A stretch of 64,000 nucleotides of DNA from an uncultured Pelagibacteraceae bacterium. GTDB lineage: Bacteria > Pseudomonadota > Alphaproteobacteria > Pelagibacterales > Pelagibacteraceae. How positions within the stretch are numbered: position 1 is the first letter of the stretch; each line of letters starts with the position of its first letter. A model generated the notes under the pieces. It did no database searches and was not told the origin of the DNA. It worked only from the letters and a program-made list of their open reading frames with translations. The position numbers and the translations under genes were made by a program. Location of the stretch: contig CACGDY010000001.1 in NCBI GenBank assembly GCA_902571915.1, positions 124,001 through 188,000 of the forward strand, in the 5' to 3' direction. Of this stretch, positions 1-64,000 are shown in pieces.

Positions 1-330
1 AAAACATTCTAAAAGATTATAAACACCAACGATATTACTTTGAATGAAATTTCCTGGATTATCTATTGATCTATCTACATGAGTTTCAGCAGCTAAATTA
101 AAAATTCCTGAAGGTTTGTATTGTGAAAATATTTTTTCAATTTTTTTATTTGAGATATCAAGTTTAATGTATTTGTATTTTTTTGATTTTATAAAATCTT
201 TAGTGTTATATAAATTTGACGAATATGTGCCTTTATCAATGTTGATGACGTAAAAATTTTTTTTTAATAGTAATTCTATGAGATTGCTCCCAATAAATCC
301 TAATCCACCAGTAACAATAATCTTTTTCAT
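1..330 (-). CDS. rfbB: dTDP-glucose 4,6-dehydratase, N-terminal part (gene runs off the window)
   Basis: Only the first 110 or so codons are present; the gene continues beyond base 1. The product starts MKKIIVTGGLGFIGSN, a Rossmann NAD-binding fold with the GxxGxxG loop at residues 8-14. Near residues 80-90 it has AAETHVDRSIDNP, close to the AAESHVDRSI signature of RmlB/RfbB dehydratases, which make dTDP-4-keto-6-deoxyglucose for surface polysaccharides. The glycosyltransferase next door is transcribed away from it, with start codons about 54 bases apart, which fits a polysaccharide region. Another member of the extended SDR sugar-epimerase family is possible, since the catalytic YxxxK is outside the window. 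Confidence 0.8.
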   Translation of the reverse strand, partial: MKKIIVTGGLGFIGSNLIELLLKKNFYVINIDKGTYSSNLYNTKDFIKSKKYKYIKLDISNKKIEKIFSQYKPSGIFNLAAETHVDRSIDNPGNFIQSNIVGVYNLLECF

Positions 331-384
331 TTTTTGATTTTTACATTAAAAATAATTTTTAGTATAGTCGAGTATATATATATT

Positions 385-1257
385 ATGTCAATAACTAGGC
401 AAAATCTTTCAGTGATCATAGTAAGCTACAAAAGTGATCATGTAATAGAAAATTGTATTAATTCTATCGATAACGAAATTGAAATAATTGTTATTGAAAA
501 CTCTAATAATGATAAATTAAAAAACAAAATTGAAACTAAATATAAAAATGTTAAGTGCATTTTATCAAAAGAAAATTTAGGAATGGGTGGAGGAAATAAT
601 CTAGGCATTAAATATGTGAATAAAGATTTTGCATTGATATTAAATCCAGATGTTGTTTTAGGAAAAAACTGCATGAATGAGATGATGGTTGCATCAAAAG
701 AAATTGATAATTACGGAATTATTGCTCCAATTTCAAGCAAAGATGAATATCCAAACTATACTTTAAAAAAAGATCATAATTTCGATCCTGATAAACCCTT
801 TAAAGTGAAAAGTGTCGATGGGTATGCAATGCTTTTAAATTTAAAAAAATTAAAAAAAATAGACAATTTTAATTTTTTTGACGAAAATTTTTTTTTATAT
901 CTTGAAAATGATGATTTATGTAAACGATTAACAGAAAAAAATGAAAATATTTATATCATCCCAAAATCAAAAATTCATCATCTAGGAGGAAGAGCTGTAG
1001 ACCCGAAATATAAAAATGAAATTGAGTATTTAAGAAATTGGCATTGGATGTGGTCAAAATTTTATTTCAATAAGAAACATTATGGTTATTTGATCGCTTT
1101 GTTAAAAGTTTCTAATAATTTAATCTCTGCAAAAATTAGATTTTTTTATTATTTGATTACTTTTAACAGCTTTAAGAGAAAAATTTATCAAATGAGAATA
1201 TTAGGTTTAATCAGTTCTATGATAGGGAAGAATTCTTATTATAGACCTAAAATTTAA
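385..1257 (+). CDS. Family 2 glycosyltransferase
   Basis: A 290-residue GT-A glycosyltransferase. The N-terminus has the family start VIIVSYKS, an LNPDV segment in the position of the metal/nucleotide-binding DxD region, and ENDDLCKRL, which resembles the acceptor-side motif of rhamnosyltransferase-like GT2 enzymes. It most likely adds a sugar to a lipid-linked surface glycan at the cytoplasmic membrane face. The reading frame is open from a TTG at 334, but the ATG at 385 is preferred because the 17 upstream codons are AT-rich and the family begins at VIIVSY. The 3' end overlaps apt by 4 bases, tail to tail. Donor and acceptor cannot be told from sequence. Confidence 0.85.
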   Translation: MSITRQNLSVIIVSYKSDHVIENCINSIDNEIEIIVIENSNNDKLKNKIETKYKNVKCILSKENLGMGGGNNLGIKYVNKDFALILNPDVVLGKNCMNEMMVASKEIDNYGIIAPISSKDEYPNYTLKKDHNFDPDKPFKVKSVDGYAMLLNLKKLKKIDNFNFFDENFFLYLENDDLCKRLTEKNENIYIIPKSKIHHLGGRAVDPKYKNEIEYLRNWHWMWSKFYFNKKHYGYLIALLKVSNNLISAKIRFFYYLITFNSFKRKIYQMRILGLISSMIGKNSYYRPKI

Positions 1258-1781
1258 TGGCCTGGAAACTCAATCAAGTTCTCTACTTGGTATCCTTTTT
1301 TAATCAAATTGTCTGAACCTTTTAGATCAAAAAGATTTATCACAAATATAAATCCAGCAACTTTGCCATTAGAAATTTTCACAAGTTTTGCAGCTGCATC
1401 TGCGGTACCACCAGTAGCAATTAGATCATCAATAATCAAAATAGAATCATTTTTGTTAATAGAATCTTTATGGACTTCTATGGTAGCCTTTCCATACTCT
1501 AATTCAAAATCAACTGAATGAACATCGGCTGGTAATTTGTCTTTTTTTCTTAACATTATAAATGGTTTTTTCAAAATGTAGGAAACTGCAGAAGCAAAGA
1601 CAAATCCTCTAGATTCTATTGCAGCAATCTTATTAAATTTCATTTTTTTTGATCTTTCTATAATTTGATCTATTGTTTCCGAAAAGGCTTTTTCATTTTT
1701 AATTAGGGTTGTGATATCTCTAAATAAAATACCTTTTTTTGGATAATCTGGGATTGATCTAATAAAGTCTTTTAAATTCAT
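1254..1781 (-). CDS. apt: Adenine phosphoribosyltransferase
   Basis: A 175-residue type I phosphoribosyltransferase, normal length for Apt. It converts adenine plus PRPP to AMP and pyrophosphate in the cytoplasm. The PRPP loop ILIIDDLIATGGTA is at about residues 114-127, and the N-terminal IPDYPKKGILFRDI hood segment (10-23) is typical of Apt. It diverges from mtnP with 41 bases between start codons. Because MtnP releases adenine from methylthioadenosine, the placement suggests that Apt recycles that adenine. Function is clear; the link to the mtn genes is inferred from position. Confidence 0.95.
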   Translation of the reverse strand: MNLKDFIRSIPDYPKKGILFRDITTLIKNEKAFSETIDQIIERSKKMKFNKIAAIESRGFVFASAVSYILKKPFIMLRKKDKLPADVHSVDFELEYGKATIEVHKDSINKNDSILIIDDLIATGGTADAAAKLVKISNGKVAGFIFVINLFDLKGSDNLIKKGYQVENLIEFPGH

Positions 1782-1822
1782 AAGAGTAAATTATAAAACT
1801 ATAAATAAATTAATTTTATAAC

Positions 1823-2695
1823 ATGACAATAAATAAATTAGCAATTATTGGTGGCAGTGGCCTTTATGATGTTGAGGAGTTCAAAAATAGAGAATTATTA
1901 GATTTAACTACTCCTTGGGGAAAACCCTCAGACCAAATTTTAAAAACTAACTATAATAATAAAGAAGTTTACTTTTTACCAAGACATGGAAGAGGTCATT
2001 TTATTTCTCCTTCAAAAATAAATTTTAGAGCAAATATTGATGCTCTTAAACAATTGGGTGTAACGGACATTGTATCAGTATCAGCAGTTGGATCTTTAAA
2101 AGATGATTTGCCTCCAGGAAAATTTGTTATTGTAGACCAATTCATTGATCGGACGTTTGCAAGAGAAAAAACGTTTTTTGATGATGAAATTGTTGCTCAC
2201 GTTTCAATGGCTCATCCAACATCTAATGGTTTGATGAATGCATGTGAAGAGGCAATAAAAAAAGAAAAAATTGATTATCAAAGAAATGGAACATATGTTG
2301 TGATGGAAGGACCTCAATTTTCAACTCTATCAGAATCAAATTTATATAGATCTTGGAAGGCAGATGTAATTGGCATGACCAATATGCCAGAGGCAAAATT
2401 AGCAAGAGAGGCAGAGATAAGATACGCATCTGTATCAATGGTCACAGACTATGATTGTTGGCATCCTGATCATGAAAACGTTGATGTTCAACAAGTTGTA
2501 AAAGTTTTATTAGGCAATGCTGCTAAAGCAAAAAATATGATCAAAAATTTAATAGAAAATTTTGAAAATCATATTGATCCTAATGATCCAACCAATAATT
2601 GTTTAGATGTTGCAATTATTACAGCACCTGAAAAGAGAACAAAAAAGACAATAAAAAAACTTAAAACTGTCGCTGGCAGAGTTTTAAATCAATGA
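1823..2695 (+). CDS. mtnP: S-methyl-5'-thioadenosine phosphorylase
   Basis: A 290-residue member of the trimeric MTAP/PNP family. It phosphorolyses methylthioadenosine to adenine and 5-methylthioribose-1-phosphate. Family motifs in order are GGSGLYD near the start, LPRHGRGH, SAVGSL, VVMEGPQFST, MTNMPEAKLAREAEI and SVSMVTDYDCW; the last two are typical of MTAP rather than of purine nucleoside phosphorylases. It is the first gene of a plus-strand operon and overlaps mtnA by 4 bases. It may also act on 5'-deoxyadenosine, as some bacterial enzymes do; sequence alone cannot show this. Confidence 0.95.
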   Translation: MTINKLAIIGGSGLYDVEEFKNRELLDLTTPWGKPSDQILKTNYNNKEVYFLPRHGRGHFISPSKINFRANIDALKQLGVTDIVSVSAVGSLKDDLPPGKFVIVDQFIDRTFAREKTFFDDEIVAHVSMAHPTSNGLMNACEEAIKKEKIDYQRNGTYVVMEGPQFSTLSESNLYRSWKADVIGMTNMPEAKLAREAEIRYASVSMVTDYDCWHPDHENVDVQQVVKVLLGNAAKAKNMIKNLIENFENHIDPNDPTNNCLDVAIITAPEKRTKKTIKKLKTVAGRVLNQ

Positions 2696-3762
2696 GAATA
2701 GAAGGAAAAGAATATCGTACAATTTGGTTTGAAAATAATATTGTAAAAATTATTGATCAAACAAAACTTCCCCATCAATTTATTATTAAAGACCTAAAAA
2801 CAGTTAAGGATGCAATAAATGCAATTAAAGTAATGGAAGTAAGAGGTGCACCTCTAATAGGAGCAACCGCTGCCTATGGATTGGTTTTAGCAATCATAGA
2901 AAATAATGATCAATCATTTTTAAAGAAATCTGCAGAAGATTTAATTAGTTCAAGACCAACAGCGATAAATTTAAAGTGGTCTGTTGATAGAATGATGAAA
3001 AAATTATCAGGTGTTAATAGTGATAAAATATTAGAAATGGCTTTGAATGAAGCAAAAGATATTTGTGAGGAGGATATAAAATTTTGTGAAAACATAGGGT
3101 TAAATGGTCTTAAAATTATTGAAGAAATCTATAATAAAAAAAAAGATACAGTTAATATATTAACTCATTGTAATGCAGGATGGCTTGCAACAATCAATTG
3201 GGGAACAGCAACTTCTCCGATTTATCATGCGCATAAAAAAGGAATTCCTGTTCATGTTTGGGCAGATGAAACTAGGCCAAGAAATCAAGGAGCAAATCTA
3301 ACCTCTTATGAGTTGAATGAAGAAGGAATAAACAACACAATCATTGCAGACAATACTGGTGGCATATTAATGCAAAGAGGAGAAGTTGATATGTGTATTG
3401 TTGGAACTGATAGAACTCTAGCCAATGGAGATGTTTGTAATAAGGTTGGAACTTATCTTAAAGCACTAGCAGCTCATGATAACAACATTCCTTTTTATGT
3501 TGCGCTACCAAGTTCAACAATTGACTGGAATATAAAAGATCATAAAGATATTCCAATTGAGGAGAGAAATTCAGATGAATTATCTCATGTTGAAGGTTTA
3601 GATGAAAAAGGAGATATAAAGAAAATACAAATTTATCCAAAAAAAAGTAAAGCTATGAATTTAGCTTTTGATGTAACTCCAGCAAAATATGTTACGGGAT
3701 TAATTACTGAAAAAGGAGTATGTGAAGCATCAGAAAAAGGACTTAAAGAATTATTTAAATGA
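2692..3762 (+). CDS. mtnA: Methylthioribose-1-phosphate isomerase
   Basis: A 356-residue aldose-ketose isomerase of the eIF2B-related family that turns 5-methylthioribose-1-phosphate into methylthioribulose-1-phosphate. The catalytic cysteine is C160 in LTHCNAGWL and the catalytic aspartate is D240 in VGTDR, the same numbering as characterised MtnA enzymes. RGAPLIGATAAYG (51-63) forms part of the phosphate-binding region. It overlaps mtnP upstream and the aldolase gene downstream by 4 bases each, so translation is probably coupled. No mtnK (kinase) is needed, because MtnP already gives the 1-phosphate. Confidence 0.95.
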   Translation: MRIEGKEYRTIWFENNIVKIIDQTKLPHQFIIKDLKTVKDAINAIKVMEVRGAPLIGATAAYGLVLAIIENNDQSFLKKSAEDLISSRPTAINLKWSVDRMMKKLSGVNSDKILEMALNEAKDICEEDIKFCENIGLNGLKIIEEIYNKKKDTVNILTHCNAGWLATINWGTATSPIYHAHKKGIPVHVWADETRPRNQGANLTSYELNEEGINNTIIADNTGGILMQRGEVDMCIVGTDRTLANGDVCNKVGTYLKALAAHDNNIPFYVALPSSTIDWNIKDHKDIPIEERNSDELSHVEGLDEKGDIKKIQIYPKKSKAMNLAFDVTPAKYVTGLITEKGVCEASEKGLKELFK

Positions 3763-4415
3763 AGAATTTAGATCAAAGAAATCAAATTATTGAATATTCA
3801 TTAAAGTTAAATTCTACAAATCTTTCACCTCTTAGGTCAGGTAATATATCATTGAGAGGAATAGAGGATGATATAGAAGGATACTTAATTACTCCATCAG
3901 GAAAAAAATATGAAACATTAAAACCTGAAGATATTGTTTTTATGGGTTTAAATGAAGAAGAAAAAGAAAACGACTCAAGCAACAAACCATCATCAGAATG
4001 GAGGTTTCATCGGGATATTTATGTAAACAAAAAAGAAGCACAGGCTATTGTTCATGCTCACTCTCCACACGCAACAGCTGTATCCTCACATGGAAAACCC
4101 ATTCCACCTTTTCATTATATGATTGCTCTTGCAGGTGGAGATGACATTAAATGTGCAGAATACGCTACTTTTGGAACAGAAGAGTTATCTAAAAATGTTA
4201 TCAAAGCTTTAGATAATAGAAGCGCATGTTTAATGTCTAATCACGGCCAGGTTGCTTTTGGAAAAAATTTAGAGGATGCATTTGAACTCGCACAAGAGAT
4301 AGAAAATATTTGTCATCAATACACTATTGCTTTAAAATTAGGACAACCTAAGATACTTTCATTTAAAGAAATGAAAAAAGTTTTAGATAAGGCTAAAAAC
4401 TATAAAAAAGGGTAA
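3759..4415 (+). CDS. Class II aldolase (fuculose-phosphate aldolase/MtnB family)
   Basis: A 218-residue zinc-dependent class II aldolase. The metal ligands are visible as H99 and H101 (VHAHSPHA) and H162 (SNHG), with the acid/base glutamate E80 in PSSEW. CAEYATFGTEEL (132-143) is typical of fuculose- and deoxyribulose-phosphate aldolases. In this operon the likely substrate is methylthioribulose-1-phosphate. It could split it to dihydroxyacetone phosphate and methylthioacetaldehyde (Ald2-type, the DHAP shunt) or dehydrate it (MtnB). The absence of mtnC, mtnD and mtnE nearby leans towards the aldolase, but this is inference. It overlaps mtnA by 4 bases and lies 1 base before speDE. Confidence 0.85.
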   Translation: MKNLDQRNQIIEYSLKLNSTNLSPLRSGNISLRGIEDDIEGYLITPSGKKYETLKPEDIVFMGLNEEEKENDSSNKPSSEWRFHRDIYVNKKEAQAIVHAHSPHATAVSSHGKPIPPFHYMIALAGGDDIKCAEYATFGTEELSKNVIKALDNRSACLMSNHGQVAFGKNLEDAFELAQEIENICHQYTIALKLGQPKILSFKEMKKVLDKAKNYKKG

Positions 4416-4416
4416 G

Positions 4417-5457
4417 ATGATTAAAGTTGGGGAGCATATTACTTTAGATATTCTAGGTACTACAAAAGAGTACGATCCTTCAATCTATGAAAAAGTCATA
4501 AATAAAATCGCCAAAGCAGCAGATGTAACTATCCTTAATATTTCTAAATATAAATTTGAACCTCAGGGCTTTACAATTTTAGCTTTATTAGCTGAAAGTC
4601 ACATCAGCTTTCATACATTTCCAGAAAAAGGAATAATAAGTTTTGATTTTTTTACCTGTGGGAAAATAAGTCCATCAGTAGCAATTGATATTGTTAAAAA
4701 AGAATTTGAACATAAGCGTATAGTTAAAAAAGAATTTAATAGAGATACCAGATCTCTTTACCATGATGTCTATAGTTCACCTGGATTACAAAAATCATAT
4801 GTTGTAAATGAAGTTTTAGAGGATTTTAAATCAAAAGTTGGTCAACATATTGAAATTTTAGAATTAGAACAATTTGGAAAATCTTTATTTATTGATGGTG
4901 AAATACAAGTAGCGGCATCAGATGAACATTTGTACAGCTCAACTTTTGTTGGTGCTAGTTTAAAATTAAACAAAAAAAATGAGAGAGCTGCAATAATTGG
5001 TGGTGGTGACGGTGGCGTTGCAAGAGAATGCATTTCAAAAAAGTTTAATTTTATAGATTGGTATGAATTAGATCCAGAAGTTGTTGAAGTTTGTAACAAA
5101 CATCTTGGTGATATAGGAAAAAAAGCTACAGAAAAAAATTCTGTAAAATGTGTCTGGGGTGATGCTTTTGACAGCATAAAGACAGTGAACGAAGATACTT
5201 ATGATCATATTTTTGTTGATCTAAATGATGACCAGTTTTGCATAGACCTTGCTGCTAAAAATATGGACTCTTTAGTTAGAATACTTAAACCTAAAGGAGT
5301 TATTACTGCTCAAGTTGGTAGCCAAGACAAAAAACCTCTTCAAGTTGAAAATTGGCTGAATGTATTCAACCATCATTTTGGAAATACTAATTTATCAAGA
5401 GTTTACATACCCAGTTTTGATTGTTCTTGGAATTTCTCTTCTTCGATAAACCATTAA
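4417..5457 (+). CDS. speDE: Fused S-adenosylmethionine decarboxylase / spermidine synthase-like aminopropyltransferase
   Basis: A 346-residue fusion. Residues 1-105 are a class 1b AdoMet decarboxylase: ESHISFHTFPE (60-70) carries the self-cleavage site E60-S61, where S61 becomes the pyruvoyl group, and H66 and C81 match the processing and catalytic residues. Residues 110-346 are an aminopropyltransferase with GGGDGG (195-200) and YELDPEV for nucleotide binding. The fusion would decarboxylate AdoMet and transfer its aminopropyl group to a diamine, releasing MTA. In the transferase half, the usual DExxYHE reads DEHLYSS and the DxxDP loop reads DLNDD, so the amine acceptor may not be putrescine. 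SpeD-SpeE fusions are known, including, as I recall, from Pelagibacter. It ends the MTA operon. Confidence 0.92.
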   Translation: MIKVGEHITLDILGTTKEYDPSIYEKVINKIAKAADVTILNISKYKFEPQGFTILALLAESHISFHTFPEKGIISFDFFTCGKISPSVAIDIVKKEFEHKRIVKKEFNRDTRSLYHDVYSSPGLQKSYVVNEVLEDFKSKVGQHIEILELEQFGKSLFIDGEIQVAASDEHLYSSTFVGASLKLNKKNERAAIIGGGDGGVARECISKKFNFIDWYELDPEVVEVCNKHLGDIGKKATEKNSVKCVWGDAFDSIKTVNEDTYDHIFVDLNDDQFCIDLAAKNMDSLVRILKPKGVITAQVGSQDKKPLQVENWLNVFNHHFGNTNLSRVYIPSFDCSWNFSSSINH

Positions 5458-5505
5458 TTTTTTCTTTTTAATACCCATAATTTGTGAAATACTATTTCTT
5501 TTATT

Positions 5506-5514
5506 AAAGGAGAA
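5506..5514 (+). promoter_or_regulatory. Strong ribosome binding site of the ABC binding-protein gene
   Basis: AAAGGAGAA lies 4 bases before the ATG at 5519. A purine-rich site this close to consensus is uncommon in the window; the clear examples precede the four transporter binding-protein genes and nrdB. It supports the chosen start and high expression of the binding protein. Confidence 0.7.
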
Positions 5515-5518
5515 AACA

Positions 5519-6346
5519 ATGAAAATATTCAAGAAAACTATTTTTTCAGTTTTACTTTCTCTATTTGTAATGGGAAATGTTTATGCTGATAAGATAAGAA
5601 TCGGAACAGAGGGTGCTTATCCTCCATGGAACTCAAAAAATGAAGCAGGTAAGTTAATTGGTTTTGAAGTTGAATTAGCTTATACACTTTGTAGATACAT
5701 TGGACAGCAATGTGTAATAGTTGAGCAAGACTGGGACGGGATGATACCAGCGTTAATCATGAGAAAGTTTGATGCAATAATGGCAGGTATGTCAATTACT
5801 GCGGAAAGACAAAAAGCTATTAGTTTTTCTCAAGGATATGCTGATGAAGTTGCATCTTTAGCAGTCATGAAAGGATCTAGCCTAGAAGGTTTAGATACAT
5901 CTGCTGGGATAAATCTTACAAAACCAAATGCTGCAGCTAAAAAAGATCTTAAAACACTTACAGCTGCATTAGCAGGTAAAACTGTTTGTGTACAAACTGC
6001 TACGATCCACCAAAACTTTTTAGACTCTGGTGATGTAGGAAAAGTAAATGTAAGAACTTATAAAACACAGGATGAAGTTAACTTAGATTTAGCATCAGGT
6101 AGGTGTGATGCTGCATTAGCTGCTGCTGTCGCATTCAGTGATTATGCAGAAAAATCAGGTAAACCAGTTGTTCTTACTGGACCAACTTTCTCAGGTGGTG
6201 CATTTGGAAACGGTGTTGGAGTAGGTATTAGAAAAGATGATACTGAACTTTTGAAAAAGTTTAACGCCGCTATCAATAAAGCGAGAAAAAACGGAGACAT
6301 TAGTAGAATTGCTACCAAGTGGTTTGGTTTCGACGCTTCTATGTAA
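5519..6346 (+). CDS. Amino-acid/opine-type ABC transporter, periplasmic binding protein
   Basis: A 275-residue family 3 solute-binding protein. Residues 1-23 form a signal peptide (basic KKT, hydrophobic core, cleavage after VYA). The mature protein begins DKIRIGTEGAYPPWN, typical of the LAO/histidine/octopine group, followed by GFEVELAYTLC, WDGMIPALIMRKFDAIMAGMSIT and the late GGAFGNGVGVGIRKDD, which resembles NocT/OccT proteins. It probably captures a basic amino acid, an opine or a related compound in the periplasm. Two permease genes follow after a hairpin. No ATPase gene lies in this cluster. The ligand is not certain. Confidence 0.88.
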   Translation: MKIFKKTIFSVLLSLFVMGNVYADKIRIGTEGAYPPWNSKNEAGKLIGFEVELAYTLCRYIGQQCVIVEQDWDGMIPALIMRKFDAIMAGMSITAERQKAISFSQGYADEVASLAVMKGSSLEGLDTSAGINLTKPNAAAKKDLKTLTAALAGKTVCVQTATIHQNFLDSGDVGKVNVRTYKTQDEVNLDLASGRCDAALAAAVAFSDYAEKSGKPVVLTGPTFSGGAFGNGVGVGIRKDDTELLKKFNAAINKARKNGDISRIATKWFGFDASM

Positions 6347-6355
6347 TTAAATTTT

Positions 6356-6389
6356 AGATTTGGCGACTATCATGTATAGTCGCCAATCT
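6356..6389 (+). terminator. Hairpin between binding-protein and permease genes (no U tract)
   Basis: A stem of 10 base pairs (TGGCGACTAT, 6361-6370, with 6376-6385), extended by 4 pairs (6356-6359 with 6386-6389) past one bulged T, with the loop CATGT. It ends 2 bases before the permease start at 6392. There is no run of T after it, so it is more likely an mRNA-stability or partial-attenuation element that protects the upstream message than a classical terminator. Three other transporters in the window have a hairpin in the same position. Confidence 0.7.
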
Positions 6390-6391
6390 GT

Positions 6392-7084
6392 ATGGAACTT
6401 CTAGCATTTGGAGATACTGGTTGGGGTGATGAACTGTTTTACGCAACCCTGATGACAATAGCTGTTTCAATAACAGCAATGTTTATAGGTTTTCTTTTTG
6501 CATTAATCTTTACTCCGTTAAAATTATCTAAAAATAAGTTTTTAAATTTTATCGCTAATTCTTACACAACTATAATAAGAGGTGTTCCTGAATTATTAGT
6601 AATTTACCTTTTCTTTTTTGGCGGTACCGGTGCAGTTATGTTTGTTGCATCAATATTTGGTTATAATGAATATATTGAAATAAATGCATTCATCACAGGT
6701 GCATTTGCGATTGGAATAATTTCTGGTGCTTATTCAACTGAAGTCTTTAGAGGAGCAATTCAATCAATTGATAAAGGTCAGTTTGAAGCTGCCAATGTAT
6801 TAGGTCTAAATAAATTTGGAAAATTTTTTAAAATTATCTTACCTCAAACATTAAGATTAGCCATTCCAAATTTAAGTAACGTTTGGCAAATAACACTCAA
6901 AGATACTTCGTTAATTTCAGTCACAGGTTTAGTTGAAATTATGAGGCAATCGTATATTGCTGCTGGATCAACAAGAGATCCGTTATTCTTTTATTCATTC
7001 GCTGCAGTCTTATATTTATTACTTACTTTTGTGAGTATGAAATTAATTAACAGATTAGAAGTCAAATATAGCAGGGGTTACTAA
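6392..7084 (+). CDS. Amino-acid-type ABC transporter permease (HisQ/OccQ-like)
   Basis: A 230-residue inner-membrane permease of the HisQM family. It has about five membrane segments, the early family signature TTIIRGVPELLVIYLFFFG near residue 65, and the coupling (EAA) loop QFEAANVLGLNKFGKFFKIILPQ near residues 130-152, which docks on the ATPase. It overlaps the second permease by 1 base (stop/start TAATG). The start codon sits just after a strong hairpin and has no clear Shine-Dalgarno site. Partner and substrate follow from the binding protein upstream. Confidence 0.9.
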   Translation: MELLAFGDTGWGDELFYATLMTIAVSITAMFIGFLFALIFTPLKLSKNKFLNFIANSYTTIIRGVPELLVIYLFFFGGTGAVMFVASIFGYNEYIEINAFITGAFAIGIISGAYSTEVFRGAIQSIDKGQFEAANVLGLNKFGKFFKIILPQTLRLAIPNLSNVWQITLKDTSLISVTGLVEIMRQSYIAAGSTRDPLFFYSFAAVLYLLLTFVSMKLINRLEVKYSRGY

Positions 7085-7755
7085 TGGATCTTGAATTAAT
7101 GATTAATAGTTTCCCAAAGCTACTTAGTGCTGCTGTAATAACTTTAAAACTTCTTTCAGTTTCTTTAATAATAGGATTATTCATTGGACTATTTTTTGCA
7201 ATTTTAAGATTAAATAAAAACATTTTTATTAACAGTTTCGCTTATGGGTATTCGTATGTTTTTAGAGGTACACCACTTTTAGTACAAATTTTCATAATTT
7301 ATTTTGGTTTAGGTCAGATTGAATATTTAAGATCCACAGTTTTATGGATAATTTTGAAAGAACCATATTGGTGTGCAATTATAGCTTTTGCTTTAAACAC
7401 AGGTGCTTACACTTCAGAGATATTAAGATCAGCATTTCAAACTATAAAACCTGGAACAATAGAAGCAGGTAAAAGTTTAGGTATTTCAAATAAAGTAATT
7501 TTTTATAAAATACAGATACCAATTGCCATTAGACAATCATTACCAGCTTACGGAAATGAAATCATATTAATGATGAAAGGAACTTCTTTAGCTAGTACAG
7601 TTACATTAATGGACTTAACAGGTGTAGCAAAATATATAATTTCAACAACTTTTAAACCAATTGAAGTATTTATAGTAGCAGGGGGAATTTATCTTTTTAT
7701 GACTTTTATTATCCACAACTTTATTAAATTTTTAGAAAAAAGGTACTATTTTTAA
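7084..7755 (+). CDS. Amino-acid-type ABC transporter permease (HisM/OccM-like)
   Basis: A 223-residue second permease of the same importer. YSYVFRGTPLLVQIFIIYFG is the N-terminal family signature and TIEAGKSLGISNKVIFYKIQ (near residues 130-150) is the ATPase-coupling loop. It ends tail to tail with the next gene with a 4-base overlap, so the cluster closes without the HisP/OccP-type ATPase. The ATPase must be encoded elsewhere or shared with another importer. Confidence 0.9.
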   Translation: MDLELMINSFPKLLSAAVITLKLLSVSLIIGLFIGLFFAILRLNKNIFINSFAYGYSYVFRGTPLLVQIFIIYFGLGQIEYLRSTVLWIILKEPYWCAIIAFALNTGAYTSEILRSAFQTIKPGTIEAGKSLGISNKVIFYKIQIPIAIRQSLPAYGNEIILMMKGTSLASTVTLMDLTGVAKYIISTTFKPIEVFIVAGGIYLFMTFIIHNFIKFLEKRYYF

Positions 7756-8141
7756 TAATTAGTATATTCTTTAATTTCTTTAATGACTGATCCCGTATAA
7801 TTATTAATTTCTAATTTAACTTTTGCTCTATCATCATTTAGAAAATGTACATCTCTTGACAATTTAATAAAATTTTCACCAAAGTCTTTGTCTTTTTCAC
7901 ATTGTCTTTTATTGTCTTCAATATTCCAAAGTTTCTTATTTATTTCTTTAAGAGATTTGTATAAGTTATTTACTTTATCATCTGACTTAACATTTTTCTC
8001 TAACTGACTTTTTAGTATTGAAAGTTCGTTATTTATGAATTTTAACTTTTCTTTGTCTTTAATTTTTTCTAGCTTAATTTCTAAAATAGAAATTTTGTCT
8101 AAAAGTTCACCTATTGAAACCTCAACTATAATTTTATTCAT
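7752..8141 (-). CDS. DUF6165-like small coiled-coil protein
   Basis: A 129-residue, highly charged, Lys/Glu-rich protein. The start, VEVSIGELLDKISILEIKLEKI, followed by long amphipathic helices, resembles the DUF6165 proteins I recall from marine bacteria near polysaccharide or glycosyltransferase genes. There is no signal peptide or membrane segment and no catalytic motif. It diverges from a GT9 glycosyltransferase with 32 bases between start codons, a placement that hints at a role beside glycan synthesis. No function can be assigned; the family name is given from memory of the motif. Confidence 0.7.
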   Translation of the reverse strand: MNKIIVEVSIGELLDKISILEIKLEKIKDKEKLKFINNELSILKSQLEKNVKSDDKVNNLYKSLKEINKKLWNIEDNKRQCEKDKDFGENFIKLSRDVHFLNDDRAKVKLEINNYTGSVIKEIKEYTNY

Positions 8142-8173
8142 AAATTTTAATACTGTGTTATCTTGTTATAAAT

Positions 8174-9115
8174 ATGTCTAATATTTTAATTATTAAACAT
8201 GGATCACTAGGAGATATAGCTCAAGCAAGTGGCGCTATTCAAGACATATCTGAAAATCATAAAGATGATCGAATTTATCTACTTACAACTAAACCATACC
8301 TAGATTTATTTAAGAAAAATCCTTTTATCTACGATGTAATTTTAGACAAAAGACTGCCACGAATAAACGTAATTTATTTATATTTCTTGATGAGAGATTT
8401 AAGAAAATTGAATTTTTCAAAAGTTTTCGACCTTCAAAATTCCTCAAGAACTAATTTTTATAGAAATATTCTCTTTCCTAAAGCTAATAAAGAGATTTGG
8501 TCAAGTTCCTTTACTACTTTGCCAGTAAATGAAAATAAAGATGAATTTGACAAAAAATCAGTTCTTGAAAGATTTAACTATCAATTAAAAGAATCTAATA
8601 TTAACACGTCTAATACTTTGAATCCTGATTTTAGTTGGGCAGCTACCGATATCAGTGAAATAAAAAATTTTTATAAGTTAAACAAATATATTTTACTTTT
8701 TCCTTTTTGTTCATCACATCTAACTATCAAACAATGGCCGTATTATAATAAACTGATTGAATTAATTAAAAATAAATATGGTAACAAATATAAAATTGTT
8801 ACAGCGCCAGGTCCATCAGAAATTAACGAGGCAAAAAATATAAATGCATCAGCTTTATTAGATAATGGAAAAGCACTCAATATATCTCAGTTAACATCTT
8901 TGATAAAAGACAGTACATTTGTAGTTGCAAATGACACTGGACCTGCTCATATAACAGCACATACAGGAACAAAAGGTCTTACATTATTTGGAAAACACAC
9001 AACTGCTTATAAAGTTAGTATTGAAAGAGAAAATTTTAAAGTAATTGAAGTTACAGATCTCAATAACTTGAGCGCAGAAAAAGTTTTTGAGAGATTGTCT
9101 AATTCTTTATCTTAG
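8174..9115 (+). CDS. Family 9 glycosyltransferase (heptosyltransferase-like)
   Basis: A 313-residue GT-B enzyme of the ADP-heptose:LPS heptosyltransferase family. The N-terminus ILIIKHGSLGDIAQASGA is the family acceptor-side motif (K-GS-LGD), and ANDTGPAHITAHTGTKGLTLFG near residues 255-276 is the nucleotide-sugar-binding motif (D-x-GP-H-A). It probably acts in lipopolysaccharide core assembly at the inner membrane. The 3' end overlaps the AbrB-family gene by 17 bases, tail to tail. The sugar donor is not determined, and a true heptose pathway is not visible in the window. Confidence 0.88.
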   Translation: MSNILIIKHGSLGDIAQASGAIQDISENHKDDRIYLLTTKPYLDLFKKNPFIYDVILDKRLPRINVIYLYFLMRDLRKLNFSKVFDLQNSSRTNFYRNILFPKANKEIWSSSFTTLPVNENKDEFDKKSVLERFNYQLKESNINTSNTLNPDFSWAATDISEIKNFYKLNKYILLFPFCSSHLTIKQWPYYNKLIELIKNKYGNKYKIVTAPGPSEINEAKNINASALLDNGKALNISQLTSLIKDSTFVVANDTGPAHITAHTGTKGLTLFGKHTTAYKVSIERENFKVIEVTDLNNLSAEKVFERLSNSLS

Positions 9116-10178
9116 TTTTTTCTATTAATCTTAAAATCACAGGTATAACAAATAATATAAATAATAGTCTTATTATATGATGAAAAGCAACAAAGTCTGG
9201 TTCTAAATCAAAAGCGATAGCTATCACAGCAACTTCATAAATTCCACCAGGACAAAAAGATAAAATTAAAGATAAAAAGTTATTATCAACAAAAAATGTG
9301 GCTATGTATGCAGCAATTAAACCTAGCAAAACTAAAAGTATTGTTGCAACTAATCCATGGAAGGAATTACTTGCGACTTCTTTAAATGTTTTGTTTGCAA
9401 ATCTACATCCAACTGATGCTCCTAAGATTAATAAACAAAAATTAATTGAAGCATCTGGAAGTTTATATGATGCAATATCAAATATTTGTAAAATACCACT
9501 TGCCACCAGAGTTCCAGAAAGTAACGCAGCAGGAACTTTTGCTTTATTAAAAAAAAATATGAATACCAGTGAAACTAAAATTAATAAAATTAATTCCCAA
9601 TGATTTTGGGATATATAATCAATTTTTTCTAACTCTATAGCATCAGCAGGGTAGAGGCTTACGATTATAAAAGGAAATAAAGTTATTATAATTATCAATC
9701 TAATGAGATGAGCTGTGGCAACTTGAGATAAATCTGATTTTTCATACTCAGCTAAAATCATTAAAGGACCTAATGCACCCGGGGCAGCAGAAAATATCGA
9801 GGTCTTTTCTTTATAATTTGAAAATTTTTGTAAGTATTTTGAAACAATCAAAATACTTACGATGATATAGAAAAACATAATTATTGTTGTCCAAATCCAA
9901 TTAACCATCTGACTAATAAGATTTTGATCTATATAATTTCCGATGTGCAAACCTAAAATGATTAATATTGAGCTTAAGGCTATTTTTGGCATCATCACCT
10001 GAAAACCTTTTAAAGCGATTAATGATGTGGCTAACATAGGACCTATCATCCAAGCTAGAGGAATATTAAAAAAATCTGCGATAATGGCACTTGGAATAGA
10101 AATTATAATAACAATTAAAAATTTTTTGGAAATTAATTGATTTAAACTTTCTCGGTTTAAGGGAATCGCGCTTTGCAT
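9099..10178 (-). CDS. AbrB-family membrane protein (putative ammonia monooxygenase family)
   Basis: A 359-residue polytopic membrane protein of the COG3180/AbrB-duplication family. Two repeats can be seen, each with a hydrophobic core and a glycine-rich segment: PLAWMIGPMLATSLIAL and LHIGNYI in the first half, VPAALLSGTLVASGIL and LGASVGCRF in the second. SFCPGGIYEVAVIAIAFDLEPDFVAFHHIIRL near the C-terminus is the family signature. The old name ammonia monooxygenase is not supported by any catalytic motif; a transport or regulatory membrane role is likelier. It diverges from tctCBA, with 80 bases between start codons. Confidence 0.85.
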   Translation of the reverse strand: MQSAIPLNRESLNQLISKKFLIVIIISIPSAIIADFFNIPLAWMIGPMLATSLIALKGFQVMMPKIALSSILIILGLHIGNYIDQNLISQMVNWIWTTIIMFFYIIVSILIVSKYLQKFSNYKEKTSIFSAAPGALGPLMILAEYEKSDLSQVATAHLIRLIIIITLFPFIIVSLYPADAIELEKIDYISQNHWELILLILVSLVFIFFFNKAKVPAALLSGTLVASGILQIFDIASYKLPDASINFCLLILGASVGCRFANKTFKEVASNSFHGLVATILLVLLGLIAAYIATFFVDNNFLSLILSFCPGGIYEVAVIAIAFDLEPDFVAFHHIIRLLFILFVIPVILRLIEKTKIKN

Positions 10179-10196
10179 GCATTCTATCTTTGGTTG

Positions 10197-10225
10197 TTGA
10201 CTAGATCACAAAAAATATGTTTAAT
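10197..10225 (+). promoter_or_regulatory. Sigma-70-type promoter of tctCBA
   Basis: TTGACT (10197-10202), a 17-base spacer, then TTTAAT (10220-10225). The predicted start near 10232 leaves a leader of about 27 bases that includes GAGAGG (10248-10253) before the ATG at 10259. Hexamers and spacing are identical to those of the TRAP-transporter promoter at 20481-20509. Confidence 0.6.
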
Positions 10226-10258
10226 CAGTCTAATTAACTATAACAACGAGAGGAAATA

Positions 10259-11239
10259 ATGAAACTAATTAAATCATTTTTTTCAGTTTTATTCTCTGCT
10301 GCACTTCTATTAGCTACAACATCAGTTAACTCAATCGCTATTGAAAAATTACATTTTGTGATTGGTGGTGGTGCTGGAGGTGGTTGGGATGGAACTGCTA
10401 GAGGTACTGGAGAAGCTTTAACAAAAGCTGGATTTTTAAAAAGTGCATCATTTGAAAATATGTCAGGTGGTGGTGGTGGTAAAGCGCTTGCTTATATGAT
10501 TAATACTAAGCCTGAAAATACTATATTAGTACAATCAACACCATTAGTTCTGAGATCTATCACAAGACACAAAGGTTATGTAAGTGGTAGTGGAACTTTA
10601 TCTTATAAAGATGTTGTGCCGATTGCTGGAGTAATTGGTGACTACGGCGCTATTGCTGTAGCGAAAAACTCTCCATATAAAAACTTTGACGATGTGGTGA
10701 AAGCATATAAAGCAAACCCTAGCTCAATCAAAATGGCCGGTGGTTCTGTGAGAGGAAGTATGGACCATTTGATTGGTGCTTTAGCGTTTCAAGCTGCTGG
10801 AGCAAATCCAAACGATGTAGCTTACATTCCTTATGATGCAGGAGGTAAAGCATTAGCTGGACTTTTATCTGGGGAAACCCAAATTATTTCTACAGGTTTA
10901 GGTGAACTTATGGGTGCAAGAGATCAAGTCAGAATTATCGGCATAACTGCACCTTCAAGAGTAAGTGATGCACCAGATGCACCAACACTTAAAGAACAAG
11001 GATATGATGTACAATTTGTCAACTGGAGAGGATTTTTTGGTCCTCCAGGCATGAGTAGTAAGGATAAGAAAGCAATTGCGAAAATGTTAGGTGATGTACA
11101 AAAAACTCCTGAATGGGAAGCTGTAAGAGCAAGAAATGCATGGGTGAACATTTATAACCCAGATAAAAAGTTTGTTAAGTTTTTAGAAAACCAAACTAAA
11201 GAAATGACAGCTCTTATGAAAAAATTAGGAGTAATTTAA
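10259..11239 (+). CDS. tctC: Tripartite tricarboxylate transporter, periplasmic binding protein
   Basis: A 326-residue TctC/Bug-family binding protein. It has a signal peptide (residues 1-27, ending near NSIAIE), then IEKLHFVIGGGAGGGWDGTARG, the glycine-rich start typical of the family, which places two lobes around a carboxylate ligand. MSGGGGGKALAYM and WRGFFGPPGM are further family motifs. In the periplasm it would hand a carboxylate (citrate, another di- or tricarboxylate, or an aromatic acid) to TctAB. It has a strong promoter and Shine-Dalgarno site, and tctB follows through an unusual hairpin. The ligand is unknown. Confidence 0.92.
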   Translation: MKLIKSFFSVLFSAALLLATTSVNSIAIEKLHFVIGGGAGGGWDGTARGTGEALTKAGFLKSASFENMSGGGGGKALAYMINTKPENTILVQSTPLVLRSITRHKGYVSGSGTLSYKDVVPIAGVIGDYGAIAVAKNSPYKNFDDVVKAYKANPSSIKMAGGSVRGSMDHLIGALAFQAAGANPNDVAYIPYDAGGKALAGLLSGETQIISTGLGELMGARDQVRIIGITAPSRVSDAPDAPTLKEQGYDVQFVNWRGFFGPPGMSSKDKKAIAKMLGDVQKTPEWEAVRARNAWVNIYNPDKKFVKFLENQTKEMTALMKKLGVI

Positions 11240-11260
11240 TCCAACGGATTAATTAATTTT

Positions 11261-11309
11261 AAGAGCAGTGAATATAAATACTACTAAAATTATATCACTG
11301 CTCTTTTTT
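11261..11309 (+). terminator. Terminator-like hairpin overlapping the tctB start codon
   Basis: AAGAGCAGTGA (11261-11271) pairs perfectly with TCACTGCTCTT (11295-11305), and a further TATA pairs after one bulged A. The T run reaches 11309. The GTG start of tctB (11268-11270) lies in the left arm, and the right arm and T tract lie in codons 10-14, so the intrinsic-terminator-like structure sits within the beginning of the gene. It probably cuts transcription of tctBA relative to tctC, and a ribosome starting tctB would unwind it. Confidence 0.75.
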
Positions 11310-11738
11310 ATTTTTTCTGCATTTTATTTATATACTGCATATCAAATACAGGTTTTTTCATTTGATGAAAATGCACCTTTTAATGCAAGAACATTTCCAA
11401 TTTATTTAGGTTACGCAGGTTTATTTTTTTCTGGCTTAAAGATAATTTTACCAGACCCTGATTCAATTAAAGTAGAACATAAAACTCTAGAATATAAAAA
11501 AACATTTTTGTTAATTTTAATTGCAATTATCTATGGAGCAACAATTTTAAAAGTTGGTTATTTTTTAACAACATCATTATTCTTATTGGCATCTTATTAT
11601 TTTCTTGGTGAGAGAAGATGGATACTTATGTTTTTTCTATCTTTTCCTTTTGTAGCAGCGTTTATGTATCTTCTTCATGGAATACTTGAAATTTACCTAA
11701 GAGATCCTTTTTTACAATCAATAGGAGTAATGGGATGA
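11268..11738 (+). CDS. tctB: Tripartite tricarboxylate transporter, small membrane subunit
   Basis: A 156-residue protein with four predicted membrane segments, as in the TctB family (first segment at about residues 7-27). Together with TctA it forms the membrane part of a cation-driven carboxylate importer. A GTG start is chosen because no ATG lies upstream of the first membrane segment. This start is buried in a terminator-like hairpin. It overlaps tctA by 4 bases. TctB sequences are poorly conserved, so the call rests mainly on topology and position between tctC and tctA. Confidence 0.85.
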   Translation: MNINTTKIISLLFFIFSAFYLYTAYQIQVFSFDENAPFNARTFPIYLGYAGLFFSGLKIILPDPDSIKVEHKTLEYKKTFLLILIAIIYGATILKVGYFLTTSLFLLASYYFLGERRWILMFFLSFPFVAAFMYLLHGILEIYLRDPFLQSIGVMG

Positions 11739-13240
11739 TTGAAGGAATACTTATTGGCCTAACTACCGCTCTTACATTTCAAAATATTTTTATGGTGATG
11801 ATTGGCTGTTTTTTTGGGACAATTATTGGAATGCTTCCTGGACTTGGTCCAATGACAGCAATTGCTTTAATGATACCAATTACATACGGCTTTGATCCCG
11901 CAACTGGCTTAATTTTGATGGCCGGTGTTTATTATGGTGCAGTTTTTGGTGGATCAACATCCTCAATTTTACTTAACGCACCAGGGGTTCCAGGAACAGT
12001 TGCTACATCATTTGATGGATATCCTATGGCTCAGCAAGGTAAGGCTGGTAAAGCTTTAGCTATAGCTGCCTGGAGTTCATTTGCTGGCGGAACTCTATCA
12101 GCAATTTATTTGTTATTCATGGCACCAAGTTTATCAAAAGTAAGTTTATCATTTAGATCTCCCGACTATTTTGCACTGATGATTTTGGGTCTTACTGCTA
12201 TTGCAGCTTTTTCATCTAAGGGTCAATTCTTAAAGGCAATGATAATGGTAGTTTTGGGCTTGATGTTAGCATCAGTTGGTCAAGATTCGCTCTCTGATAT
12301 TACTAGATTCACATTTAATAATATGAATTTAACTGATGGAATAAGTTTCGTTTTAGTAGTTATGGCAACTTTTGCTATGAGTGAAGCTTTAACTATTATT
12401 CTTAGAAAAAATGATCCAACTTCAGCCGCGAGACAAGTTTCACTTACTGAATTAGGATCAATTAAAATTGATAAAGGTGAACGTAGAAAAATGTATAAAA
12501 CAATTCCAAGATCTTCATTAATTGGTTTCTTGATCGGCGTATTGCCTGGGGCTGGAGCAACAATAGCATCTTTTTTAGCTTATGGAATGGAAAGAAATTT
12601 AGTTAAAGACGAGGAAAAAGATAAATTTGGGAAAGGAAGTGTAAATGGATTGTCTGCACCAGAAACAGCTAATAATGCTGCGTGCTCAGGATCATTTGTT
12701 CCAATGTTAACTTTAGGTATCCCGGGAAGCGGGACTACAGCGGTAATGTTAGGTGCTCTTTTGGGGTTTGGTATCCAACCTGGTCCAAGACTTTATATGA
12801 CTAACCCTGAAATTTTTTGGTCAGTAATAATGTCAATGTATATTGGTATGGTTGTACTATTAATATTAAATTTACCACTGATTCCTTATATAGCTAGAAT
12901 TCTTGCAGTTCCAAAAAATTATTTAATTCCTTTAATTTTATTTTTTTCAATTACTGGAATTTATGTAATGTCATTTAATAATTTTGATATTTATTTGATG
13001 ATTGGTATTGCTATTGTTGCAACTTTTTTAAGACTATATGATTTTCCTATGCCCCCACTTATTTTAGCCTTTGTGCTTGGAGGATTAATGGAAGAAAATT
13101 TAAGAAGATCTTTACTTTTAAGCAATGGATCTTGGAGTTTTTTATGGGACAGGCCTCTTACAATTTCTATATTAGCAACAACATTGTTAATAGTTTTTTG
13201 GCATATCTATAAAACTACTTTAAACAGAAATATTAAATAA
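11735..13240 (+). CDS. tctA: Tripartite tricarboxylate transporter, large membrane subunit
   Basis: A 501-residue TctA permease with about 10-12 membrane segments. The signature GCFFGTIIGMLPGLGPMTAIA near residues 23-43 and its internal repeat FLIGVLPGAGATIASFLAYG in the second half are the paired motifs that carry the substrate path. ETANNAACSGSFVPMLTLGIPGSGTTAVMLGAL is also typical. It completes tctCBA and ends tail to tail with the GT4 gene with an 8-base overlap. Confidence 0.95.
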   Translation: MIEGILIGLTTALTFQNIFMVMIGCFFGTIIGMLPGLGPMTAIALMIPITYGFDPATGLILMAGVYYGAVFGGSTSSILLNAPGVPGTVATSFDGYPMAQQGKAGKALAIAAWSSFAGGTLSAIYLLFMAPSLSKVSLSFRSPDYFALMILGLTAIAAFSSKGQFLKAMIMVVLGLMLASVGQDSLSDITRFTFNNMNLTDGISFVLVVMATFAMSEALTIILRKNDPTSAARQVSLTELGSIKIDKGERRKMYKTIPRSSLIGFLIGVLPGAGATIASFLAYGMERNLVKDEEKDKFGKGSVNGLSAPETANNAACSGSFVPMLTLGIPGSGTTAVMLGALLGFGIQPGPRLYMTNPEIFWSVIMSMYIGMVVLLILNLPLIPYIARILAVPKNYLIPLILFFSITGIYVMSFNNFDIYLMIGIAIVATFLRLYDFPMPPLILAFVLGGLMEENLRRSLLLSNGSWSFLWDRPLTISILATTLLIVFWHIYKTTLNRNIK

Positions 13241-14315
13241 AAATTCTTTTGTATTCCTCTAAAATTGTTTTCCAAGAGAATTTAGAGACATATTCTTTAG
13301 CATTTTTTCCTAGTTCTAAATATTTTTGGTTTTCGATCATTGAATTTAATGATGAATAAATGTCATCAAGATTATTCCCATCACAAATTAAACCAGTTTT
13401 TTCATGCGTAATAGCATCTGACGCACCACCATCTTTTCCTCCAAGTGAAGGAATTCCGTATTGAGCTGCTTCGATATAAGCTATACCAAAACCTTCTACA
13501 GAGGTTTTGTTTACTACAGAAGGCATTACAAAAATATTTGATTTAGCCACCAACGCATTTTTTAACTCAGTGCTTATATCTTTAAAGAACATTACCTGTG
13601 AGGTTAGATCTAATTCCTCAACTAATTTTTTTATATTTTTCTCCTCATCTCCATAACCAATACAAATATAAACAATATCTGGGTACAATTGTTTTAAATT
13701 TCTAAGTGCCATAATTATTTTTTCATGATTTTTTCTTTTATCAAATCTAGAAACAGTCACTAGTCTAGGTGTCTTTACTTTTAATAGACTTTCGACTTTC
13801 TCAAGAGATTTTTTATTTAATTCTTGAACTGGATCAATTCCAGGATTTATCACTATTACTTTATTTTCATCTACACCGTTATTTATTGATAAATTCTTTG
13901 TATATTGAGAATTCGCAATTACTTTTTCTACATTATTAAGAACTTTTATAACCCTTTTATTTAGTGAGCTTCCTAAAGGATGGTTGATTTCTTTACCATG
14001 TATCAAACAATACTTTTTTTTATTTGTTTTAATTAATTCCAAACTTTTCCAGTGATCAGCGATTATACCCTTAACTTTATTGTCTTTTAAAAATTCATTT
14101 ATTAATTGAGCTTTTCTAATTTTCCTTAAAAATTTTATTCCACCGACTCTTTCAATTGAAAAACTAGTTTGTTCATCAAAATTTTTGTGATTTTTGTGAT
14201 AATCTGCAAAAACTTTTATCATGAAATTTTTTGACATTTCACGGGATAAACCCCACATCAAACTTTGCATTCCACCTAATTCTGGTGGAAATGCTCTAGT
14301 CACTATTAGATACAT
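13233..14315 (-). CDS. Family 4 glycosyltransferase
   Basis: A 360-residue GT-B retaining glycosyltransferase. The start, MYLIVTRAFPPELGGMQSLM, is the family N-terminus with the GG acceptor loop. VTVSRFDKRKNHEKIIMAL near residues 190-207 starts the C-terminal donor-binding domain, and EGFGIAYIEAAQYGIPSLG is the E-x7-E type donor motif. It likely adds mannose, glucose or a related sugar to a glycolipid or polysaccharide. Its start codon overlaps the stop of the thioredoxin-fold gene by 1 base, so the two are co-transcribed. Confidence 0.88.
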   Translation of the reverse strand: MYLIVTRAFPPELGGMQSLMWGLSREMSKNFMIKVFADYHKNHKNFDEQTSFSIERVGGIKFLRKIRKAQLINEFLKDNKVKGIIADHWKSLELIKTNKKKYCLIHGKEINHPLGSSLNKRVIKVLNNVEKVIANSQYTKNLSINNGVDENKVIVINPGIDPVQELNKKSLEKVESLLKVKTPRLVTVSRFDKRKNHEKIIMALRNLKQLYPDIVYICIGYGDEEKNIKKLVEELDLTSQVMFFKDISTELKNALVAKSNIFVMPSVVNKTSVEGFGIAYIEAAQYGIPSLGGKDGGASDAITHEKTGLICDGNNLDDIYSSLNSMIENQKYLELGKNAKEYVSKFSWKTILEEYKRIFI

Positions 14316-14869
14316 TAATTATTTTTCCACTTTATACCACATCCAACGCTGGGGATTTGGTTTTCTGGTCCTTTATTAGTTTCAGCAATTTTCATCATTG
14401 CTTTTAAAAGATCACTATCTCCATCTCTAATTGGAATTAACTTTTTAAGCTCTCTTACTCTTCCTCTATATTGAAGCTCTAAATCTTTGTTGTATCCAAA
14501 AAAATCAGGAGTACATACAGCATCATAAGTTTTTGCAACCTTTTGAGTTTCATCAACTAAATAAGGAAAAACAAATTGATTTTCTTTTGAAAATTTAATC
14601 ATATTTTCAAATGAATCCTCAGGATAATTTTCGGCATCATTAGCACAGATAGCAACAGAATTAATACCAACGTCTTTTAATTTTTTGCAATCTTCAACAA
14701 TATCTTTCATTACAGCTTTAACATATGGACAGTGATTACAAATAAACATAATTAATGTTCCTTTTTCACCTTTAACATCTGCTAAGGAAAGAATTTTACT
14801 CTCTGTTGATTTAAGTTTAAAGTCATGAGCTTTTTGACCAAAATCACATATTGGAGTTTGTATTGGCAT
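14315..14869 (-). CDS. Thioredoxin-fold (AhpC/TSA-like) protein
   Basis: A 184-residue cytoplasmic redoxin-like protein. It has an active-site-like C44-N-H-C47 followed by PYV, a later CTPDFFGY loop with the conserved cis-proline, and a C-terminal PSVGCGIKWK typical of this group of peroxiredoxin-like proteins (COG0526). There is no signal peptide. It may reduce peroxides or disulfides; the partner is unknown. It diverges from the gamma-carbonic anhydrase gene with only 20 bases between the two start codons, so the promoters must reach into coding sequence. Confidence 0.85.
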   Translation of the reverse strand: MPIQTPICDFGQKAHDFKLKSTESKILSLADVKGEKGTLIMFICNHCPYVKAVMKDIVEDCKKLKDVGINSVAICANDAENYPEDSFENMIKFSKENQFVFPYLVDETQKVAKTYDAVCTPDFFGYNKDLELQYRGRVRELKKLIPIRDGDSDLLKAMMKIAETNKGPENQIPSVGCGIKWKNN

Positions 14870-14889
14870 AATGTAATAATATATAAATT

Positions 14890-15402
14890 ATGTTTTACGA
14901 TTTAAAAGATAAAAAACCAAAAAACTCTGGCGAAAATTGGGTAGCGCCAAATGCAACTATAATAGGTGATGTTACCTTAGAAAAAAATTCTAGTATTTGG
15001 TTCAATGCAACTTTAAGAGGAGATGTGGAAAATATTCATATTGGCGAAGGTTCTAATGTCCAAGATGGAAGTGTTTTACACACAGACCCTGGTTATCCAC
15101 TAAAGGTAGGAAAGAACGTTACTATTGGACATATGGTCATGCTTCATGGCTGTACAATTGGGGACAATAGCTTAATTGGTATTGGAGCAGTAATTTTAAA
15201 TAACGCAAAGATTGGAAAAAACTGTCTTATTGGAGCAAAAGCATTAATCACAGAAAACAAAGAAATTCCAGATAACTCCCTAGTTATTGGTTCACCTGGA
15301 AAAGTTGTAAGAGAAATTACTGAAGAAGAAAAAAAAGCAATTTTTGATAATACAAAACACTATCAAGACAATTGGAAAAAATATTCTAAAACTATATTTT
15401 AA
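14890..15402 (+). CDS. Gamma-class carbonic anhydrase family protein
   Basis: A 170-residue left-handed beta-helix protein of the YrdA/PaaY/CaiE family. The three zinc-ligand histidines of gamma-carbonic anhydrases are in place as H64 (VLHTD), H81 and H86 (GHMVMLHG). Hexapeptide repeats run from about residue 20 to 135. The long acidic loop that carries the proton-shuttle glutamate in archaeal Cam is missing, as in most bacterial members. It may hydrate CO2, but many members have other or unknown roles. Confidence 0.88.
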   Translation: MFYDLKDKKPKNSGENWVAPNATIIGDVTLEKNSSIWFNATLRGDVENIHIGEGSNVQDGSVLHTDPGYPLKVGKNVTIGHMVMLHGCTIGDNSLIGIGAVILNNAKIGKNCLIGAKALITENKEIPDNSLVIGSPGKVVREITEEEKKAIFDNTKHYQDNWKKYSKTIF

Positions 15403-15405
15403 TAA

Positions 15406-16035
15406 ATGAAATTTAAATATTATTTTAGAAAATCAAGTTTTAAAAAAGATATTAATTCAGCCTTTTTATTAATGAGTCAAATAGAAAATTATCAACCAAA
15501 AGTCTTTTTAGAAGTTGGTGTTTTTCAAGGTGTCACATCAAGAAATGTTTGTGAGTTATTAAATAAAATTAATAAAGGAAATTTCTTATTTTATGGAATT
15601 GATATATTTGAAAGCACAAATAATGAAATAAATAACAGAGAAATGACTGTCAAACATAACAAAATTTCAAATCCAATTAAACATTTATTATTTAATATAA
15701 TTCTTAAAAAAAATTTATTTTCGATTGATTCAATTTATAAATTTTTAGGTAAATTTAAAAATAATGTAAAACTATACAAAGGACTAAGCAATTCTGAATT
15801 GTTAAAGATTGATTTATCTGCAGTTGATATGGTTTTTTTAGATGGGGGACACTCTTATGAAACTGTCAGAGAGGACTTATCTTTAATACTTAAGCAGATT
15901 AAAAAAGAAAAAATAATTATTTGTGATGATTACGATCAAGTAAATTATGGTGTTAAAAAAGCTGTGGATGAATTAAAAGATCAAGTTACTGATATAATAA
16001 ATCTTAATGGAAGATTAGTAAAAATAATTACTTAA
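15406..16035 (+). CDS. Class I SAM-dependent methyltransferase (Methyltransf_24-like)
   Basis: A 209-residue Rossmann-fold protein. VFLEVGVFQGVTSRNVCELL near residues 33-52 fits the SAM-binding motif I (E-x-G-x-x-x-G), GIDIFES fits motif II, and VDMVFLDGGHSYETVREDL near residues 145-163 is the metal-binding DGxHxYE motif of the TylF/CmcI-type family. The target is unknown; surface glycans or small metabolites are possible. It follows the carbonic-anhydrase-like gene by 3 bases, so the two are probably co-transcribed. Confidence 0.8.
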   Translation: MKFKYYFRKSSFKKDINSAFLLMSQIENYQPKVFLEVGVFQGVTSRNVCELLNKINKGNFLFYGIDIFESTNNEINNREMTVKHNKISNPIKHLLFNIILKKNLFSIDSIYKFLGKFKNNVKLYKGLSNSELLKIDLSAVDMVFLDGGHSYETVREDLSLILKQIKKEKIIICDDYDQVNYGVKKAVDELKDQVTDIINLNGRLVKIIT

Positions 16036-16037
16036 AT

Positions 16038-16637
16038 TTAAGGAACTAACCAAACATTTTTATTAGCTTCCAAATCAAATTTTGCTCTTCGATGTCCTTT
16101 AGCTGCAAGATAAAGCCATTCAATGGATTTAATTTTGCATTTGATAACAGTAAAATTTTTATAACCATCTTCACTTTGCTCCATTGTATAATCAAAATCT
16201 TCTAGTTTAGATATCATTCCAGAAGTTGGATTTTCTGATGTAGTCCCTGGAGGACTATCAGTTAAATAGCATCTTCTACTTATATGTTGAGTTTTTTTCC
16301 AAGATTCTTCTGTTGTTGAATTTTGATTATTAACTTCACACTCAACTTTCACTCTTAACTGTATTTTTTCTTCTTTATCGTAAAAAACTAAAGAGGCGTT
16401 TTTATTTTTTTTAAGAATATCTATCTTTGGAGATCTTAAATCAGTGTGAAATTGTAATAGATTATTTTCTCTATCTGATTTTCGTAAAACAACAATTCTG
16501 CCATCTACTTCATTTTGGTGAGCACAAATAAAAACAGGTATTCTAAATGGTGAACTTCTATTGGTCACAGCATCATTTAACATAGACCAATACTTATTCT
16601 GAATTTCATTAAAATCTTCATAGTATGCTGGGCGCAT
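16038..16637 (-). CDS. Pyridoxamine 5'-phosphate oxidase-like flavin split-barrel protein
   Basis: A 199-residue protein of the FMN-binding split-barrel superfamily (Pyridox_oxase_2-like). Visible features are RIVVLRKSDRENNLLQFHTD and RSPKIDILKKNKNASLVFYD in the first half, which match the FMN-phosphate and flavin-contact strands, and a C-terminal EWLYLAAKGHRRAKF in the region of the PdxH substrate-binding end. It may oxidise a pyridoxal vitamer or be a general flavin reductase; true PdxH has a more conserved C-terminus, so no symbol is given. It follows the dehydrogenase gene by 3 bases. Confidence 0.75.
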   Translation of the reverse strand: MRPAYYEDFNEIQNKYWSMLNDAVTNRSSPFRIPVFICAHQNEVDGRIVVLRKSDRENNLLQFHTDLRSPKIDILKKNKNASLVFYDKEEKIQLRVKVECEVNNQNSTTEESWKKTQHISRRCYLTDSPPGTTSENPTSGMISKLEDFDYTMEQSEDGYKNFTVIKCKIKSIEWLYLAAKGHRRAKFDLEANKNVWLVP

Positions 16638-16640
16638 ACT

Positions 16641-17510
16641 TTACTTTCTAAATCTTTTTATTAAACTTGAAGTATCCCAACGATTACCACCCATTCCTTG
16701 TACTTCACTATAATATTTATCAACAAGTTCAGTAACAGGTAATAATGAGCCATTATTTTTGGCTTCTTCCATTGCAATCTTTAAATCTTTTCTCATCCAA
16801 TCCACTGCAAAACCAAAATCAAACTTATCATCTATCATTGTTTTATATCTATTCTCCATCTGCCAAGATTGAGCCGCACCTTTTGAGATAACTTCAATTA
16901 CATCTTCCATATTTAATCCAGCTTTCATTCCAAAGTTAATAGCCTCAGATAAACCTTGAACTAAACCTGCAATACAAATTTGATTGACCATTTTGGCTAA
17001 CTGTCCATTTCCTGGACCACCAAGTAATTTCATTTTTTTACTGTAGCAGTCAATTTTATCTTTTGCTTTATTAAAGTCAGCTTGATCACCACCGATCATC
17101 ACTGTTAGTGCTCCATTTTCTGCACCAGCTTGTCCTCCTGAGACTGGTGCATCTAATGCACCAAATCCATTTTTTTTTGCATAAGCATGTATTTCTCTTG
17201 CAATTGTTGCAGAGGCCGTTGTGTTATCAATATAAACTGCTCCTTTTTTAATTGTTTTGAAAGCACCGCTTTCACCAAAAGTTACTTCTCTTAAATCATT
17301 ATCATTTCCTACGCAGGTAAAAATATATTCTGCATCTTTAGCTGCTTCAGCTGGAGTTTCAGCCATTTTACCTTTGTGTTCACCAATCCATTTTTCTGCT
17401 TTTGATTTTGTTCGATTAAAAACAGTTACATTGTGCCCACCTTTTGATATATAACCAGCCATTGGATACCCCATGACACCAAGACCTATGAAAGCAACAT
17501 TACAACTCAT
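16641..17510 (-). CDS. 3-hydroxyisobutyrate dehydrogenase family NAD(P)-dependent oxidoreductase
   Basis: A 289-residue beta-hydroxyacid dehydrogenase. The Rossmann motif GLGVMG is at residues 9-14, DAPVSGGQAGAENGALTVMIGG near 119-140 is the substrate-binding signature, and GNGQLAKMVNQI holds the catalytic lysine. Family members oxidise 3-hydroxyisobutyrate, tartronate semialdehyde or glyoxylate-type substrates; the exact one cannot be read here. Its start codon lies only 8 bases from that of the divergent MFS gene. Confidence 0.88.
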   Translation of the reverse strand: MSCNVAFIGLGVMGYPMAGYISKGGHNVTVFNRTKSKAEKWIGEHKGKMAETPAEAAKDAEYIFTCVGNDNDLREVTFGESGAFKTIKKGAVYIDNTTASATIAREIHAYAKKNGFGALDAPVSGGQAGAENGALTVMIGGDQADFNKAKDKIDCYSKKMKLLGGPGNGQLAKMVNQICIAGLVQGLSEAINFGMKAGLNMEDVIEVISKGAAQSWQMENRYKTMIDDKFDFGFAVDWMRKDLKIAMEEAKNNGSLLPVTELVDKYYSEVQGMGGNRWDTSSLIKRFRK

Positions 17511-17518
17511 AATTTTTT

Positions 17519-18727
17519 ATGTTTAATAGCTTAAGTTTAAAAGTAATTATATTTGGTTTTATTTTTACATTTTTTTCAAGTTTTGGACAGAGTTTTTTTT
17601 TAGGTTTGTTTAATTCCAGTATAAGAGAAACACTTTCTATCACTCACGGACAATTTGGCTCAATATATGCATCAGCTACTTTATTAAGCAGTTTTCTTTT
17701 AATTTGGGTTGGAAAAAAAATTGATGATATCAATATTTTTCAATTTGCGTTTTATGTTACTTTACTCTTAGCATTTTCATGTTTCTTTTTTTCAAAAATA
17801 TCTTCAATAATTTTTTTATTTATAGCTGTTTTTTTGATGAGATTTTCTGGACAAGGATTAATGTCTCACACTGCAACTACAACAATTACAAGATATTTTA
17901 CAAAATCTAGAGGGAAAGCCTTAAGTGTAGGTTGGTTTGGTCTTTCAACAGCTGAATTTATTCTACCTGTATTAATTGTTTATTTACTTTCAATTACAGC
18001 TTGGCAGAATATTTGGATATCTATTTCGATTTTAGTTTTGATTTTTTTACCTTTGATATCATTTTTTTTAATTAAAAAATTAGATTTTGATACGAGAGAA
18101 AAAGTAGACCCAACTGACACTAAAATAAAAGAAATTAAGCAATGGAAAAGAATTGAGGTTATAAAAGATTACAGATTTTATATTGTATGTTTGAATATGT
18201 TAGCAATGCCGTGGATTGCAACTGGTGTATTTGTTTATCAGTCTTTCATTACTGAAGCTAAGGAATGGGGTTCTTTTGTAATTGCTCAATCATTCATGAT
18301 TTATTCAATATTATCTGTACTCACTTTGTTAGGATCAGGATTTTTAATCGATAAATTTACTAGTAAAAAACTTTTAATCTTTATGAATATACCTTTGTTA
18401 ATCTCTATGTTGGTTTTATTTTACTTCAACAATCCAATAACATCTTTTATTTTTCTTGGATTAATAGGTATTTCTAATGGTTTAGCCAATGTTTTAGGTT
18501 CATCAACGTGGGCTGAAATTTATGGTGTGAAATTTATTGGGTCAATTAAAGCTCTAACTACAGCTTTAATGGTTTTTTCAACCGCTTTTGGAACAGCTTT
18601 ATTTGGTTTTTTGATAGATAGAGGCTTTTCTATTGAGCAAATTGCTATGGTTTCATTTGTTTATATTTTAATCTCTTTAATCTTATTATTTTTTGTAAGA
18701 AATAAGCTAAATCCACAATATATATAA
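17519..18727 (+). CDS. Major facilitator superfamily transporter
   Basis: A 402-residue membrane protein with 12 predicted helices in two halves, separated by a charged cytoplasmic loop near residues 185-215. ITHGQFGSIYASATLLSS and WVGKKIDD (loop 2-3) fit the MFS pattern, and TITRYFTKSRGKALSVGWFG matches the conserved loop of oxalate/formate-antiporter-like and monocarboxylate-type carriers. The substrate is unknown. It diverges from the hydroxyacid dehydrogenase gene, which weakly suggests a hydroxyacid or carboxylate. Confidence 0.88.
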   Translation: MFNSLSLKVIIFGFIFTFFSSFGQSFFLGLFNSSIRETLSITHGQFGSIYASATLLSSFLLIWVGKKIDDINIFQFAFYVTLLLAFSCFFFSKISSIIFLFIAVFLMRFSGQGLMSHTATTTITRYFTKSRGKALSVGWFGLSTAEFILPVLIVYLLSITAWQNIWISISILVLIFLPLISFFLIKKLDFDTREKVDPTDTKIKEIKQWKRIEVIKDYRFYIVCLNMLAMPWIATGVFVYQSFITEAKEWGSFVIAQSFMIYSILSVLTLLGSGFLIDKFTSKKLLIFMNIPLLISMLVLFYFNNPITSFIFLGLIGISNGLANVLGSSTWAEIYGVKFIGSIKALTTALMVFSTAFGTALFGFLIDRGFSIEQIAMVSFVYILISLILLFFVRNKLNPQYI

Positions 18728-18736
18728 AAAATCTCC

Positions 18737-18765
18737 TTGATTTTTTTTTAGTCACTGTATAGATA
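18737..18765 (+). promoter_or_regulatory. Possible promoter of rpoZ with almost no leader
   Basis: TTGATT (18737-18742), a 17-base spacer, then TAGATA (18760-18765); TATAGA two bases earlier is an alternative -10. Transcription would start at or within a few bases of the rpoZ ATG at 18772, and no Shine-Dalgarno site is visible. Confidence 0.4.
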
Positions 18766-18771
18766 CTGCGC

Positions 18772-19305
18772 ATGGCAAGAGTTACCGTTGAAGATTGTAT
18801 CGATAAAGTTGAAAGTCCCTATGAGCTTGTTTTAGTTGCAAAAGAAAGAGCAACTCAATTAAACTCTGGTATTGAGCCTACTTTAGATAGAGATAATGAC
18901 AAAAATACAGTCATTTCATTAAGAGAAATAGCTGAAGAAAATATTAAAGTGACAGATTTGACTGAAAGTGCAGTTTATAAATTAAGAAAACATGTAGAAC
19001 AAGTTGATGATACTACAGATGATGATGAAGAAGTAGGTGATGATTTTGAAAGTATGTATAAAGGTGAAATTTCGAAAAGTGGTGCTCCTATATTGCCATC
19101 AAAGAGAGCTAGAAAAGCTCCAGAAAAAATTCAAGTTTCAAAAGATGACTTGGCTGAACTTTCTCAAACAGCTAGTCCTGACGTAGACTCTCAACCATCA
19201 GAGGAAACAGAAAGCGACTCTGATGATGTTTCTCTTGATGAAGTTTCAGAAGCTGAAGAACAGGTAAGTCAACAAGATACTGAGACTTCTGAAGAAAATA
19301 ATTAA
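18772..19305 (+). CDS. rpoZ: RNA polymerase omega subunit with long acidic C-terminal tail
   Basis: A 177-residue protein. The first 85 or so residues are a standard omega subunit: MARVTVEDCIDKV, then YELVLVAKERATQL, which packs against the beta' C-terminus and helps RNA polymerase assembly. Residues from about 90 to 177 form an extra low-complexity tail rich in Asp, Glu, Ser and Thr, with one short basic patch (PSKRARKAPEK, near residues 110-120). Typical omega proteins are about 70-130 residues, so this tail is long. It has no predicted fold. The gene ends tail to tail with the CoA-transferase gene with a 4-base overlap. Confidence 0.92.
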   Translation: MARVTVEDCIDKVESPYELVLVAKERATQLNSGIEPTLDRDNDKNTVISLREIAEENIKVTDLTESAVYKLRKHVEQVDDTTDDDEEVGDDFESMYKGEISKSGAPILPSKRARKAPEKIQVSKDDLAELSQTASPDVDSQPSEETESDSDDVSLDEVSEAEEQVSQQDTETSEENN

Positions 19306-20447
19306 TTATTAAATTCATCTAAAATTTTTTGTCGATGCTCATCCAAATCAGGAATATTACCTCTAGTCTTTTCATCTTTATAGGTTGACATTTTTATTGG
19401 ATTGCCTGCTAACTTAAAATCTCCAATAATTTTATGATAAGCTTTTACAATCATGTTTCTTGATTCTATTTGAGGATTTTCAACAGCCTCTTTTATGTTA
19501 AAAATTGGACCACATGGAATTTTATCTTTTTCCATTTCTTTAACCCACTCATCTGTTTTTTTGGCAGATAATTTATCCTCTAAAATTTTTTTAAGTTCAT
19601 CCATATTTTTAGCTCTAGATGAATTATTTGAAAATTTTGGATTTTTATTTACTTCACTTATTTTTAAGACATTACAAAGTTTTTCAAATAATTTATCATT
19701 ACCTGCTGCAATTATTATATAACTATCCTTTGTCTTGAAGGCTTCAAATGGAGCAATTGAAGGATGACGTGATCCCATCGGTTTTGGAATTTCATTCTTT
19801 GAAAGATATCGTGCAATAGCATTTTCTAGAATAGCTATTTGACAATCAAGCATGGATACATCTATGTACATTCCTTTTCCTGTTTTTTGTCTATCATAAA
19901 GAGCAGCATTAATTCCAATCGTAGTAAAAAGTCCTGCAGTTATATCTCCGATAGATGTCCCAACTCTTGTGGGTTCAGAATTTGGTTGGCCAGTTACACT
20001 CATTAATCCCCCCATACCTTGTACCACCATGTCGTAAGCTGGTAACTCTTTAAGTGGACCTGTTTGACCAAATCCTGATGCAGAAGCATAAATTAGTTTT
20101 GGGTATTTTTTGGATACATCCTTCCAGCCATAACCCCATTTTTCTAAAGTTCCTGGTTTAAAATTTTCGACTAAAATATCTGCTTTAGATAAAATTTTGT
20201 CAAAAATTTTTTTATCCTCTGCATTTTTTAAATTGAGAGCAATACTTTCTTTTCCTCTATTTAAAGACATGAAGTAAGCAGAGTAATCTTTTATAAATGG
20301 TCCGAAATTTCTTGAATCATCACCGATTTCTGGGGCTTCAACTTTTATCACCCTCGCACCTAAATCTGATAATATCATTGTGCAATAGGGCCCAACCAAT
20401 ACTCTTGTTAAATCAACAACTAAAAGGTTTTTTAAAGGTCCATCCAT
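19302..20447 (-). CDS. Class III (CaiB/BaiF family) CoA-transferase
   Basis: A 381-residue family III CoA-transferase. VVDLTRVLVGPYCTMILSDL near residues 10-29 and DDSRNFGPF form the conserved N-terminal region. D168 in SIGDITAG is in the position of the catalytic aspartate that carries the mixed anhydride (D169 in formyl-CoA transferase). It moves CoA between carboxylic acids; the acid is unknown. It diverges from a TRAP carboxylate-type transporter, so the imported acid may be its substrate, which is inference from position. Confidence 0.9.
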   Translation of the reverse strand: MDGPLKNLLVVDLTRVLVGPYCTMILSDLGARVIKVEAPEIGDDSRNFGPFIKDYSAYFMSLNRGKESIALNLKNAEDKKIFDKILSKADILVENFKPGTLEKWGYGWKDVSKKYPKLIYASASGFGQTGPLKELPAYDMVVQGMGGLMSVTGQPNSEPTRVGTSIGDITAGLFTTIGINAALYDRQKTGKGMYIDVSMLDCQIAILENAIARYLSKNEIPKPMGSRHPSIAPFEAFKTKDSYIIIAAGNDKLFEKLCNVLKISEVNKNPKFSNNSSRAKNMDELKKILEDKLSAKKTDEWVKEMEKDKIPCGPIFNIKEAVENPQIESRNMIVKAYHKIIGDFKLAGNPIKMSTYKDEKTRGNIPDLDEHRQKILDEFNN

Positions 20448-20480
20448 AATTACAGTTTTATATTAAGTACTTTTACCGAC

Positions 20481-20509
20481 TTGACTCTTATTAATAAGTT
20501 CACTTTAAT
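20481..20509 (+). promoter_or_regulatory. Sigma-70-type promoter of dctPQM
   Basis: TTGACT (20481-20486), a 17-base spacer, then TTTAAT (20504-20509), identical in hexamers and spacing to the tctC promoter. The dctP reading frame is open from the TTG inside this -35 box, but a promoter here, plus AGAGGG at 20531-20536, shows that the real start is the ATG at 20544. Confidence 0.6.
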
Positions 20510-20543
20510 TGAATTATTAAAAATAACAATAGAGGGAAAAATA

Positions 20544-21554
20544 ATGTTAAAAAAAATATCTTTATACTTAACTTCATTAGTTTTCGTTTTCACAACCATT
20601 GGTTCTGCTTTTGCTGTAACTTTAAAAGCAAGTCATCAATGGCCAGGAACACCAAGAGCTGATGGATCTTTTGACCCGCGTCATGAAATGGTGCAAATCA
20701 TTGCTGATGAGGTCAAAAAAGCAAACGTTGGAATAGATATAAGAATTTATCCAGCTAAATCATTATACAAGCCAAAAGAACAGTGGAAACCAATGACAAC
20801 CGGTCAGTTGGATATTTCTGCTTTCCCATTAGCATATGCATCTAAATTCCATCCTGAATTTGACGCAACTTTAATGCCAGGAACGGTTAAAAATCATGAC
20901 CATGCATTAAGATTTAATAAAGGTCCAATGATGACTGAGATCAAAAAAATCATTAATGATGCTGGTGTTGTAGTTTTATCTGATGCTTGGTTAGGAGGTG
21001 GTTTTGCTTCAAAAACAAAATGCATCAAAAATCCTAGCGATGCAAAAGGTCAAGTTATGAGAGCTGCAGGTAAAGCATTTAACCAAATGTTAGAAGCAGC
21101 AGGAGCAGGTATACAAAGTATGCCATCATCTGAAATTTACACAGGTTTACAAACTGGTGTATTAACAGGTGCTAACACTAGTTCAGGAAGTTTTGTAAGT
21201 TATAAAATTTATGAACAAGTATCATGTGCAACTCCTCCAGGGAAATTTGGTCTATGGTTTATGTATGAACCAATCTTAATGTCTAAAAAGTCTTATGATG
21301 CATTAAGTTCTAAGCAACAAAAAGCTTTAATGAAAGCTGGTAAAGTTGCTGAGAAATACATGACAGCTCAAGTAGAAAACTTAGATAAAAAGTTTGAAGA
21401 TGCTTATAAAGCTGCTGGTGTAAAATTGGTATACATGGATGCAAAAGACCATGCTGCATGGGTAGAGATTGCGAAAAAATCTTCTCATAAAGCATTTGCT
21501 GATAAAGTTCCAGGTGGCGATAAGCTGATGGAAATGGCTTTAGCAGTTAAATAA
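20544..21554 (+). CDS. dctP: TRAP transporter, periplasmic binding protein
   Basis: A 336-residue DctP-family binding protein. Residues 1-25 form a signal peptide (MLKKISLYL, hydrophobic core, cleavage near AFA). The mature protein starts VTLKASHQWPGTPRADG, and residues near 150-175 carry the helix with the arginine (QVMRAAGKAFNQML) that binds the ligand carboxylate in this family. It would deliver an organic acid to DctQM in the inner membrane. A strong terminator separates it from dctQ. The ligand is not known; the CoA-transferase upstream may point to a carboxylic acid. Confidence 0.92.
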   Translation: MLKKISLYLTSLVFVFTTIGSAFAVTLKASHQWPGTPRADGSFDPRHEMVQIIADEVKKANVGIDIRIYPAKSLYKPKEQWKPMTTGQLDISAFPLAYASKFHPEFDATLMPGTVKNHDHALRFNKGPMMTEIKKIINDAGVVVLSDAWLGGGFASKTKCIKNPSDAKGQVMRAAGKAFNQMLEAAGAGIQSMPSSEIYTGLQTGVLTGANTSSGSFVSYKIYEQVSCATPPGKFGLWFMYEPILMSKKSYDALSSKQQKALMKAGKVAEKYMTAQVENLDKKFEDAYKAAGVKLVYMDAKDHAAWVEIAKKSSHKAFADKVPGGDKLMEMALAVK

Positions 21555-21568
21555 AATAATATATAAAG

Positions 21569-21604
21569 AACCCCTATTTATTCTTATTAAATAGGGGTTT
21601 TTTT
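21569..21604 (+). terminator. Intrinsic terminator between dctP and dctQ
   Basis: AACCCCTATTTA (21569-21580) and TAAATAGGGGTT (21588-21599) form a perfect 12-pair stem with a 7-base loop, followed by a run of T up to 21604. The dctQ start codon begins at the very next base. The structure would let most transcripts stop after dctP, so the binding protein is made in excess of the membrane subunits. Confidence 0.88.
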
Positions 21605-22099
21605 ATGAAAAAAAAATATCTACAACTTTGTGACCATATAGCTAAAGCATGTGGTGCTTTTGCTGTGTTGGCATTGCTCTTATCAATCTTGGTAATTGTT
21701 GAGCTTGTTTTTGAAAGATATTTTTTTCAAAGAGCAATTACATGGCAGACAGAACTTGTCACCATGTTATTGGTAGCCTCAACTTTTATAGGAAGTGTAT
21801 ACGTTTTAAGCGAAAAAGCTCATGTTAGCATGGAATGGATTTACGATTTTTTATCAAAAAAAAATATAATTAGATTAAAAATTTTTACATCGTCAATAAG
21901 CTTACTTTTTTTCTTAATTTTATTTTATTTTGGATTTTTAATGTTTGAGGAAGCATTTACTAAAAATTATTCAACAGGAACTGTTTGGGATCCACCACTA
22001 TGGATACCATATTCATCAATGATGTTGGGAGCTTTGTTAATGATATTACAGTATATCGCAGAAATTATAAAATTAACTGATGACAAGGATTTTAAATAA
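21605..22099 (+). CDS. dctQ: TRAP transporter, small membrane subunit
   Basis: A 164-residue protein with four membrane segments, the standard DctQ topology. The W-Q-T-E motif (TWQTELVTMLLVASTFIGSVY, near residues 41-61) is a family signature. With DctM it forms a sodium-driven importer. The ATG follows the upstream terminator directly, and there is no separate Shine-Dalgarno site. dctM starts at the base after the stop codon. Confidence 0.92.
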   Translation: MKKKYLQLCDHIAKACGAFAVLALLLSILVIVELVFERYFFQRAITWQTELVTMLLVASTFIGSVYVLSEKAHVSMEWIYDFLSKKNIIRLKIFTSSISLLFFLILFYFGFLMFEEAFTKNYSTGTVWDPPLWIPYSSMMLGALLMILQYIAEIIKLTDDKDFK

Positions 22100-23431
22100 A
22101 TGGACCCATTGATTATAGCATTAATTGTTGCGGTTTTTACTTTATTGGTACTTTTTTCTGGAATTCCAATTGCTTTTGGTTTGAGTTTTGTTTCGATTGC
22201 TTTGTTAGTAACATTTGAGGGAGTTCAAATGCTTGATGTCTTTGCTGAAACATTTTTTGCAGGACTAAATTCTTTTGTTTTACTTTCCATACCAATGTTT
22301 ATTTTAATGGGAATGGCTGTTGCCAATTCTCCCGCAGGGAAAGATTTATACACAGGCTTGGATAGATGGCTTTGGAGAGTACCAGGTGGATTAGTAATTT
22401 CTAATATTGGTGCTTGTTCAATTTTTGCAGCTTTAAGTGGATCTAGCCCTGCAACTTGTGCAGCAATTGGAACAATGGGAATACCTGAAATGAGGAAAAG
22501 AGGGTATTCCGACCAAATCGCAACAGGAACTATTGCAGCTGGAGGAACCTTAGGAGTTTTAATACCTCCCAGTATTGTTTTAATAGTTTATGGAATTGCA
22601 ACAGGTACATCAATTGGTAGATTATTTTTATGCGGTCTTGTACCTGGTTTCATGTTAGCAGGTATGTTTGCAATTTGGGCTCTTATTCACAGTTATTTTA
22701 TTGATAAAGATGCTGCAAAAGCTCTGAGAAATAGAGTTAGACCAACTTTAAAGGAAAAACTTGAAGTATTACCAAGAATTCTTCCTTTTTTAGCTATTAT
22801 CGCAGGTGTTTTATATGTTCTTTATGGAGGGGTTGCAACACCATCTGAAGCTTCCGGAGTAGGAGCATTTTTAGTTTTTGTATTGATTGCGATAGTTTAC
22901 AAAATTTATCAACCAAGCAAAATATGGAACATTGTTAAAGTTTCAATGAAAGAAAGCGTAATGATAATGTTTATCATTGCTGCATCATATCTTTTTGCTT
23001 TTACTCTCTCACAGCTCTATGTAACCCAATCTTTAGCACAGAGTATGGTTGAATTAAGTTCAAACAAATGGGTTGTGTTCATTTTAATAAATATATTTCT
23101 TTTAATAGCTGGTTTCTTTTTGCCCCCAGTCGCAGTTATTGTAATGACCTCAGCTATACTATTACCAGTAATTACAACTTTAGGATTTGATCCATATTGG
23201 TTTGCAATAGTATTTACAATCAATATGGAAATTGGCTTAATTACACCGCCAGTTGGACTAAATCTTTATATTATAAAAGGAATTACCCCAGACGTTAGTT
23301 TGTCAGAAATTTTAAAAGGGTCTATACCATTCATGATAATTATGGCTTTAGCTATAGTAATTTTATGTATTTTTCCTGAGATTGTTACATGGTTACCTGA
23401 TAAAATAATGGGTAAGGACCTTGGATTCTAA
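22100..23431 (+). CDS. dctM: TRAP transporter, large membrane subunit
   Basis: A 443-residue DctM permease with about 12 membrane segments and two re-entrant regions. GSSPATCAAIGTMGIPEMRKRGY near residues 114-136 and GGTLGVLIPPSIVLIVYG near 148-165 are core motifs of the substrate path; ITPPVGLNLYIIKGI near 383-397 is the matching motif in the second half. It starts 1 base after dctQ and overlaps dusA by 11 bases. Confidence 0.95.
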   Translation: MDPLIIALIVAVFTLLVLFSGIPIAFGLSFVSIALLVTFEGVQMLDVFAETFFAGLNSFVLLSIPMFILMGMAVANSPAGKDLYTGLDRWLWRVPGGLVISNIGACSIFAALSGSSPATCAAIGTMGIPEMRKRGYSDQIATGTIAAGGTLGVLIPPSIVLIVYGIATGTSIGRLFLCGLVPGFMLAGMFAIWALIHSYFIDKDAAKALRNRVRPTLKEKLEVLPRILPFLAIIAGVLYVLYGGVATPSEASGVGAFLVFVLIAIVYKIYQPSKIWNIVKVSMKESVMIMFIIAASYLFAFTLSQLYVTQSLAQSMVELSSNKWVVFILINIFLLIAGFFLPPVAVIVMTSAILLPVITTLGFDPYWFAIVFTINMEIGLITPPVGLNLYIIKGITPDVSLSEILKGSIPFMIIMALAIVILCIFPEIVTWLPDKIMGKDLGF

Positions 23432-24425
23432 AAAAGAAATAAATAGAAAAATATCAGTTGCTCCAATGATGGATTGCACTGACAGACATGATCGTTTCTT
23501 CTTAAGACTGATGAGTAAAAATGTAATGCTCTATACTGAAATGGTAGCTACAAAATCAGCAATTCACGGTGATAGAAAAAAAATCTTGTCTTTTAGTCAG
23601 GAGGAAAAACCTCTTGCTTTACAGGTTGGTGGTTCTAATAAAGATGAACTAGCAGAGGTTGCTAAAATTGGGGAAGATATGGGTTATGATGAAATAAACA
23701 TAAACCTTGGATGTCCTAGCAAAAAAGTTCAAAAAAATAAATTTGGTGCATGTTTAATGAAAGAACCTGAGTTAGTAGCTGAGTGTATACACTCGATGGT
23801 AAGTGCTTGTAAAATTCCAGTTACCGCCAAAACACGTATTGGTTTTGATGATGTAGAAGATTTTGATTATCTAAATAATTTTATTAGACAAATGAGAGAT
23901 GCAGGAGCAAAGACATTTATTTTGCATGCAAGAAAAGCAATGCTTAGTGGACTATCTCCAAAACAAAATTTGAATATTCCAAAGTTAAACTACGATATGG
24001 TTTACAAAATTAAAGAAGAAAATCCAAATTTAGAAATTATAATTAATGGAGGAATAACCAAAGTAATTGAAATAAAAGATCATTTAAATTATTGCGATGG
24101 TGTAATGATTGGCAGATCTATTTATCAAAACCCATATTCTCTTGTGGAAATAGAAAAAGAAATTTTTAATGTCGATAATAGCCCTACAAGAGAAGAAGTT
24201 GTTCAAAAACTTTTAGAGTATTTAGATAAAGAAGTTAAAGAGGGCACCAAAGTCAATCACATAATGAGACACACAGTTGGACTATATCATGGTCAAGTTG
24301 GATCTAAAGAATGGAAAAGGTATTTAAGTGATAATATGATGGCAAGAGACTCTGATTTTCAAAAAGCAAAACATATTATGACTATTGTTCAAAATAATGA
24401 AAAAGCAAATCAAACAAGTCAGTAA
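23421..24425 (+). CDS. dusA: tRNA-dihydrouridine synthase A
   Basis: A 334-residue FMN enzyme that reduces uridines in the tRNA D-loop (U20 type). SVAPMMDCTDRHDRFFLRL at 12-30 is the DusA-specific start, INLGCPSKKVQKNKFGACLM has the catalytic C111, and FILHARKAMLSGLSPKQN and INGGI bind flavin. The TTG start at 23421 overlaps dctM by 11 bases; the next in-frame ATG is inside the conserved FMN-binding start, so TTG is needed. It is co-transcribed with the TRAP genes but functionally unrelated. Confidence 0.93.
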   Translation: MDSKKEINRKISVAPMMDCTDRHDRFFLRLMSKNVMLYTEMVATKSAIHGDRKKILSFSQEEKPLALQVGGSNKDELAEVAKIGEDMGYDEININLGCPSKKVQKNKFGACLMKEPELVAECIHSMVSACKIPVTAKTRIGFDDVEDFDYLNNFIRQMRDAGAKTFILHARKAMLSGLSPKQNLNIPKLNYDMVYKIKEENPNLEIIINGGITKVIEIKDHLNYCDGVMIGRSIYQNPYSLVEIEKEIFNVDNSPTREEVVQKLLEYLDKEVKEGTKVNHIMRHTVGLYHGQVGSKEWKRYLSDNMMARDSDFQKAKHIMTIVQNNEKANQTSQ

Positions 24426-25261
24426 TGGAAATAATAGATTTAGGTGAATTAATAAACTTATTATTTGTCTTAGGTGTTGCTGCAGCAGTCGCAGGTTTTT
24501 TAGCTGGCTTACTAGGTGTTGGTGGAGGAATAATTATGGTTCCTGCTTTATACTATGCTTTCACAGTTTTAGATTTTGATATCATAACAAGAATGCATTT
24601 ATCAGTTGGTACTTCTTTAGCAATAATAATTCCAACTTCTATTATTTCTACAAAAACACATATGGAATATGATGCAGTAGATTTTAAAATGGTAAAATCA
24701 TTTGGTATTTTTATTTTATTTGGAGTAATCGCTGGAACTTTCTTAGCTGTAAACTTGAAAACGGCAGCGTTAGTTTTATTCTTTTCTATATTTGCATTTA
24801 TTGTAGGTTTATTTTTTATTTTTTTGAGAGAAAAACTTCTAGAAAATCCAAAAGAGATTTCTGATTTAGTAAAAAATATTTCTGGGATTGTAATAGGCTT
24901 CATTTCAGTGCCTCTTGGAATTGGTGGTGGTTCATTAATGGTGCCTTTCATGAGAACATTTGGTTATGATATTAGAAAATCCATTGGAACAGCCGCTGCA
25001 GTAGGTTTTTTGATTGCTGTGAGTGGTAGCATAACAATGATTTTAGGGGGTAAAATAATTAATAATGTTAGTACCCCTTTTAGTATTGGTTACATAAATT
25101 TATTGGGTTTTCTGGTTTTTGTACCAGTAACAACAATCATGGCTCGTATAGGTGCAAAAGCAGTTTATCGAATTGATAAAAAATTGTTGAGTAAAATTTT
25201 TGGAACTTTCTTAATTATAGTGTCTATTAGATCATTTATTGAGTATCTGAATATTAGTTAA
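24425..25261 (+). CDS. TauE/SafE (TSUP) family membrane protein
   Basis: A 278-residue polytopic protein with about eight membrane segments. The duplicated family motif is visible as GFLAGLLGVGGGIIMVPALY near residues 22-41 and GFISVPLGIGGGSLMVPFMR near 157-176. Members export sulfite, sulfoacetate or other sulfur or organic anions. The start codon overlaps the dusA stop by 1 base; the end overlaps the DUF2061 gene by 4 bases, tail to tail. The substrate is not known. Confidence 0.9.
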   Translation: MEIIDLGELINLLFVLGVAAAVAGFLAGLLGVGGGIIMVPALYYAFTVLDFDIITRMHLSVGTSLAIIIPTSIISTKTHMEYDAVDFKMVKSFGIFILFGVIAGTFLAVNLKTAALVLFFSIFAFIVGLFFIFLREKLLENPKEISDLVKNISGIVIGFISVPLGIGGGSLMVPFMRTFGYDIRKSIGTAAAVGFLIAVSGSITMILGGKIINNVSTPFSIGYINLLGFLVFVPVTTIMARIGAKAVYRIDKKLLSKIFGTFLIIVSIRSFIEYLNIS

Positions 25262-25470
25262 AATTTATCTTGATCAGTGCCCCATTTAATCTTGTTCCAA
25301 ATTCTTTCGTGAAAATAATAGAAAAAAAGGGGTATTATCGATCCAATTCCCAGTATTCCAGCGACTTTAAAAGAACCTGTAAAAATATATCCAAACAGCA
25401 TCCAATATACAAATATAAGAAATCTCCAAGAAAAAGTTTTTGCAACTGATCGTATTTTTTTATCTGCCAT
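25258..25470 (-). CDS. DUF2061 small membrane protein
   Basis: A 70-residue protein with two membrane segments. The start, KKIRSVAKTFSWRFLIF, and the end, YYFHERIWNKIKWG, are the hallmarks of DUF2061. The function of the family is unknown; members are often near sulfur-assimilation or sulfur-transport genes as I recall, and a TauE/SafE gene is adjacent here. The leader on this strand (25471-25587) holds a strong hairpin with possible loop-tail pairing, described separately. Confidence 0.85.
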   Translation of the reverse strand: MADKKIRSVAKTFSWRFLIFVYWMLFGYIFTGSFKVAGILGIGSIIPLFFYYFHERIWNKIKWGTDQDKF

Positions 25471-25485
25471 TTATCTTTATTGAAA

Positions 25486-25525
25486 GAGAAGAGGACAGGG
25501 TGGTTTCAGTCTCCCTCTACCACCC
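25486..25525 (-). ncRNA. Possible structured leader RNA (hairpin with loop-tail pairing) before the DUF2061 gene
   Basis: On the minus strand GGGTGGT (25525-25519) pairs perfectly with ACCACCC (25504-25498) around a 14-base loop. AGAGG at the start of the loop (25518-25514) can pair with CCTCT (25494-25490) just after the stem, giving an H-type pseudoknot. The region is far richer in G and C than its surroundings, lies 16 or so bases before the start codon, and has no T run that would make it a terminator of the upstream mutase gene. It could be a riboswitch or a protein-binding leader. I cannot assign it to a known class. Confidence 0.5.
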
Positions 25526-25587
25526 ATACTTAATTCTTATTCGATTCTTTGAAAATTTAATAACACTTTTTAATTGAGTTTTGTTAT

Positions 25588-27042
25588 TTATATTTTTTGA
25601 TCATATTCTCCGATTTTTCCAGTTTCTTGAAGAATATTATCTATAAATTTGAATATATTAATTTTTCTTTGTTCTGAAGTCGGGCTTTCAGTTACTATTA
25701 CCAAAGAGGGCTTATTGGATGAAGCTCTTATAAGTCCCCACGAACCGTCTTCAAAAGAAAATCTAATTCCATTTACAGTAACGATATTGTCAATTTCTTG
25801 ATTATCTATCTTTATTTTGTCCTCTTTAATCTTTGTAAATTTTTGAACTAGATCCTCTACAACTTCATATTTTTCATTATCTTTACAAAATGGTGCCATC
25901 GTTGGAGACTGAAATGTCGTGGGTAATTCTTTTAATATTTCACTCATTTTTTTGTTTTGATTATTTAATAGGTGACAGACTTGTATGGCAGAATTGATTC
26001 CATCATCGTAACCGTAGCCTAAAGGTTTATTGAAAAAGAAGTGTCCACTTTTTTCAAATCCTGCTAGTGCATTTTCATCAAATACTTTTCTTTTGATATG
26101 GGAATGACCTGTTTTCCAATATATAGTTTTACAATTATTTTTTAAAAGAACATCATCACTTGCATAGAGACCTGTCGATTTCACATCTACAACATATTTA
26201 GAGTTTTGGTGTTTTTTTGATAAATTTCTTGCAATTAATAAACCTATCTTATCCGAAAATATTTCGTTACCGGTATCATCTATCACACCTACTCTGTCTC
26301 CATCTCCATCAAAACCAAATCCAACATCTGCATTATTATTTTTTACTGATTTAGAAATTTCATGAAGCATTTTTAAATCTTCAGGATTCGGATTATATTT
26401 TGGAAATGTCCAATCTAAATTACAATCTAATTCAATTACCTCACACCCGATACCTCTTAAAATTTCAGGGGCAAAAATTCCTGCAGTACCGTTACCGCAC
26501 GCTACAACAGCTTTTATTTTCTTCGTAATTTTATTTTTATTTGTTAAATCTTCTTTGTAAATTTTATCGAAATTTTGAATTTTTTTTTCTTTTCCATTTC
26601 CAGTTATAAATTTTTTATTTAAAGTTATATTTTTAAGCTCTTGCATTTCTTCTGGGGCGTGTGTTAAACCTTTAATTATGCCCATCTTTACCCCAGTCCA
26701 TCCGTTCTCATTATGACTAGCTGTAACCATTGCAACAGCATCTGCATCTAATTTAAATTGAGCAAAATAAACCATTGGTGATAAAGCTAATCCAACATCT
26801 TCAACAAAACATCCTGTGGAAATCAAACCTGCTTTCAAAGCAATCTTAATTTCCTCACTATAAGACCTATAATCTTGACCAACTATCACTCTTGGGTTAT
26901 TTTTTTTAGTATGTTGTATAATTTGTGTACCGAGGCCTTTTCCAAGATCTATGATTCCCTCTTTATTGATATCTTTATTGTACAACCACCTTGCGTCATA
27001 TTCTCTAAACCCATATGGGTCTATTTTTAATGATTGATTCAT
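25588..27042 (-). CDS. Phosphomannomutase/phosphoglucomutase
   Basis: A 484-residue alpha-D-phosphohexomutase of the AlgC/ManB type. It has the phosphoserine loop TASHNENGW with S109, the magnesium loop GFDGDGDR near residues 243-250, the sugar-specificity loop GFEKSGHFFF (E-x-S-G-H), and a C-terminal phosphate-binding segment RASSNKPSLVIVTES. It interconverts hexose-1- and 6-phosphates, feeding nucleotide sugars for glycans and possibly the glucosylglycerate genes. The E-x-S-G-H loop fits PMM/PGM dual specificity rather than GlmM. Confidence 0.9.
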   Translation of the reverse strand: MNQSLKIDPYGFREYDARWLYNKDINKEGIIDLGKGLGTQIIQHTKKNNPRVIVGQDYRSYSEEIKIALKAGLISTGCFVEDVGLALSPMVYFAQFKLDADAVAMVTASHNENGWTGVKMGIIKGLTHAPEEMQELKNITLNKKFITGNGKEKKIQNFDKIYKEDLTNKNKITKKIKAVVACGNGTAGIFAPEILRGIGCEVIELDCNLDWTFPKYNPNPEDLKMLHEISKSVKNNNADVGFGFDGDGDRVGVIDDTGNEIFSDKIGLLIARNLSKKHQNSKYVVDVKSTGLYASDDVLLKNNCKTIYWKTGHSHIKRKVFDENALAGFEKSGHFFFNKPLGYGYDDGINSAIQVCHLLNNQNKKMSEILKELPTTFQSPTMAPFCKDNEKYEVVEDLVQKFTKIKEDKIKIDNQEIDNIVTVNGIRFSFEDGSWGLIRASSNKPSLVIVTESPTSEQRKINIFKFIDNILQETGKIGEYDQKI

Positions 27043-27119
27043 ACTGTTAATTACTTACCTTTTTTTCCTTTTTTTAGTTGAATTTTTTTTGCATTGTTCT
27101 ATAAATGTTCTATTGATTT

Positions 27120-27166
27120 ACTAGTTATATAGTATATTACTGATTTGCGTATACAACATGTAGTTG
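27120..27166 (+). promoter_or_regulatory. Candidate pair of NrdR boxes upstream of nrdAB
   Basis: Two 16-base sites at 27120-27135 (ACTAGTTATATAGTAT) and 27151-27166 (ATACAACATGTAGTTG) each match 11 of 16 positions of the NrdR-box consensus ACACWATATATWGTGT as I know it. They lie exactly 31 bases apart, the usual three-turn spacing. The first overlaps a possible -10 (TATATT, 27133-27138). NrdR represses ribonucleotide reductase genes when dATP is high. Individually the matches are modest. Confidence 0.45.
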
Positions 27167-27199
27167 TTTTCGTAAAATAACAATATAAATTATTAAAAT

Positions 27200-29140
27200 A
27201 TGAATAAAGTATTATCTTTGGCATTAAAGAAGGCTGTCTCTGAATATAAACCAGAAGTAAAAGAGGTTTCAAGAGGAAATAGACCAGATTTATTTTCATT
27301 AAACAACCAAACTGAGCTTTTCCAAAATGAGAAAGGTATAATAATTAAAATTGATCGATCTAGAGATAGTAATTTAACTGATTTTGGCAAAGCAACACTT
27401 AAAGACAGATATCTTGGAGAGAATGAGTCATTTCAAGATTTATTTGCCAGAGTTGCAAGCACTTATGCTGATGATAATTTACATGCTCAAAGAATTTACA
27501 ATTATATTAGCAACCTGTGGTTTATGCCTGCTACGCCTGTATTATCTAATGGTGGTACAAAAAGAGGTTTGCCGATTTCGTGCTTTTTAAATGAAGCGAC
27601 TGATAGTCTAGGAGGAATTCTGGACTTGTGGAGTGAGAACGTTTGGTTAGCTGCTAAGGGAGGTGGTATTGGTAGTTACTGGGGCAACCTAAGATCCATT
27701 GGTGAAAAAATAGGTAGGGTTGGAAAGACTTCAGGAATAATCCCTTTCATTAAAGTTATGGATTCTTTGACCATGGCTATTAGTCAAGGTTCATTAAGAA
27801 GAGGTTCGGCTGCCTGTTATTTGCCGATCGATCATCCAGAGATTGAAGAATTTATAGAGATGAGAAGACCAACTGGAGGTGATCCAAACAGAAAATCACT
27901 AAATTTACATCATGGTGTTCTGGTTTCAGATGCATTTATGAGAGCTGTAGAAACTGACCAACAATGGTCTTTAAAAAGTCCTGTAGATGGCTCAATACAA
28001 CAAACTATATCTGCAAGGAATTTGTGGATAAGATTGCTAACTGCTAGAATTGAAACGGGAGAACCGTATATAATTTATATAGACACAGTCAATCGTCAAA
28101 TACCACAACATCACAAACTTGCAAACTTAACTGTAAAAACATCTAATTTGTGCAGCGAAATTACTTTGCCAACAGGTATTGATAAGGATGGAAATGATCG
28201 TACGGCGGTTTGTTGTTTGTCATCTTTAAATATTGAAAAATATGATGAATGGAAAGATGATGAAAATATGATTGGTGATGTTATGAGATTTTTGGATAAT
28301 GTATTATCTGATTTTATTCAAAAAGCTCCTGATCAATTTAAAGACGCAAAATATTCTGCTGAGAGGGAAAGAAGTGTTGGACTTGGAGTAATGGGTTTTC
28401 ACTCTTTCTTACAAAAAAAAAGAATTCCAATGGAGTCTGTTATGGCAAAATCGTGGAATAAAAAAATTTTTAAAAATATTCATGAAAAAGTTAATGAAGC
28501 CTCTAAAATTTTAGCTAAAGAAAGAGGATCTTGTCCAGATGCTGCTGAGTACGGTTATGAGGAAAGATTTTCAAACAAAACTGCAATTGCACCAACCGCT
28601 TCTATTTCAATAATTTGTGGAGGAGCTTCACCTGGAATAGAGCCTATTGCAGCTAATAGCTATACTCACAAAACTTTGTCAGGTTCTTTTAATGTTAGAA
28701 ATAGATATCTAGAGGAAATATTAGAAAGTCATGGTAAAAATGATGATGAAACTTGGTCAACAATAACTACAAATCAAGGTTCAGTATCTCATTTAGATTT
28801 TTTAACAGATTTAGAAAAGGATGTTTTTAAAACTGCTTTTGAACTAAATCAAAATTGGATTGTAGAATTAAGTGGGGACAGAACGCCATTTATTTCTCAA
28901 GCACAATCAGTAAATTTGTTTTTACCTGCAGATGTACATAAAAAAGAACTTCATAAAATTCATTTTGATGCCTGGAAAAAAGGTTTAAAAAGCCTTTATT
29001 ATTGCAGATCAAAATCAATCCAAAGAGCTGAAAATATCAATGATGCTAAATCAACTGATATTACAGCGAATGTATATAAATCTAAAAATCAACAATCAAA
29101 CGAACAACCAGAATACGAGGAGTGTCTATCATGTCAGTAA
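27200..29140 (+). CDS. nrdA: Class I ribonucleotide reductase, large (alpha) subunit, without ATP-cone
   Basis: A 646-residue catalytic subunit that reduces ribonucleotides to deoxyribonucleotides. Redox cysteines are C128 (PISCFLN) and C338/C339 (CCLSSLN), the radical cysteine is C318 in NLCSEI, and the C-terminal pair C642/C645 (ECLSC) shuttles electrons from thioredoxin or glutaredoxin. Common NrdA proteins are about 100 residues longer because of an N-terminal ATP-cone; here the N-terminus goes almost directly into the alpha/beta barrel and no cone motif is seen. nrdB follows with a 10-base overlap. Confidence 0.95.
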   Translation: MNKVLSLALKKAVSEYKPEVKEVSRGNRPDLFSLNNQTELFQNEKGIIIKIDRSRDSNLTDFGKATLKDRYLGENESFQDLFARVASTYADDNLHAQRIYNYISNLWFMPATPVLSNGGTKRGLPISCFLNEATDSLGGILDLWSENVWLAAKGGGIGSYWGNLRSIGEKIGRVGKTSGIIPFIKVMDSLTMAISQGSLRRGSAACYLPIDHPEIEEFIEMRRPTGGDPNRKSLNLHHGVLVSDAFMRAVETDQQWSLKSPVDGSIQQTISARNLWIRLLTARIETGEPYIIYIDTVNRQIPQHHKLANLTVKTSNLCSEITLPTGIDKDGNDRTAVCCLSSLNIEKYDEWKDDENMIGDVMRFLDNVLSDFIQKAPDQFKDAKYSAERERSVGLGVMGFHSFLQKKRIPMESVMAKSWNKKIFKNIHEKVNEASKILAKERGSCPDAAEYGYEERFSNKTAIAPTASISIICGGASPGIEPIAANSYTHKTLSGSFNVRNRYLEEILESHGKNDDETWSTITTNQGSVSHLDFLTDLEKDVFKTAFELNQNWIVELSGDRTPFISQAQSVNLFLPADVHKKELHKIHFDAWKKGLKSLYYCRSKSIQRAENINDAKSTDITANVYKSKNQQSNEQPEYEECLSCQ

Positions 29141-30147
29141 TAAACAACGTCAAAAAACAGAAGAAAGAAATAATTCAACCAAAAAAAATGGGATTATTAG
29201 TAGAAAATCCAGTTTATAAACCTTTCAGATATCCGTGGTGTTATGATGCATGGTTAACACAACAAAGAATTCATTGGCTACCAGAAGAAGTCCCACTTGG
29301 AGATGATGTAAGGGATTGGCAGAAAAATTTATCTCAACCAGAAAAGAATTTATTAACTCAAATATTTAGATTTTTTACACAAGCAGATGTTGAAGTTAAC
29401 AATTGTTATCTAAGGCACTACACAACAGTTTTTAAACCAACTGAAGTATTAATGATGATGACTGCTTTTGCTGCAATGGAAACAGTGCACGTAGCTGCTT
29501 ATTCTCACTTATTAGATACTATTGGAATGCCAGAGTCTGAGTATTCTGCTTTTATGAAATATAAAGAGATGAAAGATAAATATGATTACATGCAAGGTTT
29601 TAATGTAAATTCAAAAGAAGACATTGCTAAAACTGTAGCAGTCTTCAGTGCTTTTACAGAAGGTCTACAATTATTTGCTAGCTTTGCAATTCTTTTAAAC
29701 TTTCCAAGACACAATAAAATGAAAGGGATGGGCCAAATAGTTACTTGGTCAGTCAGAGATGAAACACTTCATTGTAATTCTATGATTAGAATTTTTAAAG
29801 AATTTATAAAAGAAAATCCTGAAATATGGACTCCAAAATTAAAAAAAGAACTTTATGAAGCATGTAGAACTATTATTGAACATGAGGATGCCTTTATTGA
29901 TCTTGCTTTTGAAATGGGACCCATGGAAGGACTAACTGCAAAAGAAGTGAAAGATTATATTAGATTTATTGGTAATAGAAGGCTAGTTCAATTAGGTCTT
30001 GAACCAATTTATGATGTTCAAAAGAATCCATTAACATGGTTAGACACAATGTTAAATGCTGTAGAACATATGAACTTTTTTGAAGGTCGAGCGACTGAAT
30101 ATTCTAAAGCATCTACACAAGGAACTTGGGCAGAGGCATTTAGTTAA
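29131..30147 (+). CDS. nrdB: Class I ribonucleotide reductase, small (beta) subunit
   Basis: A 338-residue radical-generating subunit. The motif METVHVAAYSH places metal ligands E117 and H120 and the radical tyrosine Y124 as in E. coli NrdB (E115, H118, Y122). FTEGLQLF and VRDETLHC give the remaining ligands. The frame is open from a GTG at 29122, but the ATG at 29131 is preferred: GAGGAG at 29117-29122 sits 8 bases before it. It lacks an ATP-cone as well, so neither subunit shows this activity switch. Confidence 0.95.
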   Translation: MSVINNVKKQKKEIIQPKKMGLLVENPVYKPFRYPWCYDAWLTQQRIHWLPEEVPLGDDVRDWQKNLSQPEKNLLTQIFRFFTQADVEVNNCYLRHYTTVFKPTEVLMMMTAFAAMETVHVAAYSHLLDTIGMPESEYSAFMKYKEMKDKYDYMQGFNVNSKEDIAKTVAVFSAFTEGLQLFASFAILLNFPRHNKMKGMGQIVTWSVRDETLHCNSMIRIFKEFIKENPEIWTPKLKKELYEACRTIIEHEDAFIDLAFEMGPMEGLTAKEVKDYIRFIGNRRLVQLGLEPIYDVQKNPLTWLDTMLNAVEHMNFFEGRATEYSKASTQGTWAEAFS

Positions 30148-30148
30148 A

Positions 30149-31273
30149 TTACCTTTGATTGATAGGAACTACTTTTCTATGTTTGCTACCTTTGTAGCTA
30201 GCCAAAGGTCTAATTAGTTTATTAGCAGAGTGTTGTTCCATGATGTGCGCAGACCAACCAGTAATTCTTGAAATTACAAATATTGGTGTAAAAAAATCAG
30301 TGTCAAATCCCATTAAATGATAAGTAGGTCCTGTAGGATAATCTACGTTAGGATGAATATTCTTTCTTTCTATCATTACCTTTTCAACAATGTCGTAAAT
30401 TTTTTCAAATTTTTTATCTTTTTTAATTTTAGCAACTTTTGAAAAATATTGTCTCATTGTAGGCACTCTAGAGTCTCCCGATTTATAAACTCTATGACCA
30501 AATCCCATTACCACTTCTTTCTTATCCAAGGCATTATTAATCCACTTTAAAGCATTTTCAGGTTTTTTAATTTTGTTCATCATATGCATAACTTCTTCAT
30601 TAGCACCTCCATGCAAAGGGCCTTTTAAACTTGCTATCGCGCCAGTAATAGCTCCATGAATATCAGAAAGACTACTTGTTATTGTTCTTGCAGTGAAAGT
30701 GGATACATTAAAGCTGTGTTCTGCATATAATATTAGAGAAACATCAAATGCCTTTACAATTTCTTTTTGTGGCACTTTACCAAAACACATATAGAAAAAA
30801 TTTTCTGCGATATTAAGAGTTTTTTTAGGTTTTATTATTTTTTTTCCTTTCCTTAATCTATAAAATGCAGCCAGAGCTGTAGGTGTTTTTGCCAGAATTC
30901 TTATAGCTTTTCTCATATTAGAGTCTGGAGAGGAGTCAGTTGTTTCTTTATCCTCTAATCCCATTATGCTTACAGCTGTTCTTGCGACATCCATAGGATG
31001 AGATTTTTTTGGCATCCGTTTTATGATTGAGTAAAGATCTTTAGATAAGTCTCTATTATTTCTTTCCTCTTTTTCAAATTTTCTTAATTGAATAGAATTT
31101 GGCAAATCTTTATTTAAAATTAAATAGGCAACTTCTTCAAATTTACAATATTCACAAAGATCTTGAGCCGCGTATCCCCTATAAGTTAGGGAATTAATTT
31201 CTGGCATGACTTTAGAAACTTCAGTCTCATCCACCACTATACCTAGAAGCCCTTTCTTTATGTCATCAGTCAT
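30149..31273 (-). CDS. prpC: 2-methylcitrate synthase / citrate synthase family
   Basis: A 374-residue citrate-synthase-fold enzyme, the short form used by methylcitrate synthases. Catalytic residues are recognisable in LHGGANEEVM (His), GFGHRVYKSGDSR (His) and DTDFFTPIFV (Asp). It condenses propionyl-CoA with oxaloacetate. It is the last gene of the minus-strand order prpD-prpB-prpC, with a 1-base overlap to prpB, which is the main reason to choose methylcitrate rather than citrate synthase. It ends 1 base from nrdB, tail to tail. Confidence 0.92.
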   Translation of the reverse strand: MTDDIKKGLLGIVVDETEVSKVMPEINSLTYRGYAAQDLCEYCKFEEVAYLILNKDLPNSIQLRKFEKEERNNRDLSKDLYSIIKRMPKKSHPMDVARTAVSIMGLEDKETTDSSPDSNMRKAIRILAKTPTALAAFYRLRKGKKIIKPKKTLNIAENFFYMCFGKVPQKEIVKAFDVSLILYAEHSFNVSTFTARTITSSLSDIHGAITGAIASLKGPLHGGANEEVMHMMNKIKKPENALKWINNALDKKEVVMGFGHRVYKSGDSRVPTMRQYFSKVAKIKKDKKFEKIYDIVEKVMIERKNIHPNVDYPTGPTYHLMGFDTDFFTPIFVISRITGWSAHIMEQHSANKLIRPLASYKGSKHRKVVPINQR

Positions 31274-32169
31274 TATTCATGCCCTTCAGTGCTAAAATTA
31301 TAAATTTTTTCATCTAAACTATTATATTTTTCGTAATCAACAAGCTCATACAATCTTTTTCTAGTCTGCATTTTATCAATAATATTATTTTGATGTCCAT
31401 TTACATAAATGTCCCTTAATCCATCCTCTACATTTTTCATTGCCAATCTTTGAGTGGTGACTGGATAAATTACAATATTGTAACCGAAATTTTCTAGCTC
31501 TTTGTAGTTGAATAATTTTGATTTACCAAATTCAGTCATATTTGCTAATAAATAACATGAAAGTTCTTTTCTAACTTTTTCAAATTCTTTTTCATTTTGT
31601 AATGCTTCGGGAAAAACTATTTCAGCTCCTGCATCTACATATGCTTTACATCTATCAATCATTTTATCTAATCCCTCTACACTTTTTGCATCTGACCTAG
31701 CAATAATTTTAAAATTTTCATCTTTTTTAGAAGAAACACATTCTTTAATTTTTTTAATCATGGCATCTGTTGTTATCAATTCTTTATTTTCTAAATGACC
31801 ACATCTTTTTCTTTCAATTTGATCTTCTAAATGGACTGCAGATATTCCAAACTGCTCAAAAGTTTCGATTGTTTCTTTACAGGACTTAAAACCTGTATCT
31901 ATATCAACAATTGTAGGAAGATTAGTTACTCTTGAAATTAAATAAGATCTAGTGCTTACATCTTGTAATGTAGTTAAACCAATATCAGGAAATCCTAGAT
32001 CGTTTGCCATTACACCACCAGAAACATAGACTGCGTCATACCCTATTTCCTCGATTAATTTTGCTGTTAAGGGGTTATATGCACCTGGAACTCTTAAAAT
32101 ATTTTTAGATTTTAATTTTTTAACAAAGTCTTGTCTTTTTTGCTTTGGTTCTTTTTCTACAAAATGCAT
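31273..32169 (-). CDS. prpB: 2-methylisocitrate lyase
   Basis: A 298-residue TIM-barrel enzyme of the isocitrate lyase/PEP mutase superfamily. LRVPGAYNPLTAKLIEEIGYDAVYVSGG binds substrate, DIDTGF holds metal-binding aspartates, and the catalytic cysteine is in the KRCGH motif near residue 123. It cleaves 2-methylisocitrate to pyruvate and succinate, the last step of the methylcitrate cycle. It overlaps both prpD and prpC by 1 base, so the three are translationally coupled. Confidence 0.93.
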   Translation of the reverse strand: MHFVEKEPKQKRQDFVKKLKSKNILRVPGAYNPLTAKLIEEIGYDAVYVSGGVMANDLGFPDIGLTTLQDVSTRSYLISRVTNLPTIVDIDTGFKSCKETIETFEQFGISAVHLEDQIERKRCGHLENKELITTDAMIKKIKECVSSKKDENFKIIARSDAKSVEGLDKMIDRCKAYVDAGAEIVFPEALQNEKEFEKVRKELSCYLLANMTEFGKSKLFNYKELENFGYNIVIYPVTTQRLAMKNVEDGLRDIYVNGHQNNIIDKMQTRKRLYELVDYEKYNSLDEKIYNFSTEGHE

Positions 32170-33671
32170 TAAAATATACCTTTTTTTAAATTTCTCTTAA
32201 GTTTACTTTTTTTAACCTCTATATTCAATTTATGTAGCTCACCTGGTTTTAGTTTTTTTAAATTTTGCACACTTTTTAAAAACCTATCACTTTCTCTTTT
32301 ATCTAATATTTTTTCTGTTAGGGTCAAAAATTTATTAATATAATCTTTCCTTTTAAAAGGGCGTGAACCATAAGGATGAGCATCTGCCACACCTTGTTCC
32401 TCACTAATTTTTTTTCCGTTTTTAAGAGTTATTACTACTTTTGCACCAAAAGCTTTTTTTTTGGGATTTGGATCATGATATCTTTTTGTCCATTTTTTAT
32501 CCTCGTGTGTTTTAATTGATCTCCAGATTTTAATTGTGCTTTTTCTTTTTGCTCTAGCCTTTGTGTATGATTTTACATGATGCCATTTTCCATCTTCCAA
32601 GGCTACTGCAAATATATACATAATTGAATGATCTAGAGTTTCCCTACTTGCGTTTGGATCCATTTTTTGTGGATCATTAGCTCCTGTACCAATTACGTAA
32701 TGAGTATGATGACTAGTAAAAATATCTATCTTTTTTATTAGAGAAAGATTTTGTACTTTTTTTTTTAATTTTTTTGCTAGATCGATAAGTGCTTGAGATT
32801 GGTATTCAGCTGAATATTCTTTTGTATATGTTTCAAGAATTGCTTTTTTCGGCTCATTTTTTTTTGGTAGCGGAACTTTGTATAATGCTTTTTTACCATC
32901 TAATATTCTTGCAATTACACTATCCTCACCTTCATAAATTGGACTTGGAGCTCCTTCACCACGCATAACTCTGTCTACAGCTTCTATTCCAAGCTTGCCG
33001 GCGTGAGCAGGGGCGTAAGCCTTCCAGCTTGATATTTCACCTTTTCTAGATTGTCTTGTAGATATAGTCGTATGCAAAGCTTGTTGTACAGCTTGATAAA
33101 TTGTTTCAGTATTAAGATTTAACATTGACCCTATTCCTGCGGCAACACTTGGTCCTAGATGAGCTATATGATCTACTTTATGTTTATGTAAACAAATTCC
33201 TTTAACAAGATTTACTTGAACTTCATAAGCAGTAATAATACCTCTTAAAAGATCTAATCCACTTTTCTTTTTTTGTTGAGCAACACTTAATAGTGGAGGA
33301 ATGTTATCTCCAGGATGACTATAATCTGCAGCTAAAAAAGTATCATGAAAATCAAGTTCTCTTACAGCTGTTCCATTAGACCAAGCAGACCATTCGCAAT
33401 CAAATCTTAATTTAGAATTAACTCCAAAAAGAGTTGCACCGTTTTTTCTTGAATGTTTTATAGCCATTTCTCTAGAAGAAACTACGGGTCTTCTATTCAA
33501 TGAGGCAATAGCAACTGACGCATTATCAATAATTCTATTGATAACCATTTCTATAGACTCTTTATTTAATTTTGAGTTGTCGCTGGCAATTTCTGCTATT
33601 TTCCAGGCTAACTGTTTTGTTTTAGGTAAATAGATTTTAGATGGATATACTTTTACTTTATGTATTATCAA
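32169..33671 (-). CDS. prpD: 2-methylcitrate dehydratase (MmgE/PrpD family)
   Basis: A 500-residue PrpD-family dehydratase that converts 2-methylcitrate towards 2-methylisocitrate through methylaconitate. The family-typical regions [38 protein letters not shown] and GISSW-like [19 protein letters not shown] can be seen. It is the first gene of prpDBC. No acnD or prpF lies nearby, so the PrpD version of the cycle is used. The operon lets the cell burn propionyl-CoA from odd-chain or branched substrates or from propionate precursors. Confidence 0.93.
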
Positions 33672-33724
33672 AAATTTCTCCTAGTAATAAATTTGTTTTA
33701 ATAGTTAAAACAAAATAATCAATA

Positions 33725-34408
33725 TTAAAGATATCTTAATATAATTTTTTCTATCCCAATGAAGTCTTTTATTAAGTGATTGTGATATATATCAGAAGTA
33801 TTTTTTTCTGTGTATCCATCCTCCAATAAAATAATTGGTATTCCTGCTTCTTTAGCCGCATTGGCATCTGTTTCACTATCTCCAATCATCAGACTTTTTT
33901 TTAAATCTCCATCTAGAATTTCAATAACTGAAGTTAAGTGTCTAGGATCAGGTTTACAATAATCAAAGGTGTTATGACCTGCAACATATTCAAAATAATC
34001 ATAAATTCCAATTTTCTTAAGTAGATCAACAGCTAAATGCTCTTGTTTATTTGTACAAACACCCATTGAAATGTCATTTTTTTTTGACCAATTTAAAAAA
34101 TCTTTGACACCATTTATTAGTGTACTTTCATTAACAATATTTTTTCCATAAAAATCAACAAAATCCTTTATCATCTCTTTTTTAATTTTTTCATCTTGAA
34201 CTTTTCCAAACTCTTTTTTTGCTTGTCCCCAGATGGATCTACCAAGCATTGCACCTGCACCTTGTCCTACTAAATTTCTAATTTCTTCTGTGGATTTTGT
34301 AGGATAACCAAACTTGTTCATTACATAGTTATGAGCTTTCATTAAATCTGGTGCAGTATCAACTAATGTGCCGTCTAGATCGAAAAGTATAGTAAATTTT
34401 TGTTTCAT
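33725..34408 (-). CDS. gph: HAD-family phosphatase, phosphoglycolate phosphatase-like
   Basis: A 227-residue HAD subfamily IA hydrolase. Motif I is LFDLDGTLVDTAPDL at about residues 8-22 (Asp nucleophile and acid), motif II is CTNK, motif III is a lysine in CKPDP, and motif IV is MIGDSETDANAAKEAGIP. The cap-domain start GQGAGAMLGRSI fits phosphoglycolate phosphatases, which remove 2-phosphoglycolate made in DNA repair or oxygenase reactions. Related sugar phosphates cannot be excluded. It diverges from the glmU-like gene with 71 bases between starts. Confidence 0.85.
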   Translation of the reverse strand: MKQKFTILFDLDGTLVDTAPDLMKAHNYVMNKFGYPTKSTEEIRNLVGQGAGAMLGRSIWGQAKKEFGKVQDEKIKKEMIKDFVDFYGKNIVNESTLINGVKDFLNWSKKNDISMGVCTNKQEHLAVDLLKKIGIYDYFEYVAGHNTFDYCKPDPRHLTSVIEILDGDLKKSLMIGDSETDANAAKEAGIPIILLEDGYTEKNTSDIYHNHLIKDFIGIEKIILRYL

Positions 34409-34479
34409 ATTTAAAAGTATTTTTAAGAAATATTTTGTGAATTAAGAAACATATATACTTAATATAAAGATTTTCAAAG

Positions 34480-35097
34480 ATGAAACATTTTAATTTACAA
34501 ATAACACAAAAAAAATTAAGAAATAAATTTTTAAAATCAGGTGTAAATATGATTGGTCCGGAAACAATTTTTTTTTCTAAGGACACAAAAATAGGAAAAA
34601 ATGTGACAATTGAACCTTATGTTGTGTTTGGGCCAAAAGTAAAAATTGGTAACAATGTTCATATAAAATCTTTTTCTCATCTTGAGAATTGCAAAGTTGA
34701 AAGAAAAGTCGATATAGGCCCTTACGCAAGAATTAGACCTGGCACCATTTTAAAAGAAGGATCTAAAATTGGAAATTTTGTAGAGATTAAAAAAAGTACT
34801 TTAGGTAAAAAATCTAAAGTAAATCACTTAACTTACATTGGAGATAGTTTAATTGGTCAATCAGTAAATGTAGGAGCAGGAACAATTACTTGCAATTACG
34901 ATGGTGTAAAAAAAAATAAAACAAAAATAAAAAATAATGTTTTTATTGGATCAAATACTTCTTTGGTTGCTCCAGTTACTGTCAATGAAGGTAGTTTTAT
35001 TGGGGCAGGCTCTGTAATTACCAAAAATGTAAAAAAAAGATCCTTAGCTTTAAGTAGAAGTTTACAAACAGAAATTAAGAATTATAAAAAAAAGTAA
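34480..35097 (+). CDS. glmU: Stand-alone GlmU acetyltransferase half
   Basis: A 205-residue left-handed beta-helix protein that matches only the C-terminal half of bifunctional GlmU, from the linker helix onward. Acetyltransferase residues are intact: RIRPGT (84-89), GNFVEIKK, the catalytic H116 and Y119 in NHLTYIGD, N139-Y140 in CNYDG, and S158 in [13 protein letters not shown]. It would acetylate glucosamine-1-phosphate. The N-terminal uridyltransferase (about 230 residues) is absent, and the divergent gph gene occupies the space where it would lie, so this is not a nearby frameshift. glmS follows after 4 bases. Confidence 0.88.
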
Positions 35098-35101
35098 AAT
35101 T

Positions 35102-36922
35102 ATGTGTGGAATTATTGGTATTAATAGCAACAGACCAGTATCTGTCTCAATTATAAACTCTTTAAAGAAATTAGAATATAGAGGCTATGACTCCGCGGGT
35201 ATTGCGACTTTATCTGATGGATTAATTAATGAAGTTAAATCAGAAGGAAGGGTAGATAATTTAGAAAAAAATTCATTAATTCAAAGCATGAATGGCACAA
35301 TTGGTATAGGGCATGTTAGATGGGCAACTCACGGAGCACCAAACAGTATTAATGCTCATCCTCATTCTTCTCAAAATGTATCAGTTGTTCATAATGGTAT
35401 AATTGAAAATTCTACATTACTCAAAAAATATTTGATAGGAAAAGGACACAAATTTAAATCTCAAACTGATACTGAAGTAATTGTTCATTTGATAACAGAA
35501 AATTTAAAAAATGAAAATATTGCAGAGTCTATAAAAAAAACTTTAAAAGCATTGCATGGTAGTTTTGCTCTAGGAATTATATTTAAAGATCAGCCAGACT
35601 TAATAATAGGAGCAAGAAGAGGCTCACCATTAGCCGTAGGCTATGGTCCAAATGAAAATTACTTAGGATCTGACTCATACGCTTTAAAATCTATGACTAA
35701 TAAAATAACATATTTAGGTGATGGTGAATTCTGCATTTTGAAAAAAGATTTTGTAGAATTTTTTGATGAAGAAGGAAATAAAATTAATAAAAAAGTTTTA
35801 GAACTTTCTTCAGATGAAAAAAAATATGACAAAGGTGATTACAAACACTTTATGGCAAAAGAAATTGAGGAACAACCATTAACTCTAAAAAATGGAATTA
35901 AAGAATATATTGACAGCAGAAATAATGATATAAATATTTATAATTTTCCGTGGAAAAAAAGTGAACTCTCTTCGATAACTTTAATTGGTTGCGGAACTGC
36001 TTATCATTCATGTTTAATGGCCAAATATTGGTTTGAAGAACTTACCTCACTAAATGTAAGTGTAGATATTGCATCAGAATTTAGATATAGAAAAAATAGA
36101 TTTAAAGATGATACTTTATATACTTTTGTTTCTCAATCAGGTGAAACAGCAGACACATACGCTGCTCTAGATATTTGCAAGAAAGCAAACATGAAAACCT
36201 GTGCTGTAGTAAATGTTATTGAAAGTTCAATTGCTAGAGACTCTGATTTTGTTTTACCAATCCATTGTGGACCCGAAGTAGGAGTAGCATCCACTAAAGC
36301 TTTTTTAGGACAAATTTTAATATTATATATGTTAGCTTTAAAAATTGGTTCAATAAGAGATGATATTAAAAAAAGTATATTTAATGAAAAACTTAAAAAT
36401 TTAATTGATTTGCCAAAATTAGCAGAAAAAACTTTAGCAACAGATAATAAGATACAATCAATATCAAGTATTTTTAATGATGTAAAAGGTTCAATGTTTC
36501 TGGGCAGAGGATACTCTTATCCGATAGCTTTAGAGGGAGCTTTAAAACTAAAGGAATTATCTTACGTTCATGCTGAAGGATATCCAGCTGGAGAAATGAA
36601 ACACGGACCATTAGCACTTATTGAAGAGGGTCTGCCAGTTGTAGTCTTAGCTCCAAGAGACAATTATTATAAAAAAACAATCTCAAATATGCAGGAGGTC
36701 ATAGCAAGAGGTGCAAAGGTTTTATTGATTACAAACAAAAGTAAGGATGAAGTACTTTCAGAAAATATCTGGGAGACAATTGAAGTTGAGACAACAAATG
36801 AAGATCTTTTGCCCTTTCTGTTAACGATACCTCTACAAAAATTAGCTTATTATTCTGCATTAAAAAAAGGTTTTGATATAGATAAGCCCAGAAATTTAGC
36901 GAAATCTGTAACCGTTGAATAA
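35102..36922 (+). CDS. glmS: Glutamine-fructose-6-phosphate aminotransferase
   Basis: A 606-residue two-domain enzyme of normal length. The N-terminal glutaminase begins MCGIIG with the catalytic C2 and has GHVRWATHG. Two SIS isomerase domains follow, with SQSGETADT near residue 345 and LGRGYSYPIALEGALKLKE near 465. It makes glucosamine-6-phosphate, the entry to peptidoglycan and LPS amino sugars, and is paired with the acetyltransferase two steps later in the same pathway (glmU-like gene upstream, 4-base gap). The glmM step is not in the window. Confidence 0.97.
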   Translation: MCGIIGINSNRPVSVSIINSLKKLEYRGYDSAGIATLSDGLINEVKSEGRVDNLEKNSLIQSMNGTIGIGHVRWATHGAPNSINAHPHSSQNVSVVHNGIIENSTLLKKYLIGKGHKFKSQTDTEVIVHLITENLKNENIAESIKKTLKALHGSFALGIIFKDQPDLIIGARRGSPLAVGYGPNENYLGSDSYALKSMTNKITYLGDGEFCILKKDFVEFFDEEGNKINKKVLELSSDEKKYDKGDYKHFMAKEIEEQPLTLKNGIKEYIDSRNNDINIYNFPWKKSELSSITLIGCGTAYHSCLMAKYWFEELTSLNVSVDIASEFRYRKNRFKDDTLYTFVSQSGETADTYAALDICKKANMKTCAVVNVIESSIARDSDFVLPIHCGPEVGVASTKAFLGQILILYMLALKIGSIRDDIKKSIFNEKLKNLIDLPKLAEKTLATDNKIQSISSIFNDVKGSMFLGRGYSYPIALEGALKLKELSYVHAEGYPAGEMKHGPLALIEEGLPVVVLAPRDNYYKKTISNMQEVIARGAKVLLITNKSKDEVLSENIWETIEVETTNEDLLPFLLTIPLQKLAYYSALKKGFDIDKPRNLAKSVTVE

Positions 36923-36957
36923 AATAAAAACTCTGTTACAACAATCTTGAGTTGAAT

Positions 36958-38337
36958 ATGAAAAATTGGAAAATTAATAGTTGGAGAAAATACCCGGTAA
37001 AGCATATCCCGGAATATTCTGATAAAAAAGAATTAGATCAAGTTTTAGGTAAAATTAAAAATTTTCCACCGCTTGTATTTGCTGGCGAAACTAGACATTT
37101 AAAACAACAACTTGCAGAAGTTGTTGATGGTAAGGCATTTCTACTTCAGGGAGGAGATTGCGCAGAAAGTTTTGCTGAATTTAATCCAGATAATATTAGA
37201 GATACTTTCAAGTTAATATTACAAATGTCTTTAGTATTAACTTATTCAGCGTCACTGCCAGTAATCAAACTTGGAAGAATAGCTGGACAGTTTGCAAAAC
37301 CAAGAAGCGCGCCTACAGAAAAACAAGGCAATGTTGAGTTACCTAGTTATCTTGGAGATAACGTAAATGGAATAGAGTTTAGTGAAAAAGCAAGAAAGCA
37401 TGATCCAAAAAGACTTTTTAGAGCTTATTCACAATCTGCATCTACTTTGAATTTGTTAAGAGCATTTTCTAAGGGGGGTTTTGCAGACTTAAATAAAGTA
37501 CATTTATGGAATTTAGATTATATCAGAAAAAGCCCTCAGGCTAAAAAATTTAAAGAACTAGAAGATAAAATTGCTGATGCACTAGCATTCATGTCAGCGT
37601 GTGGAATAACTTCTGACTTTAATAATAGACTTTACACTGTAAATTTTTGGACCTCTCACGAAGCTCTTCATTTACCTTTCGAAGAAAGTATGACTAGAAT
37701 AGATTCAACTACTGGAGAATATCATGACACATCAGCCCACTTTGTGTGGATTGGTGATAGAACAAGACAGTTAGATGGTGGTCATGTTGAGTTTTGCCGA
37801 GGTATAGAAAATCCAATCGGAATAAAATGTGGTCCGACTTCCAAACCAGATGAAATTGTAAAGATTTGTAATTTAATTAATCCTGATAATGAGAAAGGTA
37901 AAATTACTTTAATTTCAAGATTTGGGCATGACTGTGTTGATAAGTTTTTACCAAAACTTGTGAGGACTATAAAAAAAGAGGGTTTAAACGTTATTTGGTC
38001 TTGTGATCCTATGCATGGAAACACAATTAAATCTACAACAGGTTTCAAAACAAGACCTTTCAATAGAGTTCTAAAAGAAGTCAAAGATGTTTTTGCAGTT
38101 CATCAGAGTGAAGGCTCATACGCAGGTGGCTTGCATGTTGAAATGACAGGACAAGATGTGACAGAGTGCACAGGTGGAGCAAGAAAAATTTCTGATACTG
38201 ATTTATCAAGCAGATATCACACTCATTGTGATCCAAGACTAAACTCTGACCAAGCTTTAGAATTAGCTTTTTTAATTTCAGACGAGATTAAAAAGAATAG
38301 CAGCTATTCAAAAAATGCTATTCAAGCGGCATCTTAA
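36958..38337 (+). CDS. aroG: Class II 3-deoxy-7-phosphoheptulonate synthase
   Basis: A 459-residue plant-type (class II) DAHP synthase, the first enzyme of the shikimate pathway, joining phosphoenolpyruvate and erythrose-4-phosphate. Family motifs are LLQGGDCAESFAEF near residue 60, GRIAGQFAKPRS, HFVWIGDRTRQLDGGHVEF, and WSCDPMHGNT and SYAGGLHVEMTG towards the C-terminus, with metal ligands in CAES, HG and E. The frame is open from a TTG at 36952; the ATG at 36958 is preferred. The symbol is used loosely, since class II enzymes are also called aroF or aroH. Confidence 0.93.
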   Translation: MKNWKINSWRKYPVKHIPEYSDKKELDQVLGKIKNFPPLVFAGETRHLKQQLAEVVDGKAFLLQGGDCAESFAEFNPDNIRDTFKLILQMSLVLTYSASLPVIKLGRIAGQFAKPRSAPTEKQGNVELPSYLGDNVNGIEFSEKARKHDPKRLFRAYSQSASTLNLLRAFSKGGFADLNKVHLWNLDYIRKSPQAKKFKELEDKIADALAFMSACGITSDFNNRLYTVNFWTSHEALHLPFEESMTRIDSTTGEYHDTSAHFVWIGDRTRQLDGGHVEFCRGIENPIGIKCGPTSKPDEIVKICNLINPDNEKGKITLISRFGHDCVDKFLPKLVRTIKKEGLNVIWSCDPMHGNTIKSTTGFKTRPFNRVLKEVKDVFAVHQSEGSYAGGLHVEMTGQDVTECTGGARKISDTDLSSRYHTHCDPRLNSDQALELAFLISDEIKKNSSYSKNAIQAAS

Positions 38338-38375
38338 ACTATTGCTTATAATTCATAGATTGTTAAATATTAGCT

Positions 38376-39113
38376 ATGAGTCCTTCAGAAAAAATAAAAT
38401 ATATTTCAAATTGGATAAAATCCTATGTTGACCAAATGCCCAATAAGGCTAGATCTTTAGTAATTGGGATTTCAGGAGGCATAGATTCATCAGTTTCTAG
38501 TACTTTAAGTGCAATGACAGGAATAAGAACAATTGTACTCACAATGCCTATAAAACAAATAGAAAACCAACATAGCTTAAGTTTAAAACATCAAAAGTGG
38601 TTAGTTGAAAAGTTTAAAAATGTTGAAGCTCATACAATAAGTTTAGATAAATTATTTGAAACATTTTCCTCTACTTTAAATAAATTTGATAATGAACATG
38701 GTTTTGCAAACTCTAGGGCAAGGTTAAGAATGGCTACTTTATACCAGGTTGCTTCAGCTAATAATGGAATAGTTGTCGGTACGGGAAATAAAGTTGAGGA
38801 CTTTGGAGTAGGCTTTTATACAAAATATGGAGATGGTGGTGTTGATATTTCTCCTATAGCTGATTGTAATAAAAGTGAAGTTTGGGAACTTGGAAAAGAA
38901 TTAGGTATATTAAATGAAATTATCGATGCGCCGCCAACAGATGGACTATGGAATGACGGTAGAACAGATGAAGGTCAACTTGGGTTTAAATATAATGAAT
39001 TAGAAGATGCTATGATAAATCCAAATTCTCCTCATAAAGCAGAGTACGAGAAAATAAGAAGACAAAATTTGCATAAAATGGAGCCAATTCCAGTTTGCAA
39101 AATTCCAAATTAA
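38376..39113 (+). CDS. nadE: NAD+ synthase, ammonia-dependent form
   Basis: A 245-residue N-type ATP pyrophosphatase that amidates nicotinate adenine dinucleotide to NAD+. The PP-loop SGGIDSS is at residues 33-39, and GTGNKVEDFGVGFYTKYGDGGVDISPIAD and DAPPTDGLW are NadE signatures. There is no glutaminase domain, so it uses free ammonia or a separate amidotransferase. It lies in a plus-strand run between aroG and cysS with 38- and 51-base gaps. Confidence 0.94.
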   Translation: MSPSEKIKYISNWIKSYVDQMPNKARSLVIGISGGIDSSVSSTLSAMTGIRTIVLTMPIKQIENQHSLSLKHQKWLVEKFKNVEAHTISLDKLFETFSSTLNKFDNEHGFANSRARLRMATLYQVASANNGIVVGTGNKVEDFGVGFYTKYGDGGVDISPIADCNKSEVWELGKELGILNEIIDAPPTDGLWNDGRTDEGQLGFKYNELEDAMINPNSPHKAEYEKIRRQNLHKMEPIPVCKIPN

Positions 39114-39164
39114 TCAAATAGATTAACAAATCATTAAATTAGGTATATTTCTTAATCAATTAAA

Positions 39165-40508
39165 ATGGATATTTTTTTAACAAATAATTTAACAAAAAAA
39201 AAAGAACATTTTATTCCTAGAGATAGAAATAATCTAGGCATGTATGTTTGTGGACCAACTGTATATGATGATCCACATATAGGTAATGCAAGACCTTTAG
39301 TAATTTTTGACATACTTTATAAATTACTTAAGAATGAATTTAAGAAAGTAACCTACGTTAGAAATATTACTGATATTGACGATAAGATTATTCAATCAGC
39401 TCAAGAACAAAATATATCTACTAAAGAATTGACAGAGAGAATAACTAAAAATTTTTTAGATGACTGTAAGTTTTTGAATTGTGAAAATCCTGATTATCAA
39501 CCAAAAGCTACTCAGCATATTAAGTTAATGATCGAAATGATTAATGATTTACTTAAAAAAGGGTTTGCTTATGAAAATAATCAACATATTTATTTTGAAG
39601 TAAAAAAATTTTCTGATTATGGAAAATTATCAAATAAAAAATTAGATGAATTAATTGCGGGATCAAGAATAGAGGTTAGTAAAAATAAGAAAAATCCTGA
39701 AGATTTTGTATTATGGAAACCCTCTAATAAAGATGAGCCTTATTGGGAGTCACCTTGGGGGAAAGGAAGACCTGGTTGGCATTTAGAATGTTCTGCGATG
39801 TCGAAAAAATTTTTGGGTAATGAGTTTGATATACATGGTGGTGGAATAGATTTAATCTTTCCACATCATGAAAATGAAATTGCTCAATCAAGATGTGCTA
39901 ATGACACTAAAGTATTTGCTAATTTTTGGGTTCACAATGCATTTATTACAATGTCAAATGAAAAAATGGCAAAGTCTCAAGGTAACATTCTTAAGATAAA
40001 AGAGTTTAGAAAAAAGATGAGCGGACAGATAATAAGATTAGCACTAATGAGCGCACATTATAGACAGCCATTAGATTGGAACGATAAATTATTAACTGAT
40101 TGTAAAAATACATTAGATAAGTGGTATGGAATTAAATATGATAATTTTAAATTTGTTAAAGTTCCAAATGATATACTGAAACCTTTATATGAAGATTTGA
40201 ATACACCTGGCTTTATAGCTAATCTCCATAGTTTGTATGAAAAAGCAAAAAATAATGATAAAAAAGATTTATTTATCTCTGCCTGTCAGTTTATTGGTTT
40301 ATTGAACGAGAGTAATGAACAATGGGAAAATTACAAAAAAAATAGAGTTTCTTTAAATGAATCTGAAATAAAGAAAATGGTAGATTTAAGAGATAATGCT
40401 AGAGAAAATAAGGATTATAAAGAAGCTGATCGAATTAGAGATGAACTTTCAGACAAAGGTGTTTTAATAGAAGACAAAGATGGTAAAACACTGTGGAAAT
40501 TTAAATGA
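39165..40508 (+). CDS. cysS: Cysteinyl-tRNA synthetase
   Basis: A 447-residue class I synthetase. The zinc ligand C29 is in YVCGPTVYD, the HIGH-type motif is HIGN (38-41), WHLECSAM holds further zinc ligands, and the KMSKS-type loop reads KMAKS. The C-terminal anticodon-binding region ends DELSDKGVLIEDKDG as usual. It charges tRNA-Cys in the cytoplasm. It overlaps cimA by 4 bases. Confidence 0.97.
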   Translation: MDIFLTNNLTKKKEHFIPRDRNNLGMYVCGPTVYDDPHIGNARPLVIFDILYKLLKNEFKKVTYVRNITDIDDKIIQSAQEQNISTKELTERITKNFLDDCKFLNCENPDYQPKATQHIKLMIEMINDLLKKGFAYENNQHIYFEVKKFSDYGKLSNKKLDELIAGSRIEVSKNKKNPEDFVLWKPSNKDEPYWESPWGKGRPGWHLECSAMSKKFLGNEFDIHGGGIDLIFPHHENEIAQSRCANDTKVFANFWVHNAFITMSNEKMAKSQGNILKIKEFRKKMSGQIIRLALMSAHYRQPLDWNDKLLTDCKNTLDKWYGIKYDNFKFVKVPNDILKPLYEDLNTPGFIANLHSLYEKAKNNDKKDLFISACQFIGLLNESNEQWENYKKNRVSLNESEIKKMVDLRDNARENKDYKEADRIRDELSDKGVLIEDKDGKTLWKFK

Positions 40509-42106
40509 CTAAGGAAAGATTATACATATTTGATACAACTCTTCGAGATGGAGCTCAAACCCAAGGTGTGCATTTTTCAATTGATGAAAAAGTAAAGATT
40601 GCACATGCTTTAGATGATCTTGGTGTAGATTATATTGAAGGAGGTTGGCCAGGTGCTAATCCGTCTGATACAGAATTTTTTCAGAAAGGTTTAGATTTGA
40701 AAAACTCTACCTTTACTGCTTTTGGAATGACAAAAAAAGCAGGACGAAGTGCTGAAAATGATCCAGGTTTGTCAGCAATTTTGAATTCAAATACTAAGTC
40801 CGTGTGTTTAGTTGGAAAGTCTTGGGATTTTCATGTTGATGTTGCTTTAGGAATATCTAACGAGGAAAATTTAGATAACATTAAAGAAACTACAAAGCAT
40901 TTTGTAAAAAATAATAAAGAGTTCATGTTTGATGCAGAACATTTCTTTGATGGCTACAAGGCAAACCCAGAATATGCTTTAGCTTGTATCAAAGCTGCTT
41001 ATGATAACGGAGCTAAATGGATAGTTCTATGTGATACTAACGGCGGTACACTTCCTCATGAAGTAACTAAGATAGTTAAAGCAGTTTCAGAAAAAATACC
41101 TGGTGAAAATTTAGGTATTCATGCACATAATGATACTGGTAATGCTGTTGCAAACTCTATAGCAGCAGTTCTATCAGGAGCAAGACAAATCCAAGGTACT
41201 ATAAATGGCTTAGGTGAAAGATGTGGCAATGCTAATTTAATGTCAATTATTCCAACTTTTCATCTCAAGAAAGAGCTATCTGATAAATTTGAAATTAGTG
41301 TAAAAGATAAAAATATCAAACATATTACACAATGTTCAAGGTTGCTTGATGAGATACTAAATAGAAAACCAAATAAACATTTACCATATGTTGGTGCTGC
41401 AGCATTTTCACACAAAGGTGGTTTACATGTATCTGCTGTTCAAAAAGATCCTAAAACTTATGAGCATATAAATCCTGAAGATGTTGGTAACAACAGAAAT
41501 ATTGTTGTTTCTGATCAGTCAGGTAAATCAAATATCCTGTCTAGACTTAAAACAATTGGAATTGATATTAAAGAAAATGATCCCAAAGTTAAAAAACTAT
41601 TAGAAGAAGTTAAAGATAGAGAGTTCATTGGTTACAGTTATGATGGTGCTGATGCATCTTTTGAGTTACTTGCCAGAAGAGTAATGGGAGAAATTCCAAG
41701 ATACATATCAATAAAGGAATACGACGTTTCAGTATCAAAAAATAATCAAGATAAAATAGTTTCTAGAGCAAAAGCAAAACTGGAGGTTGATGGTGAACAA
41801 ATAGTCTGCGAAGGTGAAGGTAATGGACCCGTTCATGCTTTAGACAATGCTATAAGAAAAAATGTTACCAAGTTAGAAAAATATTCTGAATATTTAAAAG
41901 ATTTAAAACTAGTTGATTATAAGGTAAGAATTTTAAACACAGGAACTGAAGCTACTACAAGAGTATCTATTGAAAGCACAGACTCCCAAGGAAAAAATTG
42001 GTTTACAATCGGTGTATCACCGAACATAATTGATGCATCATTTAAAGCTCTTATCGATAGTTTAGATTTTAAATTATTTAAGGACAAAGCTCCTGCAAGT
42101 AAATAA
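40505..42106 (+). CDS. cimA: (R)-citramalate synthase
   Basis: A 533-residue DRE-TIM metallolyase. FDTTLRDGAQTQGVHFS near the start is the citramalate-synthase version of the family motif; ADEHF-type AEHFFDGYK, GIHAHNDTGNAVANS (metal His) and NGLGERCGNANL are catalytic elements. The C-terminal third is a LeuA-type allosteric domain (INTG-like RILNTGTEAT). It condenses acetyl-CoA and pyruvate towards 2-oxobutyrate, giving an isoleucine route that does not need threonine deaminase. It runs directly into the DUF1989 gene. Confidence 0.94.
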   Translation: MTKERLYIFDTTLRDGAQTQGVHFSIDEKVKIAHALDDLGVDYIEGGWPGANPSDTEFFQKGLDLKNSTFTAFGMTKKAGRSAENDPGLSAILNSNTKSVCLVGKSWDFHVDVALGISNEENLDNIKETTKHFVKNNKEFMFDAEHFFDGYKANPEYALACIKAAYDNGAKWIVLCDTNGGTLPHEVTKIVKAVSEKIPGENLGIHAHNDTGNAVANSIAAVLSGARQIQGTINGLGERCGNANLMSIIPTFHLKKELSDKFEISVKDKNIKHITQCSRLLDEILNRKPNKHLPYVGAAAFSHKGGLHVSAVQKDPKTYEHINPEDVGNNRNIVVSDQSGKSNILSRLKTIGIDIKENDPKVKKLLEEVKDREFIGYSYDGADASFELLARRVMGEIPRYISIKEYDVSVSKNNQDKIVSRAKAKLEVDGEQIVCEGEGNGPVHALDNAIRKNVTKLEKYSEYLKDLKLVDYKVRILNTGTEATTRVSIESTDSQGKNWFTIGVSPNIIDASFKALIDSLDFKLFKDKAPASK

Positions 42107-42985
42107 ATGAAAATTAAAAAGTTTTCTATGAGACCTACTGATATTGAAAGCAGGGTAGGAGCGGATCCTGTAGTTTGTTACCCAAATGATAGCATTAATA
42201 ATAATCTTGAAATATTACATGAAGCAAGAAAACACATCAAACAAGTTGATGAAGTTATAGTTCCGCCAAGAGATGCTAAAACTTTTAGTGTTAAATCAGG
42301 TAATTTTTTTAGAATAGAAAGTGTTGAAGGTCCACAAGTTGGAGATTTGAATATATTTCAAGCTGATAATTTAAATGAAAAATTTTATTCTGGAAAAACA
42401 AGAGCTTTATACGGAACACATATTTCAGTCGGAGACAAAATGTTCAGTAGTTTCCCATATTTAAGATCATTGGCAACAATTACGTGGGATACATTAGACT
42501 GGTATGGTTATGATAAAGACGGGGGCTCGGTTCATGATGTTATTGGTACCAGATGCGATCCTTATACTCACAAGCTAACATCAAACAATGATTACCATTA
42601 TTGTTGTCATTCAAATTTGACTAGAGCTTTAGTTAAGGAAAAGAATATCGAATTAGATGACGCAGAAAAAATTGTGCACGACGTATTAAATGTATTTATG
42701 CTTACTGGTTTTACCAATGACACTAAGCAATATTTTATGAAATCAAGCCCAGTAAGACCTGGCGATTATTTAGAATTTTTTGCTGAGACCGATCTATTAG
42801 GAGCTTTATCTGCTTGCCCAGGTGGAGACTGTGGATCAGAACATTCATCGGATGCCGTAAAATGTTATCCATTAAAAGTATCTATTTGGAATGTAGATAA
42901 AAAATTTTTGGAAGGCATTAAAACTTCTAAGATATCATCTTATAATAGAGACCATGGTTTGATTGATCAACATGTCAAAAAATAA
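42107..42985 (+). CDS. DUF1989 / urea-carboxylase-associated family protein
   Basis: A 292-residue protein of the DUF1989 family (UAAP-type). Typical parts are EVIVPPRDAKTFSVKSG near residues 46-62, GPQVGDLNIFQA, CCHSNLTRAL, and CPGGDCGSEHSS near 240-251, where clustered Cys, His and Glu may bind a metal. Relatives lie beside urea carboxylase or allophanate hydrolase and some act in carboxyguanidine/urea-type metabolism. No urea gene is in this window, so the function is open. It starts at the base after cimA and overlaps trmJ by 14 bases. Confidence 0.82.
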   Translation: MKIKKFSMRPTDIESRVGADPVVCYPNDSINNNLEILHEARKHIKQVDEVIVPPRDAKTFSVKSGNFFRIESVEGPQVGDLNIFQADNLNEKFYSGKTRALYGTHISVGDKMFSSFPYLRSLATITWDTLDWYGYDKDGGSVHDVIGTRCDPYTHKLTSNNDYHYCCHSNLTRALVKEKNIELDDAEKIVHDVLNVFMLTGFTNDTKQYFMKSSPVRPGDYLEFFAETDLLGALSACPGGDCGSEHSSDAVKCYPLKVSIWNVDKKFLEGIKTSKISSYNRDHGLIDQHVKK

Positions 42986-43685
42986 TATTTCATTTATTTT
43001 ACATAAACCACAATTGTCTGAAAATATTGGGGCATGTGCAAGAGCCATTAAAAACTTTAATTTTAATAAATTAGTTTTGATAGATCCAAAAGCGATATTT
43101 CCTAATGATAAAATTTTAGCAACTTCTGTTGGTGCAAAAGATATAATAAATAAAAGTAGAGTTTTTAAAAATATTGAAAAAGCATTAGACGGTATTGAAA
43201 TCGTTATAGCTACTTCAGCAAGGTTTAGAAACAAAAACATTAAACATATTAACTTAGAAGATTTAAAAAAGATTGATTATACAAAAAAAATCGGGTTTTT
43301 ATTTGGTTCTGAGGCTTCAGGATTATCTAATAATGAAATAAGTTATGCTAATTACACTTTACAAATTCCAACAAATCCAAAATTTAAATCATTAAACCTT
43401 TCTCATAGTTTAATTATTATAGCTCAATTTGTCTCAAGTATAATAAAGATAAGAACCAAACCATTTCAAAAATCAAAAAAAGTTAAATCTGCATCAAAAA
43501 AAGAAATTCAGTCAATGATAAATCTCTGCATAAATAATTTAGAAGATATTGACTTTTTTAAACCAAAGGAAAAGATACCTATAATGATGCAAAACTTAAG
43601 AAATATATTTTATAAAATGGAATTATCCGATAAAGAAACACGTATTTTATCAAGCGTATTTGCAAGTCTTGGAAAAAAACGTTGA
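42972..43685 (+). CDS. trmJ: TrmH-family (SPOUT) RNA 2'-O-methyltransferase, TrmJ-like
   Basis: A 237-residue SPOUT methyltransferase. ISFILHKPQLSENIGACARA at the N-terminus carries the arginine-region motif 1 (N-x-G-x-x-x-R), GFLFGSEASGLSNNEI is motif 2, and IPTNPKFKSLNLSHSLIIIAQF is motif 3 with the knot. It most likely methylates position 32 of tRNA anticodon loops. The frame is open from a TTG at 42963, but the ATG at 42972 fits the family start. The stop codon touches the -35 box of the rpsD promoter. Confidence 0.85.
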   Translation: MSKNNISFILHKPQLSENIGACARAIKNFNFNKLVLIDPKAIFPNDKILATSVGAKDIINKSRVFKNIEKALDGIEIVIATSARFRNKNIKHINLEDLKKIDYTKKIGFLFGSEASGLSNNEISYANYTLQIPTNPKFKSLNLSHSLIIIAQFVSSIIKIRTKPFQKSKKVKSASKKEIQSMINLCINNLEDIDFFKPKEKIPIMMQNLRNIFYKMELSDKETRILSSVFASLGKKR

Positions 43686-43713
43686 TTGACAAAATAATGA
43701 GTAAGTTTATAAG
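43686..43713 (+). promoter_or_regulatory. Promoter of rpsD with very short leader
   Basis: A consensus TTGACA (43686-43691) directly follows the trmJ stop codon; after 16 bases comes TATAAG (43708-43713). Transcription would start near 43720, only about 6 bases before the rpsD ATG at 43726, with no Shine-Dalgarno site in between. Confidence 0.6.
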
Positions 43714-43725
43714 TCCCTGTATCAA

Positions 43726-44343
43726 ATGACTAAAAGATTAAACTCTAAACACAAAGTCGACAGAAGATTAAAAGTAAACCTTTGGGGAAGACCTAAAAGT
43801 CCTTTTAATACTAGAGCATATGGGCCAGGACAGCATGGTCAAACGAAAACATCCAAACCCTCAGACTATGGTATCCAACTTCAGGCAAAGCAAAAATTAA
43901 AAGCTTATTATGGTAATATCAACGAAAGACAATTTAGGAATATTTATAAAAAAGCTACTATGCTTAAGGGAGATACAAGTGAAAATTTAATTGGTTTGTT
44001 AGAGAGAAGATTGGATGCAGTAATCTATAGAGCAAAATTTGCCACAACAATCTTTTCTGCAAGACAATTAATAAATCATGGTCATGTGAAAGTTAATGGT
44101 AAAAAAGTGAATATTTCTAGCTACTCAGTAAGAGAAGAGGATACAATAGAAATAAGAGATAAATCCAAACAATTAGCAATAATTGACATTGCTTTAGCGA
44201 ATAAAGAAAGAGATATCCCAGAGTATATTCAGTTGGATGAAAAAAATAAAAAATTTAAATTTGTTAGAATACCTAAATTTGAGGAAGTTCCTTACCCAAT
44301 TGTGATGGAACCAAATCTAGTAATTGAATATTACTCTAGATAA
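43726..44343 (+). CDS. rpsD: 30S ribosomal protein S4
   Basis: A 205-residue S4 protein, full length. It starts [15 protein letters not shown], has [12 protein letters not shown] near residue 26 and the S4 RNA-binding domain [32 protein letters not shown] near residues 90-125, and ends NLVIEYYSR. It binds 16S rRNA early in 30S assembly. A near-consensus promoter sits directly upstream. Its 3' end overlaps the following methyltransferase gene by 20 bases. Confidence 0.97.
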
Positions 44344-44953
44344 AGAATTGATTAAAAGAACTTCAAAAAACTATGTAGATTCAATTTTGCTATCAAATAG
44401 AGATTGGAAGGTTTTAGATATAGGGTGTGGATATTCTGCAAATGATTATGCAACAACTATATGTGATATTCAGGATCTTTCAAAACATTATAATGATAGA
44501 AACTTTGTAAAACTTATTGATGAGAATTTACCTTTTACAGATAACGAATTTGATTTTGTGGTTGCAAGTCATGTAATTGAACATGTTAAAGATCCAAAAA
44601 AATTTATAGCTGAACTAGAAAGAGTTTCAAAGAAAGGCTATATAGAATTGCCAACCAAACTTGAGGATAACTTAGTGTTTGAAAATAAAAAAGAACATTT
44701 ATGGCACATGGATTTTGATGATGTAAATCTTGAATTAATTATTTCCAAGAAATTACAAGTTTTTAATCCTATATTAACTGTTTCAACTGTTCAAAAATTA
44801 CGAGAGTATTTTAGAAAAAGTTTAGTTATAGAGTTATATTGGGAAAATAAGATTGACTATAAATTTATTGAGAAAAATATTGTTAATCAAATGAGCCTTA
44901 TTAATTTAGTAAGAAAATTTTTTTCAAAAAAAATTAGATCAATTTTTAATTAA
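44324..44953 (+). CDS. SAM-dependent methyltransferase (type 11-like)
   Basis: A 209-residue methyltransferase. [13 protein letters not shown] near residues 30-42 is the SAM-binding motif I, and [27 protein letters not shown] near 70-96 is typical of Methyltransf_11. The target is unknown. A TTG at 44324, 20 bases inside rpsD, is the likely start (another TTG lies at 44348); no ATG precedes motif I. It ends next to grxD, tail to tail. Confidence 0.78.
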
Positions 44954-45286
44954 TTATTTTTTATAATTAATACTTTTGCTATCAAATAATTTTTTTAATT
45001 CTCCTGTTTCGTACATTTCTTTTATAATGTCACACCCACCAATAAACTCGTTTTTTACATATAGCTGTGGAATAGTAGGCCAATCGCTAAAAACCTTAAT
45101 ACCTTCTCTAATTTCCTGGTCTTCCAAAACATTTATACTTACAAAATCTACCTCTAAAACTTTCATAATATTAGTAACAGCCATTGAAAATCCACACTGA
45201 GGTGCATCCGGTGTTCCTTTCATGAATAAGCACACATCGTTGTTTGAAATTTGCGTTTCTATTTTTTTTTTAATTTCTTCTTTCAT
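44954..45286 (-). CDS. grxD: Monothiol glutaredoxin (Grx4 family)
   Basis: A 110-residue glutaredoxin with the monothiol CGFS active site at residues 31-34 and the preceding FMKGTPDAPQ, plus WPTIPQLYVKNEFIGGCDII for glutathione binding. Such proteins carry [2Fe-2S] clusters and work with BolA proteins in iron-sulfur transfer and iron sensing. Here bolA lies directly upstream (9-base gap) in the same operon, which supports this partnership. Confidence 0.95.
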   Translation of the reverse strand: MKEEIKKKIETQISNNDVCLFMKGTPDAPQCGFSMAVTNIMKVLEVDFVSINVLEDQEIREGIKVFSDWPTIPQLYVKNEFIGGCDIIKEMYETGELKKLFDSKSINYKK

Positions 45287-45295
45287 AATTGTTCT

Positions 45296-45526
45296 TTATT
45301 GTTCTTTTGTTTTTATTGCTAAAGCATGTAATTCATTTCCCATTTTTCCTTTCAAAGAATTATAAACCATTTTATGTTGCTCGATTTTAGATTTACCAGT
45401 GAATTTTGAGGAAGTTATCGTTGCAGAGTAATGATTACCATCACCTGCTAAATCTTGAATCTCAATTAAAGCATCAGGCAAAGCTTCTTTTATATATTTT
45501 TCAATTTCTTTCAAATCCATTGCCAT
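45296..45526 (-). CDS. bolA: BolA family protein
   Basis: A 76-residue BolA-like protein; IEIQDLAGDGNHYSATITSSKFTGKSKIEQHKMVY holds the family helix-turn-helix-like core and the conserved histidines that share a cluster with Grx4. The frame is open upstream, but the start is taken as the ATG at 45526, which overlaps the purL stop (TAATG) in the same way as other junctions in this operon; the ATG two codons later is also possible. Length after this start is normal for the IbaG/BolA group. Confidence 0.9.
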   Translation of the reverse strand: MAMDLKEIEKYIKEALPDALIEIQDLAGDGNHYSATITSSKFTGKSKIEQHKMVYNSLKGKMGNELHALAIKTKEQ

Positions 45527-47718
45527 TACGTACTCATATATTTTTTTAACCAATTAGTATTATACGATCTTAATTCGTCAATTGTAACTTTTGTCTTCCC
45601 ATTGATAATCATATTTTTATCAGTAATTTTACCCAATTTATCAAAGTGAACAGAATTTTTGTTTAAAATACTTTCAACTTTTTTTAAATTTTTAGGCTCA
45701 ATTTCTATGACATATCTACCTTGGTCTTCAGAAAACAAGTATTCAATTTCACTCATGAAATATTTAGGTTTATCAAATTCAATACCTATATTTCCCTTTA
45801 TACACATTTTACTTACAGCTGTGATTATTCCTCCGATAGATACATCATGAGCACTTCTAACAAGATTACCTTTGATAAGCTGGAGAACTGTTTCACCATT
45901 ATTTTTTTCATTGAAAAGATTTATTTCAGGTGGTGGTCCATTCTTTTCATTTAATATATTTCTCGCAAAAAGACTTTGATCTAAATTACCCTCAGTTTTA
46001 CCAATTACTAATACAAGATTATTTATTTCTTTGAAGTCCATCGTTATCATTTGTTTATAATTTTTTATTAGACCTACACCACCAATTGAAGGTGTTGGTT
46101 TAATTCCAATTTCTTTTGTTTGGTTATAAAATGATACATTTCCAGAGACGACTGGAAATTTCAAATATTCACTAGCTTCACCTATTCCCTGAACACATTC
46201 AACAAATTCCCCCATGTTTTCTTCTTTCTCTGGACTTCCAAAGTTTAAACAATTTGTAATAGCAATTGGAGTTGCCCCAACTGAAATAAGATTTCTCCAA
46301 CTTTCACAAACAACTTGTTTTCCACCTGTCAGGGGGTGAGCCCAACAATAAATAGCTGAAGAGTCAACAGTTGCAGCCACTGCCTTGTCGGTTCCGTGTA
46401 CCCTTACAACACCCGAGTCACCACCAGGTTTCTGTATTGTATCTCCCATTACTGTGTGATCATACTGTTGCCAAATCCATTCTTTACTACAAACATTAGG
46501 ATTTGATAAAATTTTATTTAAAACTTCTTTGATTTTAAACTTTTTAAATTGTTCCTTTTTGATTAAATTTTTTTTTGGTAATTTTGTTTTTTTCCACTTT
46601 CGATCATACATTGGAGAATTTTCAACTAAAGTATTAATCGGAATACTAGCTACTTGTTTTTCATCATAATATAATTCAATGTTTTTTGTATTAGTTGTTT
46701 TACCAATTACAGCAAAATCTAAATCCCATTTATCAAATATTTTTTTTGCTAAATCTTCTTTTCCATTTTCTAAAACAATCAACATTCTTTCTTGGCTTTC
46801 AGAAAGCATAATTTCATAAGGTGTCATTTTACTTTCTCTGCATGGAACCTTATTTAGATTTAATTCAATTCCTAAATTACCTTTTGAAGCCATTTCGATA
46901 CTTGATGACGTAAGACCTGCTGCACCCATGTCTTGTATTGCAATAATTGAGTCTCCGGCCATTAATTCTAGACAAGCTTCAAGTAAAAGTTTTTCTGTAA
47001 AAGGATCTCCAACTTGAACGGTTGGTTTTTTTTCCTCTATTTTTTCATCAAAACTAGCTGATGCCATACTTGCTCCATGAATACCATCTCGTCCTGTTTT
47101 TGAACCAACATAAATAACAGGTTTGTTAAGACCAGCAGCTTTTGAATAAAAAATTTTATTTTTCTTTACTAATCCAAGTGTCATCGCATTGACTAAAATG
47201 TTGCCATTGTAAGAACTATCAAAAGAAGTTTGTCCAGCAATTGTTGGAACACCCATGCAATTTCCATAACCCCCAATTCCATGAACAACTCCTCTTAAAA
47301 GATTTTTTGTTTTTTTGTGCTGTGAAGATCCAAAATGAATTGAGTTTAAATTTGCAATAGGTCTTGCACCCATTGTAAAAACATCTCTCATAATACCACC
47401 AACACCAGTGGCTGCCCCTTGATAAGGTTCAATAAAAGATGGATGATTATGGCTTTCAATTTTGAAAACAATTGCGTCTCCATCCTCAATATCAATCACA
47501 CCTGCATTTTCCCCTGGTCCCTGAATTACCTTTTTTCCAGAGGTTGGAAGATTCTTTAAATGAAGTCTTGATGATTTATAGGAACAGTGTTCATTCCACA
47601 TCGCAGAGAAAATTCCAAGTTCAGTGAAATTAGGAACTCTTTTTAATAGATCACAAATCTTCTTATATTCCCCTTTTTTTAAACCATGATCTAAAGCTAT
47701 CTTTTCGTTAACTTCCAT
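45526..47718 (-). CDS. purL: Phosphoribosylformylglycinamidine synthase, large subunit (small-type)
   Basis: A 730-residue small-type PurL, which needs separate PurQ and PurS subunits, both encoded just upstream. [15 protein letters not shown] near residues 38-52, [26 protein letters not shown] and [13 protein letters not shown] are ATP- and FGAR-binding motifs. It uses PurQ-derived ammonia to convert FGAR to FGAM in purine synthesis. Junctions with purQ and bolA are 1-base stop/start overlaps. Confidence 0.97.
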
Positions 47719-48401
47719 TATTTAATATTATTTAAAAGATTTTTAAAAAATAGAGATCCATCCTCACCAGATAAACTTTTGTCTATCATTCTTTCAGGAT
47801 GAGGCATCATACCTAAAACGTTTTTTTCTTTGTTAAAAATACCTGCAATATTATTTAATGAACCATTGGGATTAAATTTTTCTTCAGTTTTTCCATTATC
47901 ATTGCAGTAATAAATAGCTACCTGATTATTATCTTGAATTTCTTTAAGTTGATCATTGCTACAAAAATAATTTCCCTCATTGTGAGCAATATGTAGCTCA
48001 AATACCTCTTTGTCTAAATTTTTAAAATATGGATTATCTTTATTATCAATTTTTACAAAAATATTTTTGCAAATAAATTCTAGATATTTATTTCTTAACA
48101 AAACTCCTGGAACTAATCCGCTTTCAACCAGTATCTGAAAACCATTACAAATTCCCATCACTAAACCACCTGATTTTGCAAAATTGATTACTGATTGCAT
48201 TATCTTTGATTTAGAAGCCATGCTCCCACACCTCAAATAGTCACCATATGAAAATCCTCCTGGAAGTACAACCAAATCAGTTTTTGGTAATTCATTATCG
48301 TTATGCCAGACCATTTGATTTTTAAAACCAAACTTGGTCAGTGCGACGTGCATATCTCTGTCACAATTTGAACCTGGAAAAGTAATTACTGCGGATTTCA
48401 T
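47718..48401 (-). CDS. purQ: Phosphoribosylformylglycinamidine synthase, glutaminase subunit
   Basis: A 227-residue class I glutamine amidotransferase. The nucleophilic cysteine is in [11 protein letters not shown] near residue 86, and the His-Glu pair is in [10 protein letters not shown] near the C-terminus. The start, [12 protein letters not shown], is PurQ-specific. It supplies ammonia to PurL through the PurS-linked complex. It lies 3 bases after purS and overlaps purL by 1 base. Confidence 0.96.
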
Positions 48402-48404
48402 TAA

Positions 48405-48647
48405 TTATTGTATCTCAATAATTTTATAATTCTCTATTACAAGATTCGCTAAGAGTTTGTTACACATATCTTCAACAATTTTTTGAGCTTTCTTCGGATC
48501 ATTTTCTTTTACATCAATTTCAAAATATTTACCTTGTCTAACTTCATTAACACCCTTAAATCCCATTCCATCTAAGGTCTGGTGAATAACTTTTCCTTGC
48601 GGATCCAGAACATCTTTTTTTAAAGTGATAATTGCAGAAACCTTCAT
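48405..48647 (-). CDS. purS: Phosphoribosylformylglycinamidine synthase, PurS subunit
   Basis: An 80-residue protein with the PurS start ([19 protein letters not shown]) and FEIDV strand. It bridges PurL and PurQ in the FGAM synthase complex and has no catalytic site. It overlaps purC by 4 bases and precedes purQ by 3 bases. Confidence 0.95.
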
Positions 48648-49429
48648 TTACTCTTTTTTTTTACTGAAGATAATTTTGTAACATTGACCGCAGTAACATT
48701 GGATTGTTCATGTAAAATTCCCAATCTTTTTGCGACTTCAGTATATGCTGGTATTAAATCTCCTAAATCTTTTCTGAATCTATCTTTATCTAATTTTTTT
48801 TCTGTAACAGAGTCCCATAATCGGCAAGTATCTGGACTAATTTCATCAGCTAAAATAACCTCATTTTTACCGTTTATTTTTATTCTTCCAAACTCAAGTT
48901 TGAAGTCTATCAACTTGATACCAACGCCTCTAAACATACCAATCATGAAATCGTTAATTCTTAAGATCATTTTTTTTACTTTTTCAATTTCTTTTTTTGA
49001 GGCCCACTCAAAAGCATAGATATGATCTTCTGCTATTAAGGGGTCTCCAAGTTCGTCATCCTTTAAACAGTATTCAATTAGGGGTTCTTTAAGAACTGTT
49101 CCATCTTCAATTCCAAGTCTTTTCGTTAAAGAACCGGTAGCAACATTTCTCACAACAAACTCAATAGGAATAATTTCTACCAATTTGATTAATTGTTCTC
49201 TCATATTTAATCTTTTTACTAAATGATTTTTAATTCCTATTTGAGACAGATTAGAAAGTATGTGTTCTGAAATACGATTATTCAATACACCTTTTCCCTC
49301 TATGGTGCTTTTTTTCTGATTATTAAAAGCAGTAGCGTCGTCTTTAAAATATTGGATAACTAAATTTTTATCAGAAGAAGCATAAATGATTTTTGCTTTA
49401 CCCTCGTATAATTTTTTACCTTTTTTCAT
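48644..49429 (-). CDS. purC: SAICAR synthetase
   Basis: A 261-residue Pur[14 protein letters not shown] near the start is the ATP-binding loop; [14 protein letters not shown] and [11 protein letters not shown] and [14 protein letters not shown] are the two PROSITE-type signatures and substrate-contact regions. It joins CAIR and aspartate. The C-terminus after residue 240 is a short basic tail. It overlaps purB by 1 base and purS by 4 bases. Confidence 0.96.
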
Positions 49430-50721
49430 TATCTGAATACTCTTTTAAATATTAAGTTCACATTCTTAAAATGTTTAGCGTAACTAAAAACTGATTGTAA
49501 TTTTTTTGGTGAAATCTTACTCATTATATATCTGTCGGTCTGAATGACGCTATATAAATCCAAATCTTCTGCAAAACATTTTTTTGCATAATTTTGAATC
49601 ATCCTATAAGACTTTTCTCTACTTAATCCAGTTTTAGTTAATTCTAACATTAATTCTTGAGAAAAAATTAATCCTTTTGTTAGATTTAAATTTTGTAACA
49701 TTTTTTTTGGATAAACAATCATATTATCCAATATATTAGCCAGCCTTACTAAAGCGAAATCAAGCGTAATGTTTGCATCTGGCCCTATATTTCTCTCTAC
49801 ACTTGAATGTGAAATATCTCTTTCATGCCATAAAGCAATATTTTCTAAGGCAGGTACAACTGCACTTCTTACCATCCTTGATAAGCCTGTGAGATTTTCA
49901 CTGAGGATAGGATTTTTTTTATGTGGCATCGCCGAAGATCCCTTTTGATTTTTTGAAAAATATTCTTGTAATTCGTACACCTCTGTTCGTTGAAGATGCC
50001 TTATTTCTGTAGCAACTCTCTCAATGGATCCAGCAATAATTCCTAAGACTGAAAAATAAAAAGCATGACGATCACGAGGAATTACTTGAGTTGATATTGG
50101 TTCAACTTTTAACCCTAGTTTTTTAGCAACATGTTGTTCGACCTTTGGAGAAATATTTGCAAAAGTCCCCACTGCTCCTGATATTGCACATGTAGAAATC
50201 TCATCAATTGCATTGATTAATCTTTTTTTATTTCTTTTAAATTCTTCATAATAGGATGCTAATTTAAGACCAAAAGTTATTGGTTCAGCGTGTATGCCGT
50301 GACTTCTACCCATACAAGGAGTAAATTTATATTTATGCGCTTGTTTTTTTAGCACTTTTAAAATTTGATCTAGATCTTTGACAAGAATTTTTCCCGATTG
50401 AACTAATTGAATATTAAAACTTGTATCTAAAACATCAGACGATGTCATCCCTTGATGGAGATACCTTGCTTTCAATCCAGCTTTTTCGGTTACAGAGGTT
50501 AAAAAAGCAATCACATCATGTTTGACCTGACTTTCTATTTGATGAATTCTCTTTACATTAATTCTTGCTTTTTTTCTAACCGTTGAGGAAACTCCTTTTG
50601 GAATTTGTTTCAGTTTTTCCATTGCTTGCGCTGCAGCAATTTCTACATCTAACCAAATTCTATACTTATTTTCTTCAGACCATATGTCTGTTAATTCTTT
50701 ACGAGAGTATCTTTTTATCAT
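49429..50721 (-). CDS. purB: Adenylosuccinate lyase
   Basis: A 430-residue fumarase/aspartase superfamily lyase. TSSDVLDT near residue 88, [14 protein letters not shown] with the catalytic histidine near 138-151, and the flexible loop [11 protein letters not shown] (serine nucleophile region) near 262-272 are present. It acts twice in purine synthesis, on SAICAR and adenylosuccinate. It is coupled to map upstream and purC downstream through 1-base overlaps. Confidence 0.96.
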
Positions 50722-51494
50722 TAATTGTATGGTGGTTTAGAATATCCTTTAGCAGATTCTGTAAAGATTTCATAACCATTTTCAGTTATTCCTATTGTAT
50801 GCTCGAATTGTGCTGATAAAGATTTATCTTTTGTAACAGCAGTCCAACCATCGTTTAAAACTTTGGTATCAAATTTTCCAGCATTTATCATTGGCTCTAT
50901 TGTAAAAGTCATACCCGGTCTTAATTCCATACCAGTGTTCTTTTTACCATAATGTAAAATATTTGGAGCTTCATGAAACACTGTTCCAATCCCGTGACCA
51001 CAAAAATCTCTTACAACTGAAAAACCCTTTTCTTCGACATAGGATTGAATTTCATGTCCGATATCACCAAGTTTAATACCTGGTTTAAGGATTTTAATAG
51101 CTCTCATCATTCCTTCATATGTAGCATCAATCAAATTATTTAATTTTACCGACGTTTTGCCAACACAAAACATTCTACTAGTATCCCCATAATGATTATT
51201 AATGATTGCAGTAACATCTACATTCAAAGCATCACCATCTTGTAAAATTCTATTATCTGAAGGTATACCATGACAGACAACATGATTTAAAGATGTACAA
51301 AGTGATTTTTCAAACCCTCTATAAAAAAGTGGAGCAGAGTGACCTCCGTTATCTCTTATAAACTCGTAGCCAAGTTTATCTATATAATTTGTGGTAACAC
51401 CTTCCTTAATATTTTCAGTGAGCATATCTAAAGTTTTTGCAGCAAGTTTTCCTGCAATTCTCATCTTTTCAAATTTTTCAGAGTAGTTATTCAT
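50721..51494 (-). CDS. map: Methionine aminopeptidase, type I
   Basis: A 257-residue type I enzyme that removes N-terminal methionine from new proteins. Metal ligands can be seen in order: VDVTA (Asp), GDTSRMF (Asp), CGHGIGTVFHE (His), FTIEPM (Glu) and SAQFEHTIGI (Glu); NHVVCHGIP holds the substrate-binding histidine. No zinc-finger extension. It overlaps sfsA upstream by 8 bases and purB by 1 base, so it is the second gene of the purine operon. Confidence 0.96.
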   Translation of the reverse strand: MNNYSEKFEKMRIAGKLAAKTLDMLTENIKEGVTTNYIDKLGYEFIRDNGGHSAPLFYRGFEKSLCTSLNHVVCHGIPSDNRILQDGDALNVDVTAIINNHYGDTSRMFCVGKTSVKLNNLIDATYEGMMRAIKILKPGIKLGDIGHEIQSYVEEKGFSVVRDFCGHGIGTVFHEAPNILHYGKKNTGMELRPGMTFTIEPMINAGKFDTKVLNDGWTAVTKDKSLSAQFEHTIGITENGYEIFTESAKGYSKPPYN

Positions 51495-52185
51495 TTATAA
51501 TTTTTAATTTTTTTTCGATCAAAATTTTTTTTGAACTAATTTTACATCTATACGCTAAAAAATTTACTCCTGCTTTTTTAGCAATTCGATAATTACTATA
51601 ATATTCTGGGTCTATGTCTTTTGCTATTTTAAAGTTTTCCATATTTTGTATTTGCACTAGAAAAATTAAATATGATTTATAACCTTTTTTTATGGCATCA
51701 ATAAGGGTGAGTAAATGTTTTGATCCTCTTGAGGTAATTGCATCAGGAAATTCAGCAGTTTTCTTATCACGAAAAAGCGTTACGTTTTTTACCTCTATAA
51801 AGATCTTTTTATTATTTTTTTCAACTAAAAAGTCGAATCTTGTCTCTTTATTGAAAAAAACTTCTGGTTTGATCGTTTCATTATTTTTTAACTCATTAAT
51901 AAGATTTTCCATAAGACCATTATGAACAATTTTGTTAGCTAAATGAGTATTTACACCAACAAGATTTCCCTTAGCTTTTAAAATTTGAAGTGTGTACTTC
52001 AACTTTCTTTTTGGATCATCGTTTTTTAAAAGATAGGCCTCATTCCCCTCATCTAACAAACCTTTCATCGATCCTGTATTTGGACAATGTGCCGTAACTA
52101 CTTGATTATCTAATTTAACATCAACAAAAAAACGTTTATATCTTCTGATTAATTTGCCTTTTATTAAAGACTTGGTAAATTCCAT
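51487..52185 (-). CDS. sfsA: SfsA family protein
   Basis: A 232-residue SfsA-like protein. N-terminal OB-like part has VTAHCPNTGSMKGLLDEGNEAYL, and the C-terminal nuclease-like part has FDFLVE and FIEVKNVTLFRDKKTAEFPDAITSRGSKHL, with the D-ExK residues of the PD-(D/E)xK fold. SfsA was named for sugar fermentation stimulation in E. coli; the true role is unsettled. An ATG at 52200 is also in frame, but MEFTKSLIKGKLIRRYKRF from 52185 fits the family better. Only 21 bases separate it from the divergent cinA-like gene. Confidence 0.92.
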   Translation of the reverse strand: MEFTKSLIKGKLIRRYKRFFVDVKLDNQVVTAHCPNTGSMKGLLDEGNEAYLLKNDDPKRKLKYTLQILKAKGNLVGVNTHLANKIVHNGLMENLINELKNNETIKPEVFFNKETRFDFLVEKNNKKIFIEVKNVTLFRDKKTAEFPDAITSRGSKHLLTLIDAIKKGYKSYLIFLVQIQNMENFKIAKDIDPEYYSNYRIAKKAGVNFLAYRCKISSKKILIEKKLKIINE

Positions 52186-52206
52186 TTTCAAATTATACAT
52201 ATAATA

Positions 52207-52956
52207 ATGAGTAAAAACAAAAAAGTTAATGCTGCAATTCTTATAATTGGTAATGAAATTTTATCAGGAAGAACTCAGGACACAAATACTACCACATTAG
52301 CTCTTTGGCTTAATTCAATCGGTATAAAAGTTAACGAGGTAAGAGTTATTCCTGATGTAGAAACAACAATTGTTGACACTCTTAATGTTTTAAGAAAATC
52401 TAATGATTATGTTTTTACAACTGGCGGAATCGGTCCTACGCATGATGATATTACTGCACAATCCGTGTCAAAAGCTTTCAATCGAAAGTATGAAGTACAT
52501 AAAGAAGCTTTTAAGATTTTAGATACTTATTATAAAAAAGGGGAATTCAATGAGGGCAGACAAAGAATGGCATGGATGCCTGAAAATGCAGAATTGATTT
52601 TAAATCCAACAAGTGGTGCTCCTGGTTTTAGTGTTGAAAATGTATTTTGTTTACCAGGCGTACCATCAATAATGAAGTCTATGTTAGGAGGATTGAAGAA
52701 TAAATTAGCTGGTGGAGAACCAATTTTAAGTCATACAATTAATTTAAGAACAGTTGAAAGTGAAATCGCTAACTCTTTGATGAAAGTTCAAGATCAAAAC
52801 CAAGATGTTGAAATTGGAAGTTATCCTTTTTTTCATGCTGGTAAGTTAGGAGTATCAATCGTATTGAGATCTGAAAATCAATCTAAAATTGACTACTGCA
52901 ACACTCAAATTCTAAAATTTATCAAAGAAAAAGATATCGAAATTGTGGAGAGATAA
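52207..52956 (+). CDS. CinA N-terminal (molybdopterin-binding-like) domain protein
   Basis: A 249-residue protein of COG1058. ILIIGNEILSGRTQDTN at the start and FTTGGIGPTHDDITAQSVSKAF near residues 74-95 are the MoaB/Mog-fold motifs of CinA. The nicotinamide-nucleotide amidase (PncC) domain that makes up the C-terminus of full CinA is absent. The CinA N-terminal part is linked to ADP-ribose or NAD breakdown products in other bacteria. It is followed immediately by the cyclotransferase-like gene. Confidence 0.88.
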   Translation: MSKNKKVNAAILIIGNEILSGRTQDTNTTTLALWLNSIGIKVNEVRVIPDVETTIVDTLNVLRKSNDYVFTTGGIGPTHDDITAQSVSKAFNRKYEVHKEAFKILDTYYKKGEFNEGRQRMAWMPENAELILNPTSGAPGFSVENVFCLPGVPSIMKSMLGGLKNKLAGGEPILSHTINLRTVESEIANSLMKVQDQNQDVEIGSYPFFHAGKLGVSIVLRSENQSKIDYCNTQILKFIKEKDIEIVER

Positions 52957-53358
52957 ATGCTTTACTTTGCTTACGGTAGTAATCTTCATCATAATCAAAT
53001 GAAAAGAAGATGTAAGGATAGCATTTTTCTTAAAAAGATAGATTTAAAAGATTTCAGATTAACTTTTCGAAGTAAATATAGAGCAGCTGATATTGAACCA
53101 AAAAAAAATTCAATTGTTACAGGTGGTTTATTTGAAATATCAAAGAGTGATGAAAAAAAACTAGATATTTATGAAGACTTTCCAATTTTATATAAAAAAT
53201 ATTATTTTTTATATGAGGGAAAAAAAATAATGACTTATACCATGACTAAAAAAACACCTTTTAGATTTCCAACAGAAAGATATTTAAATGTAGTCAAGCG
53301 TGGGTACAAAGATTGTAAAATTGATTTAAAATTTTTGGAAAAAGCTCTTATTAAATAA
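52957..53358 (+). CDS. Gamma-glutamylcyclotransferase (AIG2-like) family protein
   Basis: A 133-residue protein. LYFAYGSNLHHNQMKRRC at the start is the glycine-rich substrate loop of the fold and KLDIYEDFPILYKKYY near residues 70-85 carries the conserved glutamate (E in YED) that acts as catalytic base in characterised members. It would release 5-oxoproline from a gamma-glutamyl amine or peptide. The target is unknown. It lies 1 base after the CinA-like gene and beside the ATP-grasp/Anbu pair. Confidence 0.85.
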   Translation: MLYFAYGSNLHHNQMKRRCKDSIFLKKIDLKDFRLTFRSKYRAADIEPKKNSIVTGGLFEISKSDEKKLDIYEDFPILYKKYYFLYEGKKIMTYTMTKKTPFRFPTERYLNVVKRGYKDCKIDLKFLEKALIK

Positions 53359-53365
53359 ATATTTT

Positions 53366-54808
53366 TCAACCAACAATTAAAGTATCTTTGGATCCGCCAC
53401 CTTGTGAGCTATTTACAATAGTACTACCTTTTCTCAAAGCTACTCTTGTTAGTCCGCCTGAAGTTACATAATTTGATTTTCCTGTTAAAACGAATGGTCT
53501 TAAATCAACATGTCTCGGCTCGATATTATTATTAGTTATAGTTGGACCAGTTGATAACACTTCTAGTGGTTGAGCAATAAATTCTCTTGGATTTTTTAAA
53601 ATTTTCTGTCTTACCTCTTCAATTTCCTTTTTGGGCGCTTTGGGTCCTATCATTAAACCATAGCCACCTGAGGCATTTGCGGGTTTTACAACTAACTTAG
53701 ATAGATTTTCTAAAACATATTTTTTTTGATCTTCTTCATGACATAAATATGTTTCTACTTGGTTTAACAAAGGTTGTTCACCTAGATAATAAGTAATCAT
53801 TTTATTTACATACGAATAGACAACTTTGTCATCTGCAACACCCGTTCCTATTGCATTTAAGATACCAACATTCTTTTTTAACCAGCATTTAAACAAACCT
53901 GGAACTCCAATCAAAGAATCTTTGTTAAATACCTTGGGATCTAGAAAGCTGTCATCAAGTCTTCTATATATACAGTCAACTTTAAGAGGCCCCTTAACAG
54001 TTTTCATATAAACATTATCATCTTCAACAAAAAGGTCTTTACCTTCAACTAAAGCAATACCCATTTGCTCTGCTAAGAATGAATGTTCAAAGTAAGCCGA
54101 ATTATAAATTCCAGGAGTTAAAACGACCATGTGAGGATTAGCTGTCTTTTTTGGAATACACTCAACCATACAATTGTATAATTTATTTGTGTACTGGTGA
54201 ATTGATGAAACTTTATATCTAGAAAATAGTTCTGGAAAAACATCCATCATAACCATTCTATTCTCAAGCATATATGAGACACCTGATGGTACTCTTAAAT
54301 TATCTTCAAGAACTAAATATTCTCCGTTTTTATTTCTTATTAAATCGATCCCAGATATATTAGACCAAGCTTTAAACTTTGGTGAAAAGCCTTCACACTG
54401 TTTTATATAATAGGGAGATTTTAAAATTAAGTCTTCAGGTATTATCTTGTCTTTAAAAATTTTTTTTTGATTGTAGATATCATCAATAAAAAGATTAAGA
54501 GCTTTGGCTCTTTGTTTTAAACCTTTGGAAATTTTATTCCAAACAGGTTTCGGTATTATTCTTGGAATAATATCTAACGGCCATTTTTTTTCTTCGGCTC
54601 TATTATTTGCAGCGTAAACTCTAAAATTTATTCCTCTGGCACTAATTGTACTTTGACAATTTTTTTCAATTTCTTGAAGTTTCTTTTTGCCGTACTTTTC
54701 TAAAATACCAGATATTATTTTTGCGTGTTTTCTTAATTTGTTGTCCGCTGTAAAATAACCATCATATGCATTTTTGGCGTTGTAATCTTTCCATAATTTA
54801 GAGGCCAT
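53366..54808 (-). CDS. Circularly permuted ATP-grasp protein (COG2308)
   Basis: A 480-residue amidoligase-type protein. The last third holds VVKPANASGGYGLMIGPKA (glycine-rich ATP loop near residues 370-390), VDLRPFVLTG and, at the very end, SSQGGGSKDTLIVG, the C-terminal hallmark of this permuted family. The N-terminal NISGIDLIRN and YLVLEDNLRVPSGVSYMLENR are also typical. Such ligases are thought to make or add peptide-like tags, and usually occur with an alpha-E helical protein, a transglutaminase-like protease and an Anbu peptidase. Here only the Anbu gene is present, diverging 109 bases away. Confidence 0.9.
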   Translation of the reverse strand: MASKLWKDYNAKNAYDGYFTADNKLRKHAKIISGILEKYGKKKLQEIEKNCQSTISARGINFRVYAANNRAEEKKWPLDIIPRIIPKPVWNKISKGLKQRAKALNLFIDDIYNQKKIFKDKIIPEDLILKSPYYIKQCEGFSPKFKAWSNISGIDLIRNKNGEYLVLEDNLRVPSGVSYMLENRMVMMDVFPELFSRYKVSSIHQYTNKLYNCMVECIPKKTANPHMVVLTPGIYNSAYFEHSFLAEQMGIALVEGKDLFVEDDNVYMKTVKGPLKVDCIYRRLDDSFLDPKVFNKDSLIGVPGLFKCWLKKNVGILNAIGTGVADDKVVYSYVNKMITYYLGEQPLLNQVETYLCHEEDQKKYVLENLSKLVVKPANASGGYGLMIGPKAPKKEIEEVRQKILKNPREFIAQPLEVLSTGPTITNNNIEPRHVDLRPFVLTGKSNYVTSGGLTRVALRKGSTIVNSSQGGGSKDTLIVG

Positions 54809-54917
54809 AAAATATCTTCAAATTTTAAATTAATTAATTCAATTGTATAATTGTTATACCTGTTATGTAAGAAATAGATTATACATTATGCAAATTTAAA
54901 AATATTGCTTAAAAATA

Positions 54918-55643
54918 ATGACTTATTGTATAGGTATAAAAGCAAATGATGGTCTAGTTTTTGCATCAGACTCAAGAACGAATGCAGGATTAGATAATGT
55001 AAATATTTATTCAAAAATGTTCACTTACGATGTAGGTGATAGAACTATAGTAATTGTGACGTCAGGAAATTTAGGAACTTCTCAGGCTGTATATAAGTCT
55101 ATTCAAAAAGATCTAGAGGATAATAAAAGTTCTTTAAATCTAAATACTTGTAAAGATTTTGATCAAATAGCTTCTTATATTGGTTCTCTTAATGTAGAAC
55201 ATTCAAGTCCAAAAGGAATTAACACTGATACAGTTTTACTTGGTTCAACATTTATTGTAGGAGGTCAAATTAAAGGTCAACCTATGGAGCTATATTTAGT
55301 TTATCCTCAAGGAAACTATATAAGACCTGCTGATAGTAAGCCTTATTTAGTTATTGGTGAAGTTAAATATGGAAAACCAATTTTAGATAGAGTAATTAAG
55401 CCCAACGTATCAATTGGTGATGCATCAAGATGTGCTTTGATCTCAATTGACTCGACTTTAAAAAGTGACTTAACAGTTGGACCACCTATTGACTTCACTG
55501 TATATAAAAAAGATGAATACAAGATACTTTCCCAAAAATGTTTAAATATAACAGACGATGAATATTCAAAAGTATGCAATCAATGGTCAGATGGAATATT
55601 CAAAATTTTTAATTCTTTTTCAAGATTTGATTGGGAAAAGTAA
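54918..55643 (+). CDS. Anbu-type proteasome-like peptidase
   Basis: A 241-residue Ntn-hydrolase of COG3484 (Anbu, the bacterial proteasome homologue). After removal of the initiator Met the N-terminal nucleophile is T2 in MTYCIG; D18 in ASDSRTNAG and K33 in YSKMF match the proteasome catalytic Asp and Lys. It probably forms a self-compartmentalised ring in the cytoplasm. It diverges from the COG2308 ATP-grasp gene, its usual genomic partner. There is no propeptide and no ATPase partner such as HslU nearby. It ends next to the GH13 gene, tail to tail. Confidence 0.92.
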   Translation: MTYCIGIKANDGLVFASDSRTNAGLDNVNIYSKMFTYDVGDRTIVIVTSGNLGTSQAVYKSIQKDLEDNKSSLNLNTCKDFDQIASYIGSLNVEHSSPKGINTDTVLLGSTFIVGGQIKGQPMELYLVYPQGNYIRPADSKPYLVIGEVKYGKPILDRVIKPNVSIGDASRCALISIDSTLKSDLTVGPPIDFTVYKKDEYKILSQKCLNITDDEYSKVCNQWSDGIFKIFNSFSRFDWEK

Positions 55644-55645
55644 AA

Positions 55646-57373
55646 TTATTTATTAGATAACCACAATGTCTCGAAAGGTTTTAGCTGAAATTTATTATTT
55701 TCTTTAAAAGAAGTTTTAGTATTTATCAAATTTTTCCAATATAAATATTTTTTATTTAATTTTGTAATTTGATGCTTTGAAGTTAAGTTTGTAACACATA
55801 ATATAGTTTGTTTTTTATCTATACTAATTCTCTTAAAACAAAAAAATTTTGGACCCAAATTTATGATAATTCTTAAAGCATTTGGGTGGAAAGCTTTTTG
55901 TTGTTGTTTAATATTTAAAAGGTTTGTTATACTTTTATAAAAAATACTTTGTTTTGATTTTTTATCACTTAATTTTTTAGAAATATTTTTATCGTTCCAT
56001 TTATACCTGTTAACATCTCTATTATTTCCAGTAATGATATATTTAGCCTCATCATTAGAAGTACCAAACAAAGAATTAAAATAAATTGCTGGAACACCCT
56101 CAAAAGAAATCATAATAGAGTGAGCAGAAATATACCTTTGAAAAGAAAATTTACCTGTTTTGTCAAAATCTGACTTTTTCAAAGCATCATAGATTGTAAT
56201 ATTTGCCTCATATACTTTTTTAGTTTTTTGCTGAATTTTTCTGTATGAAAATTTAGATCCATTTTTTTTCAATCTTTTAAAAAATTTTTGTACAATTTGT
56301 TTATTTAAAATACCTTCTATTGGTCTCATGCCTATTCCGTCATGGGATGCGATAAAATTTAAGTAGCTATTACCTTTTTTGGCTTGAGGAAGTCTTTCAC
56401 CCCATTTATTTAGAAAAGAACTATTTTCAAATAAAAATGCATGTACCAAAAGTGGCGCTAAAGAAAAATTGTAAATCCAGTCGGCTTCATCACTATTTCC
56501 AAAATAGCTTAAATTTTCTTTTTCAGGTAGATTTGTTTCGGTAACAATTAAAGTCTTTATGTTTAAACAACTACTAACAAATTTTAAAAGTTTTATTATT
56601 TCATGAGTTTGATCCAAATTAATACACTTAGATCCACTTTTCTTCCATAAATATGCTATGGCATCTAATCTAAATATTGTAACTCCATGACTAACTAAAT
56701 TTATCATAATTTTTATAAATCTCATTAAAACAGCTGGGTTTTTAAAATTTAAATCTATTTGATCTGCACTAAAAGTCCTCCATAAATACTCATTTTTTTT
56801 GAAAATAGAAATATTTTTTAGTAATTTATGATCTCTCGGTCTGACAACATTTGAAACATTATATTTTGCATCTACAGTGATAAAATAATTTTTTCCAGGC
56901 CTCTTTTCTTTTAGGAAATTTCTAAACCATAAGCCTCGTGCAGAGGAATGGTTAATTACAATATCAGCCATAATATTATTTTTTTTTGAAAATCTTTTAA
57001 TATCAGACCAATTACCTAGTTTATTATCAATTTTGTAATGATCCTTTACAGCAAAACCACTATCACTACTTGAAGGATAAAAAGGTAAAAAGTGAACAGT
57101 ATTAAAATAATTTTTAAGTTTTTTATTATAAAATCTTTGAAAAACATTAATTTGATTTTTTTGACTACCATCAGAAATACTGTCTCCATAACAAATAACA
57201 ACAGATGTTTGCTGTGAAACTAATAATTTTTTTTTTTTATTTTTCTTATTAAATTTTGATATAATACTTATTATTTCTCTACAATGTTCATTAATGGTTT
57301 CATTATGTATTGATGATTTATAAATTTTTTTTAATCTATTTTTAATTTTTTTTTGGTTTTTTTCTGAGAACAT
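55646..57373 (-). CDS. GH13 sucrose-phosphorylase-family enzyme, probable glucosylglycerate phosphorylase
   Basis: A 575-residue alpha-amylase-fold enzyme of the sucrose phosphorylase group (GH13_18). Catalytic residues are present: nucleophile Asp in FRLDAIAYLWKK (near residue 235), acid/base Glu in VTETNLP (near 278), and Asp in ASHDGIGMRPIEG (near 344). It would phosphorolyse an alpha-glucoside to glucose-1-phosphate. Position after GpgS- and GpgP-like genes suggests glucosylglycerate as the substrate, though sucrose is an alternative. The start overlaps the gpgS-like stop by 1 base, so it is the last gene of a four-gene minus-strand operon. Confidence 0.85.
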   Translation of the reverse strand: MFSEKNQKKIKNRLKKIYKSSIHNETINEHCREIISIISKFNKKNKKKKLLVSQQTSVVICYGDSISDGSQKNQINVFQRFYNKKLKNYFNTVHFLPFYPSSSDSGFAVKDHYKIDNKLGNWSDIKRFSKKNNIMADIVINHSSARGLWFRNFLKEKRPGKNYFITVDAKYNVSNVVRPRDHKLLKNISIFKKNEYLWRTFSADQIDLNFKNPAVLMRFIKIMINLVSHGVTIFRLDAIAYLWKKSGSKCINLDQTHEIIKLLKFVSSCLNIKTLIVTETNLPEKENLSYFGNSDEADWIYNFSLAPLLVHAFLFENSSFLNKWGERLPQAKKGNSYLNFIASHDGIGMRPIEGILNKQIVQKFFKRLKKNGSKFSYRKIQQKTKKVYEANITIYDALKKSDFDKTGKFSFQRYISAHSIMISFEGVPAIYFNSLFGTSNDEAKYIITGNNRDVNRYKWNDKNISKKLSDKKSKQSIFYKSITNLLNIKQQQKAFHPNALRIIINLGPKFFCFKRISIDKKQTILCVTNLTSKHQITKLNKKYLYWKNLINTKTSFKENNKFQLKPFETLWLSNK

Positions 57374-58593
57374 TAATTATATTTTTTATTATCCTCATTA
57401 ACCACTTCTTTCAATCTTTTTAAAAAGTCGGGTATAGCACTTTTCACTCTGCTCCATGTAGGAATAAATGGGGTATCCATAGGATTTAGAATAAAAGCCT
57501 CACCAGCTTTCATTATGTTTATTGCAAATAATTCTACTGCTTTCTCTTCAGTATGAGAATCAAATTTGAGTCCGTTCATGTCAGCATCACTTCTATAAAT
57601 ATCTATAAGATCTAAAGCTGATCTATAATAAGTTGCCTTCAAAGATCTAAATTTTTCTCTACTAAAAGTATTACCCTGTGTTGCCAATTTTTTTATAAAA
57701 GTTTTAATAATATCTATAGACATTCTAGAAAGACCTTTGGTTTCATCATCAAGAGACAATGATTGGTGTTTGTGATCATAAGAGTCAGCTAAATCAACCT
57801 GACAAATATTTTGAGGTGAAAAACTTCTTTGCATTTCCGATAAAATTCCAACTTCAATGCCCCAATCAGAAGAAATTCTTAATTCGGGTAAAACATTTCG
57901 TCTAAATGAAAATTCGCCAGCTAAAGGATATTTGAATGATTTCATAAAATCTAAATAATCACTTTTACCTATAGTTTTTTCTAGAGCAGTTAATAAAGGA
58001 AATACTAGTAATCTTGCAACCCTACCATTCATTTTTTCATTAGCAACTCTCGGATAATATCCTTTACAAAATTCAAAATTAAATAATGGGTTTACCACTG
58101 GGTAAAATAGTTTTGCTAGCATTCTTCGATCATATGTTTTAATATCGCAATCGTGTAAAGCAACTGAACGCGCACTATCCCTTGCAATTGACATACCAAT
58201 ACAGTACCAAACATTTCTTCCTTTACCCAATTCACTGGGTGCAAGATCTTTTTTTCGGAGTTCTTGATCAAGTTTTTTAAGTTGAGGCCCATCGTTCCAC
58301 AATATTGTAAATGGAGTTTTTATTTTTTTAAAAAATTTCCACGCACTTTTGGCCTGTTTTTCATTAGCTCTATCAAGTCCTATTATGACATGATCTAAAT
58401 ATTTTGTTTTGCTAATCTCATCTACAATTTTTGGCAAGGCAGATCCATCTAACTCTGAATATAAGCATGGAAGAATTAATTCCATTTTTCTTTGTTTTGA
58501 AAATTCTAATAATTCTTTTTCTATAATTGAAGTCGACTTCGTTCCGAAGTCATGCAAGGTAGAAATAATTCCATTTTGAGAAAAATCACTCAT
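57373..58593 (-). CDS. gpgS: Glycosyltransferase, probable glucosyl-3-phosphoglycerate synthase
   Basis: A 406-residue GT-A glycosyltransferase. LILPCLYSELDGSALPKIV and DHVIIGLDRANEKQAKSA near residues 37-85 form the nucleotide-binding fold, and ALHDCDIKTYDRRML near 145 has the DxD-type metal motif of GpgS enzymes. GEFSFRRNVLPELRISSDWGIEVGILSEM near 210-240 fits the acceptor/catalytic region. It would join glucose from an NDP-glucose to 3-phosphoglycerate. The downstream neighbour of the gene for a mannosyl/glucosyl-3-phosphoglycerate phosphatase supports this. Mannosyl-3-phosphoglycerate synthase is the main alternative. Confidence 0.78.
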   Translation of the reverse strand: MSDFSQNGIISTLHDFGTKSTSIIEKELLEFSKQRKMELILPCLYSELDGSALPKIVDEISKTKYLDHVIIGLDRANEKQAKSAWKFFKKIKTPFTILWNDGPQLKKLDQELRKKDLAPSELGKGRNVWYCIGMSIARDSARSVALHDCDIKTYDRRMLAKLFYPVVNPLFNFEFCKGYYPRVANEKMNGRVARLLVFPLLTALEKTIGKSDYLDFMKSFKYPLAGEFSFRRNVLPELRISSDWGIEVGILSEMQRSFSPQNICQVDLADSYDHKHQSLSLDDETKGLSRMSIDIIKTFIKKLATQGNTFSREKFRSLKATYYRSALDLIDIYRSDADMNGLKFDSHTEEKAVELFAINIMKAGEAFILNPMDTPFIPTWSRVKSAIPDFLKRLKEVVNEDNKKYN

Positions 58594-58601
58594 TAGAACT
58601 T

Positions 58602-59405
58602 TTAATCGTTATGATTTATTTTAACTAGCGCCTTTTTTATCACATCAGCCCAGCCTTCAGGTGATGGCTTATTTGAAATAATCAAATTTTTTATATCAAT
58701 TTCGTCTAATTTAAATTGATCATTAAAAACTAAACAGGGTAGGTCAGCACTTTTAAGCATCTCAATATCATTATAGTTATCTCCGACTGCAATTACTTTT
58801 ATATTTGTTTCAATCTTTTTAAAAATTTTGATAACTTTCTTCATTGATTTAACCTTATCAACATTATCACATAAGTTTATTACTCTACCGCCCTCTTGTA
58901 AAGATAATGAAATAGATTTCAAACGAATGGTTAATTTATTTCTTTCAATTTTATTTCCTTTAAATAAAAAAGGAGAAGTATATTTTCTATTTCTTATATT
59001 TTTTAATTTGTCTTCATTAACTCCAAAAATGTTTAATTGATTTTTTTTATTCATTTCAAAAATAAATTCACATTTTTCTTTTAAAGAATTTGGAATCTTT
59101 GAATGAAAAATTTCTAAAAGTTCATTTTTTTCTCTACTTAGAATAATATTATTTGGAAAATTTTTATTTATTAAGTTTAAACCATTTATAGCCGAACCAT
59201 TTTCTGAAATGAACGGTAATTCGATACCTAATTCTTTATTAAATTCTAAAATTTCATTATCTGTTTTACTGGAATTTGGAATTATATATATTCCCTTGGA
59301 TAATAAATCTTTTATATAATCTTTTATTTCATCAAATTTAAAAGTGTCTCTATGTAGTAATGTACCATCAAGATCGGTAAAAATAAGGATGGAATATTTT
59401 TGCAT
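58602..59405 (-). CDS. gpgP: Mannosyl/glucosyl-3-phosphoglycerate phosphatase family HAD protein
   Basis: A 267-residue HAD phosphatase with a C2B cap. Motif I is FTDLDGTLLHRDTF, motif II is NSSKTDNEI, ELPFISENGSAI is characteristic of the MPGP family, and motif IV is AVGDNYNDIEMLKSAD near residue 216. It would remove phosphate from glucosyl-3-phosphoglycerate to give glucosylglycerate, a compatible solute made by several marine bacteria, particularly under nitrogen limitation. It lies 8 bases before the gpgS-like gene and 30 bases after the ABC ATPase gene. Confidence 0.82.
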   Translation of the reverse strand: MQKYSILIFTDLDGTLLHRDTFKFDEIKDYIKDLLSKGIYIIPNSSKTDNEILEFNKELGIELPFISENGSAINGLNLINKNFPNNIILSREKNELLEIFHSKIPNSLKEKCEFIFEMNKKNQLNIFGVNEDKLKNIRNRKYTSPFLFKGNKIERNKLTIRLKSISLSLQEGGRVINLCDNVDKVKSMKKVIKIFKKIETNIKVIAVGDNYNDIEMLKSADLPCLVFNDQFKLDEIDIKNLIISNKPSPEGWADVIKKALVKINHND

Positions 59406-59435
59406 TAGGCTTGTATTGAATAAGATTGTTATTTT

Positions 59436-60491
59436 TTATTGTCTTATCCTATTTTTGTTTTTATCAAACAAAAAAATATTTTCTTTTGAAAATGATACTT
59501 TGATTGATTGACTTTTGATGTCTTTTTTTGTTTTTATATTTATTTCATTGTTTGATAAAGATGTGTAAATTATTTTTTCGAAACCTAAATTTTCAACAAG
59601 TTCAACTTTTAATTCTAATTTTATTTCATTTTCTTGATTTAGATCTATATTTTCAGGTCTAATTCCTAAATAAATTTCATCGTCAAATTTAAGATGTTCG
59701 AATTTAATTTCGTTATTAAAAAAATTTATTTTATTATTACTAACTAAGTTTGCTCTCTCAATTTTTATTATGTTCATTTTTGGAGAACCTATGAATTCAG
59801 CTACAAAAATATTATTAGGATCAGAGTAAATTTCATTTGGTGACCCAAATTGTTCTATATTACCTTTATTGAGTAGTACTATCCTATCTGCAAGTGTCAT
59901 CGCCTCTACTTGATCATGGGTGACATAAATAATATTTGACCTCATCTTTTTGTGCAGTTTAGAAATTTCAACTCTCATTTCTGATCTTAAAGCTGCATCT
60001 AAGTTTGATAATGGTTCATCAAATAAAAATAGTTTAGGATCCCTTGTTATAGCTCGTCCTATTGCTACCCTTTGTCTTTGCCCGCCAGATAATTGCTTTG
60101 GTTTTCGCTCTAATAGTTCTTGTATTTGAAGTATATTGGCTGCGTGATCTACTTTTTGTTTAATCTCATCTTTAGTTAGATTTTCCATCTTCAATCCAAA
60201 AGAAATATTTTCGAAAACATTCATATGTGGGTATAATGCATAGGATTGAAAAACCATTGCTATCTTTCTTTTAGAAGGAATAAGATTATTAATTAATTTT
60301 TTATCTACAAATATTTCTCCTTCATCAATTTTTTCTAAACCTGAAATCATTCTTAATAATGTTGATTTTCCACAACCTGAAGGACCAACTAAAACAATGA
60401 ACTCTCCATCATTAATTTTTATATCAAATCCTTTGATAACTGTATTATTTCCAAACGATTTTTTAAGATTATTAATAATAATTTCAGACAT
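59436..60491 (-). CDS. Sugar ABC transporter ATPase (MalK/UgpC family)
   Basis: A 351-residue CUT1-type ATPase. Walker A is GPSGCGKST (36-44), the signature is LSGGQRQRVAIGRA, Walker B is LFLFDEPLSNLDAALR, and the switch histidine is in VTHDQVEAMTLADR. Residues from about 240 form the TOBE regulatory domain (LGIRPENIDL). It powers the importer whose binding protein and permeases are encoded on the other strand, starting 126 bases away. It is the first gene of the operon that continues into gpgP, gpgS and the GH13 gene, which ties the importer to that pathway. Confidence 0.93.
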   Translation of the reverse strand: MSEIIINNLKKSFGNNTVIKGFDIKINDGEFIVLVGPSGCGKSTLLRMISGLEKIDEGEIFVDKKLINNLIPSKRKIAMVFQSYALYPHMNVFENISFGLKMENLTKDEIKQKVDHAANILQIQELLERKPKQLSGGQRQRVAIGRAITRDPKLFLFDEPLSNLDAALRSEMRVEISKLHKKMRSNIIYVTHDQVEAMTLADRIVLLNKGNIEQFGSPNEIYSDPNNIFVAEFIGSPKMNIIKIERANLVSNNKINFFNNEIKFEHLKFDDEIYLGIRPENIDLNQENEIKLELKVELVENLGFEKIIYTSLSNNEINIKTKKDIKSQSIKVSFSKENIFLFDKNKNRIRQ

Positions 60492-60529
60492 TTCTTAATT
60501 TTATTGTGATTCTAAGCAATCAATAAATG

Positions 60530-60558
60530 TTGTTAAAAATTTATTACACTGCTAGATT
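60530..60558 (+). promoter_or_regulatory. Possible promoter of the sugar-importer operon
   Basis: TTGTTA (60530-60535), a 17-base spacer and TAGATT (60553-60558), about 60 bases before the binding-protein ATG. GAGGGG (60608-60613) is the ribosome binding site. The -35 match is moderate. No clear operator palindrome is visible in the 126-base divergent region. Confidence 0.4.
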
Positions 60559-60617
60559 TATCGCAATGAAAAAATACTAATACAGAGAGAGAAATAAGAA
60601 AAAGAAAGAGGGGAATA

Positions 60618-61946
60618 ATGTTAAAAAAAATAATAATCAATATATCCGTTCTAGTATTTTTAATAACGAATACTAGTTTTGCTGATATTAAATTTTGGAC
60701 TACAGAAGTCCAACCAGCTAGAATGGCAAAACAGCAGGATATGGCTAAAGCTTTCGAGGCTAAAACTGGTATTAAGGTTGAAGTGATTCCAGTTGAAGAG
60801 AAAGATCTTGGAACTAGAGCTACAGCAGCTGCTGCTGCTGGTGACCTTCCAGATGTAATTTATCACACTTTACAATATGTTTTACCTTGGGCTGAAGCAG
60901 GAATTTTAGATGTGGATGCAAACAATGACGTTGTAAAAGCATTAGGTAAAAAAACTTTTGCGCCTGGAGCTTTGAACATGGCAAAAAAAGGTGGAAAAAT
61001 TGCAGCTGTTCCAGTTGATGGATGGACTCAAATGGTCGTCTATAGAAAAGACTTATTTGCGAAAGCTGGATTAGAACCACCAACTACGTATGCAAATATA
61101 GTTAAAGCTGTAAACACACTCTCAAGTGGTGACATGTTTGGTTTTGTAGCTGCAACTAAGACAGATGAAAATTTCATGAGCCAAGTTCTAGAACATGTTC
61201 TTTTGGCCAATGGGGTTAATTTTGTAAAAAAAGGTGGAACTAAAAAACAAGGAAAAGCTTTAAAAAATTCATTAGAGTTTTATAAAGTTATCGCAAAAGC
61301 AAGTCCTCCAGGGGAATTATTTTGGAAGCAATCAAGAGCTCTATACTTCGCTGGAAAAACACCAATGATTATTTGGTCTCCATTTATTATGGATGAGTTA
61401 GCAGGTTTAAGAGATTCAGCTCCACCAACAATAAATAGTGACCCAACATCACCAGAGTTAGCTTCTAAAACTGGTTTCATTACTAATTTTAGTGGACCTA
61501 ACAATAAAAAAGGTGCTGCATGGGCTGATGTAAGATACTTTGGTATTACTGCAGATGCAGATACAGATGAAGCTAAAAAATTCATCGAGTACTCTATGAG
61601 TGAAGGTTACACAGCTACACTAGGGATAGCTCCAGAAGGAAAATTTCCGGTAAGAAGAGGAAATAAAAGTGATCCTAGTGCTTACACTAAAGCTTGGAGT
61701 AAACTACCGGTAGGTGTTGACAGAAAAGCTCCTTTAACAGACCTTTATTCTGCAGATGTTATTGATAACATTGTTGCTGGTTTAGATACTGCAAACAGAT
61801 GGGGTGTTAAAGAAGGTGAGCTTTCTAGAGCATCAAAAATCATCAATTCTCAGTTCCTAAATAGAATCACAAGAGAATATATTGATGATCAAATCTCAGT
61901 TGATGAGGCAGTTAAGAAAATTAACGCTGAATTAGCTAAGTTTTAA
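60618..61946 (+). CDS. Sugar ABC transporter, periplasmic binding protein
   Basis: A 442-residue family 1 (MalE-like) binding protein. Residues 1-22 are a signal peptide (MLKKIIINI, hydrophobic core, cleavage near SFA). The mature part starts DIKFWTTEVQPARMAKQQDMAKAFEAKTG, typical of oligosaccharide and alpha-glucoside binders, and VPVDGWTQMVVYRKDLFAKAG lines the ligand cleft. It lies opposite the glucosylglycerate genes, so glucosylglycerate, glucosylglycerol or an alpha-glucoside are reasonable ligands; none is proven. A strong terminator follows before the permease genes. Confidence 0.9.
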   Translation: MLKKIIINISVLVFLITNTSFADIKFWTTEVQPARMAKQQDMAKAFEAKTGIKVEVIPVEEKDLGTRATAAAAAGDLPDVIYHTLQYVLPWAEAGILDVDANNDVVKALGKKTFAPGALNMAKKGGKIAAVPVDGWTQMVVYRKDLFAKAGLEPPTTYANIVKAVNTLSSGDMFGFVAATKTDENFMSQVLEHVLLANGVNFVKKGGTKKQGKALKNSLEFYKVIAKASPPGELFWKQSRALYFAGKTPMIIWSPFIMDELAGLRDSAPPTINSDPTSPELASKTGFITNFSGPNNKKGAAWADVRYFGITADADTDEAKKFIEYSMSEGYTATLGIAPEGKFPVRRGNKSDPSAYTKAWSKLPVGVDRKAPLTDLYSADVIDNIVAGLDTANRWGVKEGELSRASKIINSQFLNRITREYIDDQISVDEAVKKINAELAKF

Positions 61947-61959
61947 ATAATAAATTCAT

Positions 61960-61992
61960 AAAAAGCGGATAATATTTTATTATCCGCTTTTT
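61960..61992 (+). terminator. Intrinsic terminator between the sugar-binding-protein and permease genes
   Basis: AAAAAGCGGATAATA (61960-61974) pairs perfectly over 15 bases with TATTATCCGCTTTTT (61978-61992) around a 3-base loop; the arm ends in five T. The permease ATG at 61996 follows 3 bases later. The structure should end most transcripts after the binding-protein gene. Confidence 0.85.
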
Positions 61993-61995
61993 GTT

Positions 61996-63255
61996 ATGAG
62001 TGATTCATTATCAAAATTAGAGAAAAGAACTGCTTACACTTTAGTTTTACCAGCAGTATTACTAGTTTTTGCAATTGTATTATTTCCCATTTTTGCAAAT
62101 GTGTGGATAAGTTTTAAAGATATTGAATTAAAAGATATAAGAATTCCAGAACCTAGAGCAAAAAAAATAGTTAAAACAATTTCAAATAACGATTCAGAAT
62201 TAAAGATAATTTACAAATTACGAAATAGTTCATTAATTCAAGAAATAAGAAATGTTAAATTTCAAGACAAATTTCCTAAAAATATTTCACCTGTAAATCT
62301 TGATTCTAGATGTAACTTTAACTCTAAAAAAATTATCTGTGAATTTGGAAACTGGGAAGCAAAATATAGAGAGAATTTTGAAATTACAATTACAAGTGTC
62401 AATGGTGAAAAAATTGATGAAAATATTATTAAATCACAAAAACCTATTTTAAGTGGAAAAGCAAATAATCCATTACTAACAACAAATTTTACAATAAATA
62501 ACTTTAAAAAAGTTTTTTATGAAAATGAATTTGTTGAATTACTTTTAACCACATTTTACTTCACTTTTTTTGGAACAGTCGGAGCTATAATTTTTGGAAT
62601 AATGGCAGCCCAATTAGTCAACCAAAATATTCAAGGCCGAAACTATATGCGTGGAATTTTACTTTTTCCCTATGTTGGACCAGTAGTTGCTCTAGCATAT
62701 ACATGGACGCTTTTATTAGATCCAAATAGTGGAACTTTAAATGCATTATTAGTTAATTTTAATGTATTAGAAGCACCAATTAATTTATTGGGTCAGAAAT
62801 ATATAGTAATGAGTTTTTTGGGTTTTGAATTTAAATTAAGGTTAGCGTTAACTACAGTTATATTTTTTGAAATTTGGAGATATTTTCCTTTAGCTTTTTT
62901 ATTTATTTTAGCAAGACTTCAAGCTATTCCGCAAACTTTGTATGAAGCAGCTGAGGTAGATGGAGCAAGTCCAATTCAAAAATTTATACATATTACACTA
63001 CCCCAAATTACAGCAATAATTTCTATTTTATTTATGATTAGATTTATTTGGAACTTTAATAAATTTGAAGATATTTTTTTATTAACGGGTGGGGCATCCG
63101 GAACAAGAACATTACCTATCAATGTTTATCAACAAGGTTTTGCGGTCTCAGATATTGGTATGGGTTCTGCAGTTTCAATAGTCATAGTAATGTTACTTAT
63201 CTCTTTTATGATAATTTATTTTAAATTGATTGGAAAAAAAGCAAATGAAGTTTAA
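61996..63255 (+). CDS. Sugar ABC transporter permease with DUF11-like periplasmic insertion
   Basis: A 419-residue MalF/UgpA-type permease, over 100 residues longer than usual. After the first membrane helix (about residues 14-35) comes an inserted beta-rich domain at about 50-150. Its VKFQDKFPKNISPVN, a C...C pair and FGNWEAKYRENFEITIT resemble the DUF11/conserved-repeat immunoglobulin-like fold. The normal permease core follows, with the ATPase-coupling loop YEAAEVDGASPIQKFIHITLP near 314-334. The insertion would face the periplasm and may contact the binding protein, as the P2 domain of E. coli MalF does, but it sits at a different place. It overlaps the second permease by 11 bases. Confidence 0.88.
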   Translation: MSDSLSKLEKRTAYTLVLPAVLLVFAIVLFPIFANVWISFKDIELKDIRIPEPRAKKIVKTISNNDSELKIIYKLRNSSLIQEIRNVKFQDKFPKNISPVNLDSRCNFNSKKIICEFGNWEAKYRENFEITITSVNGEKIDENIIKSQKPILSGKANNPLLTTNFTINNFKKVFYENEFVELLLTTFYFTFFGTVGAIIFGIMAAQLVNQNIQGRNYMRGILLFPYVGPVVALAYTWTLLLDPNSGTLNALLVNFNVLEAPINLLGQKYIVMSFLGFEFKLRLALTTVIFFEIWRYFPLAFLFILARLQAIPQTLYEAAEVDGASPIQKFIHITLPQITAIISILFMIRFIWNFNKFEDIFLLTGGASGTRTLPINVYQQGFAVSDIGMGSAVSIVIVMLLISFMIIYFKLIGKKANEV

Positions 63256-64000
63256 ATCTCTAGCAATATTTTTAGTTATTTCATCATTCTTTCTTACTTG
63301 TGTTTTGTCTATATGGAAAATTATGTCTACACTTCAAGGTGTAAACTTTACTAATTTAAATATTACCCAAATATTTCTTACTAGTATCTTTTTATCTTTA
63401 TCATTTGTATTAATTGGAAATAAGATAAATCATTTGTTTAAGATTATCACATTATCACTGATATTTTCAATTTCATATTATTACTCAAATGAGACATTTA
63501 CGTATTGGTATATATTTGGAGTTTTTTTAATTACTTTATTTTTTACTAACAAATTAAAGAAATATAGTATGCAATCTTTAAAAGAAGACTTCATAACTGA
63601 AAAAATCATTTTTGATTTTATAACTTTATTTGGCATAGTCTTTTTTGCTTTTGTAATTTTATTTCCTTTTTACATAATGTTAGTTACTAGTTTCAAAACC
63701 CAAATAGCTTTATTAGTTAATCCTTTAGATTTTAGTCTAGACTTCACAAAAAGCTTAACTGAGTTGTTCAAGTCTTACTTTGTAATTTTTGAAACTTATA
63801 ATTTTGGCAGATACATCTTAATTAGTTCAGCTGTCTCAATAGGAACTGTTATTGTAACATTACTATTTGCAATTCCAGCAGCCTATGCAGTTGCTAGATT
63901 AAATTTCTTTGGCAAAAACTTTTTATCAACCTCGATTTTAATTATTTACATGTTTCCAGCTATAGTATTAGTGATCCCTTTATATACTGTGTTTAGTCAA
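63245..64000 (+). CDS. Sugar ABC transporter second permease, N-terminal part (gene runs off the window)
   Basis: An open frame from the ATG at 63245 to the window end (252 codons, no stop). Residues from about 120 match the start of MalG-type permeases: FPFYIMLVTSFKT, a linker, then FAIPAAYAVARLNFFGKN and MFPAIVLVIPLYTVFS. The first 118 or so residues are extra, with about four membrane helices (for example near 5-25, 38-56, 64-80 and 86-104), whereas common MalG-type proteins have a single helix before this point. The ATPase-coupling loop lies outside the window. Confidence 0.85.
   Translation, partial: MKFKSLAIFLVISSFFLTCVLSIWKIMSTLQGVNFTNLNITQIFLTSIFLSLSFVLIGNKINHLFKIITLSLIFSISYYYSNETFTYWYIFGVFLITLFFTNKLKKYSMQSLKEDFITEKIIFDFITLFGIVFFAFVILFPFYIMLVTSFKTQIALLVNPLDFSLDFTKSLTELFKSYFVIFETYNFGRYILISSAVSIGTVIVTLLFAIPAAYAVARLNFFGKNFLSTSILIIYMFPAIVLVIPLYTVFSQ

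Follow-up and report, generated by a model that had tools for sequence, protein, structure and literature searches.

How would a bacterium complete the synthesis of UDP-GlcNAc when its GlmU is reduced to the acetyltransferase half? UDP-GlcNAc is a universal cell-wall building block, needed for peptidoglycan and lipid A, and to our knowledge the bifunctional GlmU route to it is regarded as nearly universal among bacteria and as a drug target. The question is raised by a glmU gene in the window analysed here, a 64,000-nt stretch of DNA from an uncultured Pelagibacteraceae bacterium of the SAR11 group, whose members rank among the most abundant marine cells. The features of the locus are as follows.

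33725 to 34408, minus strand: divergent HAD phosphatase gene, 227 aa; best model phosphoglycolate phosphatase, below the cut-off of that model.
34409 to 34479, no strand: intergenic region from the divergent HAD gene to glmU, 71 nt; no N-domain seen.
34480 to 35097, plus strand: C-terminal half of glmU, 205 aa; linker helix and left-handed beta-helix acetyltransferase, without the uridylyltransferase domain.
34495 to 34536, plus strand: codons 6 to 19 of the truncated glmU; predicted N-terminal helix, aligned with the linker of full-length GlmU (shallow alignment).
35102 to 36922, plus strand: glmS, glutamine--fructose-6-phosphate transaminase, 606 aa; TIGR01135 739 bits, cut-off 418.

The glmU frame begins with ATG, and its 205-residue product scores 252 bits on the GlmU model TIGR01173, below the full-length cut-off of 366.85; the alignment covers profile positions 234 to 449 of 452 only. 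The best model is PRK14353, again GlmU (positions 241 to 435, E 4e-92), Pfam returns Hexapep at 104 bits, and no nucleotidyltransferase domain was detected by either PF00483 or PF12804, in agreement with a sequence-only reading of this DNA that had described a GlmU cut down to its acetyltransferase half. Twenty PDB sequences match the protein, 18 of GlmU and two of archaeal bifunctional relatives. Two GlmU constructs, 3twd and 4aa7, which we take to be the E. coli enzyme, match with E < 1e-49, and the segments PYARIRP, EIKK, HLTY, NVGAGT, CNYDG, IGSN, and LSR recur in them as near-identical blocks that presumably include the residues with catalytic roles. The SAR11 protein thus shares the acetyltransferase half and the conserved blocks with bifunctional GlmU (TIGR01173; E. 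coli 1hv9, Caulobacter CCNA_02389), whereas it lacks the N-terminal uridylyltransferase domain entirely; judged by this similarity, it probably still acetylates glucosamine-1-phosphate. An AlphaFold model built with 22 close sequences had a mean pLDDT of 74.5, and a fold search with it returned right-handed helices (e.g., pentapeptide repeats), with no GlmU among the matches listed. The modelled beta-helix was taken to be probably mis-handed; the N-terminal helix alone was used, and sequence similarity was left to decide.

The half gene is maintained by selection. Among 289 related loci in named genomes, the 80 best align without exception to residues 1 to 204 or 1 to 205, and every one is labelled Pelagibacteraceae or Pelagibacterales; over 21 of the related loci, pN was 0.07 to 0.12 and pS 0.54 to 0.68, with a mean pN/pS of 0.18. 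The frame is therefore no chance open reading frame, and the truncated glmU is under purifying selection, as expected from the earlier view of a working locus free of decay.

The gene order shows where the missing half was lost. glmS starts 4 nt downstream of the truncated glmU, and upstream no remnant of the N-terminal half is present, as had been noted, the 71-nt spacer being followed directly by the divergent HAD gene. The sequence-only reading also explained the lack of a remnant by this divergent gene taking up the space, which could not be upheld: because the gene is found at this position also where relatives encode a full-length GlmU, it is an old neighbour of glmU and no replacement of the N-terminal half. 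In 79 of the best 80 loci, HAD and truncated glmU could both be scored, and they are always divergent, 59 to 71 nt apart, with a glmU frame of 205 to 214 aa. Bifunctional glmU likewise adjoins glmS and the HAD gene, and the order HAD-glmU-glmS is the same in truncated and full-length loci (L198, L199, L232 to L239, and others); the N-terminal half was therefore excised in place. A glmU-glmS fusion suggested by an 821-aa reading frame in genome G085 was rejected, two separate frames being found there.

The divergent HAD protein scores 79 bits on the MupP model, less than its NCBIfam score for phosphoglycolate phosphatase. In Caulobacter, according to PMC13046382, CCNA_02390, numbered next to glmU (CCNA_02389), is listed as MupP; by analogy, this position would fit a role of the divergent HAD gene as MurNAc-6-phosphate phosphatase. 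A 484-aa phosphohexomutase of the PgmG/archaeal-GlmM type (280 bits, cut-off 439) is encoded at 25588 to 27042 on the minus strand of the window, 7.4 kb from glmU. In several other SAR11 genomes, a similar phosphohexomutase gene is separated from glmU by about 6 to 11 kb, whereas in G012 it is far away; a true GlmM is nevertheless present elsewhere.

The truncation is clade-wide and follows lineage, a pattern beyond the reach of the sequence-only reading of one window. In what follows, g1 to g13 (genera) and f1 and f2 (families) are codes of this analysis, and clade I comprises genera g1, g8, g9, g10, and g12, including the bacterium of this window. A GlmU match at E ≤ 1e-20 was obtained in 334 of 397 genomes sampled from the order, and 283 of these 334 have a C-half-sized match only; none of those with listed coordinates starts before profile position 192, and the rest were classed as truncated by best E-values between 1e-44 and 1e-76. 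They belong to genera g1, g6, g8, g9, g10, g11, and g12 of family f1. The full-length cut-off was passed by 49 genomes, 40 in f2 and nine in g5 and g7 of f1, and two further f2 genomes gave long partial matches. The other 63 of the 397, 14 of which are at least 90% complete, gave no match at this threshold, reflecting gene loss or assembly gaps. In a smaller genome set, 37 of 49 g1 genomes had the C-terminal half and 12 had no match. Two irregular cases were seen. The f2 genome G078 has a full-length glmU together with a second, C-half-only match in a 216-aa frame (contig C1, 1023 to 1598), either a paralogue or contamination; in G201 (L233) and G076 (L045), a full-length-type glmU is split into two frames by sequencing error or incipient loss, and amgK is also split in G201 (L185).

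The distribution suggests two or three losses of the N-terminal half. A tree was calculated from the HAD, GlmS, and AroG proteins of 26 genomes, AroG being our name for the class II DAHP synthase encoded near glmU-glmS in f1 loci. In this tree, g6 and g11 stand apart from clade I, g11 falls beside the full-length g5 (91/93), and three changes of state between truncated and full-length are needed. A single clade of all truncated rows was rejected (p-AU 0.0108), as were the groupings of g6 with clade I (p-AU 0.0198) and of g11 with clade I (p-AU 0.0268), while that of g6 with g11 was borderline (p-AU 0.0529); a 24-genome tree without g11 gave p 0.0164 for the single truncated clade. Support within the tree is moderate, and part of the deep branching is left unresolved; the fork joining g1 to the rest of clade I has support below 80 in the 26-genome tree and 89/100 in the 24-genome tree. 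The N-terminal half was thus probably lost more than once. One ancestral loss followed by regain is less likely: the full-length genes occupy the same position, and the C-terminal halves that they encode resemble those of the family. The g11 glmU locus was placed by prediction from the linked phosphohexomutase gene and proved to be truncated, at 195 aa. Within columns 221 to 260 of the GlmU alignment, the truncated proteins of g8 to g10 have a start in the linker that precedes the g1 start by about seven residues, and the g6 start differs again; such lineage-specific starts are in line with separate truncations or with later trimming.

From the gene content, the pathway around the half enzyme appears complete except for the uridylyl step, with the GlmS and GlmM supply present. 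GlmS, GlmM, GalU, and MurU are found in the truncated lineages examined, and GlmM exceeds its cut-off in 29 of 30 genomes, the exception being a partial gene in the incomplete (57%) genome of the window itself. Searches by known families (PF00483, PF12804, PF01704, TIGR01173) found no stand-alone GlmU N-terminal half in this 57%-complete genome; none was found either in eight single-contig truncated genomes (G012, G082, G083, G085, G086, G087, G088, G090), each of which has exactly one GlmU match at E ≤ 1e-20 among the four best candidates scored. With the four best candidates per genome scored in the 397-genome search, no match above the full-length GlmU cut-off occurred in the genomes counted as truncated. 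The sequence-only reading had offered either a separate uridyltransferase gene or another nucleotidyltransferase acting at the second step, and had called for a search for the stand-alone domain; the outcome of this search speaks against the former, at least as a GlmU-type N-terminal half, and leaves the latter standing.

The nucleotidyltransferases present were then compared. UDPGP (PF01704) exceeded its cut-off in none of 81 genomes, with two weak matches below it. Single-contig G086 and G090 have only three PF00483 matches each, of ManC, GalU, and MurU type by length; in G086, the GalU type is supported by a model match and the MurU type by its fetched locus. Richer genomes have more PF00483 matches, for example of 253 aa in G085 and 622 aa in G083. 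NTP_transf_3 proteins of 190 to 193 aa scored best on the N-terminal half in G012, G022, and G025 and were rejected as stand-alone N-terminal halves: the G025 protein (locus L070, 161 aa examined) is MocA-like, below the cut-off of that model, 8 of 11 f1 genomes have no such high-scoring match, and matches of similar length are also seen in genomes with full-length GlmU (G081 and G084, for example). Eukaryotic GNA1 and UAP1 likewise place acetylation and uridylylation on separate proteins, as proposed here for SAR11. In the GNA1 route, however, acetylation precedes the mutase and the enzyme folds differ from the bacterial ones; no UDPGP match exceeded its cut-off in the 81 genomes.

We propose that GlmS and GlmM would supply glucosamine-1-phosphate, that the GlmU truncated in place would acetylate it to GlcNAc-1-phosphate, and that another sugar-nucleotidyltransferase has probably taken over the uridylyltransferase step. 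In clade I, the most likely enzyme would be GalU, uridylating GlcNAc-1-phosphate as well as glucose-1-phosphate; drawn as it is from comparison of sequences, this reading has in our estimate about an even chance of being right. GalU would use GlcNAc-1-phosphate because four residues unchanged in the other family members are replaced in it, including a leucine-to-threonine change at the position of RmlA residue 89. All 35 clade-I copies (15/15, and 20/20 further g1 copies drawn from the matches listed) have S21, T109, W168, and H228, whereas K21, L109, Y168, and Q228 are kept in 12 of 12 other Pelagibacteraceae GalUs, of which eight belong to relatives with full-length GlmU, three to g6, and one to g11; four solved GalUs compared have them as well. 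The best model of the clade-I protein is still GalU (TIGR01099; 252 bits in the genome of the window and 244 bits in G086), and the cut-off of 326.8, which they do not reach, is also missed by the canonical SAR11 GalUs tested. galU is flanked by panC and ugd in all 26 genomes examined; GalU therefore presumably keeps making UDP-glucose, and for this reason dual specificity is proposed.

The strength of the GalU case appears to lie in where the changes fall. Mapped through the RmlA of the same genome, with an ungapped offset to 1iim, T109 corresponds to RmlA position 89, W168 to 146, and H228 to 199. The T109 column holds threonine in three aligned GlmU N-terminal halves (GTG motif), and S21 is aligned to a serine in them, near an alignment gap; W168 and H228 do not match GlmU residues, H228 being aligned to a tyrosine that presumably lines the GlcNAc pocket of GlmU. 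T109 is the sole one of the four substitutions backed by an engineered enzyme: according to a review (PMC9415975), L89T is among the mutations that raise the sugar-1-phosphate tolerance of RmlA. The engineered change sits in RmlA, whereas the change at the aligned position of clade-I GalU is natural and fixed. In the f2 family, which kept full-length GlmU, no GalU type was recognized by length and score among the PF00483 matches of 10 genomes; six f2 RmlA-like proteins matched RmlA rather than GalU, three of them checked by model match.

Fixed differences were counted on a common taxon subset, 7 versus 8 genomes (6 versus 7 for AmgK). GalU has 7 strictly fixed differences in 91 invariant columns, compared with 6 in 705 for MurU, AmgK, GlmS, AroG, HAD, and the C-terminal half of GlmU together (p 2e-4, post hoc, GalU having been chosen after its alignment was seen). 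Against single proteins the contrast is not significant, with p 0.21 for AroG (4 of 126, a column count that is understated because two AroG rows are partial genes) and p 0.26 for MurU (1 of 55). PanC (3 of 151 columns) and Ugd (1 of 176) were not part of the pooled test.

The weak point of the GalU reading is that g6 (three genomes) and g11 (one genome) are truncated yet have canonical GalU residues, the altered ones being absent from 4 of 4 of their GalUs; the clade-I changes may answer another need. In these two genera, an unchanged GalU or MurU would have to perform the uridylyl step, and an ancestral backup activity would explain the repeated loss of the N-terminal half. The fuller scenario, in which a dual-specificity clade-I GalU acquired through K21S, L109T, Y168W, and Q228H let GlmU shrink while the sister lineages lost the half independently on ancestral backup activity, is put forward more tentatively, its chance falling somewhat short of even.

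MurU, encoded in the tsaE-amgK-murU recycling cluster, is the serious rival: uridylating GlcNAc-1-phosphate as well, it would replace the lost domain in all truncated lineages with no need for a lineage-specific event, and one enzyme could do both jobs. It is a GlmU-like stand-alone uridylyltransferase, first found, according to PMC5371407, through identity with the GlmU transferase domain, and it occurs in all 36 genomes with the locus fetched (26/26 f1 and 10/10 f2). The absence of amgK beside murU in G085, G302, and G320 raised the idea that MurU had been freed from recycling there, which was refuted when AmgK was detected in all 31 genomes searched for it and AnmK in 34 of 35; the recycling route is therefore intact, and MurU keeps its own job. 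Its known substrate is MurNAc-1-phosphate, its gene usually accompanies amgK, and it has changed little on the clade-I branch, with one fixed difference there and none common to all truncated lineages; excerpts of PMC13041923 and PMC5371409 contained nothing on MurU with GlcNAc-1-phosphate. We regard replacement by MurU throughout as unlikely.

A dedicated GlcNAc-1-phosphate uridylyltransferase, either non-homologous or very divergent, would escape the family searches, which cover known families only; it could be among the unclassified PF00483 matches of richer genomes such as G085 and G083, and if ancestral it would make recurrent loss of the N-terminal half easy. Such matches are absent from G086 and G090, where the PF00483 complement (PF12804 left out) is accounted for by the three types named above, and we consider this enzyme rather improbable. 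ManC-like or RmlA-like proteins as the source of UDP-GlcNAc are very improbable: RmlA is promiscuous (PMC9415975) and ManC-length matches are common, but no RmlA-length match exists in G086 or G090 and no ManC-length match in G136, which is 95% complete. The truncated protein could also be a paralogue acting on a different substrate, with a full-length GlmU elsewhere; the low completeness of the genome of the window would allow this, and the two forms of G078 are a parallel. A second full-length glmU, named in the sequence-only reading as the finding that would overturn it, did not appear in the eight single-contig truncated genomes, whose one GlmU match each contradicts the paralogue, and the truncated gene occupies the ancestral position of glmU; the chance of this reading is close to negligible. 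Displacement of the uridylyl step, in clade I most likely to GalU, is the reading we retain.

Within the library searched, no paper listed for Pelagibacter/SAR11 GlmU, monofunctional GlmU, SAR11 peptidoglycan, MurU, GalU, or nucleotide sugars deals with a SAR11 GlmU, and a text search of a SAR11 O-chain paper (PMC11898729) for six terms gave no match. If SAR11 uses a half enzyme, a standard GlmU annotation in this group conceals the lack of one step. The recurrent loss of a single domain would amount to a natural experiment on how enzymes are displaced as genomes are streamlined, and the changes at four GalU positions would offer a directly testable route from a glucose enzyme to one for a bulkier N-acetyl sugar.

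Outside the tsaE-amgK-murU arrangement, murU lies beside the genes for ornithine carbamoyltransferase and acetylornithine transaminase in G085 (L163) and beside a dihydrolipoyl dehydrogenase gene in G320 (L175), and no amgK occurs within the stretch fetched around murU in G302 (L174); in all three genomes, amgK is located elsewhere.
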